Assembly: GCF_016907975.1 (NCBI RefSeq)
Contig: NZ_JAFBCY010000001.1
Coordinates: 682,001 to 746,000 of the forward strand
DNA: 64,000 bases
Origin: Methylopila capsulata
GTDB lineage: Bacteria; Pseudomonadota; Alphaproteobacteria; Rhizobiales; Methylopilaceae
Direction: 5' to 3'
Below the pieces are notes generated by a model. That model was not told the origin of the DNA. It did no database searches and was given only the letters and a program-made list of their open reading frames with translations. Within the stretch, counting starts at the first letter, position 1. Every line of letters starts with the position of its first letter. This document shows positions 1-64,000 of the stretch, piece by piece. The translations under genes and the position numbers were made by a program.

Positions 1-817
1 GCGGCGCGACGCCGAGCTTCTTCACGTCGGTGCGCGGGAACAGGGTCGAGCCGACGTCGACGGTGGTTTCATCGCCCGGCGTCAGCACCATGCGATAGGC
101 GCCGGCGATGGACGGGCTGTCGAGCAGCGCGTGCACGACGAGCGACGTCGCATCCGCTTTCGGCTCCTCCACCCAGAACTCGCGGAACAGCGGGAACTCT
201 TCCGGCTCGGGCTCGCCGGTGCCGAGCGCAAGCCCGCGCGCCGAGATGCCGTAATGCTGGCCCGCGCCCAGAACGCGGAAGTAGCTCGCGCCGAGAAACA
301 CGCCGAGTTCGTCCATCACGGTCGGGCGGTTCAGCGGATAGAGCAGCCGGAACCCGGCGAAGCCGGTGTCGATCGAGAGCCTCTGGGACAGCTTGGTCTG
401 GCCGAAGTCGAACAGCGAGGCGTCGTACGGGATCGGGGCCGGGACGCCCTCGCGCACGAGGTTCACGATCACCGGGTCCTTGTAGAGGAAGCCGAGGTGA
501 AACAGCTCCATGCGGAAGCCGCTGGACGACTTGCCGAAGAACGCCTTCTCCCGGCGGAAACGGATGTCGCGGTAGGCGTCGAAGCTCATCTCGGCGAGGG
601 CCTTGGGCAGCTCCGCCTTGAGCGCATCGAACGGCGCCGCGGCGAGCTTGCGCGCCCGTTCGATGATCACGCCATGGTCGAACGCCGCCGGTCCCGGCGG
701 AGGCGCAGGCGGCGCGTCCGCCGTTTGCGCGGCGAGCCCGGTCGGGACGAGCGCGGTCCCCGCGCCCAGCAGAACGACGGCGTCTCGGCGTGTCAGCGTC
801 AATTGAGAAGTCCCCAT
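1..817 (-). CDS. Periplasmic glucan biosynthesis protein, OpgG/OpgD (MdoG) family, partial
   Basis: The gene reads leftward and runs off the window, leaving about the first 272 residues. It starts at ATG 817 with a twin-arginine-type signal (Arg10-Arg11, then Asp and a hydrophobic stretch), so Tat export is likely; in E. coli OpgD, not OpgG, uses Tat. A Pro/Ala-rich linker follows, then the start of the MdoG fold with segments such as FDHGVIIERARKLA, MSFDAYRDIRFR and LGASYFRVLGAGQHYGISARG, typical of proteins that act on the backbone of osmoregulated periplasmic glucans. Which paralogue it is cannot be decided from the N-terminal part. No partner opgH is visible on this side. Confidence 0.85.
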   Translation of the reverse strand, partial: MGTSQLTLTRRDAVVLLGAGTALVPTGLAAQTADAPPAPPPGPAAFDHGVIIERARKLAAAPFDALKAELPKALAEMSFDAYRDIRFRREKAFFGKSSSGFRMELFHLGFLYKDPVIVNLVREGVPAPIPYDASLFDFGQTKLSQRLSIDTGFAGFRLLYPLNRPTVMDELGVFLGASYFRVLGAGQHYGISARGLALGTGEPEPEEFPLFREFWVEEPKADATSLVVHALLDSPSIAGAYRMVLTPGDETTVDVGSTLFPRTDVKKLGVAP

Positions 818-903
818 GAATCGCCCAGCGGCCTTAAGTAGCGCATACCCGGCCTAACGGAAGACACGCGCTGTCGTGACGCGCCGCCGCGCTTTGCGCC
901 GTT

Positions 904-1848
904 TCAGTATCCCCGCCGACGGTCGACCGCGTGGAGCGGCGGCTGGCCCGAACGGATGCGCCTGACGTTCTCCGCGATCTGCGTCGCGGCCGACGTCGGC
1001 AGCGCGATCGAGGCGAGGTGCGGGGTGATGAGCACGTTGTCGAGCCGCCAGAGCGGGCTGGTCTCGGGCAGCGGCTCGGTCTCGAACACGTCGAGCGTTG
1101 CGTCCGAAATCGAGCGCCGCGTCAGCGCGTCGACCAGCGCCGCTTCGTCCACCACCGGGCCGCGCGAGACGTTGACGAACTTCGCGCCCTCCGGCAGCAG
1201 CGCCAGCCGCTCCGCGCTCAGCAACCCGCGCGTCTCGGGCGTCAGCGGCAGCATCACGACGAGGATCTCGCAGCCGCCGAGAAACGCGGAAAGCGCCGCC
1301 ATCCCGGCAGAACAGGCGACGCCCTCGATGGTCTTCGGCGAGCGCGACCAGCCGCGCACGTCGAAGCCCTGGCGGGCGATCTCTTTCGCCGCCGCGGCCC
1401 CGAGTTCGCCGAGGCCCATCACGCCGACCCGAATCTCCTCGGCGGCACGCGGATGCACATAGGCCCAGCGGCCCTCGCGCTGGGCGCGCTCGAACACCGG
1501 AATGTCGCGCGCGTGGCGCAGCACCGCGAACAGTACGTAGCCCGCCATCATCCGGGCCATCAGCGGGTCCGACAGCCGGGTGACGGGCGCGTCCGGCAGA
1601 TCATCGCGCGCCGTCAGAGCGTCGACCCCGGCGCCGAGATTGATCACGAGCGCGAGGTTCGGGAAACGCGCGAAGAAGCCCTGCGGCGGGTTCCAGACCA
1701 GGGCGTAGCGAACGCTCGCCGGGTCCGCGACGTCATCGGCGCGGCGCACGTCGAGATTGGGCAGCGCGGTCGCGAGCGCCGCGCGCCAGGGCTCGAAGAC
1801 GTCGACCGCGCTGTGGAAGACAAGGGTGTCGGAATCGGTTCGGGACAT
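904..1848 (-). CDS. D-2-hydroxyacid dehydrogenase, glyoxylate/hydroxypyruvate reductase A type
   Basis: A 314-residue protein of the D-isomer 2-hydroxyacid dehydrogenase family, expected to reduce glyoxylate or hydroxypyruvate with NAD(P)H in the cytoplasm. Seen in the sequence: the dinucleotide-binding GLGELG motif in mid-protein, the catalytic Arg in VNVSRGPVVDE, the Glu in FETEPLPE and the catalytic His in ITPHLAS near the C-terminus. The length is close to E. coli GhrA (312). It stands alone on the minus strand with short gaps on both sides. Substrate preference is inferred from family resemblance only. Confidence 0.85.
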   Translation of the reverse strand: MSRTDSDTLVFHSAVDVFEPWRAALATALPNLDVRRADDVADPASVRYALVWNPPQGFFARFPNLALVINLGAGVDALTARDDLPDAPVTRLSDPLMARMMAGYVLFAVLRHARDIPVFERAQREGRWAYVHPRAAEEIRVGVMGLGELGAAAAKEIARQGFDVRGWSRSPKTIEGVACSAGMAALSAFLGGCEILVVMLPLTPETRGLLSAERLALLPEGAKFVNVSRGPVVDEAALVDALTRRSISDATLDVFETEPLPETSPLWRLDNVLITPHLASIALPTSAATQIAENVRRIRSGQPPLHAVDRRRGY

Positions 1849-1931
1849 GGCCGCACCATGCCAAGGGGGGCCGCGTCCGCCAAATCGATCGATGCGGCCG
1901 ACCCGCGGCCGCTAAGGGCGCAAGGCGGCGC

Positions 1932-2354
1932 TCAGCCCTCGCCGCCGACCAGGCGGGCGGCGAAGAAGCCCGCGACCGCGGCCGCGCCTGTCAGCGTCGT
2001 GCCCCAGGACAGGTCGACGATCGTCACCGTCGCCGGCCAGTCCTTCAGCGTCGCGAGGTTGGTGAAGTCGTAGGTCGCGTAGCAGAAGAAGCCGAACAGC
2101 GCCCCCCAGAGCAGCGCGGTGGTCCAGGAGCCCGCGACGAGGCCCGGCGTCACCGCGAACAGCACGATGCCGATGACATAGAGCGCGTAGAAGCCCGCGG
2201 CCGCGACCATGTTCGGCTCGGGCGCCAGCATCGCGCCGATCTGCGAGCGGTAGAACCCGCTGGCCACATAGCCGAGCCAGAGAAAATCGGCAGCGAAGAA
2301 CAGAAGCGCCGCGCCAATGTAGGCGGCGACGTAGGTGGTGGCGGAAAAGGTCAG
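1932..2354 (-). CDS. DUF2177 family membrane protein, uncertain non-AUG start
   Basis: A small membrane protein of the DUF2177 family, recognised from the core segments PNMVAAAGFYALYVIGIVLF, GALFGFFCYATYDFTNLATL and TIVDLSWGTTLTGAAAV, which make three or four transmembrane helices. No function is known for the family. No ATG is in frame at the expected 5' end. The nearest strict start is GTG at 2267, which would remove the conserved first helix (FFAADFLWLGY). A CTG at 2354 restores the helix, gives 140 residues (the usual family length) and has GGAG seven bases upstream, so I extend to it. The upstream DUF192 gene ends 22 bases before this point. A one-base sequence error is the alternative. 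Confidence 0.7.
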   Translation of the reverse strand: MTFSATTYVAAYIGAALLFFAADFLWLGYVASGFYRSQIGAMLAPEPNMVAAAGFYALYVIGIVLFAVTPGLVAGSWTTALLWGALFGFFCYATYDFTNLATLKDWPATVTIVDLSWGTTLTGAAAVAGFFAARLVGGEG

Positions 2355-2376
2355 CGGTCCGCTCCATGGCGCGGCG

Positions 2377-2838
2377 TCACCGCGCCATGGACGCGCTCGA
2401 CACCTGGTCCCCGGGCTTGAGCCCGATCCGCGCCGCGGAGCCTGCGAGAAGCTCCACGACGTAGCGCACGTCGCCGCCCGACTCGATGATGCGGGTCGAG
2501 AGCGGCTCCGTATCGGCTTCTACGCGCAGGACCGTCCCGTCGGATCGCACGAACACCATGTCGAGCGAGACGTAGGTGTTCTGCATCCACATGCTGACGC
2601 TTTGGGGGCGGACGAAGTCGAAGATCATGCCGCGGTCGGGCGCCAGCGAGCGCCGGTACATCAGCCCGACCTCGCGCTCCTGCTCGGAGCGCGCGACCTC
2701 GACCTGGAAGCCATGAGCGCCGCTCGCCGTCTCGATCGTAAGCGGCTCGAGCGTCGCCGTCGCATGAACGGGCGGCGCGGCGACCAGCGCGACGAGAAGG
2801 AGACCGAGGGCGGCGAAGAATGTGCGGGCGAGGGTCAT
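2377..2838 (-). CDS. DUF192 family exported protein
   Basis: A 153-residue exported protein of the DUF192 family. It begins at ATG 2838, chosen because a signal peptide starts there (MTLARTFFAALGLLLVAL, cut after a VHATA-type site); an in-frame ATG 57 bases upstream would add a charged tail before it. The mature part carries the family core: EREVGLMYRR, the GMIFDF strand and MWMQNTYVSLDMVFV. Function is unknown. It is followed closely by the DUF2177 gene, so the two probably share a transcript. Confidence 0.85.
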   Translation of the reverse strand: MTLARTFFAALGLLLVALVAAPPVHATATLEPLTIETASGAHGFQVEVARSEQEREVGLMYRRSLAPDRGMIFDFVRPQSVSMWMQNTYVSLDMVFVRSDGTVLRVEADTEPLSTRIIESGGDVRYVVELLAGSAARIGLKPGDQVSSASMAR

Positions 2839-2990
2839 GGCCCGGTTGTCGGGCCGCGCCCGGCCGCCGTCAATGGGATGCGACGGCGAGGGCATCGCGG
2901 GCGACGGGACGCGCCCGCGGGCGGCAAAGGCGACGCGGCGCGCACGATCGAACAGGAAAAGCGCCGCCGGAACGGGGCGTCAGGCCGCGC

Positions 2991-3587
2991 TCAGTGCGAG
3001 GCGGGACCGCCGGGGCCTTCGGGGCCCTCCGGACGAACTTCCGCGGCCATCATGCCCTTGGGGCCGGGGCCGAAGCGGACATACACCTTCTGGCCCGGGC
3101 GAAGCTCCATCAGGCCGTAGCGGCGGAGCGTCTCCATGTGGACGAAGATGTCCGGCGAACCATCGTTGCGGGTGAGGAAGCCGAAGCCGCGCAGACGATT
3201 GAACCATTTCACCTCGACCAGCTCGAGCCCGCTGGTCGGCGTGACGTTCACGTGCGTGCGGGCGGCCGGAAGTTCGCCGGGGTGAACGGCGGTGCTGTCG
3301 TCGATCGACAGGACGCGGAACGCCTGCACGCCCTTGGCGCGGCGGTGCGCCTCGCACACCACGCGCGCGCCTTCGTTGGCGGTCTGAAAACCGTCGCGGC
3401 GCATGGAGGTGACGTGGAGCAGAACGTCCGGCCCGCCGTCGTCCGGCACGATGAAGCCGTAGCCTTTGCCGACATCGAACCACTTGATGACGCCGGACAC
3501 TTCGTACAGGTCGATCGGCGCCTGCTCGACGACGCCCGAGATGTCTTGATCGTCCGGAGCTTCGCCCCGCGGCCTGTCAGCACTCAT
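2991..3587 (-). CDS. Cold-shock protein with two CSD domains
   Basis: A 198-residue protein with two cold-shock OB-fold domains joined by a linker, a form known in alphaproteobacteria; ordinary Csp proteins have one domain of about 70 residues. Domain 1 has the RNA-binding motifs GKGYGFIVP and DVLLHV. Domain 2 has RGFGFLTR and DIFVHM. The C-terminus is a Pro/Gly/Glu-rich tail. It should bind single-stranded RNA or DNA, acting as an RNA chaperone or transcription antiterminator. It is a single gene with about 110 bases free upstream. Confidence 0.93.
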
Positions 3588-3697
3588 ACGACCCGCCCGC
3601 TAGGAACCCAACGCGACACTTTACGACCCGCTGCCGAGTCGCATCCCTTGGCCACGATAGCACCGCGATCGACGGGGCAAAGCGAAAAATGGCCCAA

Positions 3698-4498
3698 TCA
3701 AGGCGCGGGCGTCGCCGGATCGTGACCGTGCCTAACAGTTTGCGCTTCGGCGTAGGGCGCGAAGATCTCCACAAGGTCGTCCCGCAGCACGAGATCGGCG
3801 TAGGCGTCGAGGTCGGTCGGCTCGCGGTTCGCGATCACCAGCGGCGCTCCCGCGCGCTTCGCCATGCGGGGCAGAAGCGCGGCGGGATAGACCACCAGCG
3901 ACGAGCCGAGCGCGAGGAACAGATCGCAGCCGGCGGTCGCGCGTTCGGCGGCGCGCATCGCCTCCTGCGGCATGGCCTGGCCGAACGAGACCGTGGCCGA
4001 TTTCACCAGCCCGTCGCAGGCCGGGCAGCGCGGCGCCCGCCCCGTCGCCTCGAACGCCGGCCGGATGTCGGCGAGCTCGCGCCGCAGCCCGCAGTCGAGG
4101 CACGTGGCGTAGGTCCCGTTGCCGTGAAGTTCGATCAGCCTGTCGTCGGGCACGCCGGAGACGCGGTGCAGGTCGTCGATGTTCTGGGTCACCACGCAGG
4201 CGATCGTCCCCTGCGCCACGAGGCGGGCGATGGCGTGGTGGACCGGGTTCGGCGCCGCGCCGCGGGTCGCGTCGTCCGTCACGAACTTCCGCCGCCAGGC
4301 CTCGCGCCGCATCTCGGGCGAAGCCACGAAGGCTCCGAAGTCGATCGGTCTGTTCTGGGACCACAGTCCGCCGGGGCTGCGGAAGTCAGGAATGCCGGAA
4401 GCGGTCGAGACGCCGGCGCCGGTGAAGGCCACCGCCGCCCGCGCGCTTTCGATGAGCTCCCGCAGCCGATCGGCCTTGCGGACGTCGTCGCGCCCCAT
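3698..4498 (-). CDS. cobB: NAD-dependent protein deacylase, Sir2 family
   Basis: A 266-residue sirtuin that removes acyl groups from protein lysines while consuming NAD+. The sequence shows the NAD-binding [15 protein letters not shown] near residue 30, the TQNIDDLH motif, the catalytic His in ELHGNG, four zinc cysteines in two pairs (CLDC and CPAC), and [10 protein letters not shown], which closes the nucleotide site. The gene is divergent from gloA with 49 bases between the starts, so the two share a promoter region. Class assignment within the sirtuins is not certain. Confidence 0.92.
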
Positions 4499-4547
4499 AG
4501 CTTACGCGCCGACGCGGCCGCGCACGGCCGGATCGAGGAGACGCTGC

Positions 4548-4967
4548 ATGAAATACCTGCACACCATGGTCCGCGTGACCGACATCGACGCCTCGCTGGA
4601 CTTCTATTGCGCCAAGCTCGGGCTGGAGGAGGTGCGGCGCAAGGACGACGAGAAGGGCCGCTACACGCTGGTCTTCCTCGCGCCTCCCGGCCAGCCCGAG
4701 GCCCAGGTCGAACTCACCTACAACTGGGACCCGGAAGCATACGGGGAAGGCCGCAACTTCGGCCACCTCGCCTACGAGGTCGACGACATCTACGCGCTCT
4801 GCGCGAAGCTGCAGGCAGGCGGCGTCACCATCAACCGCCCGCCCCGCGACGGCCGCATGGCCTTTGTCCGCTCCCCCGACAACATCTCGATCGAACTTCT
4901 TCAGAAGGGCGGCGCGCTGGAGCCGGCCGAGCCGTGGGCCTCGATGCCGAACACCGGGAAGTGGTGA
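4548..4967 (+). CDS. gloA: Lactoylglutathione lyase (glyoxalase I)
   Basis: A 139-residue glyoxalase I, which turns the methylglyoxal-glutathione hemithioacetal into S-lactoylglutathione. Four metal ligands can be placed as in E. coli GloA: His5, Glu55, His73 and Glu116. The repeated beta-alpha-beta-beta-beta halves are visible ([35 protein letters not shown]). The start at ATG 4548 has a GAGGAG ribosome-binding site at good spacing and gives the family's usual length. Confidence 0.95.
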
Positions 4968-5015
4968 CGCCTCCGGTCCCGGCTCAAGGCCGCGCCCCTG
5001 CGCTGAGCGCCCCGG

Positions 5016-6062
5016 TCAGCCCTCGCCCGTCGCGACCGGCGTCGCGGCGGTGATCCGGCCGGCCTTGCGCCACGGGCTGCGGCCGAGGCCGAAGCGCTCC
5101 AGCACGTCCAGCGCGCCCCAGAACAGCGGCGCCTGGCGGTGCTTCAGCGGCGCCAGCGCCCAAGGGTCGACGCCGACGAACGGCAGGAACGGGTTGCGGC
5201 GGGCATAGGCCCAGATCTCGATGCGGACAGACGGACGCGCGCTCGCCCCGCGGGCGTGGAAGCCGCTGGTGTCGGCCGCGACCAGCGTGTTGGCGGAGAC
5301 CGCGAACTTCTGCGGCTCCGGCAGCCGCATGCGCTTGAGATCGCCGGCCTTGAGACGAAACGAGCCCCGCGCGGAGAGGCGGTCGAGCCGCGAGGCCTCC
5401 ACGCTCATGCGCTTCTCCCAGGCGAGGCGGCGCGTGGTGTGGCGGTGCGAGCCGGGCACGTAGACGAAGGGTCCGGCGTCCTCGGCCACGTCCTGCAGGA
5501 ACAGCCAGGCCTTGAGGCTGGGGTGGAAGCAGTCGGCGTGCAGCGAGGTCTGCGGGTCGGTCGCGGCGTCGTCGACCTGCGCGAACACCGTCTGGACATA
5601 GACGATCGGCTCCACGTCGAAGCTTGCGACGTAGCGGATGAGGCCCTGGAACTCCGGAAGGCGGACCATCTCGGCGCAGGCGGGCATGGCGGCCAGTGCG
5701 TCCGGATCGAGCGCGATGCGGCGCGTGACGGCGTCGCCCTGTTTCATCTCGCGGGCCGGGGCGACGTAGGCCTCCACCTCCGCGCGCACCCGGCGGAACA
5801 GCGACGGCGGCAGGAAATCACGTTTCAGGACGAACCCGTCGCGGGCGAAGGCGGCGCGGTCCTCGGGCGCCACCCGATCCTGTAGCCGCAGGCGACGGCG
5901 ATCCGCCATCCGCTGGGCGAGCGCGCAACGCCAGGCGTGCAGGCCTTTGCGGTTCAGCCGCTCGCTTCCCAGAATACCGTTGTCGCAGAAAGACTTGGCA
6001 GAGGTGAAAATCTGCGCCGCCCACAGCGGCACCAAGAGCCACCGAACGCCCGTCACAGCCAT
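5016..6062 (-). CDS. Phytanoyl-CoA dioxygenase (PhyH) family oxygenase
   Basis: A 348-residue protein of the PhyH family of Fe(II)/2-oxoglutarate dioxygenases. The iron site is visible as the HAD motif in SLHADCFHPSLKAWLFL and the distal His in DTSGFHARG; the Arg in SVRIEIW may be the 2-oxoglutarate ligand. FVYVPGSHRHT is a typical strand of the fold. The first 50 residues lie outside the core. The substrate cannot be deduced; relatives hydroxylate lipids, amino acids or secondary metabolites. It is divergent from the RpfF-like gene across a long intergenic region, so co-regulation is possible but unproven. Confidence 0.8.
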   Translation of the reverse strand: MAVTGVRWLLVPLWAAQIFTSAKSFCDNGILGSERLNRKGLHAWRCALAQRMADRRRLRLQDRVAPEDRAAFARDGFVLKRDFLPPSLFRRVRAEVEAYVAPAREMKQGDAVTRRIALDPDALAAMPACAEMVRLPEFQGLIRYVASFDVEPIVYVQTVFAQVDDAATDPQTSLHADCFHPSLKAWLFLQDVAEDAGPFVYVPGSHRHTTRRLAWEKRMSVEASRLDRLSARGSFRLKAGDLKRMRLPEPQKFAVSANTLVAADTSGFHARGASARPSVRIEIWAYARRNPFLPFVGVDPWALAPLKHRQAPLFWGALDVLERFGLGRSPWRKAGRITAATPVATGEG

Positions 6063-6584
6063 CGTCGTCGCCTTCGCCTCGTCGCAGTCCCCGCGCGGAC
6101 CAAAGCGTCATTCTCCAATGGAGGCAATCCGCGACCACCCATTTAGCGAAACGCGTCATTATGACGCAGTGTCGGGTTGACGAAGTGGTGAACCGCAATC
6201 GTGCGAAGCCGTCAACGCCCAAAGTTCGCCGTATTTGATGAGGCGGCGCCGGCGGCCGGAAGACCCGGATAGTCGAATCACGACGGGCCGCCCCTCAGTC
6301 TTTGATGATCCCCGGTCAGACGCTTCGCCAGCGAAGTCCGGCGCCGGAGGAACGCCGTGCTTTAGTCGATCGACGGCGCGATCCATTTTGGAACGACGCA
6401 ATCGTCCCACAACGGCACACATTATAGCCAAATAGCGCGGACAGTGCAGCCAAGACATCGTGGTTAACGTCGAGGCCCGCTCATGTCGTGCGGCGATCGC
6501 CCCCTTCAAATAGGTAAACAGACCGTTAATATCGCTAGCAGGCGCGATAGTACATCTTGGGGTTGCGCAGCGTGGAGTTTGACG
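6063..6584. other. Divergent intergenic region, 522 bases
   Basis: Non-coding interval between the PhyH gene and the RpfF-like gene; any reading frame here lacks family resemblance. It must hold both promoters. It is more AT-rich toward the RpfF-like side, including a stretch with TTAATATCGCTAGC near 6526. The only clear structure I see is the palindrome listed separately at 6153-6167. Confidence 0.6.
6153..6167. promoter_or_regulatory. Perfect 15-bp palindrome, possible operator
   Basis: GCGTCATTATGACGC has two 7-bp arms around a single central base. A further half-site, GCGTCATT, lies at 6104-6111, close to the PhyH start at 6062. The location and symmetry suit a dimeric regulator controlling the PhyH gene or both divergent genes. 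No regulator gene is adjacent, so the binding protein is unknown. Confidence 0.35.
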
Positions 6585-7577
6585 ATGGCGACATCGATCG
6601 GCGTTCCCGGCTACAGGCCGTTCTTCGGCCTCGAGGTTGCGCGGGCTCGGCTTAACGCCATGGCGTCCGCCGCGAAGGGGCAGCAGGCGGCGGCTGCGGG
6701 GTTCGGCTCCCGGAGCTACGACGAGATCGAGCTGGAGTACGACGCCTCGCTGTCGACGTGCTGGTGCTGGATGAACCCCGCCGAAGCGCCCAGCTTCACG
6801 CCCGGCCTGCTGCGGGACATTTCCGCCCACCAGCGCTCGATCCGCGAGGCCTTCGCGACGCGGCGGCCGGACGCCCCGGCCCCGCTGAAGCAGTGGGTGC
6901 TCGCGTCCCGCCTGTCCGGGATCTTCAACCTCGGCGGCGATCTGGAGCGGTTCGCCGCCTGGATCCGCGCCCGCGACCGTGAAGCGCTGACGGCCTACGC
7001 CCACGCCTGCATCGACGTGCTGCACGAGAACGCCGTGGCCTTCGACAAGCCGGTCGTGACGGTCGCGCTTGTGCAGGGCGACGCGCTCGGCGGCGGGTTC
7101 GAGGCCGCGCTGTCCTGCGACGTGATCGTCGCCGAGCGGGGGGTCAAGTTCGGCCTGCCGGAAATCCTGTTCAATCTCTTTCCCGGCATGGGCGCCTACA
7201 GCCTGCTCGCCCGCCGCATCGGCGCGGCCCAGGCCGAGCGCATGATCATGAGCGGAAAGCTCTACACCGCCGACGAGCTCCACGGCCTCGGCGTCGTGCA
7301 GGTGCTGGCGGAGCCCGGCGACGGCGTCGCGGAGACCCAGAAGCTGCTCGCGCGCAACCTGCGCCGTCACAACGGCCTCTCGGCGATCTACCGCGCCGGC
7401 CGCCGCGTGACGCCGGTGCCCTACGAGGAGTTGCGCGACGTGACGGAGCTCTGGGTCGAGACCGCGCTCAACCTGACGGACTCGGACCTGCGCAAGATGG
7501 AGCGGCTGACGACCGCGCAGGACAAGCGCGTCCAGGCGTCGATCGAGATCGAAGCGGCGCGCGCGGCGGCGGAGTGA
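6585..7577 (+). CDS. rpfF: RpfF-like crotonase (diffusible signal factor synthase homologue)
   Basis: A 330-residue crotonase-fold protein. The block GGGFEAALSCDVIVAE, then FGLPEILFNLFPGMGAYSLL, is the signature of the RpfF branch, whose Xanthomonas member makes the cis-2-unsaturated fatty acid signal DSF by dehydrating and hydrolysing 3-hydroxyacyl-ACP. The two catalytic glutamates of Xanthomonas RpfF (141 and 161, 20 apart) correspond to Glu173 and Glu193 here, also 20 apart. The N-terminus is about 30 residues longer than in Xanthomonas. I chose ATG 6585 over an upstream ATG at 6483 because homology-like sequence begins after it. No rpfC, rpfG or fadD-like gene is near. An ordinary enoyl-CoA hydratase is less likely given this block. 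Confidence 0.75.
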   Translation: MATSIGVPGYRPFFGLEVARARLNAMASAAKGQQAAAAGFGSRSYDEIELEYDASLSTCWCWMNPAEAPSFTPGLLRDISAHQRSIREAFATRRPDAPAPLKQWVLASRLSGIFNLGGDLERFAAWIRARDREALTAYAHACIDVLHENAVAFDKPVVTVALVQGDALGGGFEAALSCDVIVAERGVKFGLPEILFNLFPGMGAYSLLARRIGAAQAERMIMSGKLYTADELHGLGVVQVLAEPGDGVAETQKLLARNLRRHNGLSAIYRAGRRVTPVPYEELRDVTELWVETALNLTDSDLRKMERLTTAQDKRVQASIEIEAARAAAE

Positions 7578-7661
7578 GGGCGAGGGGGCCGGCCCGGGCT
7601 TGAGCTCGGGCGGCGGCTGGGCCACGTTCGCCTCCCCCCGCTCCGCCCGAAGGTTCGCCAG

Positions 7662-8651
7662 ATGCCCGTGACGCTCGAGGCCCGCATCGAACGCTGGCCG
7701 ATCGCCGGCTCCTTCGCGATCGCGCGCGGCGCGGTGACCGAGGTGGTCACCGTCGTCGTCGAACTGACCGACGGCCGCCATCGCGGCCGCGGCGAGTGCC
7801 GCCCCTATTCCCGCTACGGCGAGACGCCCGACGGCGTGAAGGTCGAGATCGACGGCCTCGGCCCGGAGATCGCGGCCGGTCTCGATCGCGCCGCCCTGCA
7901 GGCGCGGCTTCCCGCCGGCGCCGCGCGCAACGCGCTCGACTGCGCTTTCTGGGACCTCGAGGCGAAGCGCGCGGGAGCGACGGTGGCGGCGCTCGCGGGA
8001 CTGCCGGAGCCCGCGCCGCTCGTCACCGCCTACACGCTGAGCCTCGGGACGCCCGAGAGCATGCGCGCCGCGGCCGAGACGGCGGCCGCCCGTCCGCTGC
8101 TGAAGGTGAAGCTCGGCGGCGCCGACGATCTCGACCCCGCCCGCATCGCCGCCGTGCGCGACGGCGCGCCGGACGCGGAGCTGATCGTGGACGCCAACGA
8201 AGGCTGGACCGGCGCCGCGCTCGCCCGCAACCTCGCGGCCTGCGCCGAGGCCCGCGTGACGCTGGTGGAGCAACCGCTTCCAGCCGCGGACGACGCCCTG
8301 CTCGCGACGATCGACCGACCGATCCCGGTCTGCGCCGACGAGAGCGGCCACGACCGCGCGGGCCTGGCGCATCTGCTCGGCCGCTACGACGCGATCAACG
8401 TCAAGCTCGACAAGACCGGCGGCCTCACCGAGGCGCTGGCGCTGGCCGCGGACGCGCAGGACGCGGGGCTCACGCTCATGGTCGGCTGCATGCTGGCGTC
8501 CTCGCTCGCCATGGCCCCGGCGGTGCTGGTCGCGCAGGGGGCGGCGGTCGTCGACCTCGACGGTCCGCTGCTGCTCGCCCGCGACCGTGAGCACGGTCTG
8601 GTCTATGAAGGCAGCCTGCTGCTGCCCCCCTCGCCCGCGCTCTGGGGATGA
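7662..8651 (+). CDS. Dipeptide epimerase (L-Ala-D/L-Glu epimerase type), enolase superfamily
   Basis: A 329-residue member of the mandelate racemase/muconate lactonising group. The catalytic barrel carries the Lys of LLKVKLGG, metal ligands in IVDANEGW, VEQPLP and CADES, and the second Lys in INVKLDKTGG, the pattern of L-Ala-D/L-Glu epimerases that recycle murein peptides. MVGCMLASSLAMAP closes the barrel. It lies 84 bases after the RpfF-like gene in the same direction, with a small hairpin between. The exact dipeptide specificity is inferred. Confidence 0.85.
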   Translation: MPVTLEARIERWPIAGSFAIARGAVTEVVTVVVELTDGRHRGRGECRPYSRYGETPDGVKVEIDGLGPEIAAGLDRAALQARLPAGAARNALDCAFWDLEAKRAGATVAALAGLPEPAPLVTAYTLSLGTPESMRAAAETAAARPLLKVKLGGADDLDPARIAAVRDGAPDAELIVDANEGWTGAALARNLAACAEARVTLVEQPLPAADDALLATIDRPIPVCADESGHDRAGLAHLLGRYDAINVKLDKTGGLTEALALAADAQDAGLTLMVGCMLASSLAMAPAVLVAQGAAVVDLDGPLLLARDREHGLVYEGSLLLPPSPALWG

Positions 8652-8761
8652 CGCGGAAGAGACACTCGCAGGCGGCTCACAAATCGGGCGAATCCCTGTA
8701 AGGCTCAAGCGTTGCGCGGCGTTCGGGACCCCTCCCGCCCGGCGCAGCGGAGCCCAGTGCG

Positions 8762-9550
8762 ATGAACCCTCCCTCCCCGCTCACCCTCGACGACTACGAG
8801 TCGATCGAGCAGGCGGTCATGGAGACGGAGCGCGGCCGCTGGTTCCTGGCGGAGTTCGCCCGGCGCAACCGGGCCGCCGACACCGGCGAGATCCTCGAGG
8901 CGCTCGGCCGGCTCGAAGGCCGTCTCGCCGAAACGCGCGTCCTGCCGGCGCCGCCGCCGGAGCCCGAACCGCGGATCGAGCGCATCGCGCCGACGCTCGC
9001 GAAGCTCGCGGACGCCGCCTCGCGGCTGAGGTCGGCCCTCGACGCGCCGGCCGAGGCGGAGGAGCGCGTCGAACTGGCGGTCAGCCGCATCGCGACGCTC
9101 GAGCGCGCCATCGCCGCCGTCCGGAACGTCGCGGCCGGCGTGGCGCAGACCTCCGAGACCGCGCCTGATGCGCCCGCCCTCGCCGCCCCGGAGGTGGTCC
9201 CCGAGCCTGCCCCCCTGCCGCAGCCGGAGCTGACCTTCGCTCGGGCTCCGCGCCCGGCCGACGAGCCCGCTCCCGAGCCCGTCCGGACGCCGCCCGCCGA
9301 CGACGCGGCGGCGACGCGGGAAGCGAAGCGCGAGGCGCGCATCCGCGCCGCGCAGGCCCGCATGCAGGAGCGAGCGCAGCGCGCAGGGCCGCCGCTTCCG
9401 CCACGCGCGCCTCAGGCTGCGATCCCGCCGGCGTGGGCGCGCGCCGCCGAGGAGCGCATGAGCCCGCCCCGCCCGCTCGCTCCCGGCCCGCTGTCGCGCG
9501 CGCTGCTGGAAAGCCTGTCGGACGTCGAGAAGGCGCTGCTGTTCGCCTGA
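8762..9550 (+). CDS. Unknown Pro/Ala/Glu-rich coiled-coil protein
   Basis: A 262-residue protein I cannot assign. The first 50 residues form a compact conserved-looking block (DDYESIEQAVMETERGRWFL, then ARRNRAADTGEILEALGRLE). From memory, this block recurs at the N-terminus of several Rhizobiales proteins, some near chemotaxis genes. A heptad-like helical part follows (about 75-135), then a long Pro/Ala/Glu linker (about 140-190), a basic helix, and a short hydrophobic end (LSDVEKALLFA). No signal peptide or membrane segment is seen, so it is probably cytoplasmic. The codon usage fits the neighbours. Confidence 0.7.
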   Translation: MNPPSPLTLDDYESIEQAVMETERGRWFLAEFARRNRAADTGEILEALGRLEGRLAETRVLPAPPPEPEPRIERIAPTLAKLADAASRLRSALDAPAEAEERVELAVSRIATLERAIAAVRNVAAGVAQTSETAPDAPALAAPEVVPEPAPLPQPELTFARAPRPADEPAPEPVRTPPADDAAATREAKREARIRAAQARMQERAQRAGPPLPPRAPQAAIPPAWARAAEERMSPPRPLAPGPLSRALLESLSDVEKALLFA

Positions 9551-9612
9551 GGGCGTCACCGTCAGCCCGCTGTATGACGCGCGATAGGCCCAGATTTCGG
9601 AATCCGTGAAGC

Positions 9613-10641
9613 TTAAGCCGCCCGATCCGGCGTCGTCCGCGCGATGACCTCGCGGACGTTGGCGACGAACAGCGCCGTCGCTTCCTTCCAGCCCTGCGTC
9701 AGCGCGAAGGCGCGCGCCCTCTCGGGCGGGATCTCGAGCGCCGCCAGCGCCGCCGCCCGCAGGTCCTCGTCCAGAGCCCCGGCGCCGGAGCCTTCCAGGA
9801 TGTCGAGCGGGCCGGTGACGGGGAAGGCCGCGACCGGCACGCCGGACGCCAGCGCCTCCAGCACCACGATGCCGAAGGTGTCGGTCAGGCTCGGAAACAC
9901 GAACACGTCCGACGAGGCGTAGGCTTCCGCGAGCGCGTCGCCTTCCAGCGTGCCGGTGAAGTGCGCGTCCGGGAACGTCGCTTCGAGCTCGGCGCGGGAC
10001 GGCCCGTCGCCGACCACCACCTTCGAGCCCGGCAAGTCGAGCGACAGGAAGCCCTCGATGTTCTTCTCCGTCGCGACGCGCCCGACATAGAGGAAGATCG
10101 GCCGCGGCAGGTCGAAGGCGCGCGCCTCGGGGTTCGGGCGGAAGCGGTCGGCGTCGACGCCGCGCGTCCAGTGCATCAGGCGCTCGAACCCGCGCGCGGC
10201 GAGTTCGCGCCGGAGCGAAGCGGTGGCCACCATGACGCCGTCGCCGGCGTTGTGGAAGCGGCGGAGCCAGGCGTAGGTCCAGCGCTCCGGGATCGGCGCG
10301 CGGCTGCGGACGTACTCCGGGAAACGGGTGTGATAGCTCGTGGTGAAGGGGCGGCCGACCTTCAGGCAAGCCCGCCGGGCGGCGATGCCGAGCGGCCCCT
10401 CGGTCGAGATGTGGACGTGGTCGACGTTCGCCGCGGCGATCATCTTCGCGACGGCCCCGGCGCGGGCGAGCGACAGCCGGATTTCCGGATAGGTCGGCAT
10501 CGGCAGCGTGCGGAAGCGCTCGGGCGTCAGAAGCTCGATTTCGACGCCGAAGGCCGGCGCCTGTTCGATCAGGTGCTCGATGGTCCGCACGACCCCGTTG
10601 ACCTGGGGCCGCCATGCGTCGGTGACGACGAGAACGCGCAT
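9613..10641 (-). CDS. Glycosyltransferase family 4 (lipid glycosylation type)
   Basis: A 342-residue GT-B glycosyltransferase of family GT4. It begins MRVLVVTDAWRPQVNGVVRT, the N-terminal domain signature of the MgtA-like subgroup that transfers sugars to diacylglycerol lipids. HISTEGPLG and TTSYHTRFPEY are typical of that subgroup. The C-terminal donor domain has FLYVGRVATEKNIE and the nucleotide-sugar motif FPSLTDTFGIVVLEALASG. It sits 34 bases downstream of the LpxH-like phosphoesterase on the same strand, a pairing I recall from other Rhizobiales. Donor and acceptor are inferred only as a glycolipid role. Confidence 0.85.
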   Translation of the reverse strand: MRVLVVTDAWRPQVNGVVRTIEHLIEQAPAFGVEIELLTPERFRTLPMPTYPEIRLSLARAGAVAKMIAAANVDHVHISTEGPLGIAARRACLKVGRPFTTSYHTRFPEYVRSRAPIPERWTYAWLRRFHNAGDGVMVATASLRRELAARGFERLMHWTRGVDADRFRPNPEARAFDLPRPIFLYVGRVATEKNIEGFLSLDLPGSKVVVGDGPSRAELEATFPDAHFTGTLEGDALAEAYASSDVFVFPSLTDTFGIVVLEALASGVPVAAFPVTGPLDILEGSGAGALDEDLRAAALAALEIPPERARAFALTQGWKEATALFVANVREVIARTTPDRAA

Positions 10642-10675
10642 GAACGAAGCAGCGCTCCTGCGCGCGTGGAAGGTT

Positions 10676-11488
10676 TCAGGCGGCGGCGCGGATGCCGCGC
10701 GCGGCGGTTTCGGCGACCGGCGCCTGAACCTCGGGCCGGCTCTCGGTCCAGCGGATCAGTTCGAAGCTGCCGTCGTAATTCTCCGCCACGGCGGTGCAGC
10801 TTTCAACCCAGTCGCCGGTGTTGACGTAGGCGACGCCGTTGATGTCGCGCATGGCGGCGTGGTGGATGTGCCCGCAGATGACGCCGTCCACCTCCTGCTT
10901 GTGCGCCTCGGCCGACAGCGTCTCCTCGAACTGGCCGATGAAGTTGACCGCGTTCTTCACCTTCAGCTTCGCCCAGGCGGACAGCGACCAGTACGGGAAG
11001 CCCAGCTTCCGCCGCGCCATGTTGACGTAGGTGTTGACGGTGAGCGCGGTCTCGTAGGCCCAGTCGCCGAGATAGGCGAGCCATTTGGCGTGCCGCACCA
11101 CAACGTCGAAGAAATCGCCATGGATCACGAGGTAGCGCTTGCCTGTCGCGCTTTCGTGGATCGCGGTCTCCACCACGTCGATGCCGCCGAAATGGGAGCC
11201 GTAGTAGCTGCGCAGAAACTCGTCGTGGTTGCCGGGAATGTAGATGATGCGCGCGCCCTTGCGGCCCTTGCGCAGCAGCTTCTGCACCACGTCGTTGTGC
11301 GCCTGCGGCCAGTACCAGTTCTGCTTCAGCCGCCACCCGTCGATGATGTCGCCGACAAGGTAGATCACGTCGGCGTCGTGGTCCCGCAGGAAGTCGAGCA
11401 GCAGCTCGGCCTGGCATCCTTTGGTTCCGAGATGGACGTCGGAGATGAACAACGCCCTGAAGCGCCGACCTTCTTCAGATTCCGACAC
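10676..11488 (-). CDS. UDP-2,3-diacylglucosamine diphosphatase-like metallophosphoesterase
   Basis: A 270-residue calcineurin-type phosphoesterase. All metal-binding blocks are present in order: ISDVHLGT, LVGDIIDGW, IPGNHDEFL, VIHGDFFD and GHIHHA. The layout and length match the LpxH/LpxH2 group that cleaves UDP-2,3-diacylglucosamine to lipid X in lipid A synthesis; other members act on different nucleotide-lipid substrates. It is the first gene of a probable two-gene operon with the GT4 glycosyltransferase. A hydrophobic, aromatic stretch around residues 130-190 fits membrane-lipid contact. Confidence 0.82.
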   Translation of the reverse strand: MSESEEGRRFRALFISDVHLGTKGCQAELLLDFLRDHDADVIYLVGDIIDGWRLKQNWYWPQAHNDVVQKLLRKGRKGARIIYIPGNHDEFLRSYYGSHFGGIDVVETAIHESATGKRYLVIHGDFFDVVVRHAKWLAYLGDWAYETALTVNTYVNMARRKLGFPYWSLSAWAKLKVKNAVNFIGQFEETLSAEAHKQEVDGVICGHIHHAAMRDINGVAYVNTGDWVESCTAVAENYDGSFELIRWTESRPEVQAPVAETAARGIRAAA

Positions 11489-11746
11489 TGAGCGGCCCTC
11501 CGCGCCGTTGCCTAATCCTCGTTCTAGTCGCGATTCGTCTCACGCATGTGACGCGATCACGCTCGCGTGGGCGTTGCGGCCAACATCCCACGCAGCCCGG
11601 TAAAATGGGGCGATCACGCGCGGCGACCAGAATGGCGGGGGCGACGCGTCCCGATCTTGAAGCCGGACGCGGCGATCTCCACGTAGATCCTCAGCCTGAT
11701 ACCGCCGCGACGGCTTTCCCCCGCGGCCCTGCCGGAGACCGCCTGC

Positions 11747-12235
11747 ATGACTTCGAACCCCTATGCGGACGACGCCTACGCCGCGATCCCCGGCGTGCCC
11801 CACCGCTGGAACGCCCTCACGATCGCGCTGACCGCGATCGGCTTCATCGTGTTCTGGCCGCTCGGCCTCGCGATGGTCGTCTACGTGATCTGGGGCGAGA
11901 AGATCGCCGCCTTCGCCCGCGGCCCCAAGAACCCGTTCCGCTCGAACGCCGGCTTCACCGGTGCGAACGACACGTTTTCGCGCGCGGCGGAGGACTTCAC
12001 CCGCAACATGCGCAGCGAGTTCGGCTTCGGCCGTAAGCAGCGCGAGACCGGCAACGCCGCCTTCGACGCCTGGCGCGCGGCCGAGCTGAAGCGCATCGAG
12101 GACGAACGCCGCAAGCTTGAAGAGACCACCGCGGCGTTCGAGGCGCACCTGCGCGCCGAGCGCGGCGGCGTCGACGACGTCCGCCAGCGCGAGGAGTTCG
12201 ACCGCTTCATGCGCGAGCGCGGCGCAGGCTTCTGA
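11747..12235 (+). CDS. DUF2852 family membrane protein
   Basis: A 162-residue protein of the alphaproteobacterial DUF2852 family. One or two membrane segments lie at about residues 22-48 (LTIALTAIGFIVFWPLGLAM, then VVYVIWGEK), followed by a soluble, charged, helical part with GNAAFDAWRAAELKRIEDER and EEFDRFMRERG. No function is established. A strong terminator follows 21 bases after the stop, so it is probably a single-gene unit. The 258 bases upstream contain its promoter region and that of the divergent LpxH-like gene. Confidence 0.85.
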   Translation: MTSNPYADDAYAAIPGVPHRWNALTIALTAIGFIVFWPLGLAMVVYVIWGEKIAAFARGPKNPFRSNAGFTGANDTFSRAAEDFTRNMRSEFGFGRKQRETGNAAFDAWRAAELKRIEDERRKLEETTAAFEAHLRAERGGVDDVRQREEFDRFMRERGAGF

Positions 12236-12256
12236 GCGCACGAGCGCGACAATGGA

Positions 12257-12283
12257 AAAGGGCGGCTTCGGCCGCCCTTTTTG
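12257..12283 (+). terminator. Rho-independent terminator after the DUF2852 gene
   Basis: AAAGGGCGGC pairs perfectly with GCCGCCCTTT around a TTCG tetraloop, and a T-run follows. The A-run on the left makes it usable on the opposite strand too, for the converging SDR gene. Confidence 0.9.
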
Positions 12284-12374
12284 TTTGGATTGGAAAGAGC
12301 GCGACCTTGATCCCCCTCCCCCTTGCGGGGAGGGGAACGCGCCTCGCTCTACGACCCCGAAACCGTCCCCGCCT

Positions 12375-13172
12375 TCACTCCTTCACGTCCTGAAGCGCCT
12401 CGGCGATGCGGCGGGTGACGCCGCGGGGCATGACGCGCGTCATCAGGGCGCTCACCTTCGACATGCCGCCGGGGATGACGATGGCCTGGCGTTTCTGGAA
12501 GCCGTCGAAGCCCGCCTTGGCCACGGCCTCGGCCGAGACGACGCCGACCTTGAACAGCCGCGTGCCGCCGAGATCGGCGACGGAGGAGAATTCGGTCGGC
12601 ACCGGGCCGGGGCAGAGCGCGGTCACCGTGACGCCCTTCGCCCGCGCCTCCTCGTGCAGCGCCTCCGACAGCGACAGCAGATAGGCCTTGGTGGCGTAGT
12701 AGACCGCCATATTGGGGCCGGCCTGAAACGCCGCGAGCGAGGCGACGTTGAGAACGCCGCCGCGCCCCCTCGCCAGCATGCCCCGGAGAAAAAGGCCCGC
12801 CAACGCGGTGGGGGCGGTGACGTTGACCGCGATCATCTCCAGCTGCCGATCGAGCGGCAGCTTCGCGAAGGTCCCGCGCAGGCCGAACCCCGCGTTGTTC
12901 ACGAGAACGTCCACCACGTGGCCAGCGCGGCCGATGGCGAGCGCGAGCTCCTTGGGGCCGTCGGGGGCGGCGAGATCGGCCGCGACCGCGTGCGCGTTGA
13001 TTCCATGGCGGGCGGAGAGTTCGCCCGCCAGCGCCTTCAGCCGGTCCTCACGCCGGGCGACCAGCACCAGATCGTCGCCGTTGGCGGCGAACAGCCGCGC
13101 CAGCTCCACGCCTATCCCTGACGAGGCGCCGGTGACGAGGACGGTGCGGCGGGCGGTCGAGGGCGTGGTCAT
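12375..13172 (-). CDS. Short-chain dehydrogenase/reductase (SDR), classical type
   Basis: A 265-residue SDR. The cofactor motif TGASSGIG is at residues 14-21, NNAGFG in mid-protein, the catalytic Ser in NVASLAAF, and the Tyr/Lys pair in YYATK. I start it at ATG 13172, which places the first strand at the usual distance; 54 extra codons upstream would reach into the carB promoter region and look like no protein. The C-terminal part has KVSALMTRVMPRGV. It resembles the DltE/YqjQ-like SDRs. Substrate unknown. It is divergent from carB. Confidence 0.85.
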   Translation of the reverse strand: MTTPSTARRTVLVTGASSGIGVELARLFAANGDDLVLVARREDRLKALAGELSARHGINAHAVAADLAAPDGPKELALAIGRAGHVVDVLVNNAGFGLRGTFAKLPLDRQLEMIAVNVTAPTALAGLFLRGMLARGRGGVLNVASLAAFQAGPNMAVYYATKAYLLSLSEALHEEARAKGVTVTALCPGPVPTEFSSVADLGGTRLFKVGVVSAEAVAKAGFDGFQKRQAIVIPGGMSKVSALMTRVMPRGVTRRIAEALQDVKE

Positions 13173-13357
13173 TGGGCCGTTTCTCCGGGATGATGCGGCG
13201 CGCGAGGGGCCGTCCAGCGACATGACGCCTTCCCTGCCCCGCCGGGACTGTGTATTGGACGCGCTCAGCCACGCAATCGATCCCCACGAGCCACGCGCCG
13301 AAAACGCGGGGACACCGTCCCCACGCGCGTTCAACGCGGACCCGGAAAGCCTGCCCC

Positions 13358-16699
<3,342 letters not shown>

Positions 16700-16809
16700 G
16701 CCCTCCGCTCGGAACGTCGCGCCGGCCGGCGACGCTCCCGAAGTCCGAAGCCTCGTCCCCTGGACCTCTCCACGGGGCGGGGCGTCGCTTTGTTTTGAGA
16801 GAGACGGAA

Positions 16810-17283
16810 ATGGACAAGATCCCGATGACCGCCGCAGGCCACGTCGCGCTTGAGGCGGAGCTCAAACACCGAGCCTCCAGCGAGCGCCCGCGGATCATCG
16901 CGGCGATCGCTGAGGCTCGCTCGCACGGCGACCTGTCCGAGAACGCCGAGTACCACGCGGCCAAGGAACAGCAGAGCCTCAACGAGGGCCGCATCGCGGA
17001 GCTCGAGAGCATGATCGCGCGCGCCGAGATCATCGACCTGACCAAGCTGAAGGGCGACCTGATCACCTTCGGCGCCACGGTGACCCTCATCGATGAGGAC
17101 ACCGAGGAGGAGAAGGTCTATCAGATCGTCGGCGAGCCGGAGTCGGACGTGAAGAACGGCCGGGTCTCGATCGGCTCCCCGATCGCCCGCGCCCTCGTCG
17201 GCAAGAAGGTCGGCGACACGGTCGAGGTCGTGACCCCCGGCGGCGGCAAGAGCTACGAAGTCCTGAAGATCCGCTTCGCCTGA
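16810..17283 (+). CDS. greA: Transcription elongation factor GreA
   Basis: A 157-residue GreA, which rescues backtracked RNA polymerase by stimulating cleavage of the transcript. The N-terminal coiled coil carries the acidic tip in [16 protein letters not shown] (the Asp and Glu that enter the secondary channel), and the C-terminal FKBP-like domain ends in YEVLKIRFA. The start [14 protein letters not shown] is at 16810 after a purine-rich GAGACGGAA leader; upstream in-frame codons are not conserved. A strong terminator follows. Confidence 0.98.
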
Positions 17284-17312
17284 CCGAGCGTCGGCCGCCG
17301 GTCTCGCCAAAG

Positions 17313-17342
17313 AAAACGGCCCGCGTTGCAGCGGGCCGTTTT
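17313..17342 (+). terminator. Bidirectional rho-independent terminator after greA
   Basis: AAAACGGCCCGC pairs perfectly with GCGGGCCGTTTT around the loop GTTGCA. The A-run and T-run on both sides let it also end the converging small gene at 17383-17553. Confidence 0.92.
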
Positions 17343-17382
17343 GCTGAGTCGCGCCTTGCCGGCGCGGTCTGAGTCGCGCCGT

Positions 17383-17553
17383 TTAGAAAATAGCGAACCA
17401 GGCGATGGCCATCGCCACCAGCGCGCCAAGCGTCCCCACGACGAGGACGACGGGCATGCCCTTCGGCGCGTCGGTCCCCTGCTTGGCTTCGACGGGGGTG
17501 ACCTTTTCAGTCGTGGCGCCCGGCGGCGGCGTGTGAGTCTGGGCGGTCGTCAT
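17383..17553 (-). CDS. Small single-pass membrane protein, unknown
   Basis: A 56-residue protein with a Thr/Pro-rich cytoplasmic-type head (MTTAQTHTPPPGATTEKVTP) and one C-terminal membrane helix (MPVVLVVGTLGALVAMAIAW). I start it at ATG 17553; longer in-frame starts add an Arg/His-rich tail with no protein character. It converges with greA on a shared terminator. No family recognised. Confidence 0.6.
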   Translation of the reverse strand: MTTAQTHTPPPGATTEKVTPVEAKQGTDAPKGMPVVLVVGTLGALVAMAIAWFAIF

Positions 17554-17733
17554 GGATCGATGTCTCCGGTGATGGTCGCGGCCCGCGGAACGGACCTTCA
17601 CGATCACAACGGTCGAGACGTCGAACCGATCCCTAAAAAGATCGCGAGGCGCCCGCTGCATCCCGCCGGAGCAGGACAGACGGCTGTTCGGGCATGATGT
17701 CCGTCAGACGTTTTCGCGACGCCGCCGCGCCGG

Positions 17734-18210
17734 TCAGATCCTCGCGGCGTCGAACGGCGCGGTGGCCTCGTTCTTGACCTGCCCGAGCGCCAGAGCGGTC
17801 TTCACCGACTTCACGTTCTTCGCCGCGGTCAGCTCGATCACGAAGTTCTGGAAGCTCGTGAGGTCGCGCGCGACGCACTTCAACATGAAGTCGACCTCGC
17901 CCGAGAGCATGTGGCACTCGCGCACCGTCGACCAGTCCCGGACCCGGGCCTCGAATTCGGCTCGGTCGAGTTCCGAGTTGCCGGCAAGCTGGACCATCGC
18001 GAAGGCCGTCACCTCGAAGCCGAGCTTGCGCTCGTCGAGCAGCGCGCGGTAGCCGCGGATGGCGTCGGCCTCCTCGAGCGCGCGCACCCGCCTGAGACAC
18101 GGCGGGGCCGAAATGCCGACGCGCCGGGCCAACTCGACGTTGGTCATCCGGCCATCCGCCTGCAACTCGCTCATGATCTTGAGATCGATGGCGTCGAAAC
18201 GTCCACGCAT
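17734..18210 (-). CDS. Lrp/AsnC family transcriptional regulator
   Basis: A 158-residue Lrp-type regulator. The N-terminal winged helix-turn-helix is visible (FDAIDLKIMSELQADGRMTN, then VELARRVGISAPPCLRRVRAL), followed by the RAM ligand-binding domain with RECHMLSGEVDFMLKCVA. It should bind amino acids or related small ligands and control metabolic genes. It lies beside a predicted small RNA and the LsrB-type regulator, and I recall this neighbourhood from rhizobial genomes. Targets are unknown. Confidence 0.93.
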   Translation of the reverse strand: MRGRFDAIDLKIMSELQADGRMTNVELARRVGISAPPCLRRVRALEEADAIRGYRALLDERKLGFEVTAFAMVQLAGNSELDRAEFEARVRDWSTVRECHMLSGEVDFMLKCVARDLTSFQNFVIELTAAKNVKSVKTALALGQVKNEATAPFDAARI

Positions 18211-18330
18211 GCGGCGGGCATCCGAATGGTGCGATGCAACAATGCACCGGTGTAGTCGGGCGCCCTTCTGAACTCAAGACCTCGTCCGACGCAAGTGCGA
18301 ACAGGGCGGCGACCCGATGTGGCGCGGGAT

Positions 18331-18362
18331 AAAAAAAGCCGGACCTCGATGAGATCCGGCTG
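18331..18362 (-). terminator. Rho-independent terminator of the predicted small RNA
   Basis: On the minus strand AGCCGGA and TCCGGCT arms enclose an 11-base loop and are followed by TTTTTTT. It lies about 355 bases beyond the lsrB stop, too far to be a usual lsrB terminator, which supports a separate small transcript. Confidence 0.85.
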
Positions 18363-18466
18363 GAAAGTTTGGGACCGGCCGCGAGGGGACGCGCGCCAGG
18401 TCCTGAGGGGAACAGCCAATTGCGGCCGCGCAGGAGGAGGTCGCGCGACCAGATCGCAGTTAGCAT
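18331..18466 (-). ncRNA. Predicted trans-acting small RNA, AbcR (alpha-r15)-like
   Basis: The 507-base gap between the Lrp-type gene and lsrB has a convincing RNA gene on the minus strand. A strong rho-independent terminator (GCCGGA stem, then seven T) spans about 18362-18331. About 60-75 bases before it, a GCGCGA...TGCGC hairpin exposes the loop CCTCCTCC, which is an anti-Shine-Dalgarno sequence. A weak promoter fits upstream: TTGATC at 18501-18496, 17-base spacer, CATTTT at 18478-18473, giving a start near 18466 and a transcript of about 135 nt. From memory, the S. meliloti AbcR1/2 small RNAs lie beside lsrB and bind targets through such loops. Family identity is inferred from position and loop; the alternative is a long lsrB 3' UTR. 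Confidence 0.55.
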
Positions 18467-18717
18467 GGAAAGAAAATGCGCGGTCCTGGTCTGCCGATCA
18501 ATCCGCCGAACGGCATGACCGCTATGCATTTGCCGCCAAACTAGGCATCCAGAATGGGCAGATAGATCAATAACTGTGCACGTCGAGCGATAGGCAGCGC
18601 CTATTGGCGTGGTTTTGGCAGGCCATCCAACGACATAGTTCGCGGCTCAGCCGGCGCGGGCGACGGCGCGCTTTGGCTGGCGCCCCAAGGCGGCGGCCCT
18701 GAAGCCGTGAGCCTGCG

Positions 18718-19608
18718 TCAATAAGACCAGCGCTGCGCCTTCGCGAGCAGGAAGTCGCGGAACACGTTGATGCGCGCCACGTTCTTCAGCTCCTCCGGAT
18801 AGACGAAGTAGGCGTCGAGCGTCGGCATCTCGGCGTCGCCGAGCACGCGGACCAGCTGCGATTCGGGCTCCACGAAGTAGTCCGGCAGCACCGCGAGACC
18901 GATGCCGCGCTCGCAGGCCTGCTTGATCGCCGCCACGCTGTTGATGACGAGGCCGGCGGGCCGCGGGCTCTTGGGGCTGCGGTTGGCCGTGATCAGCCAG
19001 TTGATGCTCTGCAGGAACGGCGGCACCGGGCCGCCGAACTCGATCAGCCGGTGGCTGTCGAGATCCGCGACGCTCGTCGGCCGGCCGTGCCGCTTGAGGT
19101 AATCGGTCGAGGCGCAGACGTGGTAGTGCACCGTGAACAGCCGCCGCTGGATCAGGTCGGGCTGCGTCGGCTGGCGCAGCCGGATCGCGACGTCCGCCTC
19201 GCGCATCGACAGGTCGAGCTCGTCGTCCGTGAGGATCAGGTGGAGCTGGATGTCGGGATAGAGCTCCATGAACTCGCCGAGCTTCGAGCTCAACCAGCCG
19301 GTTCCGAGGCCGAGCGTGGTGGTGACGCGCAGCACCCCGTTCGGCCGTTCCCGGCTGTCGGTGAGGATCGAGCGCGCCGCTTCGAGCTTCGAGAACACGT
19401 CCTGCGTGGTGCGGAACAGCATCTCGCCCTGCTCCGTCAGGATGAGGCCGCGCGCGTGCCGATGGAACAGCGGGACCTTCAGCTCATGCTCGAGCGCGGA
19501 GACCTGGCGGCTGACGGCGGACTGGCTGAGGCCCATGACCTCGCCGGCGCGCGTGAAGCTGCCTGCGTCGGCGGCCGCGTGGAAGATCCGCAGCTTGTCC
19601 CAGTCCAT
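18718..19608 (-). CDS. lsrB: LysR-type regulator LsrB/VtlR
   Basis: A 296-residue LysR regulator that begins MDWDKLRIFHAAADAGSFTR and has SQSAVSRQVSALE and FHRHARGLILTEQGE in its DNA-binding domain, closely matching LsrB of Sinorhizobium and VtlR of Brucella and Agrobacterium. Those proteins control envelope and redox functions, small RNA genes of the AbcR group and small proteins (established for those genera, not shown here). The C-terminal part is a periplasmic-binding-type effector domain. The start at ATG 19608 matches the family; an upstream ATG at 19638 is possible. trxB lies 101 bases upstream on the same strand. Confidence 0.9.
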   Translation of the reverse strand: MDWDKLRIFHAAADAGSFTRAGEVMGLSQSAVSRQVSALEHELKVPLFHRHARGLILTEQGEMLFRTTQDVFSKLEAARSILTDSRERPNGVLRVTTTLGLGTGWLSSKLGEFMELYPDIQLHLILTDDELDLSMREADVAIRLRQPTQPDLIQRRLFTVHYHVCASTDYLKRHGRPTSVADLDSHRLIEFGGPVPPFLQSINWLITANRSPKSPRPAGLVINSVAAIKQACERGIGLAVLPDYFVEPESQLVRVLGDAEMPTLDAYFVYPEELKNVARINVFRDFLLAKAQRWSY

Positions 19609-19709
19609 CCGTTCCCCCTCATAGGCCGGCCCGACCATGACGGCCGCCCTCCCCTTGGCTTCTCGGCTCGCCGCGTTCGTCGCGCCGCCGCGTCAGTCCG
19701 ATCGTCGTG

Positions 19710-20678
19710 TCACGCGGCGTGCCGCGCGGCGTCTTCGGCCGCAAGGAAGCGCTCGGCGTCGAGCGCGGCCATGCAGCCCATGCCGGCCGCCGTCACGGCC
19801 TGCCGGTAGGTCTCGTCGGCGACGTCGCCCGCGGCGAACACGCCAGGAATGTTGGTGAAGGACGTGCCCGGCTTCACCGCGAGATAGCCGGAAGGCCGGG
19901 TGTCGACCTGTCCCCGGAACAGCTCGGTCGCCGGCGCGTGGCCGATCGCCACAAACACCCCGTCGCAGGCGAGTTCGCTCGGCTGGCCGGTCCGCGTGTC
20001 GACGAGCTTCACGCCATGCACCTTCGGAGGCGTCCCGCCGCCGAGGATCTCCGCCACGGTCGCGTTCCACACCACCTCGACCTTCGGGTGCGCGAACAGC
20101 CGGTCCTGCAGGATGCGCTCGGCGCGAAAACCTTCGCGGCGGTGCACGACGGTGACCTTGGAGGCGAAGTTGGTCAGGAACAGCGCCTCCTCGACCGCGG
20201 TGTTGCCGCCGCCGACCACCACCACCTGCTTGTTGCGGAAGAAGAAGCCGTCGCAGGTGGCGCAGGCGGAGACGCCGTAGCCCTTGAAATGCTCCTCGCT
20301 GTCGAGGCCGAGCCACTTGGCCTGGGCGCCCGTCGCGATCACCAGCGCGTCGCAGGTGATCGTTCCCGCGGACTCGGTCTCCAGCACGAAGGGCCGCCGC
20401 GAAAGGTCGACCTTCGCGACATGGTCGAACAGGGTATTGGTCCCCATCCGCTCGGCCTGGGTCTGCATCTGCTCCATCAGCCACGGGCCCTGGATCGGCT
20501 CGGCGAAGCCGGGGTAGTTCTCGACGTCGGTCGTGATGGTCAGCTGGCCGCCCGGCTGGAGGCCGGAGATCACCAGAGGCTCCAGCATGGCGCGGGCTGC
20601 ATAGACCGCGGCGGTCCACCCGGCCGGGCCGGAGCCGAGAATGACGAGGCGATGGTGACGGGAGGGCGCTGAGCTCAT
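19710..20678 (-). CDS. trxB: Thioredoxin reductase
   Basis: A 322-residue flavoprotein that passes electrons from NADPH to thioredoxin. FAD binding is at GSGPAGWTAAVYAARA, the redox-active disulfide is CATC (SACATCDGFFF), NADPH binding is at VVGGGNTAVEEAL and the second FAD contact is GVFAAGDVAD. It overlaps the upstream ELM1-family gene by four bases (ATGA), so the two are translationally coupled. Confidence 0.97.
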   Translation of the reverse strand: MSSAPSRHHRLVILGSGPAGWTAAVYAARAMLEPLVISGLQPGGQLTITTDVENYPGFAEPIQGPWLMEQMQTQAERMGTNTLFDHVAKVDLSRRPFVLETESAGTITCDALVIATGAQAKWLGLDSEEHFKGYGVSACATCDGFFFRNKQVVVVGGGNTAVEEALFLTNFASKVTVVHRREGFRAERILQDRLFAHPKVEVVWNATVAEILGGGTPPKVHGVKLVDTRTGQPSELACDGVFVAIGHAPATELFRGQVDTRPSGYLAVKPGTSFTNIPGVFAAGDVADETYRQAVTAAGMGCMAALDAERFLAAEDAARHAA

Positions 20679-21688
20679 TTCGGTCGTCCGTTCGTTTCGC
20701 GCGCGGCGACCGGTGCCTTCCGGTCGACGTCGCGCCGCAGGATGTCGCGCGTCGCGGCGAGCGCCTGGATCGCCCGGGCGATCTGGGGCGTCGAGTCCAG
20801 CGGCGGATAGGAGTAGCGCTCCAGCCGGCCGGAGAACGGCCGGATCACTCCGAGCGCCGTCAGCCGGTCCAGGAACACGCGCGTCTTCCGTCGTCCGCCT
20901 GAGGGCTCGAACACCAGCACCGGACGGCCCGTGGCCGCCGCCTCTCCCACCATATTGGTGGAATCCGCGGTCACCACGAGCGCTTCGGCCTGCGCCAGCA
21001 ACGAAATGTAGGGGTTATCCCCCGTTCCATCCCAGAAGTAGTGGGCGAGCCGCTCAATCGCCAGAGCGAGCGGCTTCGGCGTGCGGCGCGAAGCGGTCGC
21101 CATCAGCACGGCCCCGTCGCTCTTGAGGCGGGTCAGGCCCGCGACCAGACGGTCGACGTCCTCGGGCGAAAACCGATGGTGGCGGGTGTCGCCGCCGAGC
21201 AGGACGGCGACGCGCGGGCCCGGGACGTCGGGGCCCACCAGCGGCGGCGCGCCGCGGGCGGCGGCCAGTCGGACCGCGTTCACCCGGTGCGGGCTCGTGG
21301 TCGAGACGACGACGTTCGGGCCGCGCAGCCGGTCATGCTCGGGAACCCAGACGACGTCCGCGACGCCCGCCCCCGCCCGCGCGTCGCGCAGAAACACGGT
21401 CAGCACCTTGCCGCCCGAGGCCGCCTTGATGCGCCTGAGGTAAGGCGCCGCCCGGCGTCCCGCCGCGATCACGACGTCGGGCCAACCATCGCCAGGCTTG
21501 GGAGCGATCGGGCTGCCCATACGGTCCGGGGCGTCCCGCGGGTCGATCGGCCCCCAGGGCGCAAGCCAGGACCACGGACGCCGCGGCGCGATGCGGCGGC
21601 GTCCGATGCGATCGGCGACCGCCTCCGCCACGCCGAGGCAGGGCTGCTCGTCGCCCGCCTTACCGTCGGTCAGGACCCATGCGCGCAT
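20675..21688 (-). CDS. ELM1 (mitochondrial fission protein-like, DUF1022) family protein
   Basis: A 337-residue protein of the ELM1/DUF1022 family, shared by alphaproteobacteria and plant mitochondria. It begins MRAWVLTDGKAGDE, the family hallmark, and has a GT-B-like layout: DVVIAAGRRAAPYL, VAVLLGGDTRHHRFS, and VVTADSTNMVGEAAATGRPV in the C-terminal half. Plant ELM1 recruits a dynamin; the bacterial function is not known. A GTG at 21751 would add 21 residues and overlap the msrP stop by four bases; I prefer ATG 21688 because the family motif starts there. Its 3' end overlaps trxB. Confidence 0.87.
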   Translation of the reverse strand: MRAWVLTDGKAGDEQPCLGVAEAVADRIGRRRIAPRRPWSWLAPWGPIDPRDAPDRMGSPIAPKPGDGWPDVVIAAGRRAAPYLRRIKAASGGKVLTVFLRDARAGAGVADVVWVPEHDRLRGPNVVVSTTSPHRVNAVRLAAARGAPPLVGPDVPGPRVAVLLGGDTRHHRFSPEDVDRLVAGLTRLKSDGAVLMATASRRTPKPLALAIERLAHYFWDGTGDNPYISLLAQAEALVVTADSTNMVGEAAATGRPVLVFEPSGGRRKTRVFLDRLTALGVIRPFSGRLERYSYPPLDSTPQIARAIQALAATRDILRRDVDRKAPVAARETNGRPK

Positions 21689-21747
21689 GGCATGACTGTG
21701 CGGCGTGACGCGCGGAGACGCAAGCGACCGCGGCGCCGCAGAGGCCG

Positions 21748-22740
21748 TCACATGAACAGCTTTTCGCGCTCCAGACCTTTGTACAGCCCCGCCACCTGCT
21801 CGGCGTAGCCGTTGTAGAGCAGCGTCGGACGGCTTTCGTCGCCGCCCAGCACGCGCTCACGCGCCTGGCTCCAGCGGGGATGCGCGACCTGCGGGTTTAC
21901 GTTGGCCCAGAAGCCGTATTCGCTCGGCCCCGCCGCCGCCCACAGCGTGTTCGGGCGAGTTTCCGTGAACTCGATGCTGACGATCGACTTCACCGATTTG
22001 AACCCGTACTTCCAAGGAACCACCAGGCGGATCGGCGCGCCCATCTGTTTGGCGAGTGGCTTGCCATAGGCGCCGGTGGCGAGGTAGGCGAGCTCGTTGG
22101 TCGCCTCCGCCATCGTCAGGCCCTCCACATAGGGCCACTCGTACAGCGGCGAGCGCTGGCCGCTCGCGACCTTCGGGTTCAGGAAGGTCGTCATCTTCAC
22201 GTATTTCGCGGAGCCGAGCGGCTTCGCCCAGGCGACGAAATCCTTCATCGGAATCCCGCTCCACGGCAGCGCCATGCCCCAGGCTTCGACGCACCGGTGC
22301 CGGTAGAGCCGATCGTCCAGCGGAAGCGCCTTCAGCAGATCGTCGATCCCGATCTCGCGTGGCCGCTCGACCAGGCCGCTGATCTTGAGCGTCCAAGGCC
22401 GCAGCGGAAGCTTCTGCGCCTCGTCGGCGATGTATTTGCTCGTCCCGAACTCATAGAAGTTGTTGTAGTTGAGATTGACGTTCTCAGGCGTCACCGCACG
22501 GTCGAGCGCATAGGCGTCGTTGCGCTTGAACGGGTAGAGGCCGGCGGTCGGGTCCGTCTCCGGCGGGGCCGGCTTTTCATCGGAGCCGAACAGCCATCCG
22601 GCCTTCGCGGAGCCAGCGCCAAGAGTCGCGGCCGCTCCGCCCAGGGCGCCTGCGACAAGCGACCGGCGGCTCAGAACCAGATGCTCGGGCGTCGCCTCGC
22701 TCTCGCGAAGGGCCCAACTCGGCGTGCGCTTGATCAACAT
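21748..22740 (-). CDS. msrP: Protein-methionine-sulfoxide reductase catalytic subunit MsrP
   Basis: A 330-residue periplasmic molybdoenzyme that repairs oxidised methionines. It has a Tat signal (SRRSLVAGALGGAAATLGAG around residues 25-45). The molybdenum-binding Cys is in HRCVEAWGMALPWSGIP, as in E. coli YedY, and YNNFYEFGTSKY is family-typical. The usual haem membrane partner MsrQ is not next to it; the downstream gene is ELM1. If MsrQ is absent from the genome, another quinol-linked donor would be needed. Confidence 0.95.
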   Translation of the reverse strand: MLIKRTPSWALRESEATPEHLVLSRRSLVAGALGGAAATLGAGSAKAGWLFGSDEKPAPPETDPTAGLYPFKRNDAYALDRAVTPENVNLNYNNFYEFGTSKYIADEAQKLPLRPWTLKISGLVERPREIGIDDLLKALPLDDRLYRHRCVEAWGMALPWSGIPMKDFVAWAKPLGSAKYVKMTTFLNPKVASGQRSPLYEWPYVEGLTMAEATNELAYLATGAYGKPLAKQMGAPIRLVVPWKYGFKSVKSIVSIEFTETRPNTLWAAAGPSEYGFWANVNPQVAHPRWSQARERVLGGDESRPTLLYNGYAEQVAGLYKGLEREKLFM

Positions 22741-22843
22741 GGCGGCCTCGGCTTCGTCCAGTGGCGTCGGTCAGGCTACGAACAAAAACGGCCGGGCGTT
22801 ACCGCCCGACCGTCAGCATGGTCTCACGACGTCGCGAACAGGC

Positions 22844-23365
22844 TCACACCGGGTCGAGCGTCAGCGCGGCGTAGCCGGCCGAGACGGCGATGCCGGTCTG
22901 ACCTTCGAGACTGAGCGGCTGCAGCGACACCGTGGTGCCGGAGCCGCCGACCAGCAGGTTCGCGCCGCCGCCGATCAGCGCCGTCGCGCTTGCGGTCGCG
23001 CCGCGGTACTTGCCCGCGAGGTCGCCCGGTCCGATGTCGCTGGAGTGCGAAATCACCGCCCACTTCATGACGCTCGGGCCGGTCGCGCCGACATCGACGC
23101 CGACCGTCGAGATGTGGCCGAGGTAAGCGTCGACGGGATGCCGGGCGCCGATCGGCTTGTAGTCGCACGCGAGTTCGGTGTCGGATCCGAGGATCCAGCC
23201 GATGCCGCCGGGCGAGCGGCAGCTCAGGGTGCCCACCTGCACGCCGGACTCGGCGGGACGCTTGCTGACGACCACGGACGGATGGCCGAAGTCGGCGGCG
23301 GACGCCGCAGCGCCGGTCGCGACGAGCGCGGCGGCTGCGAGAGTGGTTTTGAGCCGGATCGACAT
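22844..23365 (-). CDS. DUF992 family exported protein
   Basis: A 173-residue exported protein. A signal peptide (MSIRLKTTLAAAALVATGAA, cut after ASAA) is followed by VQVGTLSCRSPGGIGWILGS and a glycine-rich beta part with GPGDLAGKYRGATASATALI and NLLVGGSGTTVSLQPLSLEG, the pattern of the alphaproteobacterial DUF992 family. It is probably periplasmic or outer-membrane associated; function unknown. It lies 116 bases beyond the aspartate aminotransferase stop, on the same strand. Confidence 0.85.
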   Translation of the reverse strand: MSIRLKTTLAAAALVATGAAASAADFGHPSVVVSKRPAESGVQVGTLSCRSPGGIGWILGSDTELACDYKPIGARHPVDAYLGHISTVGVDVGATGPSVMKWAVISHSSDIGPGDLAGKYRGATASATALIGGGANLLVGGSGTTVSLQPLSLEGQTGIAVSAGYAALTLDPV

Positions 23366-23481
23366 GACGTTCTCCAGAACTTGCGGTCCCCACCGCCTAA
23401 CGCTGCAGCGCAGGCGATGGTTTCTGTCCGCGACACGGCCTTTTACGCAGGTCCCGACGCCGCCCTGCGCGGGACGGCGTC

Positions 23482-25028
<1,547 letters not shown>

Positions 25029-25112
25029 CATGGGGCGCCCACACCGGGCTGAGACGGCGGCGACGCCGGACCCATCGAACCTGATCCGGCTCATACCGGC
25101 GGAGGGATTGCG
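25029..25112 (+). promoter_or_regulatory. TPP riboswitch (THI element)
   Basis: The conserved thi-box parts occur in order: GGGGCGCCCAC, CCGGGCTGAGA with the pyrimidine-sensor loop, a variable GC-rich arm, ACCCATCGAACCTGATCCGG and CATACCGGCGGAGGGAT. The final GGAGGG (25101-25106) is also the Shine-Dalgarno sequence eight bases before the ATG at 25115, so thiamin pyrophosphate should block translation directly. It controls the permease gene and probably the binding-protein gene after it. Confidence 0.95.
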
Positions 25113-25114
25113 AG

Positions 25115-25939
25115 ATGGCGGACGCCGCAGATCGGCTCGTCGCCCCCTTGTCCGACACGACCGCAAGGCCTCGGCGCGCCCTCATGGCGTTCGGACGGCT
25201 GGCGGCGACGCTCGGCGTCCTGATCGCCGCCTGGCAGGCCTTCGTCACCCTGTCAGGCACGCCGCCGTTCCTGCTGCCGCCGCCGGCCCGCGTCGGCGTC
25301 GCGCTGATCGAACAGTCCGGCTTCCTCGCCCGCCAGACGCTGACCACTCTGACCGAGATCGTCGGCGGGCTCGCGATCGGCGTGGCCGTCGGCGCGATCG
25401 CCGCGCTCGCCATCGCCGCGCTCCCCACGCTCCGCCGCTGGCTGCTGCCGCCGCTGATCGTGGCCCAAGCGGTCCCGGTGTTCGCGATCGCGCCGCTGCT
25501 GGTGCTGTGGCTCGGCTTCGGCCTGGGGTCGAAGCTCGCGATGGCGGCGCTGATCGTGTTCTTCCCCGTCACCTCGGCCTTCTACGACGGCCTGCGCCGG
25601 GCCGACCCGAACCTGGTCGACCTCGCCCGTCTCTACGGCGCCTCGCCGCTGAAGACCCTGCTGCTGATCCGCCTGCCCTCGGCGCTGCCGGCCTTCGGCA
25701 CCGGGCTGAAGCTCGCCGCCGCGGCCGCCCCGATCGGGGCGGTGGTCGGCGAATGGGTCGGCGCGTCGTCCGGCCTCGGCTTCGTCATGATCCACGCCAA
25801 CGCGCGGATGCAGACCGATCTGCTGTTCGCCGCCCTCATCATTCTCGCCGTGGTCGCCGCCAGCCTCTGGTTCGCGGTCGACTGGGCGATCGCCCGCTTG
25901 ATCCACTGGTCGCCGGAGCACGGCCGCCGCGACTCCTGA
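25115..25939 (+). CDS. ABC transporter permease for a thiamin precursor (ThiX/SsuC type)
   Basis: A 274-residue inner-membrane permease with about six transmembrane helices. The cytoplasmic coupling loop DLARLYGASPLKTLLLIRLP is the EAA motif that contacts the ATPase. It belongs to the nitrate/sulfonate/taurine permease family that includes ThiX. The TPP riboswitch directly before it and the NMT1-type binding protein after it point to uptake of a thiamin pyrimidine precursor. No ATPase gene is adjacent. Confidence 0.88.
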   Translation: MADAADRLVAPLSDTTARPRRALMAFGRLAATLGVLIAAWQAFVTLSGTPPFLLPPPARVGVALIEQSGFLARQTLTTLTEIVGGLAIGVAVGAIAALAIAALPTLRRWLLPPLIVAQAVPVFAIAPLLVLWLGFGLGSKLAMAALIVFFPVTSAFYDGLRRADPNLVDLARLYGASPLKTLLLIRLPSALPAFGTGLKLAAAAAPIGAVVGEWVGASSGLGFVMIHANARMQTDLLFAALIILAVVAASLWFAVDWAIARLIHWSPEHGRRDS

Positions 25940-25963
25940 CCTCCGACACCGAGCCCGTCCCCG

Positions 25964-26899
25964 ATGATCCGCCTCGCCCTCGCCTTCGCCGCCCTTCTGA
26001 TCGCCGCGAACCCCTCGGCCGCCGCCGAGAAGCTGGTCGTGCTGCTCGACTGGTACGTGAACCCCGATCACGCGCCGCTGGTCGTCGCCAAGGAAGGCGG
26101 GTTCTTCGCCCGCCACGGTCTCGACGTGGAGCTGATCGCCCCCGCCGACCCCAGCCAGCCGCCGCGGCTCGTCGCCGCCAAGCAGGGCGACGTCGCGGTG
26201 ACCTACCAGCCGGAACTGCACCAGCAGGTGGCAGCGGGCCTGCCGCTCGTGCGCTTCGCGACGCTCATCGACACCCCGCTCAACACCCTCATCGCGCTGA
26301 AGGACGGGCCGGTGAAGGATCTCAAGGACCTGAAGGGCAAGAAGGTCGGCTACTCCGTCACCGGCTTCGAGGACACGCTGCTGCTCGCCATGATGGAGAC
26401 CGCGGGCCTGACGCGCGACGACGTCGAGCTGATCAACGTCAACTTCGCGCTCACCCAGTCGCTGCTGGCGAAGCAGGTCGACGCCGTCGTCGGCGGCTAC
26501 CGCAATTTCGAGGCGACGCAGATCCGGCTCGCCGGCGGGGAGGCCAAGGTGTTCTTTCCCGAGGAGAACGGCGTGCCGATGTACGACGAGCTGGTGTTCG
26601 TCGCCCACAAGGACACGATCGGCGACGACCGCCTGAAGCGCTTCGTGGCCGCGCTCGAGGAGGCCACGACCTTCCTGCTGAACCACGACGCGGAGACCTT
26701 CGCGCTCTACCTCAAGGGCCACCCCGACCTCAACGACGAGCTGAACACGCGCGCCTGGGCCGACACCCGTGCGCGTTTCGCCAAGAATCCCGGCGCGCTC
26801 GACGCCCGCCGCTACGCGCGCTTCGCCGAATTCCTGAAGGCCAGGGGCATGATCAAGGAAACGCCGGCGGTTGGGACCTACGCGGTGGATGTGCGGTGA
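25964..26899 (+). CDS. Thiamin-precursor ABC binding protein (ThiY, NMT1/THI5 family)
   Basis: A 311-residue periplasmic binding protein with a signal peptide (MIRLALAFAALLIAANPSAA). The mature part matches NMT1/THI5-like proteins: LDWYVNPDHAPLVVAKEGGF, DVAVTYQPELHQQVAAGLPL, KVGYSVTGFEDTLLLAM and AVVGGYRNFEATQ. ThiY of this family binds formyl-aminopyrimidine; the ligand here is inferred from that and from the TPP riboswitch. It lies 24 bases after the permease. A repeat-filled gap of 244 bases follows. Confidence 0.9.
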   Translation: MIRLALAFAALLIAANPSAAAEKLVVLLDWYVNPDHAPLVVAKEGGFFARHGLDVELIAPADPSQPPRLVAAKQGDVAVTYQPELHQQVAAGLPLVRFATLIDTPLNTLIALKDGPVKDLKDLKGKKVGYSVTGFEDTLLLAMMETAGLTRDDVELINVNFALTQSLLAKQVDAVVGGYRNFEATQIRLAGGEAKVFFPEENGVPMYDELVFVAHKDTIGDDRLKRFVAALEEATTFLLNHDAETFALYLKGHPDLNDELNTRAWADTRARFAKNPGALDARRYARFAEFLKARGMIKETPAVGTYAVDVR

Positions 26900-26904
26900 G
26901 GAGC

Positions 26905-27110
26905 AACCGTCATCCCGGACGTGCGCAAGCTCGATCCGGGATCGCGAGGCGGGTACCGCTCAAGGCTGAAGCCCGCACGGTGAAGCTGGTATCCCCGCCG
27001 GGTCGTTCCGGCCGTAGCGCCGGAACCCATCACCCCGCGGTGTCAGAGAAATCCACAAACGGCGGGGTTATGGGCCCCGGGACAAGCCCGGGGCGACGGC
27101 GGGCGTGGAA
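26905..27110. repeat. Cluster of intergenic palindromes (REP-like)
   Basis: Several inverted repeats fill the gap between the ThiY-like gene and moeA. CCCATCACCCCGC (27026-27038) pairs with GCGGGGTTATGGG (27062-27074) with one mismatch. CCCCGGG (27075-27081) pairs with CCCGGGG (27087-27093). A GTCATCCCGGA/GATCCGGGAT pair lies near 26910-26943. They look like members of a dispersed extragenic palindrome family. Confidence 0.65.
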
Positions 27111-27143
27111 CGCAGGTCGCGCGGCTGACGGGACGCGACCCCC

Positions 27144-28391
27144 TCACACCTCCAGCGCGGCCCGGAACGGCAAAAACCCGATGGCGTCGCCGGGCTTCAC
27201 CTCGTCGTGGCCGGCCGGGATGACGGCCAGCCCGTCGGCGGCGATCAGCGGGGCGAGGCGGGCGGAGCCGCCGCGGCCTAGCTTTTCCACCCGCGGCAGC
27301 CCGGACGGATCGGTCCCGACCAGCGCGGCGGGAGCAAACTCGGTGCGGCCGCCGGGACCCTTCTGGCCGAAGGCGGCGACCGCGGACAGCGGCGCGAGAG
27401 GGCGCGGCTCCAGGCCCGCGAGCCGCTCCAGCACCACGCGGCCGATCAGCATCTGGCCGACCAGCGCCGCGAAGGGGTTTCCGGGAAGGCCGACCAGCGC
27501 CGCGCCGCCGACGCGGCCCGCGACGATGGGCTTGCCGGGTTTGAGCGCCACTTTCGCCAGCCCGAGCTGACCGCCCGCGGCCGCGACGGCGGCGGCGAGG
27601 TGGTCCTCCTCCCCGACCGAGGTCGCGCCGCTGGTCACCAGCGCGTCGCAGCGCCGGCCGGCCTCGATCAGCAACTGCGTCAGCTCCGCCGGGTCGTCCG
27701 GCGCGATGCCGTAGTCGATCACCTCGTGCGCCGGCGTCGACAGGATGCCGAGGAGCATCGGGCGGTTGGCGTCGTGGATGCGACCGGGCGTGAGCGGGCG
27801 GCCGTGCTCGATCAGCTCGTCGCCGGTGGAGAGCAAACCGATCACCACCTTGCGCCGCACGGCGACACGCTCGACGCCGGAGGCCGCCAGGATGGCGAGG
27901 TGGCGCGCGTCGATCAGCGCGCCGGCGGGGACCAGCAGATCGCCCGCGCTGACGTCCTCGCCGCGGCGGCGGATGTTCGCGCCCTGCTCCACCGCGGTGC
28001 GGAGCGCCACGACGTCGCCTTCGCGGGTCACGCGCTCCTGCATCACCACGGCGATCGCGCCCGGCGGCATGGGCGCGCCGGTGAAGATGCGGACCGCGTC
28101 GCCGGGCTTGAGCGTCTCGCGCGCGCCGGCCGAGCCCGCCGCGAGCCGGCCGCGCAGGACGTGACGCAAGCCGAGATCGGCCAGCGCGTAGCCGTCCATG
28201 GCCGAGTGGTCGAACGGCGGCAGCGGCGTCGGGCTCATCGTCGGCTCGGCGGTCACCCGTCCGCGCAGTTCCGCGAAGGGCAGCGTCTCCGCCCCGACCG
28301 GCCCGGCCACGAGCGCCGCAACCGTCGCCCGCGCCGCCTCGACTGAGAGCAGGCCGGGATCGGCGCAGAGATCGAGCGTGGTGACGGTCAC
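27144..28391 (-). CDS. moeA: Molybdopterin molybdenumtransferase
   Basis: A 415-residue MoeA, which inserts molybdenum into adenylylated molybdopterin. Domains in order: FDHSAMDGYALADL, PPGAIAVVMQE, the MoCF-binding fold with IGLLSTGDEL and VTSGATSVGEEDHL, the KVALKPGKP loop and GLPGNPFAALV, then a C-terminal beta domain. It starts at GTG 28391, whose GTGA overlaps the stop of the selD fusion, so the genes are translationally coupled. It directly serves the molybdenum-dependent formate dehydrogenase encoded in the same block. Confidence 0.95.
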   Translation of the reverse strand: MTVTTLDLCADPGLLSVEAARATVAALVAGPVGAETLPFAELRGRVTAEPTMSPTPLPPFDHSAMDGYALADLGLRHVLRGRLAAGSAGARETLKPGDAVRIFTGAPMPPGAIAVVMQERVTREGDVVALRTAVEQGANIRRRGEDVSAGDLLVPAGALIDARHLAILAASGVERVAVRRKVVIGLLSTGDELIEHGRPLTPGRIHDANRPMLLGILSTPAHEVIDYGIAPDDPAELTQLLIEAGRRCDALVTSGATSVGEEDHLAAAVAAAGGQLGLAKVALKPGKPIVAGRVGGAALVGLPGNPFAALVGQMLIGRVVLERLAGLEPRPLAPLSAVAAFGQKGPGGRTEFAPAALVGTDPSGLPRVEKLGRGGSARLAPLIAADGLAVIPAGHDEVKPGDAIGFLPFRAALEV

Positions 28392-30625
28392 GCCGCGGCG
28401 CCCGACACGAGGCGGATGTCCGGCCCGCCGTCGCGCGCCACGATCCGGCCGATGACGGCGGCCCCGGTCGCGCCGGCGGCGTGGAGCGCGGCGACGCAAG
28501 GCCCCGCCTGGTCTTCGGCCACGGCGGCCAGCAGTCCGCCCGAGGTCTGGGGGTCGAACAGCAGCGCCTTCAGCCAGGCGGGAACGCCCTCCCCGCCGCC
28601 AATGCGCGGCAGGTTCGCGAGCGTCTGGGGCAGCGCGGTGGAGGCGAAGCCGCGCGCGGCCAGCTCCGCCGCCTCCGGCAGCAGAGGCAGCGCCGCGGGG
28701 TCGATCTCGGCCGCGACCCCACGGCTGGCGTCGAGCATCTCGGCGAGGTGGCCGACGAGGCCGAAGCCGGTCACGTCGGTCATGGCGCGGCCGCGGTGGG
28801 TCCGCAGCACCTCGACGTCCGCGGCCAGCGGGCGGGCCATCTCCGCCCAGGCCGCCGCCATCGCCGCGGCCGGCGCCTGGGCGCGCATGTCGGCCGCGAT
28901 CAGCACGCCGACGCCGAGGGGCTTGGTGAGCACGAGCCGGACGCCCGGCGTCAAACCGCCCTTGCGGCGGCCGTCGCCCTCCGCCAACCCGCCGGTCACC
29001 GCGAGGCCGAACGCGGGATCCGCGCCTTCGCCGGTGTGGCCGCCGATGATGGAGACGCCGAGCGGATCGAGCGCCGCGCGCGCTCCCGCCATCATCTGGT
29101 AGAGCGCCTCGGCCTGCTGGGCCGGGGCGTCCGGCGGAAGGGCGGCGATGGCGAGCGCGTAGGAGGGCCGCCCGCCCATGGCGAAGACGTCGCCGATCGC
29201 ATGGACCGCCGCGATCTTTCCAAACAAGTAGGGGTCGTCGACCAGCGACTTGAAGACGTCGACCGTCTGGAGCTCCAGCGCGCCGTCGCTTCTCCGGATC
29301 ACCGCCGCGTCGTCGCCGACGCCGAGGATGACCTCCTCCGACGCAAGACCCGGCCCCAGCCGCCGCAGCGCCGCGGCCAGCGGCGCAGGCCCGAGCTTCG
29401 CCGCGCAGCCGCCGCACCGCATCGCCGGCTCCTCGGAGACGGGCGCGGGACCCCGCACGCCGTCCATCGCCGGCGGGTCGCGGTACATCGCGATCCAGCG
29501 GCGGTCGATCCAGTCCTTGAGCGTCCAGGCCCAGCGGCCGGCGGCGGCGTAGCCGTTGCGGGTCGCGACCGCCGTGCCGTCCCCGCGGCCGATGAGGGAG
29601 AGGTGATCGGCCTGCGCGGCCAGAGGCTTGAGCGGCTTTCCTCGCGCGGCGCGTCGAAGGTTCGCGGCCAGCGCCGGCCCCTGTCGCACGGCGTAGACGC
29701 CGGCCTTGGGCCTGGGCTGGCCGAGGACGCCCGCGCAGTCGCCGACCGCGAACACGCGGTCGTCCGCGGGGCTCGTCAGCGCCGGCGTCACCGCGATGAA
29801 GCCGCCCACATCCTCAGGCAGCCCCAGAGCCGGCGTGATCGGGTGCGGCGCGGCGGCGGTCGCCATGAACACCGCCTCCGCGGGGAGGCGCCGCCCGTCG
29901 TCCAGCACGACCTCGCCCTCCTCCACCGCCGCGAGCCGCGCGGTTTCGTCGAGCGTGACGTTCGCTCGGGTCATCGCGTCGCGGAACAGCGCGGCGACCT
30001 TCTCGGGATAGCCCTGCAGCAGCGCGCCGCCGGCGAGAAGCGTGAAGCTGAAGGCTTGCGGGTCAAGCCCCGCCGCCTCGGCGTCGCGCCGGATGCGGCG
30101 GGCGATCGACAATGCGAGCTCGGTCCCCGCCGCCCCGCCGCCCGCCACTACCACGGACCGCGGACCGTCCGGCCGGAGGGCGGCCAGCCGGAACGCCTCG
30201 AACCGCGCGAGGAAGGTCGCGATCGGCTTCACGGCGATCGCGCGCTCGACCCCGGCGACGCCCTCGAGCCGGGGAGCGATGCCGACGTCGAACGACACGA
30301 GATCGTAGGCGATCGGCGGCCGCCCTTCGAGCAGCAGCCGGTTGTTCGCCCGGTCGAGCCCCGTCGCCGCGGCGCCGATCAGCCGCGCGCCGGTGGCGCG
30401 GGCGAGGCGCGCCAGATCGATCATGATGTCGTCGGGCTGGTAGAACCCGGCGATCAGGCCCGGCAGCATGCCGGAATAGGGCGTCGTGAGCTCCTTGGCG
30501 ACCAGCGTCAGCCGCACGCCCTTTTCCGGCCGCATGGCGAAGGCGCGCAGCACGTGGACGTGGGCGTGGCCGCCGCCCACCAGCACGATGTCGGTCGTGA
30601 TCGGCCCCTGCGCAGTCGTCTTCAT
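28388..30625 (-). CDS. selD: Fused NAD(P)H dehydrogenase-like flavoprotein and selenide, water dikinase
   Basis: A 745-residue fusion. Residues 1 to about 380 are an NDH-2-like FAD/NAD(P) oxidoreductase (VGGGHAHVHVLRAF at the N-terminus, VVVAGGGAAGTELALSIA in the middle, VFAVGDCAGVLGQPRPKAGV near 291). From about 400 on is SelD, which makes selenophosphate from selenide and ATP: active-site MRCGGCAAK (Cys404, Cys407, Lys410), LGVGDDAAVI, IGDVFAMGG, IIGGHTGEG and MTDVTGFGLVGHL. Cysteine, not selenocysteine, fills the active site. The start at ATG 30625 overlaps the preceding gene by four bases. This fusion type is known elsewhere; the flavoprotein may supply reduced selenium, which is inference. 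Confidence 0.93.
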   Translation of the reverse strand: MKTTAQGPITTDIVLVGGGHAHVHVLRAFAMRPEKGVRLTLVAKELTTPYSGMLPGLIAGFYQPDDIMIDLARLARATGARLIGAAATGLDRANNRLLLEGRPPIAYDLVSFDVGIAPRLEGVAGVERAIAVKPIATFLARFEAFRLAALRPDGPRSVVVAGGGAAGTELALSIARRIRRDAEAAGLDPQAFSFTLLAGGALLQGYPEKVAALFRDAMTRANVTLDETARLAAVEEGEVVLDDGRRLPAEAVFMATAAAPHPITPALGLPEDVGGFIAVTPALTSPADDRVFAVGDCAGVLGQPRPKAGVYAVRQGPALAANLRRAARGKPLKPLAAQADHLSLIGRGDGTAVATRNGYAAAGRWAWTLKDWIDRRWIAMYRDPPAMDGVRGPAPVSEEPAMRCGGCAAKLGPAPLAAALRRLGPGLASEEVILGVGDDAAVIRRSDGALELQTVDVFKSLVDDPYLFGKIAAVHAIGDVFAMGGRPSYALAIAALPPDAPAQQAEALYQMMAGARAALDPLGVSIIGGHTGEGADPAFGLAVTGGLAEGDGRRKGGLTPGVRLVLTKPLGVGVLIAADMRAQAPAAAMAAAWAEMARPLAADVEVLRTHRGRAMTDVTGFGLVGHLAEMLDASRGVAAEIDPAALPLLPEAAELAARGFASTALPQTLANLPRIGGGEGVPAWLKALLFDPQTSGGLLAAVAEDQAGPCVAALHAAGATGAAVIGRIVARDGGPDIRLVSGAAA

Positions 30626-31008
30626 GCCCCCGCCCCGTCTTCGTCGATCCGCATGCGCCGGCCCCGCCTGTCGAAGAAGGCGCCCTCGTTGAGCGCCAGC
30701 CGGTCGTCGTCGATCATCTGCTCCACGCGCCGCAGTTCGATCCGGGCGAGCGGGTCTTCGATCGGCCCGCCGTCGGACGAGGTCGCCGTGAAGAACGCGA
30801 CCCCGTCCCAGGCGCCCGGCGCGGAGGCGAACAGTTTGCGAAGCTCCCGCCACGCCACCTCGTCGCCGATGACGTGCAGGAAGGTCGAAGCGACGGGCTT
30901 CGCGTCGTCGTCGGTGATCTCGACCAGCACGATCAGCGCGGTGAAGGCGCCGGTCTCGGCGAAGACCGCCTTCACCCAGGCGTCGAAGTCGAGGCCGTCA
31001 AAGGCCAT
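30622..31008 (-). CDS. Unknown protein coupled to selD
   Basis: A 128-residue acidic soluble protein (MAFDGLDFDAWVKAVFAETG at the start). Alternating hydrophobic strands and helices suggest a small alpha/beta fold (FTALIVLVEITDDD, GVAFFTATSSDGGPI). The C-terminal EGAFFDRRGRRMRIDEDGAG is basic then acidic. Its stop overlaps the selD start by four bases, so the two are translated together and a role in selenium handling or the NADH domain is plausible by association. I recognise no family. Confidence 0.7.
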   Translation of the reverse strand: MAFDGLDFDAWVKAVFAETGAFTALIVLVEITDDDAKPVASTFLHVIGDEVAWRELRKLFASAPGAWDGVAFFTATSSDGGPIEDPLARIELRRVEQMIDDDRLALNEGAFFDRRGRRMRIDEDGAGA

Positions 31009-31088
31009 GGCGGACCCCGACCGTGGCGCCCCGATCCAAAACGCGTCGTTCCGGACCACGTCCCGGAACCCGATTCCGCGCGGGAGCC

Positions 31089-31556
31089 TCAGAAGTCGAC
31101 AAGCGGCGTCTCCGGCATGTAGCGGTCGAACAGTTCGGCGAAGGCGAGCCCCCGCGCGCCTTCGTACCAGCCTTCGAAGGCTTCGAGCGCCTGCAGCGTG
31201 GCGGCCCCCGCCTCTTCCGGCGGCAGCGCGCCCGTGCGGGCGTCGTGGATCGCGTCCGCCAGCGCCGTCAGCGCGTCCAGCACCGGCTTGCGGGCCTCGT
31301 CGATCTCCTCCCACTCAAGCTCGGCCGCCGCGGCCGCGCGCTGCGCGAGGTGGGACGCCTCGCGGTCCGGCGCCGCGACGTCGGCGTCGACGAGCGCCTT
31401 GAGGAAGGCATACCGGCGAAACGCGCGGCGCCGCGCGGTCTCGCGACGCGTGGTCTCCTCCGCCACGCTGGCGCGGAACCGCTTCTCCTCCGCGTCGGCC
31501 GCAAGCGCCGTCCGCTCGAGCGCGGCGAGGGCGTAAGGCCGGTCCAGACCGGTCAT
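31089..31556 (-). CDS. Unknown alpha-helical protein at the head of the selD group
   Basis: A 155-residue, almost fully helical, charged protein (LAALERTALAADAEEKRF, TTRRETARRRAFRRYAFLKA, EWEEIDEARKPVLDALTALA). No signal peptide or membrane segment. It lies 80 bases before the previous unknown gene on the same strand and is probably first in the transcript to selD and moeA. It ends the conserved chromosomal block: a copy of the selC 3' end and the mobile insert begin just beyond its start. No family recognised. Confidence 0.65.
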   Translation of the reverse strand: MTGLDRPYALAALERTALAADAEEKRFRASVAEETTRRETARRRAFRRYAFLKALVDADVAAPDREASHLAQRAAAAAELEWEEIDEARKPVLDALTALADAIHDARTGALPPEEAGAATLQALEAFEGWYEGARGLAFAELFDRYMPETPLVDF

Positions 31557-31597
31557 CGACTAGGGCCTCTCGTGGCTGCTGGTGGAAGAGAGTGGGA
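31557..31597. repeat. Left attachment-site copy: duplicated 3' end of tRNA-Sec
   Basis: 24 bases at 31574-31597 are identical to 33877-33900, which is the 3' end of selC (second half of the T-arm, acceptor strand and CCA) plus its flank. A CGACTAGGG block precedes both copies, with eight extra bases here. This fits the attL left by an element that integrated in the tRNA-Sec gene. Confidence 0.8.
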
Positions 31598-31692
31598 CGC
31601 GAAAAACTGCACCCTCAACTCCAAGAAAATCAAGCGTTTCAGCCCTGCCCGGTGACCGGCGGTATACACGGTTTATCACCCTCGGCCAAGCG

Positions 31693-32111
31693 CTACTCCT
31701 TCGGCTGGAAGGGACGATCCTCCCACCGATAGATGCTCACGCCCCGGAGCCCGCGCGGGTTTGCTTCTGCCCACGCCTTCACGGCGCAGTCGGGACCACG
31801 AGCTTGGTCTGCCCGGTGGGGTGGAAGCAGTTCTTGCCGCTTCTCATGTAAAAATCACCGGCACCCTCGATCCCAATCCGACCTCCCGGCCGGCGATCCC
31901 TGATCGTGGTGAGGACGTACTGAAGGGTGTGGTACTGCGTGTGTCTTACGGCCGCCAGTGAGCCCTCGGGCTCAGTCCTGTAGTAGCGTTCGATGTCCTC
32001 TGGTGTCTGATCGATGCAAGGGGAGAGCGGTCGGCTTTTCATGTGCTCGTCAAGTTCGCGACGCCTGATCTTCTCCTCCTCGGTGGACGGCCGAATGTAG
32101 GGAAGTTTCAT
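31693..32111 (-). pseudogene. Unknown small protein with probable frameshift
   Basis: An uninterrupted frame from ATG 32111 stops at 31779 (110 residues). It looks truncated: reading on with one base restored in the CCGAC run near 31794 gives about 28 more residues with good protein character (CAVKAWAEANPRG, SIYRWEDRPFQPKE) to a stop at 31693. The protein has a charged N-terminus (RPSTEEEKIRRRELDEHMKS), a central HTQYHTLQYVLTTIRD helix and a Cys-bearing end. It is divergent from the coiled-coil gene, with 81 bases between. No family recognised. A sequencing error is possible instead of a true frameshift. Confidence 0.5.
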
Positions 32112-32192
32112 CGTTCTTCGCTTTCTACAATCTTGGCGAGCGCCGCGGTCTGAGACTACCCTAATCCTCGCGGACAGGGCGAAGGGCGCATT

Positions 32193-32993
32193 ATGATCGA
32201 AACCATCATCGGGATCGTGTTCGCCGTAATCGGCATTGCAGTGGCGGTGCAAGCCAACAAAGAGCACATGGACGCCACCGGCGTTCCGATGCCGTATAGC
32301 AATGCCCAGCGCTGGATCAGGCGCAACGCGCGCAAGAAGGGCATCAGCGAGGATCAGGCCTACGCGACATGGCTCGCGTGGCATCAGAAGAACCGAGGCG
32401 TCACGCGGCATTCGGCCGGCCTCGCGCAGACGAGCACCACGGGCGTGACCGGGTACACGGCGAAAGAGCTTGCGAAGCTGCAACGCGATATGGCGGATCG
32501 CCGGCTGTCCGAGAGCGAGCTAAAGGCGCGGCGCGCGCAGGATGAAATTGAGCGGTGGCGGGAGGCGGGGAACCAGACCCGCATGCAGATTATCCGTGAG
32601 CAAAAAGAACGCGAAGCCCGAGAACTAGCTGAGCGGATCGCTAAGGCGCGCAAGGATGCTGAAGATCGGCTTCGCAAGCTGGGCTCCTCAGTGACGAAGC
32701 ACGTGGAGCAAGGGGAGCGACCCTCCCGAATAGAGGAACTTCGCACGAAGCTCGGCGTATCGTTCGCAAATGTTGACCAAGGGGAGAGAGAGTGGCGAGA
32801 GCGCCAAGCGCGGGAGCACGCCGGCCGCGAGGCGATGAGAAGGACCGATGCCGAAGATCGGCCTCGCGATCCTCCCGTAGCCAGCGAGCCCCAGGAGCCC
32901 GAGCAGCGGCGCTCCCGAATAGAGGAATTGCGCGCGAAGCTCGGGGTGTCGTTCGCGGACAACACTGGCGAGAGAGGTGCGCCGTGCATTTGA
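32193..32993 (+). CDS. Membrane-anchored coiled-coil protein with internal repeat, unknown
   Basis: A 266-residue protein. Residues 1-20 form one membrane helix or uncleaved anchor (MIETIIGIVFAVIGIAVAVQ). Residues 34-68 are a compact basic block (NAQRWIRRNARKKGISEDQA). Residues 90-165 are a long charged coiled coil. The motif SRIEELRTKLGVSFAN at 178-193 recurs as SRIEELRAKLGVSFAD at 241-256, and DAEDR occurs before each, so about 60 codons were duplicated. Codon use is less GC-biased than in the neighbouring chromosomal genes. It is cargo of the selC element; a phage-conferred or host-defence role is only a guess. Confidence 0.65.
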   Translation: MIETIIGIVFAVIGIAVAVQANKEHMDATGVPMPYSNAQRWIRRNARKKGISEDQAYATWLAWHQKNRGVTRHSAGLAQTSTTGVTGYTAKELAKLQRDMADRRLSESELKARRAQDEIERWREAGNQTRMQIIREQKEREARELAERIAKARKDAEDRLRKLGSSVTKHVEQGERPSRIEELRTKLGVSFANVDQGEREWRERQAREHAGREAMRRTDAEDRPRDPPVASEPQEPEQRRSRIEELRAKLGVSFADNTGERGAPCI

Positions 32994-33101
32994 TTTCGCG
33001 GCGTCGCCGGTCGCTCCCGCGCTTAACTTATCGGCCCTAGTAGATCATGACGCGGATCAACATGCTCTACTTTTTACTGATTTTTATTAGGGAATTATAG
33101 T

Positions 33102-33416
33102 ATGGTCACTAATATCTATATAGATATATTTTGGCAATGGGTGCCTTTTATCGCCCTTATATTGCTTTGGTTGGCAGGCTCGTTTCTGATCGGTCGCTCG
33201 AAATGGTCTAAATCAGATACCATAAGGAGCGAGCACGTATTTTCAGCGCGCGGCCTATTGTCATTAATATTGGTAATGTTGTGCGCTGCTAGTGTCTACG
33301 TATGGCTTTACCGCCCAGCGGAAGCTATTGACTACATTCAAATTTCGATGATTTTCGCATTTTTATCTATCGTCTATTTTTTGAATAGGTGGCTGTCGGG
33401 CTATAAGATTAAATAA
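33102..33416 (+). CDS. AT-rich small membrane protein, unknown
   Basis: A 104-residue protein with three predicted membrane helices (WVPFIALILLWLAGSFLIG; LLSLILVMLCAASVYVWLY; ISMIFAFLSIVYFLNRW) and a short basic loop with RSKWSKSDTIRSEH. AGGGA lies ten bases before ATG 33102. The DNA is the most AT-rich coding stretch of the window and uses codons such as ATA, TTA and AAA that the neighbours avoid, so it was recently acquired. Small membrane proteins of this kind in phage remnants include superinfection-exclusion factors, but nothing here proves that. Confidence 0.6.
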   Translation: MVTNIYIDIFWQWVPFIALILLWLAGSFLIGRSKWSKSDTIRSEHVFSARGLLSLILVMLCAASVYVWLYRPAEAIDYIQISMIFAFLSIVYFLNRWLSGYKIK

Positions 33417-33446
33417 TATTGTCAAAGTATCGAACGCTGTTGATGA

Positions 33447-33870
33447 TCAATAGGCATCGTCGGCGATCATGCCGCCGGGGCGTCGCTCCTGCATGTACCA
33501 ATCGGCGATTTCCGAGCGCAAGGCGTCGCGAACCATCTGTGCGGTCTGCTTGCCGAAAGCGGTGTCCTTCTTGGGTCGCCGGACGAAGACGGCATGGTGA
33601 AGTTGATATCCCCCATGTTGACGGTGCTGCCGCCGGCCTTCCCGCCCATCAGGCCCTTCGATCCGCACGGCCCACGTAGCCGCCGTCCGCGAACCTCGGG
33701 ACCATGCCCGAGTTGATCGCGTCGAGCATCGGCCGGTGCTCTTTCGTGGCCTGCGCGTTTACGACGAACTCGCCGTTGGACAGGCGGGCCATGATTTCGT
33801 CGGAGCGGGGGCCGCCGGGACCGGAGACGGAGCCGCCGGTGGCGAAGGCCGGCGTCTTGAAGGCTCAGCG
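33447..33870 (-). pseudogene. Remnant of a phage tail tape-measure protein (C-terminal part)
   Basis: Read leftward from 33870, the fragment AFATGGSVSGPGGPRSDEIM, then LSNGEFVVNAQATKEHRPML and MVPRFADGGYVG, is the familiar C-terminal region of lambda-family tail tape-measure proteins. It then shifts frame twice: through GGSTVNMGDINFTMPSSSGD and into TAFGKQTAQMVRDALRSEIA, ending IADDAY at 33447. The 5' part of the gene is missing and the fragment begins at the attachment site beside selC. It is non-functional and identifies the insert as phage-derived. Confidence 0.8.
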
Positions 33871-33882
33871 ACTAGGGGCTGC

Positions 33883-33978
33883 TGGTGGAAGAGAGTGGGA
33901 GTCGAACCCACCGGAGACCGGCTGACGGCCCCCTCCGGCTTTGAAGGCCGGCCGCCCCACCGGGGACGCTTCTCCTCC
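33883..33978 (-). tRNA. selC: tRNA-Sec (anticodon TCA)
   Basis: A 96-nt tRNA including encoded CCA. The acceptor stem has eight base pairs (GGAGGAGA with TCTCTTCC, one G-U), longer than in elongator tRNAs. The anticodon loop is CTTCAAA with UCA reading UGA. A long variable arm (GGGGCC...GGTCTCC) and a canonical T-arm (GTGGG TTCGACT CCCAC) follow. The overall sequence resembles E. coli selC closely. Its 5' end is nine bases after the selB stop, so it is probably co-transcribed with selA and selB. Its 3' end was the integration target of the adjacent element. Confidence 0.97.
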
Positions 33979-33987
33979 GTGACGCGT

Positions 33988-35943
33988 TCACGCCTCGCTT
34001 TGCTCCGTCACGTCCTTGCGGCGGAACAGGTCGCGGCGGCGGCGGTTGATGCGCCGTTCGTCGCCGCGGCGGATGGTGACGCCGTGGCGGTCGAAGAACT
34101 CGAGAATCTGTATGGCGACCTTGCGCCCGTTGTCGAGCCTGTCGCGGAAACGTGCGGCGGTGAGGACGCCCGCCGGGTCGTCGGCCGCGGCAGTCTCCGC
34201 CACGTCGACCATCTCGGCGGTCGTCTCGCGCAGGAAGAAGTGGTCGTGGGCGATCTCGTCCACGCGGCCGAGACGGCCGACGAGCTTGAGCACGCGGCGG
34301 ACGTCCGCCTCGCTCTCCCCAAGCTCCGCGCCGAGGTCGCGCACCCGCGGAGGGCGGAACCGCAGGTCGCCGGCGAGCCGCGGCGCGATCGCCTCCCACA
34401 ACTCGTCGTCGACGGGCGCGAGCCGGACGACGTGGCCCGGCAGCCGCGTCCAGGCGCCCTCCACCGCCACCGCGCCCGCGCGCTGAAGCGCGGCGAGCGC
34501 GGCGAGGAACGCCGGCGCCGGCAGCCGCGGCTCGGCCGCGAGGCGCAGCCGCTCCGCCCCCATGCCCTGCAGATCCGGATTGTCGGCGTGATAGGCCGCA
34601 AGGGTCTCGGCGACGGAGGCCGCGAAGGCGCGCCAGGCCTCGCCCGCCACGGCGACGGTTCGCCCCCTGCCCGCGGGCAGGCGCACGAGGCCGAGCCGCG
34701 CGACGACGGCCGCCATCTCTCCGGCGGGCGCGTTGCGGTCGCGGGCGAAGGCGTCGAGGTCGACGGCCTGCGGGGGCGCGGCGAGGAGGGCCGCGAGCGC
34801 ATGGCCGTGGTCGTCGTGGGCGAGCGCCTCCAGCTGCGCCGTCCGCTCCGGCGACCGCCGCCGCCGCGACGGCCCCCGCAGGTCCAGGATGCGCCCGCCG
34901 GCGATGGTGCGGGCGCCGCCGACGTCGCGCAGCACGAAACGGTCGAGGGCGATCGCGGCAAGCGGCCGGTCCAGGACCAGCTGCGCGCGCGCCGTCGCGC
35001 CCGGCGGAATGGCGTCGCCGTCGATCGGGACCACGCGGGCGGCGATCTCGGCCGCGCCGTGGTGCAGCCGCGCCGGGCTCCAGGCCACGAGCGGACGCGG
35101 CTCGGTCGACAGCAGGGTCAGCTCCACGTCGAGCCGATCGGTCGGCGCGTGCAGCTCCGCCGCCTGGACGACGTCGCCGCGAGACATCGCGTCCTTCGTC
35201 ACGCCGGGACCGACAAGGTTGAGCGCGCAGCGCTCGCCCGGCCGCCCCTCCTCCGCCGGCTGGTTCTGCGCGTGGATCGCGCGCACGCGCGCCTCCAGCC
35301 CCTGGGGCGAGACGACCACCGCGTCGCCCACCCGCACCACGCCGTCGCGCACGGCGCCGGTCACCACCGTGCCGGCGCCGGGCAGCGTGAAGCTGCGGTC
35401 GATCGACATGCGGAACCGGCCCGCCGCGGGCCGCTCGGGCGTCTCCGCGCGGGCCGCGTCCAACAGCGCGAGCAGCGACGCGATCCCCTCGCCCGTCACG
35501 GTCGAGACCGGGACCACGGCCGCGCCGTCCAGCCTCGTCCCCGACAGCAGCGCGGCGACCTCGATCTCGGCCTCGAGCCGGCGGTCGTCGTCGACGAGAT
35601 CGACCTTGGTGAGGGCCACGGCGCCGCGCGAGACGCCGAGCATGTCGACGATGGCGAGGTGCTCCCGGGTCTGCGGCATCGGTCCGTCGTCCGCCGCCAC
35701 CACCAGCAGCACGAAGTCGATCCCGCTGGCGCCCGCCAGCATGTTGCGGACGAAGCGCTCATGGCCGGGAACGTCCACGAAGCCGAGCGTCGCGCCGTCC
35801 GGCCGCGGCAGATAGGCGAAGCCGAGGTCGATGGAGATGCCGCGGGCCTTCTCCTCCTTCAGCCGGTCGGTGTCGACGCCGGTCAGCGCCCGCACCAGGG
35901 CCGACTTGCCGTGGTCGATGTGCCCGGCCGCGCCGACGATCAC
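33988..35943 (-). CDS. selB: Selenocysteine-specific elongation factor SelB
   Basis: A 651-residue translation factor that brings Sec-tRNA to UGA codons marked by a SECIS hairpin. The GTPase domain has [31 protein letters not shown] and TKVDLVD; EF-Tu-like beta domains follow ([20 protein letters not shown]); the C-terminal third consists of winged helices that bind the SECIS RNA ([20 protein letters not shown] at the end). It starts at GTG 35943, overlapping the stop of the Sel1-repeat gene by four bases; this start gives the [13 protein letters not shown]-terminus. Confidence 0.96.
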
Positions 35944-36740
35944 CTCGACGGCGCGTCCATGGGCGCGTGGGCGGAGGCCTCGGCCCGGCGGGCCTCGTCG
36001 TCGGTCAGGGCGGCGCGGACCGCGCCCAGGAAGGGCGTCGCCAATCCGCTGCCGCCGGCTTCGGCCCTGAGCAGCCAGCCGAGCGCCGCCGCGTCGTCCT
36101 TCGCCACACCCTGGCCGAGATGCAGCGCGGCCCCCAGCATCGCCTGCCCGTCCGCATCGCCCCGTCGGGCGGCCTCGGCCCACCAGCTGGCGGCCTCCGT
36201 CTTGTTGCGCTCCATCCCGAGCGCGTTGTTCGCCATCAGGCCGAGCCGCGTCATGGCGCTCGCCACGCCGTTCTCCGCCGCGGCCAGCGCCCAGTGGCGC
36301 GCTCCGGCGAGATCCTGCGGGGCGCCCTGCCCCTCCAGCAGCATCCAGCTCAGCATGTCCTGGGCTGCGGGGTCGTCCTGCTCGGCGGCCTGGCCGTAGA
36401 GCGCGAGCGCCGCGGCGTCGTCCTGGGGGACGCCCTCGCCCTTGAAGTGAAGGGCCGCGAGATTGCGCCGACCGACGGCGTCGCCCGCGCGCGCCGCCTT
36501 CGCGAACCACTCCGCCGCCGCCGCAGGATCGCGCGCCACGCCGAGCCCTTCCGCGTAGCAGGCGCCGAGATTGCTCTGCGCCCGCGCCACGCCCTCATCG
36601 GCCAGCACGCGCCAGAGGGCGACGGCCGCGCCATGGTCGTCGGCCTGCGCGGCCTCGAACGCCTGCGACAGGCGCTCCTCCACGGTCTTCGGCGGCGGCG
36701 GAGGCGCGAAACGCGCCTTGATGCGATCGATCCAGCTCAC
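35940..36740 (-). CDS. Sel1-repeat protein between selA and selB
   Basis: A 266-residue protein with about five Sel1-type (TPR-like) repeats from residue 35 to 220, for example [40 protein letters not shown] and [20 protein letters not shown]. The N-terminal 20 residues are basic and Pro-rich ([18 protein letters not shown]). No signal peptide, so cytoplasmic. It overlaps selA by four bases upstream and selB by four bases downstream, so it is translated together with both. Sel1 repeats mediate protein contacts. A role in assembling the selenocysteine machinery is inferred from position only. Confidence 0.85.
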
Positions 36741-38161
36741 GCGGCGGCTCCTTCTCGCGCTGAGGCGAGTTCCGCCAGCATGGCGTCGAACACGGCCTCG
36801 TCGTCGAGGCCACGCAGATCGAAGATCAGGCGATCGTCGGCGATGCGGCCGATCACAGGGACCGACAGCGCGCGAAACGCCGCCGCGAGCTCGGTCAGCG
36901 CCGAGCCGGCGCGCTTGCCCTCGCTCGCGGACACCGCGAGACCGCCGCTCGGGATCGCCGCGAGCGGCAGCGCGCCCGAACCGATCTGGCTCTCGGCGTC
37001 GACCACCGCGACCGCGAACGCGGGGCCGACCGCGCGCGCGAGCGCCGGCGCGAACCGCGCGGCGAGGGTCTTGAGCGCATCGGCGGGCCGCGTCAGCAGC
37101 GCGAGCGTGGGCAGCCGCCGCGCGAGACGGTCAGGATCGCGGTAGAGCTTCAGCGTGGCCTCGAGCGCGGCGAGCCGAAGCTTGTCCAGCCGCAGCGCGC
37201 GCTTCAGGTGGTTCTTCGCGAGCCGCTTCACGAGATCGGCCCGGCCGACGACGAGCCCGGCCTGAGGGCCGCCGAGCAGCTTGTCGCCGGAGAAGGTGAC
37301 GAGGTCGCCGCCGTCCGCCACCGCCTCTTGAACCGTGCGCTCGCGCTGCAGGCCGTAGGCCGAGAGGTCCACCAGCACGCCCGAGCCGAGGTCGTCGACC
37401 AGCGGCAGCTGGCGCTCGCGCGCCAGCGGCGCGAGCTCCTTCGCGGCGACCTCCTTGGTGAAGCCTTCCACGCGGTAGTTCGAGGGGTGGACCTTCATCA
37501 GCAGGGCGGTGTCGGGACCGATCGCCTCGGCATAGTCGGCAAGATGGGTGCGGTTGGTGGTTCCCACCTCGACCAGCCGACAGCCCGCGCGCGCCATGAT
37601 GGAGGGCATGCGGAAGGAGCCGCCGATCTCGATCAGCTCGCCGCGCGAGACGATCGTCTCCCGGCCTTCGCTCAGCGAGTTCAGCGTCAGCAGCACGGCG
37701 GCGGCGTTGTTGTTGACGGCGACGGCGTCCTCCGCTCCGGTCAACTCGCGCAGCAGCCCCCGCACGTGGTCGTCGCGCTCGCCGCGCTGGCCGGTGGCGA
37801 CGTCGAACTCGAGCGCGGTCGGGGAGCGCATGGCGGCGGTGACGGCGGCGATCGCCTCCTCGCTCAGCAGCGCGCGGCCGAGATTGGTGTGCAGCACCGT
37901 GCCCGTCAGGTTCAGCACGCGCCGCTGGCTCGGCGCGTCGTCCGCCTCCAGCCGCGCCGTCGCGACAATCGCGATCCGCTCCACGGACACGTCCACCGCC
38001 GCGCCCGCGAGCCAGGCGGACCGCGCCGCGGCGAGGCTCGCGCGGACCGCGGCGACCGTCGCCACGCGCCCGTAGCGCTCGATCGCGACGGCCGCCTGCG
38101 GCGCCGCGAGGACGCGGTCGACGGCGGGGAACGGCGGGCGGGCGGAAGGGCTGTCGTCCAT
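36737..38161 (-). CDS. selA: L-seryl-tRNA(Sec) selenium transferase
   Basis: A 474-residue PLP enzyme that converts Ser-tRNA-Sec to Sec-tRNA-Sec using selenophosphate. Seen: the N-terminal tRNA-binding part, NLTGTVLHTNLGRALLSEEA, VNNNAAAVLLTLN and the PLP Lys in FSGDKLLGGPQAGLVVGR. It is the first gene of the coupled selA - Sel1-repeat - selB - selC unit and follows fdhE by 27 bases, so the unit may extend back to fdhE. Confidence 0.96.
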   Translation of the reverse strand: MDDSPSARPPFPAVDRVLAAPQAAVAIERYGRVATVAAVRASLAAARSAWLAGAAVDVSVERIAIVATARLEADDAPSQRRVLNLTGTVLHTNLGRALLSEEAIAAVTAAMRSPTALEFDVATGQRGERDDHVRGLLRELTGAEDAVAVNNNAAAVLLTLNSLSEGRETIVSRGELIEIGGSFRMPSIMARAGCRLVEVGTTNRTHLADYAEAIGPDTALLMKVHPSNYRVEGFTKEVAAKELAPLARERQLPLVDDLGSGVLVDLSAYGLQRERTVQEAVADGGDLVTFSGDKLLGGPQAGLVVGRADLVKRLAKNHLKRALRLDKLRLAALEATLKLYRDPDRLARRLPTLALLTRPADALKTLAARFAPALARAVGPAFAVAVVDAESQIGSGALPLAAIPSGGLAVSASEGKRAGSALTELAAAFRALSVPVIGRIADDRLIFDLRGLDDEAVFDAMLAELASAREGAAA

Positions 38162-38188
38162 GCGGTCGGCGCGTCCTGACGGAATCGA

Positions 38189-39163
38189 TCAGTACCCCAG
38201 AAGATAGGGGTTGAACGCCGCCCGCGCCCAGCCCGCTTCCCGGACCTTAAGGTCAAGGCCCAACGTGGCGACGTCGTCCGCCACCGGATCCATCGCGGGA
38301 TCAAGATGTTGATGGAATATCTTCAGATAGAGCCCGCACGCGTCGCAACACTCGGCCTTGGCGGTCGCTTCGTCCTTGCGCGCCCGTCCGGTCGGGGCCT
38401 CGCCTTGCGCGTCGGCCAGCGTTTCGCCGTCCTCGGACAGTGCGTGGTACGAGATCTTGTCGGTCGCGTCGCAGGCCACGCATTTGATGCGGACGTGGTT
38501 CCAGAGCGTGCCGCAGAGGCTGCAGGCGACGTAGCGCGAACCGTGCGCGCTCGACCAGCCGACCACGAGGCTCGCGACCGGCGGGCCGCCACAGGCGGGG
38601 CAGGCGCCGACGCCGACCGACTGCAGCCGAGCGACGTCCAGACGGGACGCGAGCCGGGCGAAATGAACCTGCAGCGCGGCGGCGGCGAAGACATGTTCGG
38701 CCAGCGTCTCGAGCGAGGTCGCGGTCTCGATCACGTCCACCAGCAGGCGCTCCCGGAACGCCCGGTCGCCGTCGGCGATGCGCCGGCGGGCGGCGGCCGC
38801 CTGCTCCGGCATCGGCAGGGTGGCGACCGCAGCGACCAGCCGCTCCAGCGTCGCATGCGCCGCCTCGTCCACGTCGAAGCGCGCGCGGTCGATCGGCGGC
38901 ATGCCGAACTCGAAGGCGCGGTCGAGCGCGTCTCCCGCAGGCAGCTTCGGCTCCGGCAGATCGGCCGCGACGTCATGCTGCGCCCGCGCGATCCCGGCGA
39001 GGAACCGCAGGTAGGCGTCGAGCGGATGGCCCGGCGCCAGCGTCTCGAAACGCGCGACGCGGTCGGCGAACAGCCGCGCCAGATCGGGCGCGACCGCGAA
39101 GTCGGGCTTCGCGACCGCGCCGACGTCGATCGGCGTCGGTTCGATGGAGGCGGGACCGGCCAT
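38189..39163 (-). CDS. fdhE: Formate dehydrogenase accessory protein FdhE
   Basis: A 324-residue cytoplasmic protein required to make active respiratory formate dehydrogenases. Its rubredoxin-like metal part has four CxxC pairs: CPACGG, CSLCGTLWNHVRIKCVACD and CCDACGLYLKIFHQ. I start at ATG 39163; an upstream in-frame ATG at 39202 adds 13 residues without family character. It is placed between the selenocysteine genes and the enzyme genes. Confidence 0.92.
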   Translation of the reverse strand: MAGPASIEPTPIDVGAVAKPDFAVAPDLARLFADRVARFETLAPGHPLDAYLRFLAGIARAQHDVAADLPEPKLPAGDALDRAFEFGMPPIDRARFDVDEAAHATLERLVAAVATLPMPEQAAAARRRIADGDRAFRERLLVDVIETATSLETLAEHVFAAAALQVHFARLASRLDVARLQSVGVGACPACGGPPVASLVVGWSSAHGSRYVACSLCGTLWNHVRIKCVACDATDKISYHALSEDGETLADAQGEAPTGRARKDEATAKAECCDACGLYLKIFHQHLDPAMDPVADDVATLGLDLKVREAGWARAAFNPYLLGY

Positions 39164-39431
39164 GGGACACTCCGAAACGCAGGCGACAGGGGATGCTATC
39201 ACGCAGGGGGATTGGAAGAGGCGATCGTGCTCGGAGAGCAGGCTTCCGCGCCGGATCTCGCGGTCGACGCGTCGAGGCGGCCGAGCCCAGGACGCCGGGC
39301 CTCAGGCGCGACGTGCACCGCGCACGCATCAGCCATGCTTAGACGAAGGTTTAATACGGCGCACTGGTATGCCAAATACCAAGCATCGAGTTCACCGGAC
39401 GCGGCAAACGTCCCAAACCGAGGTGCAGACC

Positions 39432-39575
39432 ATGACCGCCATTCTCGTCGATACGTTCTCCGGCTCCGCCTTCGGCGGCTTCCTGTCCCGCTTCGTCAGC
39501 GAGTTCGAGGCCTTCTTCGAAGAGCAGGGCCGCGCGCTCTATCACGCCCATCGCGACTACCCGTTCGGTCTCTAA
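39432..39575 (+). CDS. Small unknown protein between fdhE and fdoI
   Basis: A 47-residue protein, the only plus-strand gene in the selenium/formate block apart from the mobile insert cargo. The helix FGGFLSRFVSEFEAFFEEQG is amphipathic; the end is ALYHAHRDYPFGL. GGTGCAG precedes the ATG as a weak ribosome-binding site. A perfect terminator hairpin follows 48 bases after the stop, which supports a real short transcript. No family recognised. Confidence 0.55.
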   Translation: MTAILVDTFSGSAFGGFLSRFVSEFEAFFEEQGRALYHAHRDYPFGL

Positions 39576-39623
39576 GCCGGACGTCACGTCCGCCGCTCAT
39601 CGTTGAGCGGCCCTGAGGCTTGA

Positions 39624-39652
39624 GCGGCCGGACCTCGTCGAGGTCCGGCCGC
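39624..39652. terminator. Hairpin between converging transcripts
   Basis: GCGGCCGGACCTCG and its exact complement flank one central base, giving a very stable stem, followed by TTT on the plus strand. It lies between the small plus-strand gene and the end of the fdoGHI operon, so it probably ends both and separates fdoGHI from fdhE and the sel genes. Confidence 0.8.
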
Positions 39653-39679
39653 TTTGCATTCAGCGATGGCGCGACCAGC

Positions 39680-40345
39680 TCAGTCGTGGGTTTCGCCCTT
39701 GGCTTCCTGCCGCAGCCACTTGCGGTGATGACGCCAGGCCCAGCCGCCGGTGACGCGGCCTTCGGTCATGCCGCGGATCGACCCCTTGACCCAGATGCCG
39801 GCGTAGACGTGCACGATGATCAGCAGGATCGCCGCGATCGCCGCGAGCGAGTGCACCAGCGCCGCAAGACGGTTCGTGCCGATGCTGACGAGCCCGTGGA
39901 AGTACTCGTCCCAGATCACGAGGCCGGTGGCGAACAGCACCACGATGAGCAGCGCAGTGCCCCAGAACACCATTTTCTGGCCGGCGTTGTATTTGCCGAG
40001 TTCGGGGAGCTTCTCCTCCTCGCCCTTCACCACGTCGCCGATCTGCTTAGTCCATTGAGTGTCGTCGCGGTTCCAGAGGTTGTGGCTCCAGAATCGAACG
40101 AACAGGATCGCGAAGCTCGCGATCAGCACCACGCCGAGCCAGGGGTGGAACGCCCGGGTGTTCGCCCCGCCGCCGAACAGGTCGGTGAGGAAGAACAGGC
40201 TCGGATGGAACAGCGCCAACCCGCTCAGAGCGAGCAGGGTGAAGGTGGCGGCGGTGATCCAGTGGTTGACGCGGGCGGAGGCCCCGTAGCGCCGGACCTC
40301 CGTCCGCTCGACCATGATGGGACGACGTTCGATCTCGACGGCCAT
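39680..40345 (-). CDS. fdoI: Formate dehydrogenase gamma subunit (cytochrome b556)
   Basis: A 221-residue inner-membrane cytochrome b with four helices (WITAATFTLLALSGLALF; LGVVLIASFAILFVRFW; GTALLIVVLFATGLVIWDEY; AAIAAILLIIVHVYAGIW). His residues in RVNHWIT, FHPWLG and IIVHVYAGIW can bind two haems. It takes electrons from the beta subunit to quinone. The TGATG junction overlaps fdoH by one base. Confidence 0.95.
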   Translation of the reverse strand: MAVEIERRPIMVERTEVRRYGASARVNHWITAATFTLLALSGLALFHPSLFFLTDLFGGGANTRAFHPWLGVVLIASFAILFVRFWSHNLWNRDDTQWTKQIGDVVKGEEEKLPELGKYNAGQKMVFWGTALLIVVLFATGLVIWDEYFHGLVSIGTNRLAALVHSLAAIAAILLIIVHVYAGIWVKGSIRGMTEGRVTGGWAWRHHRKWLRQEAKGETHD

Positions 40346-41283
40346 CAGAGCGTCCTCGTCTCAGGCGTCGGGCCGGACCGAGCGCCCTCCTCCGCAAGAT
40401 CCGCGGCGTTCTCCTCGTCCGTCTCAGACACCCGGTTCGGCCCCACAACGGTGTGGTGGAAGAACGCGCCGACGGCCGCGAAGGCCAGCGCGCCGAGCGC
40501 GAGGATCTTGCCCGTCCCCTTCCAGGCCGAGACCAGCGGGCTGATCTGCGGATCCTTCGGCAGGCCGGCGTAGATCTCCGGCTTGTCGAGGTGGTGCAGC
40601 ACGTACATCACATGCGTGCCGCCGACGCCGGCCGGATCGTAGAGACCCGCGTTGGCGAAGCCGCGGGACTTGAGGTCGGTGATGCGGCGGTCCGCCTGCT
40701 CCTTCATGTCGTCCTTGGTGCCGAACATGATGGCGGCCGTCGGACAGGCCTTGGCGCAGGCCGGGCCCTGGCCGACCGCGACGCGGTCGGAGCACAGGGT
40801 GCACTTGTAGGCCTTGCGGTCGACCTGGCTGATGCGCGGGATGTTGAAGGGGCAGCCCTTCACGCAGTAGGCGCAGCCGATGCAGTTCTCCGACACGAAG
40901 TCGACGATGCCGTTCGTGTACTGGACGATCGCCCCCGGCGACGGGCAGGCTTTGAGGCAGCCGGGATCGGCGCAATGCATGCAGCCGTCCTTGCGGATCA
41001 GCCACTCGAAGTTGCCGGTGTCCGGATTGTCCCATTCGCTGAAGCGCATCAGCGTCCAGCTGTTCGCCGTCAGGTCGTGCGGGTTGTCGTAGACGCCGGT
41101 GTTGACGCCCACCTCCTCGCGCAGGTTGTTCCACTCGAGGCAGGCGGACTGGCAGGCCTTGCAGCCGATGCATTTCGACACGTCGATCAGCTTCGCCACC
41201 TCGAGCCCCGTCGACCGAACGGCCGGCGGGGTCGAGGTGGAGGCGGAGCGGCGTTTGATGTCGAGGGACTGATACGAAGCCAT
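40345..41283 (-). CDS. fdoH: Formate dehydrogenase beta subunit (four [4Fe-4S] clusters)
   Basis: A 312-residue iron-sulfur subunit. Four cysteine groups are visible: [51 protein letters not shown] and [20 protein letters not shown]. One membrane helix near the C-terminus ([18 protein letters not shown]) anchors it on the periplasmic side. It carries electrons from FdoG to FdoI, and is exported with FdoG by Tat. Confidence 0.96.
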
Positions 41284-41298
41284 AGTGTCAGCCCTCCC

Positions 41299-44200
41299 TT
41301 ATGCCGACGCCGGAGCCGAGGTCGGCTCGATGTTGACCAGGAACGCCTTGTACTCAGGCGTCTCGATGTTGGCGTCGCCGACGAAGGGGGTCAGCGAGTT
41401 CGGGTTGTAGCCCTTCTTGGTCTTGCCCATGAAGCCCCAGTGCTGCGGGATGCCGACCACGTGGACCGGCCGCCCGTCGACCATCAGCGGCTTGATGCGC
41501 TTGGTGACGACCGCCTTGGCCTTGATCGACCCGCGGTTCGACCACACCCGCACCCAGCCGCCCTTCTCGATGCCCTTCTCCTTGGCGAGCTGCTCCGAGA
41601 TCTCGACGAAGAACTCGGGCTGCAGCACCGCGTTGACCCAGACGTGCTTGGTCCACTGGTGGAAGTGCTCGGTCAGGCGATAGCTGGTCGCGACGTACGG
41701 GAACGCGTCCGCGTTCCCCAGCGCCTCGAGGTCGGCCTTGAAGATGCGCGAGGCGGGATTGCCGCGGATCTTCGGCGCGATGGCGTTCGCCACCGGCGCC
41801 TCGAACGGCTCGTAGTGCGACGGGAACGGCCCGTCGCGCATCATGCCGCGGGTGAACAGCCGCGCCACGCCCTCGGGGTTCATGATGAACGGCCCGACCG
41901 ACGCTTCCGGCTTCACCGTCGGGCCGTAGTCCGGCACGTCGTAGCCGCCCCAGCGCTCGCCGGTCCACCAGACCAGCTTGCGCGACGGATCCCACGGCTT
42001 GCCGTTCACGTCCGACGAGGCGCGGTTGTAGAGGATCCGCCGGTTGAGCGGCCAGGCCCAGGCCCATTTCGGCGCAAGCCCGGTGTCGGCCGGATCCGCG
42101 GTGTCGCGCCGCGACATCTGGTTGCCGGCCTCGGTGTAGCAGCCGGAGTAGATCCAGCAGAACGAGGCGGTCGAGCCGTCGTCCTTCATCTGGCCGAAGC
42201 TGTCGAGCAGCTTGCCCTTCGCCACCAGCACCTTGGTCGGGTCGTTCGGATCGGTCACGTCGGCGAGCGCCGTGCCGTTCATCTCCTTGGCGAGCTCCTC
42301 GGCCGCCGGCTCCTCCGGCTGGCCATAGGGCCACCGCAGGTTGACGATCGGGTCCGGGAAGGCGCCGCCCTCCTTGAGGTAGAGCTCCTTTATCCGCAGG
42401 TGCAGGCCGGCCATGATCCAGGTGTCGGCCTTGGCCTCGCCCGGAGGCGAGACCGCCGCGTTGTGCCACTGCAGCCAGCGGCCGGAGTTCACGATCGAAC
42501 CCTCGTCCTCGGCGAAGCAGCTGGTCGGCAGCTGGAACACCTCGGTCTGGATGTCCGCGCTTTTCACGTCGTTGAACTCGCCGTGGTTCTCCCAGAACCG
42601 CGAGGTCTCGGTGTCGAGCGGGTCCATCGTCACCAGGAACTTCAGCTTGGAGAGGCCGGCCGTGATCTTCGCCCGGTTGGGGAAGGTCATCAGCGGGTTG
42701 AACCCCTGGCAGAAGTAGCCGGTGATCTTGCCCTGGTTCATGAGCTCGAACGTGCGCAGCACGTCGTAGGTGACGTCGAGCTTTGGCAGCCAGTCGAAGG
42801 CCCAGTTGTTCTCCGCCGTGGCCTTGTCGCCCCACATGGACTTTTGGAACGAGACGAAGAACTTCTTGTAGTTCTGCCAGAAGCTGGTCTGGCCGGGACG
42901 CAGCGGCTTGAAGCCGCGGGTCGACATGTAGGCGTTGAAGTCGGGCTCCTTCTCCGTCGGCAGGTTCATGTAGCCGGGGAGCGAGTTCGACAGCAGGCCG
43001 AGGTCAGTGAGACCCTGGATGTTGGAGTGGCCGCGGAGCGCGTTCATGCCGCCGCCGCGCACGCCGATGTTGCCCAGCAGCAGCTGGATCATCGCCATGC
43101 CGCGGATGTTCTGCGCGCCCTTCGAATGCTGGGTCCAGCCGAGCGCGTACATCGACGTCATGGTCTTCGTCGGCGTCGAGCACTCGGACATCATCTCGGC
43201 CACCTTCAGGAACTTGTCCTTGGGCGAACCGCAGATCTTCTCCACCATCTCGGGCGTGTAGACCGCGAAATGCTGCTTCATCAGCTGGAACACGCAGCGC
43301 GGGTCCTGCAGGGTCGGGTCGACCTTGGCGTAGCCCTGCTCGTCCATCTGGTAGTCCCAGGACGAGCGGTCGTAGTCGCGCTTCTCTTCGTTGTAGCCGG
43401 TGAACAGGCCCTCGGCCCAGCCGAACTCCGGCTTCACCAGGTAGGAGGCGTTGGTGAAGGCCTTGACGTACTCGTGCTGGATCTTGTCGTTCGACAGCAG
43501 GTAGTTGATGACGCCGCCGAGGAAGGCGATGTCGGTGCCGGGCCGGATCGGGCAATAGAAGTCGGCGACCGAGGCGGTCCGCGTGAAGCGCGGGTCGACG
43601 ACGATCAGCTTGGCGCCGCGGTTGGCCTTGGCCTCGGTGACCCATTTGAAGCCGCACGGATGCGCCTCAGCGGCGTTGCCGCCCATGACGACCACGAGGT
43701 CCGCGTATTTGATGTCGCCCCATGCGTTCGTCATGGCGCCGCGACCGAATGTTGGGGCGAGACTCGCCACCGTCGGTCCGTGTCAGACGCGCGCCTGGTT
43801 GTCGAAGGGCAGGACGCCGAGGGAGCGGATGACCTTGTAGGTCAGCGTTCCCGTCTCGTTGGTGGTGGCGGAGGCCGCCAGGAACCCGACCGAGGTCCAG
43901 CGGTTGACGGTGACGCCGTCCTTGCTGGTGGTCTGGAAGTTCTTGTCGCGGTCGTCCTTCATCAGGCGCGCGATGCGGTCGAGCGCGAAGTCCCACGTCA
44001 CCCGCTCGAAGGTCTCCGAGCCGGGCTTGCGGTGCATCGGGTACTTCAGCCGCGTGTCCGCATGCACGAAGTCCAGCAGCGCCGCTCCCTTGGGGCAGAG
44101 CGTGCCGCGGTTCGTCGGATGGTCCGGGTCGCCCTCCACATGCAGGAGCGACGCGTGGGTGTTCTTGGACCTGTCGCCGAGGCTGTACAGGATGACGCCG

Positions 44201-44382
44201 CAGGCCACGGAGCAGTAGGGGCAGATGTTGCGGGTCTCGGTGGTGCGGGCCAGCTTGAACGGCCGCACCGCTTGCGCCATGGCCTGTTCGGCGCCGCCGA
44301 ACCCCATGGCTCCGAGAGTGGTCCCGGCAACGCCCGCGCCCGCCGTCCGTAGGAACTGGCGCCGCGAAAATTCGCCGATCAT
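41299..44382 (-). CDS. fdoG: Formate dehydrogenase alpha subunit, selenocysteine- and molybdenum-containing
   Basis: One gene of 1027 residues interrupted by an in-frame UGA at 43785-43783 that encodes selenocysteine (residue 200; Sec196 in E. coli FdnG). The context NQARV-Sec-HGPTVASLAPTFGRGAMTN matches E. coli. The N-terminus has a Tat signal (SRRQFLRTAGAG). CPYCSVACG and GTLCPKGA bind a [4Fe-4S] cluster. The remainder is the bis-MGD molybdopterin fold, oxidising periplasmic formate to CO2. I chose ATG 44382; ATG 44403 is an alternative. A standard gene caller will split it in two at the UGA. Confidence 0.96.
43743..43785 (-). other. UGA selenocysteine codon and bacterial SECIS hairpin
   Basis: Directly after the UGA the mRNA reads CACGGACCGACGGUGGCGAG, then UCUCGCCCC. 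It forms a GGCG/CGCC stem with an AGUCU loop, inside an outer GACCG/CGGUC pairing. E. coli fdhF has the same arrangement (CACGGCCCAUCGG, loop GGUCU). SelB winged helices should bind this loop. Confidence 0.85.
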
Positions 44383-44467
44383 CTGGGAAGCATCCTCCCT
44401 CATGAGCCGACCGCTCTCCAGCCGCCGACGAGATCAAAGGCCCGACATCCGCCGGCCGATGACGTCA

Positions 44468-44496
44468 ATTTAGGATTTGAATAGGTCGAATGTCAA
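44468..44496 (-). promoter_or_regulatory. Predicted sigma-70 type promoter of fdoGHI
   Basis: TTGACA at 44496-44491, a 17-base spacer and CTAAAT at 44473-44468 fit the housekeeping promoter pattern of alphaproteobacteria. It lies about 86 bases upstream of the fdoG start. Confidence 0.65.
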
Positions 44497-44640
44497 ACGC
44501 CGCCCAACCGACCGCGAGAAGAAAAATCAAGTGTTTTTAACAACTTGCCTTGGCCGCGCGCAGCCCTTGCAAAGCCGTGAAGTGAAATCCGTCCGGCGCC
44601 GCGCCGCACCATGGAACCGTCCCGTCGGGCGGGGTCGCCG

Positions 44641-44889
44641 GTGAGCGCCCCGACGACGCTCGATCTGCGGGGGCTGCGCTGCCCCCTTCCGGTGCTTCGG
44701 CTGCGGAAGGCGTTGCTCGGCATGCCCCCCGGCGCGACGGTGATGGCGCTGACCGACGACCCGCTCGCGACCCTCGACGTGCCCAACTTCCTGCGCGAAA
44801 CCGGCGATGATCTGCTTTCGAGCGAGCCCGACGGGAGCGGCCACCGATTCGTCGTCCGGCGGGGAAATGAGACGGAGACGACCGGTTGA
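44641..44889 (+). CDS. TusA-like sulfurtransferase
   Basis: An 82-residue protein with the TusA/SirA signature LDLRGLRCPLPVLRLRKAL; the Cys of the CPxP motif would carry persulfide sulfur. I start at GTG 44641, preceded by a GGCGGGG sequence; ATG 44611 in the same frame would add ten residues. It is divergent from fdoG, and TusA-like proteins can feed sulfur to molybdoenzyme maturation, so a link with formate dehydrogenase is plausible. The next gene overlaps it by four bases. Confidence 0.85.
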   Translation: MSAPTTLDLRGLRCPLPVLRLRKALLGMPPGATVMALTDDPLATLDVPNFLRETGDDLLSSEPDGSGHRFVVRRGNETETTG

Positions 44890-45455
44890 CGACCTCGATT
44901 CGCATGCGCCTGACCGAGCAGGACCTGACCGCGGCCATGCGCGTTCATTTCATGAACGCGATCCGCCGTCCCTCCCCCTGGCTGTTCTGGTCGATCGTCG
45001 TGCTGGCGTTTTTCAGCCTGATGGGGCTGATCCTCCCGCCGGACCCGGACGCCTCCGGCGCGTGGTTCAGCGTCAGGCGCCTACCCCTGCTTCTGCTGGC
45101 CGTTGTCGTGGGCGCGCAAATCCTCGCCTACTTCGTGACCATCCCGCTCGCCGCCCGCAGGACCTTCGCGCAACAGAAGAACCTCGGCGGAGAGAACGAG
45201 ATGTCATGGGACGCGACGCGGATTGTGTCGCGCGGCCCGCATGGCGTGTCGGACTTCGCGTGGGGCGACTACTGCGCCTGGCTGGAGCGCGACGGCATGG
45301 TTCTGCTCTATCAGTCCGACCAGCTCTTCCAGATCGCCCCGGCCCGCGCCTTTCCCTCCGAGGCCGAACGCCGCGAGATGATCGAGCGCCTTCAGGAGCC
45401 CGGCGTTCCGAGGGCCCGAACGCGCGCGAAGCGCGCTCCCGCGAAACCCGCTTGA
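44886..45455 (+). CDS. YcxB-like membrane protein
   Basis: A 189-residue protein with two membrane helices (WLFWSIVVLAFFSLMGLIL; LPLLLLAVVVGAQILAYFV) and a soluble PH-like part (NEMSWDATRIVSRGPHGVSD, LLYQSDQLFQIAPARAFPSE), the layout of YcxB-like proteins. The C-terminus is basic. It starts at TTG 44886, which overlaps the TusA stop and has GGAG eight bases upstream; ATG 44904 is the alternative. Function unknown. Confidence 0.75.
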   Translation: MTTSIRMRLTEQDLTAAMRVHFMNAIRRPSPWLFWSIVVLAFFSLMGLILPPDPDASGAWFSVRRLPLLLLAVVVGAQILAYFVTIPLAARRTFAQQKNLGGENEMSWDATRIVSRGPHGVSDFAWGDYCAWLERDGMVLLYQSDQLFQIAPARAFPSEAERREMIERLQEPGVPRARTRAKRAPAKPA

Positions 45456-45505
45456 AAGCGCCGCGCCCCCCAACTAGTGTCCGCGCCGCGCCGCATGCCG
45501 GTCGC

Positions 45506-45581
<76 letters not shown>

Positions 45582-45603
45582 AGTCAGCCCTTATGGCCGC
45601 CCT

Positions 45604-45789
45604 TCACATCGGCGGTTCGATCATCGGCGGCTCGGGCGGCGAGATCGGCTCGTCGTCGATCGAGGGGTCGATCGAGGGCTCGGGGTTCGGAACGACGTCC
45701 GGATCCTGCACCGGGACCTCGTCCGGGATCGGCGGGCGCACGGGCTCGCCGGGCATGGGCGGGTTCGGGACGTTCGGGCCTGCGGGCAT
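45604..45789 (-). CDS. Small proline-rich acidic protein, unknown
   Basis: A 61-residue protein made almost entirely of Pro, Glu, Asp, Val and Ile (MPAGPNVPNPPMPGEPVRPP at the start, DDEPISPPEPPMIEPPM at the end). AGGAGGA lies just before ATG 45789 as a strong ribosome-binding site. Similar short Pro-rich proteins are common in Rhizobiales genomes as I recall. No membrane helix; likely disordered. Confidence 0.65.
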   Translation of the reverse strand: MPAGPNVPNPPMPGEPVRPPIPDEVPVQDPDVVPNPEPSIDPSIDDEPISPPEPPMIEPPM

Positions 45790-45849
45790 GATGTCCTCCT
45801 GTGAACGGTCGTCTCAGGGCTAACCCGCCGTGCGGGGGCTTCGTTCCGC

Positions 45850-47070
45850 TCACTCCGCCGGCGCCGGGCGTCCGACCACGCCGCCGCCGCGCTTGGAGCG
45901 GCGGCGCACGATGCGGTAGCGGCGCACCGCGCGGCGGTCGGCCTCCTCCTTCAGCGCGACCTGCGGCAGCAGCAGGTGCTTCATCAGCACGAGGGCGATC
46001 ACCAGCAGCGGCACGGCGAGGAAGGCGCCCACGGGCCCCCACAGCCACAGCCAGAACGCCAGCGCCAGCAGGACCAGCAGCGGGTTGATGGTGAAGCGAT
46101 GGCCGAGCACCATCGGGGTCAGGATGTTGCCCTCGAGGAAGGTGAGCAGGACGAACGTGAGCGGCGGCGCCATGGCTGCGAGCGTGGTGTCGAAGCTCAC
46201 CAGGCTGACGCCCGCGAGGATCAGCGTCAGCAGCGCGGGGCCGAGGAACGGCGCGTAGTTCAGCACGAAGGCGAGCGCGCCCCAGAGCGAGGGGCTGGGC
46301 AGGCCGAGCGCCCACATCAGCAGCGTGGTGGCGAGGCCGAGCGCGACGTTGATGACGGTGATGGTGACGAGATAGTCCGAGACCCGGGCTTCGACGTCCC
46401 GCATCACGCGGCCCGCCGTCAGTCGGGCCTTGCGGCCGAGGCAGAGGCCGAGCAGGCCCTGCCGGATCGAGGTGCGGGTCGCGAGGTAGAAGAACAGAGT
46501 GCACAGGAACAGGGCGGCCTGGCCGATCAGGGCCGGAGCGGACAGCGCGGCGCTCGACAGCAGCCCTGCGTGCTCCAGCACAACCTTGGGCGTCTGCCTG
46601 TCGCCCATGTTGGCGACCTTCTCCAGCGACTCCGAGACCTGCTGGATCTGGAGGAAGGTGGCGCGGAGCTCGATGACCTTGAGCTGAAGCGCACGCCACA
46701 GCTCTGGAGCGCGGTCGATCCAGGACTGCAGCGGCAGCGAGAAGGCGTAGGCCGCGAGATAGATCAGCGCGATCAGCAGCAACACCACGATCAGCGCGGC
46801 GAGCGTCGACGGGACGCCCTTCTTCTCGATGCGGCCGATGCCGGGGCCGAGCAGCAGGCCGAGGATCAGCGCGAGCGTCATCGGCATCAGGATTTCGGCG
46901 GCGAACTTGAGCGCGGTCGACAGCACGATCACGAACAGGCCGATCATGCTGACCTTGGCGCCGGAATCGAGCAGGCGGCCGATGGACGCGCCGCGCCGCT
47001 GCGCGAGCGTCAGCCGCTCGCTGCCGGCCGTGACCTGCAGCGGCTGCGCAAAGTCGTCGGAGATGGCCAA
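45850..47070 (-). CDS. AI-2E family transporter (PerM type)
   Basis: A 406-residue membrane protein with about eight helices. Family features: ILMPMTLALILGLLLGPGI near residue 60, SDYLVTITVINVALGLATTL, FVLNYAPFLGPALLTLILAG and LEGNILTPMVLGHRFTINPL. Known relatives export autoinducer-2 or exchange ions; the substrate here cannot be told. The basic tail RRYRIVRRRSKRGGG is cytoplasmic. It follows nothing closely and is probably a single gene. Confidence 0.9.
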   Translation of the reverse strand: MAISDDFAQPLQVTAGSERLTLAQRRGASIGRLLDSGAKVSMIGLFVIVLSTALKFAAEILMPMTLALILGLLLGPGIGRIEKKGVPSTLAALIVVLLLIALIYLAAYAFSLPLQSWIDRAPELWRALQLKVIELRATFLQIQQVSESLEKVANMGDRQTPKVVLEHAGLLSSAALSAPALIGQAALFLCTLFFYLATRTSIRQGLLGLCLGRKARLTAGRVMRDVEARVSDYLVTITVINVALGLATTLLMWALGLPSPSLWGALAFVLNYAPFLGPALLTLILAGVSLVSFDTTLAAMAPPLTFVLLTFLEGNILTPMVLGHRFTINPLLVLLALAFWLWLWGPVGAFLAVPLLVIALVLMKHLLLPQVALKEEADRRAVRRYRIVRRRSKRGGGVVGRPAPAE

Positions 47071-47334
47071 CGGTCGTCACCTTCCGCCTGCCGGAGACAG
47101 GCTCATTGCCCCAGACAGGGCAAACCGCCGAGGCCTGTCCGAGGTTCCGCCGCGCGCGGGCGAAACCAAGATCTGGGCGACGGCGGCGGCAAAGAGAGCA
47201 ACGGCGGCCGAGCGAAGACCGCCCGCGACAGCGTCCGCGAAAGACCTGGTCTCCGCCGCGCAGCAGGCGGCGGCGCGCGTTACACGGGGTCGCCTCGGTC
47301 TGACCGCATGGCGACCTTCACGCGCCGCGCGCGA

Positions 47335-48648
47335 TCACTGCTCGCGGAAGCTGCGGCGGAACGAATGCACGATGGGGTCGAGGAAATACTCCGCCGCAAC
47401 CCGCTTCTTCGCCTCGACATAGGCCTCGACCGGCGTGCCGGGCTTGAGGTCCTCGGGCCGGGCGTAGGCCAGGAAGGCCGCGCGGTCCACGGTGACCTTC
47501 GCGGTGTAGTAGGTCTCGCGCGTCTGGGGGTCGGTCATGATGTCGGCCGCGACCTGCAGCACGTGGCCGGGGATCATCGGCATGTCGCGCTGGGCGAAGG
47601 TGAGGAACGACACCCGCGCCGGCATGCCGGCCTCGATGTTGCGGATTTCCTGCGGGGTGACCTTGCCCTCGATCACGAGGTCGCCCTCGGTCGGGACGAT
47701 CTCGAGGATCTCCGTGCCCGGCCGCACCACGCCGCCGACCGTCTTGGCCTGCAGGTTCAGCACGAAGCCGGTCTCGGGCGCGATCACCGAGGTGCGCGTG
47801 AGGATGTCGCCCGCGGCCGACACGCGGGCCTCGAGGCCGGCGATCTCGGAGCGCGCCTTGGCGAGGTCGGTCGAGGTCTCGTTAAGGTGCTGGGTGACGA
47901 CGTTGCGGAGCGTCACCTGCTTCTCGACGATCTCGGCCTCGGCGCGGCGGATGTCGGCGTTGAAGGCCGCGACGTCGGTGTCGAGCTCGGACCGCCGGCG
48001 CTGCAGCGCCAGCATCTGAGGCTTCCGGGCGAGGCCCTTGTCGAACAGCCCCTGCGTGTCGGCGATCTCCACGTCGATCAGGTCGCGCTGGGCGAGCGTG
48101 CCGCCGATCCGATCCTTGTTGCCGTCGATCTGGGCCTGCAGCTTGCCGATCTGCGCCTTCAGCAGCTCCAGCCGCTCCGCCTGGTCGCGCCGGGTGGTCT
48201 CGAACAGCGCGCGCTGGCCTTCGATGAAGACCGGGAGCGTCGGATCGTGTGGGTCGGCCTGAAAGGCGGCGGAAAAGTCGATGGTCTCGGCGTTGGCGAG
48301 CTGGGCGGCGAGCCGGGCGGCCTCGGCCTGCCGGCGCGACAGCGTGTTGCGGTACTGCCCGTAGGACGCCTGCGCCTGTGCGCGCTCCAGCGTCAGCAGC
48401 GGCTGGCCGCGCGTCACGAGGTCGCCTTCCTTGACGAGGATCTCGGCGACGATGCCGCCCTCGAGATGCTGCACGACCTTGCGGCTGGCCTCGGGGCCGA
48501 CGATGCCGCGCACCACGGCGCCGGCCGCGAGCGGCGCGGTCGTGGCCCACACGGCGAAGCCGCCCATGAAGCCGAACACCACGACGCAGCCGGCGAAGGT
48601 GACGCCGCGCAGCCGCGCGGAGAGCTTGGGCGACCGCGTCTCGCTCAT
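47335..48648 (-). CDS. Type I secretion membrane-fusion protein (HlyD family)
   Basis: A 437-residue periplasmic adaptor. One membrane helix (VTFAGCVVVFGFMGGFAVWA), a lipoyl-like part (VVQHLEGGIVAEILVKEGDL), a long coiled coil (about 110-290), a second lipoyl half, and the family end GTPVEAYVEAKKRVAAEYFL with DPIVHSFRRSFRE. It bridges the ABC transporter to a TolC-type channel. ATGA overlap with the ABC gene upstream shows translational coupling. Confidence 0.92.
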   Translation of the reverse strand: MSETRSPKLSARLRGVTFAGCVVVFGFMGGFAVWATTAPLAAGAVVRGIVGPEASRKVVQHLEGGIVAEILVKEGDLVTRGQPLLTLERAQAQASYGQYRNTLSRRQAEAARLAAQLANAETIDFSAAFQADPHDPTLPVFIEGQRALFETTRRDQAERLELLKAQIGKLQAQIDGNKDRIGGTLAQRDLIDVEIADTQGLFDKGLARKPQMLALQRRRSELDTDVAAFNADIRRAEAEIVEKQVTLRNVVTQHLNETSTDLAKARSEIAGLEARVSAAGDILTRTSVIAPETGFVLNLQAKTVGGVVRPGTEILEIVPTEGDLVIEGKVTPQEIRNIEAGMPARVSFLTFAQRDMPMIPGHVLQVAADIMTDPQTRETYYTAKVTVDRAAFLAYARPEDLKPGTPVEAYVEAKKRVAAEYFLDPIVHSFRRSFREQ

Positions 48649-50393
48649 CGTCCCGCTCCCGCCGCGGCGGTCCGCGGCTCGTTCGGCACCGGCGCCATCA
48701 GTTCGCGCAGCACCTCGGTCGGCGGCCCGAGCCGCGAGATCTGGCCGTTCTGCATGACCGCGACGCGGTCCGCGAGCTGGGCGAGCGCCGGCTTGTGGGT
48801 GACGAGCACGACGGTGACGCCGCGTTGCTTCAGCGTGGCCATGCAGGTGACGAGCGCCCGCTCGCCCTCTCCGTCGAGGCTGGCGTTGGGTTCGTCGAGC
48901 ACCACGATGCGCACGTCGCCGTAGACGGCGCGGGCGAGCGCGACGCGCTGGCGCTGGCCGCCGGAGAGCGGCGCGCCGCCGTTGACGAGCACGGTGTCGT
49001 AGCCCTGGGGCAGCGCCTGGATCAGGGCGTGGCACCCCGCGAGCTTCGCCGCGTCCACCACCTTGGCGTCGTCGGGCTCGTCGAAGCGGGCGATGATGTC
49101 GCGCACGCGGCCCGAGAACAGCTCGGTGCCCTGCGAGAGATAGCCCACGTAGCGGCGGCGCTGGTCGTCGCGCCAGTGCATGATGTCGCCGCCGTCGAGC
49201 CGCACCGACCCGCGGTGCGCCGCGCGCGAGCCGACGATCGCGCGGCAGAGCGTGCTCTTGCCGGAGCCGGACGGCCCGATGAAGGCGAGCGTCTCGCCCG
49301 GCGTGACGTTGAGCGAGACGCCGGCGAGGATCGCGCGCTCGTTGCCGGGCGCCATCACGGTGACGCCGGCGAGCGTCAGCCGCCCCTCGGGCTCCGGCAG
49401 GGCGATCGGCTCCTCGACGATGGCCTCGGAGGCGTCGAGCAGCTCCGAGATGCGCTTCCAGGCCGCGCCCGCCTGCTGCAGGCCGCGCCAGGCGGCGATC
49501 GACTGGTCGAGCGGGGCGAGCGCCCGCGACAGCAGGATCGAGCTCGCGATCATGCCGCCGGGCGTGATGTGGCCGCCGAGCGAGAGCCAGGCGCCGAGCG
49601 CGAGCGTCGCGATCTGGGCGACCACGCGCAGGAACTTGCCGGCGCCGATCATCACCGTGCCGGTGTCGGTCGCTTCCGCCAGCAGCGCGGTCGAGGCGCC
49701 GTTCGCACGGCTGGCGCGCTGCGCGAGCGGCCGGCCGAGGCCCATGGCGGCGACGGTGTCGACGTTGCGCGCGGCTTCCGCCAGCACGCGTTGCGCTTCC
49801 TGATGCCCCTGCGCGACCTTCTCGGTCGCGGGCTTGGTCACCCGGTCGTTGACGAGCGCGAGCGCGATGATGAGGACCGAGAACACCAGGCCCAGCAGGC
49901 CGAGATAGGGGTGGATGATGGTGCAGCCGAGCAGGAACAGCGGCATCCACGGCGTGTCGCACAGCGAAGGCAGCGTCGGCCCGGACAGGAACGAGCGCAC
50001 CGCGCGCAGGTCGTTGAACGGCGTGCCTTCGTAGGCGCCGCTGGACGACTTCACGAGCCCCCGCTCCGCCCCCATGGCCGCCGCGAACACCGGCTCGAAC
50101 AGCGTGTCCTCGATCCACTCGCCGATGCGGGCGAGCGTGCGCAGACGGAGCGATTCGAGCGCGGCGTAGACCGCGATCGACGCCGCGGCGATCAGCGTGA
50201 TGTAGATCAGCGTCTCCACCACGCCGCTGCGCAGGACGCGGTCGTAGACCTGCATCATGTAGAGCGACGGGACGAGCAGAAGCAGGTTGATGGCGACGCT
50301 GAAGAACGCCAGCAGCCCGAGCGCGGCGCGGATTTCGGTCCGCACGCGCGTCAACGCGACCGCGCCTGATCCCTTGCCTTCGACCCGCTTCAT
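48645..50393 (-). CDS. Type I secretion ABC transporter (PrtD type)
   Basis: A 582-residue half-transporter. Six membrane helices in residues 20-300 (LGLLAFFSVAINLLLLVPSL; LLGLVFSVLIIALALVN), then the ATPase domain: Walker A GPSGSGKST, signature LSGGQRQRVALAR, Walker B IVVLDEPNASLD. No N-terminal peptidase domain. PrtD-type systems export proteases, lipases or RTX proteins with C-terminal signals. No candidate substrate or TolC gene lies nearby. I start at ATG 50393; ten residues further upstream are possible. Confidence 0.93.
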   Translation of the reverse strand: MKRVEGKGSGAVALTRVRTEIRAALGLLAFFSVAINLLLLVPSLYMMQVYDRVLRSGVVETLIYITLIAAASIAVYAALESLRLRTLARIGEWIEDTLFEPVFAAAMGAERGLVKSSSGAYEGTPFNDLRAVRSFLSGPTLPSLCDTPWMPLFLLGCTIIHPYLGLLGLVFSVLIIALALVNDRVTKPATEKVAQGHQEAQRVLAEAARNVDTVAAMGLGRPLAQRASRANGASTALLAEATDTGTVMIGAGKFLRVVAQIATLALGAWLSLGGHITPGGMIASSILLSRALAPLDQSIAAWRGLQQAGAAWKRISELLDASEAIVEEPIALPEPEGRLTLAGVTVMAPGNERAILAGVSLNVTPGETLAFIGPSGSGKSTLCRAIVGSRAAHRGSVRLDGGDIMHWRDDQRRRYVGYLSQGTELFSGRVRDIIARFDEPDDAKVVDAAKLAGCHALIQALPQGYDTVLVNGGAPLSGGQRQRVALARAVYGDVRIVVLDEPNASLDGEGERALVTCMATLKQRGVTVVLVTHKPALAQLADRVAVMQNGQISRLGPPTEVLRELMAPVPNEPRTAAAGAGR

Positions 50394-50543
50394 CAAAGTC
50401 CCCTCAAACCGACGCGGAGGCACGTTGTGGCCAAACGATCACCTCGGGACAAGTTAGTAGTTTCCCGGCGCCTTACGATCCATGAACCTAGCCTGAGAAG
50501 GTAACGAACTGGATATCAGTGCAATAACGAACCCGGCGCGATT

Positions 50544-51804
<1,261 letters not shown>

Positions 51805-51829
51805 CGCGCGCTTTTCTCCCCGCTCGAGC

Positions 51830-52921
51830 TCATCGACGCGACGAGCCCTCCGGCAGGAACAGGCACGCGTCGCCGTAGGAGTAGAACCGGTAGCGCTCGG
51901 CGATGGCGTGGGCGTAGGCGCGCTTGACGACGTCGAGGCCGGCGAAGGCCGCGATCAGCATCATCAACGTTGAGCGCGGCAGGTGGAAGTTGGTCAGCAG
52001 CGCGTCCACCGCCCGGAAGGGCACGCCCGGCGTGATGAAGATGTCGGTCGCGCCGTCGAACGCCGAAAGCCGTCCGTCGGGGTCGACCGCGCTCTCCAGC
52101 AGCCGCGTCGAGGTGGTGCCGACCGCGACCAGCCGGCCGCCGGCGGCGCGCGCCGCGTTCAGCGCCTCGGCGGTTCCGGCTTCCAGCACGCCGTTCTCGA
52201 AATGCATGCGGTGGTCGTCGGTGTCGTCGACCTTCACGGGAAGGAAGGTGCCCGCGCCGACGTGCAGCACGGTCTCGTGGCGGGAGACCCCGCGGCGGTC
52301 GAGCGCTTGCGTGAGGCGCGGCGTGAAGTGCAGGCCGGCGGTAGGCGCCGCGACCGCGCCGGGCTCGCGCGCGAACAGCGTCTGGTAGTCCTCGCCGTCG
52401 CGGGCGTCGGTGGCGCGCTTGCCCTCAATGTAGGGCGGCAGCGGCATCTCGCCGGCGCGGGCGATCGCGAGGTCGAGATCAGGCCCCGACAGATCGAAGG
52501 CGAGCGTGACCTCGCCGCCCTCCCCGCGGGATTCCACGGTCGCGGCCAGCGCGCCGAGCAGGCAGGCGCCGCCCTCCGCCCCCACGACCACCCGCTCGCC
52601 TGGAAGCAGCTTCTTGGCGGGGCGCGCGAAGGCCTTCCAGCGCGCGCCGTCGAGGCGCTGATGCAGCAGCAGTTCGACCCGGGCCGCGCTGTCGCCCCGC
52701 AGCCGCACGGCCCTGAGGCGCGCCGGGATCACCCGCGTGGCGTTGACGACCAGCGCGTCGCCGGGCGCGAGCAGGTCAGGCAGGTCGGAGATCAGCCGGT
52801 CTTCGAGCTCCGGCGTCCCGCCGGGACGCACGACGAGCAAGCGCGCGCTGTCGCGGGGGTTCGCCGGCCGAAGCGCAATCAGCTCCTCCGGCAGATCGAA
52901 ATCGAACAGGGAGACGTCCAT
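51830..52921 (-). CDS. queA: tRNA preQ1(34) S-adenosylmethionine ribosyltransferase-isomerase
   Basis: A 363-residue QueA that adds the ribosyl part of S-adenosylmethionine to preQ1 in tRNA, giving epoxyqueuosine. Signature parts: [45 protein letters not shown] and [20 protein letters not shown]. It precedes tgt, so both preQ1 steps share a transcript. Upstream it is adjacent to the YdcZ-like gene with 19 bases between. Confidence 0.96.
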
Positions 52922-52940
52922 CGCGGTCCGGCGTCCGCGC

Positions 52941-53393
52941 TCAGAACAGGCGCACGAGCAGCGCGCCGACGAACAGCGTGACGATCCCGACCATGCGCAG
53001 CAGGCTGAGCGGCTGCACCGGCACGCCGAGCGCGCCGAAATGGTCGAGCAGCGCCGCGCAGAGCAACTGTCCCGCGATCACGAAGGCGATCGTCGCAGCG
53101 ACGCCGAGCTTCGGCACCGACAGGGTGACGACGACGATGAAGGCCGCGCCCAGCAGGCCGCCGCCGATCCACCAGCCGAACGCCACGTCGCGGGCGCTCG
53201 CGATGGCCGGGCCGACCACGCCCATGGCGACGGACGCCGTGGTGAGGGCGATGGTCCCCACCCAGAACGACACCATGCTCGCCGCCACCGGCGAGCCGAT
53301 GCGCTGGGCGAGGCCGGAGTTGACGATGCTCTGCAGCGCGACGCCCGCGCCGACCAAAAGGACCGGCAGCCCGAGCAGGAGTTTCGAGAGCAT
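52941..53393 (-). CDS. YdcZ/DUF606-type DMT transporter
   Basis: A 150-residue membrane protein with about five helices ([94 protein letters not shown]). This is the half-size DMT family. ATG 53393 gives the first helix at the N-terminus. Substrate unknown. It lies between ppiB and queA on the same strand with gaps under 20 bases, so it is part of that operon. Confidence 0.85.
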
Positions 53394-53407
53394 CGTCGGA
53401 AGCCTCC

Positions 53408-53869
<462 letters not shown>

Positions 53870-53909
53870 GTCAGTTCCTCTCGTTGTCGTTGAGGTCGGA
53901 GCGCGGGGA

Positions 53910-54464
53910 TCAGCCCGCTGCGCCGACGAGGCGGGCGGAGGTCACCTTGTCCGGGCTCGACACCATGCCGCCTTCGCCCGAGCCCTTCTTGAGCTTGTCG
54001 ACGACGTCCATGCCCTGCGTGACCTCGCCCACGATCGTGTACTGCCCGTCCAGCCAGGGGGACGCGGCGAAGCAGATGAAGAACTGGCTGTTGGCGCTGT
54101 CGGGCGACCCCGCGCGCGCCATGCCCACCACGCCGCGCTTGAAGCTCTCCTTGGAGAACTCCGCCGCGACGTCGGGGTACTTCGAGCCGCCGGAGCCGGT
54201 GCCGGTCGGGTCGCCGGTCTGGGCCATGAAGCCCGCGATCACGCGGTGGAACGGAACGCCGTCGTAGAACTTCTCGTTCACGAGCCTGACGATGCGCTCG
54301 ACGTGCTTGGGCGCGAGGTCCGGCCGCAGGCGGATGGTCACCGCGCCCTTGGTGGTCTCGAGCACGATCGACGGCCCGGCCTTGGCCGGCGCCGCGGTCT
54401 GCGCCGCGGCGGGCGCGACGGCGGCGAGGCCGAACGCGAAGGCGAGTGCGAGCAGCAGCTTCAT
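53910..54464 (-). CDS. Peptidyl-prolyl cis-trans isomerase, exported cyclophilin
   Basis: A 184-residue cyclophilin with a signal peptide (MKLLLALAFAFGLAAVAPAA, cut after AAAQ). Core: FHRVIAGFMAQTGDPTGTGS, NSQFFICFAASPWLDGQYTI. It should assist proline isomerisation in periplasmic proteins. The start at ATG 54464 is fixed by the signal peptide. It lies 41 bases downstream of coaD on the same strand. Confidence 0.93.
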   Translation of the reverse strand: MKLLLALAFAFGLAAVAPAAAQTAAPAKAGPSIVLETTKGAVTIRLRPDLAPKHVERIVRLVNEKFYDGVPFHRVIAGFMAQTGDPTGTGSGGSKYPDVAAEFSKESFKRGVVGMARAGSPDSANSQFFICFAASPWLDGQYTIVGEVTQGMDVVDKLKKGSGEGGMVSSPDKVTSARLVGAAG

Positions 54465-54505
54465 GGACAGCGTCCTCGGAAGGATCGAGCGGCGCGACGG
54501 CGCGC

Positions 54506-55003
54506 TCATGAACGGAACCGATCGGCGAGCCGGCGCGCGACCTCGGGCGGCGCGAAGGCCGAGACGTCGCCGCCCATGGCCGCGATCTGGCGGACGAGCG
54601 TGGCGGTGATGAAGCGGGACGCGGGGCCGGCCGGCAGGAAGACGGTCTGCACCTCCGGCGCCAGCTCGCCGTTCATGCCCGCCATCTGCATCTCGTAATC
54701 GAAGTCGGTCGCGTCCCGCAACCCGCGGACGAGCAGCGTCGCGCCGGCCGCGCGCGCGGCCTCGACGACAAGGCCCGAGAACGCGACGATCTCCAGGGCG
54801 ACGCCCGCCGTTTCGGCCAGCGGGCCGCAGGTCGCCGCGATCAGCTCGCGGCGCTCGTCAGCCGAGAAGATCGGTTGCTTGCCGGCATGGACCCCCACCC
54901 CGACGACGAGCCGATCCGCGAGCGTGAGCGCGCGCGCGACCACGTCGAGGTGTCCGTTGGTCACCGGGTCGAAGGAGCCGGCGTAGAAGGCGGTGCGGGG
55001 CAT
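54506..55003 (-). CDS. coaD: Phosphopantetheine adenylyltransferase
   Basis: A 165-residue enzyme of coenzyme A synthesis that joins AMP to 4'-phosphopantetheine. Nucleotidyltransferase signature [17 protein letters not shown] at the start, [20 protein letters not shown] in the middle, [20 protein letters not shown] near the end. Length is normal. First gene of the coaD - cyclophilins - YdcZ - queA - tgt run. Confidence 0.97.
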
Positions 55004-55177
55004 GGGCGACCGGCGACGTGAACCCGAGGGCGGATTGCGCGCCGTGCTTACCGCGCTGGCGGTCCGGACGGCAAGCCCGGCCGGCTTCGAACCGGTGAAC
55101 GCGACATGAACGCCCGGCCCAGAAAACGTTCAGTCGACCGCCGCCATTCTCGCCGGCGAAACATCGAGGAGGTCGTG

Positions 55178-55348
55178 ATGAACGCCGAACCGACGATGCG
55201 TTCGCAAAGGCTCCGCACGGCGCTCGCGGGCGTCGCCCTGCTCTACGCGCTGCTGTCGCTGGCGGTGCTCGCCACCGCGTCGACGCCAATGCGCGGCGGG
55301 AAGCCGAACGCAGCGACCTCTCTCGAAAGCCAACCCCTCGCGCGGTGA
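55178..55348 (+). CDS. Small single-helix membrane protein, unknown
   Basis: A 56-residue protein with a basic head (MNAEPTMRSQRLR), one membrane helix (TALAGVALLYALLSLAVLAT) and a short polar tail. GAGGAGG lies seven bases before the ATG. Its transcript would end at the bidirectional terminator at 55459-55495. No family recognised. Confidence 0.6.
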   Translation: MNAEPTMRSQRLRTALAGVALLYALLSLAVLATASTPMRGGKPNAATSLESQPLAR

Positions 55349-55458
55349 CCCCCGCCGCGAAACGGCGTCTGGACGAAATCCCGCCCCTCTTCGTCCCGAA
55401 CGCGCGCGAGGACGCCCGGCCCCTGGGGAGCGGCCGGGCGGCTTCATCCTGAAAACGC

Positions 55459-55495
55459 AAAACGGCGCGTCGCAGAGCCTGCGACGCGCCGTTTT
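55459..55495. terminator. Bidirectional terminator between the tRNA-like RNA and the small membrane gene
   Basis: AAAACGGCGCGTCGCAG pairs perfectly with CTGCGACGCGCCGTTTT around AGC. On the minus strand it begins six bases after the CCA of the tRNA-like RNA. Confidence 0.93.
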
Positions 55496-55501
55496 GGATC
55501 T

Positions 55502-55577
55502 TGGAGGCCCAGCCTGGATTTGAACCAGGATGTAGAAGCGTTCCCGCTTCCTAGAGTAGCCATTCCCCCACCGGGCC
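55502..55577 (-). ncRNA. tRNA-like RNA with tetraloop-capped anticodon arm
   Basis: A 76-nt cloverleaf with encoded CCA. Acceptor GGCCCGG/CTGGGCC (one G-U), U8, D-loop AATGGCTA with A14, A15, G18, G19 and A21, T-arm CCTGG TTCAAAT CCAGG, U48 for the Levitt pair. The D-stem is weak (GGGG/CTCT). The anticodon arm does not fit a decoding tRNA: GAAGCG pairs with CGCTTC and leaves a four-base GGAA loop of GNRA type; U33 is absent, and the discriminator base is U. The sequence lies 80 bases after the gyrA stop on the same strand and is followed at once by a strong terminator, so it is probably transcribed. A decayed tRNA is the alternative, but the other arms are intact. Confidence 0.7.
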
Positions 55578-55657
55578 GACGTCCGGACGATGTCACGGAC
55601 GAATGCGCCGAACAACGATGACCGGAAGTTAAGCTTAAACCTTTCTTACCCCGTCGC

Positions 55658-58399
55658 TCACGCGCCGGCGTCGCCCTCGTCGCCGGCCTCGGCGGTCTCC
55701 TCCTCGCCGATGTGCTCGACGGAGACCACGCGCTCGCCCTCGGCGGTGTTGAACACGATCACCCCCTGCGTCGAGCGGCCCGCGAGGCGGATGCCCTCGA
55801 CCGGGCAGCGGATCAGCTGGCCGGCGTCCGTGACCAGCATGATCTGGTCGGCGTGCTCCACCGGGAACGAGGCGACCAGCGGCCCGTTGCGGTCGTTGGT
55901 GACCATCGCGACGATGCCCTTGCCGCCGCGGCCGGTGACCCGGTACTCGAACGACGACGAGCGCTTGCCGTAGCCGTTCTCCGACAGGGTGAGGATCATC
56001 TGCTCGGCCGCGCTCATGGCGGCGTAGCGCTCCGGCGAAATCCGGACGTCCTCGTCCCCGCCGTCCTCGTCGATCTCGGCGGGGGCGTCCTCCGTGGCGC
56101 TCTCGCCCTGGCCGCGCCGCACGGCGTTCGCGAGCTTGAGATAGGCCAGGCGCTCGGCCGGCTCCGCCTCGAAGTGGCGCAGGATCGACAGCGAGATGAC
56201 CTTGTCGTCCTTCGCCAGCGTCACGCCGCGGACGCCGACCGAATCGCGGCCCTTGAACACGCGCACATCGTCGACCCGGAAGCGGATGCACTGGCCGCCG
56301 GCCGTCGTCAGCAGCACGTCGTCGTCCTCGGTGCAGATCTGCACGTCGACGATCGCCTCGCCCTCGTCGAGCTTCATGGCGATCTTGCCGGAGCGGTTGA
56401 CGTTGACGAAGTCGGACAGCTTGTTGCGCCGGACGGTGCCGCCCGAGGTCGCGAACATCACGTCGTACTTCGCCCACTCCGACTCGTTCTCGGTGAGCGG
56501 CATGATGGTCGTGATGCGCTCGCTCTGCTCGAGCGGCAGCATGTTGACCAGCGCCTTGCCGCGCGCCTGGGGAGCCGCGAGCGGCAGACGCCACACCTTC
56601 TCCTTGTAGACCTGGCCGCGCGACGAGAAGAACAGCACCGGCGTGTGGGTGTTCGCCACGAACAGCCGGGCGACGAAGTCCTCCTCGCGGAACGACATGC
56701 CGGAGCGGCCCTTGCCGCCGCGGCGCTGCGCCCGGTAGGTCGCGAGCGGCACGCGCTTGACGTAGCCGGCGTGGGACACGGTCACGACCATGTCCTCGCG
56801 CTGGATCAGGTCCTCATCCTCGAAGTCGGCGTCGGATTCGAGGATCTCGGTGCGCCGCGGCGTGGCGAACTGGGCCTTCGCGGCCAGCAGCTCCTCGCGC
56901 ACGATCGCCTGCACCCGCTCGCGCGAGCGCAGGATCTCGAGGTAGTCGGCGATCTCGACCGCGATCTTGTCGAGTTCTTCCGCGATCTCGTCGCGGCCAA
57001 GCGCCGTGAGGCGGGCGAGCCGCAGCTCGAGGATGGCGCGGGCCTGCTCGAACGACAGGCGGTAGGTGCCGTCCGCCGCCAGCTTGTGGCGCGGGTCGTC
57101 GATCAGCTCGATCAGCGGCGCGACGTCCATCGCGGGCCAGTCGCGGTCCATCAGGCGGTCGCGCGCCGTCGCCGGGTCCGGCGCGGTGCGGATCGTCTGG
57201 ATGACCTCGTCGATGTTAGCGACCGCGATCGCGAGGCCGACCAAGACATGCGCCCGGTCGCGGGCCTTGTTGAGGCGGAACTTGGTGCGGCGGCTGATCA
57301 CCTCCTCGCGGAAGGCGAGGAAGGCGACGAGCACGTCGCGCAGGTTCATCAGCTCGGGCTTGCCGCCGTTGAGCGCCACCATGTTGACGCCGAACGTCGC
57401 CTGCAGCTGGGAGAACCGGTAGAGCTGGTTCAGCACCACGTCGGCGACCGCGTCGCGCTTCAGCTCGACCACGATCCGCATGCCCTGGCGGTCGCTCTCG
57501 TCGCGGAGGTCGGATACGCCCTCGACGCGCTTGTCGCGCACGAGCTCGGCGATCTTCTCGACCAGCGTCGCCTTGTTCACCTGGTAGGGCAGCTCGGAGA
57601 CGATGAGAGCCTCGCGCTCCTTGCGCACGGTCTCGACCTCGACCCGTCCGCGCATGATCACCGAGCCGCGGCCGGTGGTGTAGGCGGAGCGGATGCCGCC
57701 GCGGCCGAGGATCAGACCCGAAGTCGGGAAGTCCGGCCCTGGGACGATCTCGAGCAGCTCCTCGACCTCCATCTCGGGCTTCTCGATCAGCGCCACGCAG
57801 GCGTCGACCACTTCGCCGAGATTGTGGGGAGGGATGTTGGTCGCCATGCCAACGGCGATGCCGCCCGCGCCGTTGACCAGCAGGTTCGGGAACTGCGCCG
57901 GCAGGACCGAAGGCTCCTTCTCGGAGCCGTCGTAATTGTCCTGGAAGTCGACCGTGTCCTCGTCGATGTCGGCCAGCAGCGCCATGGCGGGCTTCGCCAG
58001 CCGCACCTCGGTGTACCGCATGGCGGCCGGCATATCGCCGTCGATCGAGCCGAAGTTGCCCTGGCCGTCCGCCAGCATCAGCCGCATCGAGAATTCCTGC
58101 GCCATGCGGACGAGCGCGAAGTAGATCGATTGGTCGCCGTGCGGGTGATACTTACCGATGACGTCGCCGACCACGCGGGCCGACTTGCGGTAGGGCCGAT
58201 CGGGGAAGTAGCCGTTCTCGTTCATCGAGAACAGGATGCGCCGGTGCACCGGCTTCAAGCCGTCGCGCACGTCGGGCAGCGCGCGCGCCACGATCACGCT
58301 CATGGCGTAGTCGAGGTAGGAGCGGCGCATCTCGTCGGCGATGGAGACCGGCTTGATGTCGGACGGGCCGCCGGACGTCGGATCGGTAGGATCGGCCAA
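55658..58399 (-). CDS. gyrA: DNA gyrase subunit A
   Basis: A 913-residue type II topoisomerase subunit. The catalytic Tyr is in [10 protein letters not shown]; the winged-helix part has [20 protein letters not shown]; the C-terminal beta-pinwheel holds the GyrA box [10 protein letters not shown] and further repeats ([20 protein letters not shown]), then an acidic tail. No ATG is available before the conserved [10 protein letters not shown] block; I chose TTG 58399, and TTG 58435 would add 12 residues. The quinolone-determining region reads [17 protein letters not shown]: Gln90 and Phe94 replace the E. coli Ser83 and Asp87. Confidence 0.97.
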
Positions 58400-58631
58400 G
58401 ATTGAAATGCTTTCGATCGTTGCTTGCGGCCGCAAACTAGACGATTCCGCGCGCCGACGCCAACTTCGCCCGCCGATTCGGCGACGCTAAAACCTCATAT
58501 ACGCCAATATGTTACGGGCGCGACCCGGAGCGCATGGCGGAAACACGACAGGCGCCCACCGCTCTTTCGCGCCGCCGCGACTGTGGATAGGCTTCCGAGG
58601 CTCTCCCGCCGCGCCGTCTCGGGATCCACGC

Positions 58632-59258
58632 GTGCTCCTCGATTTCTTCTCGTCCGCCTTCGTCACCCTGCTCGTGACGATGGATCCGGTTGGCCTCGCG
58701 CCGGTGTTCCTGGCGCTCACGCCGGGGGCGAGCGCGAGCGCGCGCCGGCGGATCGCGCTCCGCGCCGTCGTCATCGCGTTCTGCGTGCTCGCGGGCTTCG
58801 CGCTGGTCGGCGACTGGCTGCTGCGTCAGCTCGGCATCACCCTGCCGGCCTTCCGGATCGCAGGCGGCATCCTGCTGTTCTGGATCGCCTTCGAGATGAT
58901 CTTCCAGCTGCGCATGGAGCGGAAGGCCTCGACCGCGGAGCAGGCGCTGCAGGAGCACTACAACGACCTCGCCGCCTTCCCGCTGGCGATCCCGCTGATG
59001 GCCGGCCCGGGCGCGATCGCCGCCGTGCTGCTGTTTTCCGGCCGCGCCGGCGGCGATCCCCTCCGCTTCGGCGTGCTGATCGGGACCGTCGCGCTGGTCA
59101 CCGCGGCCTGCTACCTCGCCTTCCGCTTCGCCGAGCCGATCGACCGGCTGCTGGGCCGCACCGGCAACCTGGTCCTGACCCGCCTGCTCGGCGTCGTCCT
59201 CGCGGCGCTCGCCGTGCAGTTCGCGATCGACGGCGTGAAGGCGGTGATCGCGGGCTGA
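58632..59258 (+). CDS. MarC family membrane protein
   Basis: A 208-residue inner-membrane protein with six helices, of the MarC (UPF0056) family. Signatures: FVTLLVTMDPVGLAPVFLAL at the start, FRIAGGILLFWIAFEMIF, FPLAIPLMAGPGAIAAVLL and LTRLLGVVLAALAVQFAIDG at the end. Despite the name the family is not proven to affect antibiotic resistance. The start is GTG 58632; a longer frame upstream has no protein character. Confidence 0.92.
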   Translation: MLLDFFSSAFVTLLVTMDPVGLAPVFLALTPGASASARRRIALRAVVIAFCVLAGFALVGDWLLRQLGITLPAFRIAGGILLFWIAFEMIFQLRMERKASTAEQALQEHYNDLAAFPLAIPLMAGPGAIAAVLLFSGRAGGDPLRFGVLIGTVALVTAACYLAFRFAEPIDRLLGRTGNLVLTRLLGVVLAALAVQFAIDGVKAVIAG

Positions 59259-59310
59259 GCCGGCGCGGCCGTCCATTGCTCCGCCCCGCCGCGGCGACTA
59301 GGTTCCCGCG

Positions 59311-60738
59311 ATGACAGACGCCCCTTTCTCCCCCATCCACGTCGTCGGCGGCGGCCTCGCCGGTTCCGAGGCCGCGTGGCAGATCGCCAACGCCGGCGTG
59401 CCCGTGACGCTGCACGAGATGCGGCCCGAACGCTCGACCGACGCGCACCAGACCGACGGCCTCGCCGAACTGGTGTGCTCGAACTCGTTCCGCTCCGACG
59501 ACGCCGAGCAGAACGCGGTCGGCCTGCTGCACCAAGAGATGCGGCGGCTGAACTCGTTGGTGATGCAGGCGGCCGACGGCGCCCAGGTGCCGGCCGGCGG
59601 CGCTCTCGCGGTCGATCGCGGCGCCTTCTCGGCCGCCGTCACGGCGGCGCTGGAGGCGCATCCCCTGGTGACGATCGAGCGCGCCGAGATCGCCGGCCTG
59701 CCGCCGGAGGCCTGGGACAGCGTGATTGTGGCGACCGGCCCGCTCACCTCGCCGGCGCTGGCGGAGGCCGTGCGCGCCGTCACCGGCGAAGGCGAGCTCG
59801 CCTTCTTCGACGCCATCGCGCCGATCGTCCACGCCGACTCGATCGACATGTCCGTCGCCTGGCGGCAGTCGCGCTACGACAAGGTGGGCCCCGGCGGCAC
59901 CGGCGCCGACTACGTCAACTGCCCGATGACGCGCGAGCAGTACGAAGCCTTCGTCGCGGGGCTGGTCGCCGGCGACAAGGTCTCTTTCAAGGAGTGGGAG
60001 GCGACGACGCCCTACTTCGACGGCTGCCTGCCCGTCGAGGTGATGGCCGAGCGCGGGCCCGAGACGCTGCGGCACGGCCCGATGAAGCCGATGGGGCTCA
60101 CCAACGCGCACCAGCCCGAGATCAAGGCCTACGCCGTGGTCCAGCTCCGCCAGGACAACGCGCTGGGCACGCTCTACAACATGGTCGGCTTCCAGACGAA
60201 GCTGCGCCACGCCGAGCAGGTCCGGCTGTTCCGCACCATTCCGGGGCTTGAGAACGCCGAGTTCGCCCGGCTGGGCGGCCTGCACCGCAACACCTATCTG
60301 CACAGCCCGAAGCTGCTCGACCCGACGCTGCGCCTGAAGGCCCAGCCGCGGCTGCGCTTCGCCGGCCAGATCACCGGCTGCGAGGGCTATGTGGAGAGCG
60401 CGGCGGTGGGCCTCATGGCCGGACGGTTCGCGGCCGGCGAGCGGCTCGGCCGCGCCTTCGCCCCGCCGCCCGTCACCACCGCGCTCGGCGCGCTGCTCGG
60501 CCACATCACCGGCGGGCACCTCAGCGTCGAGGGCGAAGGCCCCAAGAGCTACCAGCCGATGAACGTCAACTTCGGCCTGTTCCCCCCAGTGGAGGGCGCG
60601 CTCCGCCTGCCCGACGGCTCACGCCCCCGCGGCGCGCAGAAGGCGGCGGTGAAGAAGCGCATGCTGACCGACAGGGCGCGGGCCGATCTTGCCGCGTGGA
60701 TGGGTGGATCACAGGTTTCGGCGGAGGCTGCGGCATGA
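59311..60738 (+). CDS. trmFO: tRNA uracil-54 C5-methyltransferase, folate- and FAD-dependent
   Basis: A 475-residue flavoprotein that makes ribothymidine-54 in tRNA with methylene-tetrahydrofolate. FAD-binding [20 protein letters not shown] at the start; [12 protein letters not shown] with a functional Cys; [32 protein letters not shown] and GHITGGH. Its stop overlaps the DUF3253 gene by four bases. Confidence 0.97.
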
Positions 60739-61067
60739 GCGAGACGATCGAGGATCTGGTGCTGCGGCTCGCGACCGAGCGGGGCCTGGCGAAGACGATC
60801 TGCCCGACCGAGGCCGCCAAGGCCGTCGCCGAGCAGCGCGGCGAGGAGGATTGGCGCGGCCGCCTGTCCGACGTCCGCGCCGCCGCCGTCCGCCTGTCGC
60901 GGCGGGGCAAGCTCGCCGTCTACCGCAAGGGCAAGCCGGTCGATCCCAACACGTTCAAGGGCATCTACCGCATCGGGCTGCCGGCCCCGGACGCGGCCGA
61001 CGAGACCGAGCCGGAAGCGGAGGCCGTGATCGCGGACGCCGAACGGTCCGACGGCGGCGACGACTGA
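60735..61067 (+). CDS. DUF3253 family protein
   Basis: A 110-residue soluble protein of the DUF3253 family, with a winged-helix-like layout: [60 protein letters not shown], followed by an acidic tail. In several bacteria the family's function is undetermined. ATGA overlap with trmFO indicates coupled translation. Confidence 0.85.
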
Positions 61068-61114
61068 GGCGGGAGGTCTGACCGCGAACGCCGATGATCG
61101 GAAAGCGCTGAGAT

Positions 61115-61281
61115 CGTGTCCCGGCCTTGAGCCGGGACACGGCGTCGCGCGGGACCGAAGCGCGTGCTTCGAGACGCCGACCTCCGGTCGGCTCCTCAGC
61201 ATGAGGCGGTTTGCGTCTCTGGAACTTGCCCCCTCCTTATGCTGAGGAGCCCGCCCTCCGGCGGGCGTCTCGAAGCACGCA
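61115..61281. repeat. Extragenic palindrome cluster (REP-like)
   Basis: Two elements. CGTGTCCCGGC and GCCGGGACACG form an 11-bp stem at 61115-61141. A larger element has arms of about 41 bases: GCGTGCTTCGAGACGC, later CTCCTCAGCAT at 61162-61202, and TATGCTGAGGAG, later GCGTCTCGAAGCACGC at 61238-61280, each with an internal small stem. I recall the CTCAGCATGAGG/TCTCGAAGCACG type as frequent in alphaproteobacterial genomes. Confidence 0.8.
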
Positions 61282-61301
61282 GGGCCGCAGCGGGTCCTTC
61301 C

Positions 61302-61356
61302 GACGTCGCGCTCGTGCAGCACCTTGTTGTGCTGGGGGTTGTGCAACAGCGCGAGC
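61302..61356 (-). pseudogene. Short displaced copy of part of kup
   Basis: About 55 bases match kup at 62512-62566 closely; translated on the minus strand they give LALLHNPQHNKVLHERDV against ALLHNLKHNKVLHERNV of Kup. No other part of kup is present. It directly follows the palindrome cluster, so it is a leftover of a second kup gene or of a repeat-mediated rearrangement. Confidence 0.75.
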
Positions 61357-61467
61357 CGGGGCGCAGTCGGGCGCATCGCGGCGCACGATCTCGCCTTGTG
61401 CGAGCATTTTTGACGCTCTACGATTTAAGCTACGCGCAGGCCCGAACTCGAAACCGACGAAGACCGA

Positions 61468-62109
61468 ATGGGCGATTTTGCTTCAACTTCACGCTTTTGC
61501 GTCACCGCGTTCACGTTGGCGCTTGCGCCGCTGACGTCTGGATCCGCCTTAGGAGCCGAGCTCAAGTCGGGTCCGGCGCAACCGGCGAAGGACAATCGCG
61601 CCTCGATCGACGACCTCCAAGTTTCGCTTTGCCAGTCGATAGCGGACGCTCTCAAGCGCCAAGGCCGCCCGGAAGATCCTGTGTGCAAGAACATCCTCGA
61701 GACGCACAGGGCGGGGTCGAACAAGAAGTCGATGCAAGCTTACTGCCGCGGCGGGCCGGCCAAAGCCGACATATGCGAACTCGCGCGCGCGACGGCCGCT
61801 CGCCTCTCGACAAGCCTTCCGATCAGAATCAATGCGCAGTCGTCGCTGACGGGCGCGCAAGCCAAGGGCAAGGCGCTCACGCTGACCTACACGTTCAACG
61901 TTGCAGGTAGTCAGGTCCGAGGGCTCGCCACGCACGCGTTCCAATCGACGCCCGAGACGGCCGAAAGCCTATCCGCGCAGGCTCGGAACCAAGTCTGCAG
62001 CATCGCCTCCATGACCTCGGTCGTGAACGCCGGACTGCAGATCGAGACCTTCTACGTGTCCAGGGACAACAAGCTCCTCGGTTCGGCCAACGTGAACCGG
62101 TGCCCCTGA
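61468..62109 (+). CDS. Unknown exported protein
   Basis: A 213-residue protein with a likely signal peptide (VTAFTLALAPLTSGSALGAE, cut near residue 30). The mature part has paired cysteines (SLCQSIADAL, PVCKNILE, AYCRGG, DICELA, NQVCSIA, NRCP), which suggests periplasmic disulfides. The C-terminal half (LTLTYTFNVAGSQV, TSVVNAGLQIETFYVSRDNK) looks like a small beta domain found at the end of various secreted proteins. No family recognised. Base composition is slightly less GC-rich than its neighbours. Confidence 0.7.
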   Translation: MGDFASTSRFCVTAFTLALAPLTSGSALGAELKSGPAQPAKDNRASIDDLQVSLCQSIADALKRQGRPEDPVCKNILETHRAGSNKKSMQAYCRGGPAKADICELARATAARLSTSLPIRINAQSSLTGAQAKGKALTLTYTFNVAGSQVRGLATHAFQSTPETAESLSAQARNQVCSIASMTSVVNAGLQIETFYVSRDNKLLGSANVNRCP

Positions 62110-62160
62110 TCTAGCGACGGCCTCGCTCACCAGGCGGCGGCGAGTGAGCCGCGCCCGATC

Positions 62161-64000
62161 TCACACCACCATCTGGTTGCCGAGTTCGATCACGCGGCCG
62201 GCGGGGATGCGGAAGTATTCGGTGGCGTCGTAGGACTGGCGCACCAGGCCGATGAAGACGTGGTCCTGCCACAGCGGCATGCCGACGCTGGCGGAGGCGC
62301 GGAACGAGCGGCGGCCGACGAAGAACGACGTCTTCATCATGTCGAACGGCAGGCCGTACTCCTTCGCCTGGGCGAGCGCCCGCGGCAGGTTCGGATCCTC
62401 CATGAAGCCGTAGCGGATGTGGAGGGTCGCGAACTCCTCCGACACCCGGTGAAGCTCGATCCGTTCGTTGTCCGGCACGATCGGCAGCGGCTCGGTGCGC
62501 ACCGTCAGGATGACGTTCCGCTCGTGCAGCACCTTGTTGTGCTTGAGGTTGTGCAGCAGCGCGGGCGGCGCGACGTCGGGCGAGGACGTCAGGTACATCG
62601 CCGTGCCTTTCACGCGCGTCGCCGAGCTCGTGCTCATGGACTTCGCGAACTCGGCGAGCGGGATGCTCTCGCGCTTGATGCGGCCCTCGACGAAGCGCAC
62701 GCCGCGGATCCAGGTCCACATCAGCACGACGACGAAGGCGCCGAGGATCAGCGGGATGTAGCCGCCGTCCTTCAGCTTCAGCAGGTTGGCGCTGAGGAAG
62801 GTGAAGTCGACGATCAGGAACGGCGTCATCACCGCGGCCGCCGTGGCCCAGCCGTAGCCCCAGGTCTTGGCGATGACGACGACCGCGAGGATGCTGGTCA
62901 CCACCATCGTGCCGGTGACGGCGATGCCGTAGGCGGCGGCGAGCGCGCTCGAGGTCTGGAACACGATCACCAGCACCAGCACGCCGATCAGCATCAGCCA
63001 GTTGACCTTCGGCATGTAGATCTGGCCGGCCTGGGTCTCGGAGGTGTGCTGCACCTCGAGATGCGGCAGCAGGCCGAGCTGCATGGCCTGGCGGGTGAGC
63101 GAGTAGGCGCCGGAGATCACGGCCTGGCTCGCGACCACGGTCGCGACGCAGGCGAGGATGACGAGCGGCAGCCGGAACCACTCCGGCGCGGTAAGAAAGA
63201 ACAGCTCCTTGATCGTGCTCGGATCCGAGATCGCGAGCGCGCCCTGGCCCAGATAGTTGATCACGAGCGACGGCAGCACGAGCCCGAGCCACGCCAGGCG
63301 GATCGGCCCGCGGCCGAAGTGGCCCATGTCGGCGTAGAGCGCCTCGGCGCCGGTGACGGCGAGGAAGGTCGCGCCGAGCACGATGAAGGCGAGCCAGCCA
63401 TGCTGCACCAGGAACAGCACCGCGTGGTAGGGGTTCAGCGCGTGGAGGACGATCGGCGCGTCGAAGATGTGGATCGCGCCGAGCACCGCGAGGGTGATGA
63501 ACCAGATCACCGTGATCGGCCCGAACCAGGCCGCGACCTTTCCCGTGCCGGAGGACTGCACGGCGTAGAGCGCCACGATGATGCCGATGGTGATCGGCAG
63601 CACGTAGGGGTCGAACACCGGGGTCGCGACCTTGAGGCCTTCGACCGCCGACAGCACCGAGATCGCCGGCGTCAGGATGGCGTCGCCGTAGAACAGCGCG
63701 GCGCCCACGACGCCGAGCGCGAGGAGCGGAGTGCTGGAGCGCCCGAGCGCCTGCTGCGCGAGCGCCATCAGCGAAAGCGTGCCGCCCTCGCCGTGGTTGT
63801 CCGCGCGCAGCAGGATGAAGACGTATTTGAAGGTGACGACGACGACGAGCGCCCAGGTGAGCAGCGAGACGATGCCGATCACCTCCTCCGTGCTCGGCGC
63901 GTGGCCGAGGTGGAGCAGGGACTCGCGCATGGCGTAGAGCGGGCTGGTGCCGATATCGCCGTAGACGACGCCGACGCTGCCGATGGTCAGCGACCAGAAG
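62161..64000 (-). CDS. kup: Low-affinity potassium transporter Kup, partial
   Basis: The gene enters from the right edge; about 613 residues are present and only the extreme N-terminus is missing. The Kup signature SVGVVYGDIGTSPLYA is at the edge, followed by twelve membrane helices (FKYVFILLRADNHGEGGTLS; ALFYGDAILTPAISVLSAVE; GVLVLVIVFQTSSALAAAYG) and a cytoplasmic C-terminal domain ending FRIPAGRVIELGNQMVV. It imports K+ with H+. A 55-base stretch of the gene recurs at 61302-61356. Confidence 0.96.
   Translation of the reverse strand, partial: FWSLTIGSVGVVYGDIGTSPLYAMRESLLHLGHAPSTEEVIGIVSLLTWALVVVVTFKYVFILLRADNHGEGGTLSLMALAQQALGRSSTPLLALGVVGAALFYGDAILTPAISVLSAVEGLKVATPVFDPYVLPITIGIIVALYAVQSSGTGKVAAWFGPITVIWFITLAVLGAIHIFDAPIVLHALNPYHAVLFLVQHGWLAFIVLGATFLAVTGAEALYADMGHFGRGPIRLAWLGLVLPSLVINYLGQGALAISDPSTIKELFFLTAPEWFRLPLVILACVATVVASQAVISGAYSLTRQAMQLGLLPHLEVQHTSETQAGQIYMPKVNWLMLIGVLVLVIVFQTSSALAAAYGIAVTGTMVVTSILAVVVIAKTWGYGWATAAAVMTPFLIVDFTFLSANLLKLKDGGYIPLILGAFVVVLMWTWIRGVRFVEGRIKRESIPLAEFAKSMSTSSATRVKGTAMYLTSSPDVAPPALLHNLKHNKVLHERNVILTVRTEPLPIVPDNERIELHRVSEEFATLHIRYGFMEDPNLPRALAQAKEYGLPFDMMKTSFFVGRRSFRASASVGMPLWQDHVFIGLVRQSYDATEYFRIPAGRVIELGNQMVV

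Follow-up and report, generated by a model that had tools for sequence, protein, structure and literature searches.

A 76-nt RNA gene next to gyrA in Methylopila capsulata has the body of a tRNA-Cys and an anticodon arm that ends in a GGAA tetraloop. Judged from the comparison of related genomes, this element is a maintained unit under selection. We tentatively favor the view that it is a stand-alone, selected RNA gene derived from tRNA-Cys and withdrawn from decoding, which would be charged with cysteine and used off the ribosome by a tRNA-dependent enzyme. The support for this view consists of its descent, its conservation, a covarying rebuilt arm, a coexisting normal tRNA-Cys and relatives that carry the CysRS identity letters without the standard loop.

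Locus and structure of the element

The features of the locus are collected in Table 1, with positions referring to the window, i.e. the whole analyzed stretch of 64,000 nucleotides. The neighboring genes are presumably gyrA and a coaD-like gene, as recognized from their proteins without a family search.

Table 1 Features at the locus of the tRNA-Cys-like RNA
Feature	Position in the window	Strand	Evidence
tRNA-Cys-like RNA with tetraloop-capped anticodon arm, U73 and encoded CCA	55502..55577	-	ARAGORN, fold prediction, conservation in the genus
Rebuilt anticodon arm, 7 pairs (6 Watson-Crick + 1 G-U) with GGAA cap	55534..55551	-	Sequence, fold
GGAA tetraloop (GNRA type) within a constant G-C pair	55541..55544	-	GGGAAC in 13/13 genomes of the genus
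18-pair hairpin with A-tract/T-tract, probable terminator	55458..55496	-	Long hairpin 3' of CCA at 13/13 loci of the genus
TTGT, part of a possible -35 element	55612..55615	-	TTG[CT] at -37/-38 at 11/13 loci of the genus; inference
gyrA (presumed), upstream neighbor on the same strand	55658..58435	-	ORF; matched 5' of the RNA at 12/13 loci of the genus
coaD-like gene (presumed), downstream neighbor on the same strand	54506..55003	-	ORF; matched downstream (fetched stretch) at 11/13 loci of the genus

An initial annotation of this DNA had described a tRNA-like RNA downstream of gyrA, and ARAGORN indeed reports one with exactly the ends given in Table 1, as "tRNA-???" with the four-letter "anticodon" ggaa, 80 bases from the end of gyrA. 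The Rfam tRNA model (RF00005) reports nothing on the element, neither at gathering nor at E up to 10. Of the tertiary bases that had been listed as typical of a tRNA, U8, A14, A15, G18G19 and U48 are present, together with the T-arm and the encoded CCA, as is U73. Fold prediction yields a cloverleaf-like shape (-34.1 kcal/mol, z -2.40), and 3 of 200 shuffles fold equally well. The arm reads GAAGCG-GGAA-CGCTTC plus an outer G-U pair; the GGAA loop of the initial annotation is therefore correct, but its six-bp stem comprises seven pairs once the outer G-U is counted. In place of the seven-base loop with U33 and GCA of an elongator, the element thus possesses a GGAA tetraloop on a seven-pair stem. 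The closing G-C pair is constant in all 13 genomes of the genus, and other lineages have other apices.

The 18-pair hairpin starts 5 bases after the CCA of the element and is likely a terminator. A simple terminator scan reported no terminator at the locus, because the T run of the hairpin sits inside the stem. Of the very strong terminator announced within six bases, the hairpin and its position are confirmed, and its function is likely. A scan for sigma-70 promoters found none at the locus. A TTAASCTTAA-like stretch at about 55629-55640, 52-63 bases 5' of the RNA and 5' of the putative -35 element, recurs in similar form at most loci of the genus and could either form part of the gyrA end or serve as a site for a regulator. 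A small ORF with one apparent hydrophobic segment (55106-55348) runs on the plus strand, opposite to the RNA and coaD, in the stretch that separates them, and a similar-looking ORF lies at the same place in locus L254 (6246-6503). Elsewhere the window contains a TPP riboswitch (25021-25124, plus strand) as well as a tRNA-Sec (33883-33978, minus strand) and a SECIS_3 element (43730-43788, minus strand); the genome appears to use selenocysteine.

Conservation within the genus

A DNA search of 101 genomes detected the element in 15, namely in all 13 genomes of the window genus, in one of another genus of the same family (G014) and in one of another family (G051). The apex GGGAAC is identical in all 13 genomes of the genus. 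When the 15 sequences (13 of them distinct), among them those of G014 and G051, are aligned, two-sided changes are seen at five of the seven pairs of the arm. In this alignment 97.8% of the arm cells pair, as against at most 58.1% in slid controls. For the whole structure, none of 500 shuffles reached the observed pairing or covariation score and one of 500 the number of two-sided pairs, with the caveat that relatedness alone can exceed shuffles. Arm pairs were counted on the alignments A2 and A4 only; A3, which joins all lineages, was not used for this purpose because its arms are out of register.

The anticodon arm of the canonical tRNA-Cys is identical in all 12 genomes of the genus that were compared (G008 was left out), whereas the element occurs in the same 12 genomes with nine versions of its middle part and only five of the rest. 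Its arms outside the anticodon arm are near-constant in the genus. When the RNA is folded by itself, no more than nine of the 13 sequences have a minimum-energy structure that resembles a cloverleaf. The initial annotation had asked for presence in close relatives and for compensatory stem changes under an unchanged loop. Both were found, the GGAA loop itself being seen only in the genus, and the random changes in every arm that would have spoken against it are not seen, since changes are rare outside the anticodon arm.

Relationship to tRNA-Cys

The genome contains 45 matches to RF00005, the element not being among them. At these places ARAGORN identifies one tRNA-Cys(GCA) of 74 nt, which is separate from the element. 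Because the genome has this intact tRNA-Cys of its own, a mis-sequenced elongator, which had also been considered at the outset, is very unlikely. The element and the tRNA-Cys share the 5' GGCC, the D-loop but for one base, the CAT before the T-stem, U73 and the CCA, and it is because of these common features that we regard the element as a tRNA-Cys paralogue. They differ in the acceptor pairs 5-7, in the T-stem and in the entire anticodon arm. Set against elongator tRNA-Cys(GCA) in general, the element agrees in the GGCC start of the acceptor, C3-G70, U73, CCA, a near-identical D-loop, features of the T-loop and the cloverleaf, but lacks the seven-base anticodon loop and, in the window genus, the GCA.

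In the available text of PMC9976931, the bacterial Cys identity set comprises U73, G2-C71, C3-G70 and G34 C35 A36. The element possesses the acceptor part of this set, U73, G2-C71 and C3-G70. Among 20 aligned sequences from different lineages, U73, CCA and C3-G70 are invariant; G2-C71 is not, being replaced by A2-U71 or G2-U71 in some members.

Distribution in the order and class

Two order-wide pattern searches covered 397 genomes each and a class-wide one 387 genomes; since the patterns require U73 and fixed letters in the D- and T-loops, other forms escape them and all resulting counts are lower bounds. Within the order at least 42 of the 397 genomes match, at least 37 of them with odd-loop relatives; of the other matches, G278 has a normal loop and the four of f24-g64 have a seven-base loop with G33. 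The 37 relatives are made up of the 13 genomes of the window genus (g1, GGAA), all four of g3, 16 of family f35, two of f29 and one each of f14 and f52. The apices of g3 are GGCA (G014), AUGAAA (G015) and CAGCAA (G016 and G017), those of f29 and f14 are GUGCAA and AUGCAA, and the f52 member, G406, which ARAGORN reads as tRNA-Cys, has either a CGCAA apex or seven bases with C33. None of the 37 has a seven-base loop with U33; the loop size deviates in 36, and G406 allows a seven-base reading in which position 33 is C. Of the 37, 23 still have GCA, whereas the 13 genomes of the window genus and G015 have lost it. The loops of f35, f29 and f14 retain the U that precedes GCA, so that in these families only loop size and pairing would point to a loss of decoding. 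The GGAA tetraloop was seen in the window genus alone.

In the class-wide search 8 of 387 genomes match, six of them among the 381 outside the order, and of these six only G679 has an odd loop. The RNA concerned (L312, contig 19) is tRNA-Cys-like with a changed anticodon loop and lies near a contig end. For G013, which belongs to another genus (g2) of the window family, the only match is a canonical tRNA-Cys. Four f24-g64 genomes (L302-L305) possess a Cys(GCA) tRNA whose seven-base loop has G33 in place of U33, with two copies in G208 and a six-pair T-stem in the two that were checked; this tRNA may represent an independent route away from decoding. In f11-g97 (L277, L278 and L301), normal-looped tRNA-Cys with an extra T-stem position is found, amounting to six T-stem pairs in L277 and L278. 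When 16 RNAs (14 of the present RNA family and two of f24-g64) were scanned with RF00005 at gathering, none was reported and the lone match was a neighboring tRNA-Leu. ARAGORN called 13 of the same 16 tRNA-??? and three tRNA-Cys.

A pattern scan of named genomes, with a D-loop pattern that matches the Bradyrhizobium type only, yielded 86 loci, all of which have GCA inside a non-standard apex. The titles (80 of the 86 listed) are mostly Bradyrhizobium, plus Afipia, Tardiphaga, less specific names and one "Frankia sp. RB7". We equate family f35 with this type because the RNAs are identical (G051 = L062 and others). GCA is kept in all 38 distinct 76-nt sequences of f35, and the positions next to it in the apex are variable and for the most part paired. 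The corresponding alignment (A4) is without the five 77-nt members L101, L115, L117, L175 and L308, all of which contain GCA. In the 38 sequences the outer extra pair is G-C 25, A-U 6, U-A 2, G-U 1 and A-C 4 times and the inner one G-U 20, A-U 7 and G-A 11 times, i.e. non-standard in 4 and 11 sequences, respectively. As the extra pairs are mostly standard, closure of the eight-base apex to a UGCA tetraloop is feasible in most sequences; the eight bases may also form an open loop. All 38 lack the GG at 18-19. Single matches had hinted that the odd RNA might be the sole tRNA-Cys of the Bradyrhizobium family, but this is ruled out, since a canonical tRNA-Cys is present in all 14 genomes of the family tested.

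Gene neighborhood, common origin and further lost features

The RNA follows a greA-like gene in all four f1-g3 genomes, and at the three f35 loci examined carB is close by and greA follows farther out (tblastn matches), where we take the genes to be greA and carB by recognition. Neither of them was matched at the f29, f14 and f24 loci examined, and no remnant of the RNA was found behind the greA-like gene of the window itself. The neighbors of the RNA thus differ between lineages. A tree of the outer arms (38 sequences), which is weak evidence as it uses 36 positions, groups the odd RNAs at 98% against the canonical tRNA-Cys, with G679 inside the odd group and f24-g64 outside, together with the canonical tRNA-Cys. 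This tree is only supportive of a common origin.

The acceptor/T helix is 7/5 in the window genus and 7/6 in some relatives, and the variable loop is short. All eight members from f1-g3, f29, f14 and f52 have a six-pair T-stem, and their acceptor and T-stem therefore add up to 13 pairs instead of 12, G015 having 12 plus a mismatch. Thirteen pairs is also the acceptor/T length of tRNA-Sec, in which this length contributes to the exclusion of EF-Tu. From the changes in loop, G18G19 and T-stem it follows that the lineages have lost different features of translation, while U73, C3-G70 and CCA are kept, and GCA in most. This pattern would fit an RNA that is charged or bound by Cys enzymes and kept off the ribosome.

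Possible function

The initial annotation had proposed that a tRNA body is kept here for a use other than decoding. This core idea withstood the refuting conditions examined, given the presence in 13/13 genomes of the genus, the compensatory arm changes and the rarity of changes elsewhere. The annotation had missed the tRNA-Cys paralogy and the relatives in other families that bear GCA inside non-standard loops. The rebuilt arm can hardly decode, which suggests that the RNA carries cysteine or binds cysteine-handling enzymes outside the ribosome. In the carrier model, the RNA would be transcribed and trimmed and would obtain a normal CCA end. The single CysRS would then attach cysteine to it, recognizing U73, C3-G70 and, in most lineages, also the exposed GCA, and a tRNA-dependent enzyme would use this cysteine outside the ribosome. 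In the window genus, where GCA has given way to GGAA, charging would proceed via U73 and the acceptor stem or would have been lost in favor of pure binding. A dedicated second CysRS was not evident, as each of the 14 genomes searched has one near-complete match to PF01406, the other matches being weak and partial.

The window genus is the weak point of the carrier model, because its GGAA lacks C35. Recognition by CysRS should be weakened there, as in G015 with AUGAAA. According to the available part of PMC9976931, U73 alone suffices for minihelices, so charging in the window genus could still take place. No neighboring transferase was recognized at the loci examined, and the PEARL partner PF04738 was matched in 0 of 32 genomes, as it likewise was in 0 of 14 controls, so that this result carries no weight. 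A more far-reaching version, which we consider doubtful, is a cysteine-supply system that is core to Bradyrhizobium and several related genera. A purpose-built non-decoding tRNA would feed an undiscovered non-ribosomal acceptor, with the charging letters kept and the features required by EF-Tu and the ribosome, namely the seven-base loop with U33, G18G19 and the 12-pair acceptor/T helix, lost in lineage-specific combinations.

The RNA might also act without being charged, as a decoy or regulator that holds CysRS, a tRNA-processing enzyme or another tRNA-binding protein and thereby controls cysteine charging or another pathway. Nearly frozen outer arms beside an anticodon arm that drifts in sequence would agree with this, as would the loss of GCA in the window genus and G015, which one would anticipate if charging does not matter there. 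We nevertheless consider it rather unlikely, since GCA persists in 38/38 distinct f35 sequences and none of the 20 aligned sequences deviates in the charging end (U73, CCA). For the window genus, one could further imagine a regulatory small RNA that has retained a tRNA fold because it is stable and whose GNRA tetraloop docks to an RNA or protein receptor. The constant GGGAAC on a covarying stem (13/13) is what a docking loop would lead one to expect, and the RNA has a terminator-like hairpin of its own; however, the GGAA loop was seen only in the window genus and the RNA family is wider, which makes this improbable.

It is very improbable that the RNA is a specialized tRNA of translation, serving a shifted frame or a special codon use that is perhaps linked to selenocysteine as in selC-star tRNA-Cys. 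In most apices closure would leave a loop of four to six bases, the window genus has no GCA, a normal tRNA-Cys is present, and none of the 14 genomes searched has a second full-length CysRS. In its favor, the f35 apices expose UGCA, possibly within an open loop of eight bases, f35, f29 and f14 retain the U that precedes GCA, the 13-pair acceptor/T helix of several lineages recalls tRNA-Sec, and the window genome has a tRNA-Sec and a SECIS element. A dead tRNA-Cys copy with a drifting anticodon arm would account for the lost anticodon, yet it is scarcely credible in view of the two-sided changes in 5/7 arm pairs, the constant GGGAAC and the position beside greA in 4/4 f1-g3 genomes. Presence in 13/13 genomes, compensatory arm changes and near-frozen other arms make a pseudogene or a sequencing error very unlikely.

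Comparison with known systems

Non-decoding tRNAs are already known; the present one would have arisen by replacement of the anticodon arm. The tRNA-Other of Bacillus cereus is, in the available text of PMC3399842, likewise a pseudo-tRNA reported without a translation function and given another role. The proposal made there is that it belongs to a larger regulatory RNA next to a genomic island, whereas the present element is compact, Cys-derived, found in 13/13 genomes of the genus and directly followed by a hairpin. The position of this hairpin, directly 3' of the CCA at all 13 loci, would argue against a longer regulatory transcript. As far as the accessible sections of PMC4052509 describe them, the non-proteinogenic tRNA-Gly isoacceptors of Staphylococcus aureus are proposed to escape translation and to feed a tRNA-dependent enzyme, and their G18G19 is replaced, as in the Bradyrhizobium-type members. 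They differ in the amino acid and in that EF-Tu contacts change there, while the anticodon arm is rebuilt here. The selC-star tRNA-Cys and allo-tRNA, in the portion of PMC7609411 available to us, are also non-canonical tRNAs, selC-star with Cys identity elements, and their lengthened acceptor/T helix is matched in some relatives here; what sets them apart is a long variable arm together with extended stems and, for some of them, a second CysRS. The present RNA has neither the tRNA-Sec-like long variable arm nor the 8/4 helix, but a short variable loop, and is accompanied by one full-length CysRS. No description of this RNA was recognized in the parts of the literature searched, with most subscription journals and preprints lying outside them.

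Few tRNAs are known to be used outside translation, and these have usually been found via their enzymes. The present RNA was found from sequence alone and is conserved across genera including Bradyrhizobium. Various related soil- and plant-associated bacteria likewise keep a second cysteine-type tRNA beside the normal one. Since the Rfam tRNA model was silent on all 16 RNAs tested, it may often go unannotated. If the RNA is charged, it implies a cysteine-transfer reaction that is not yet known; if it is not, it would be a natural tRNA-shaped regulator in which the decoding arm has been replaced. Either way, its lineages offer a natural series of anticodon-arm replacements for separating charging from decoding.
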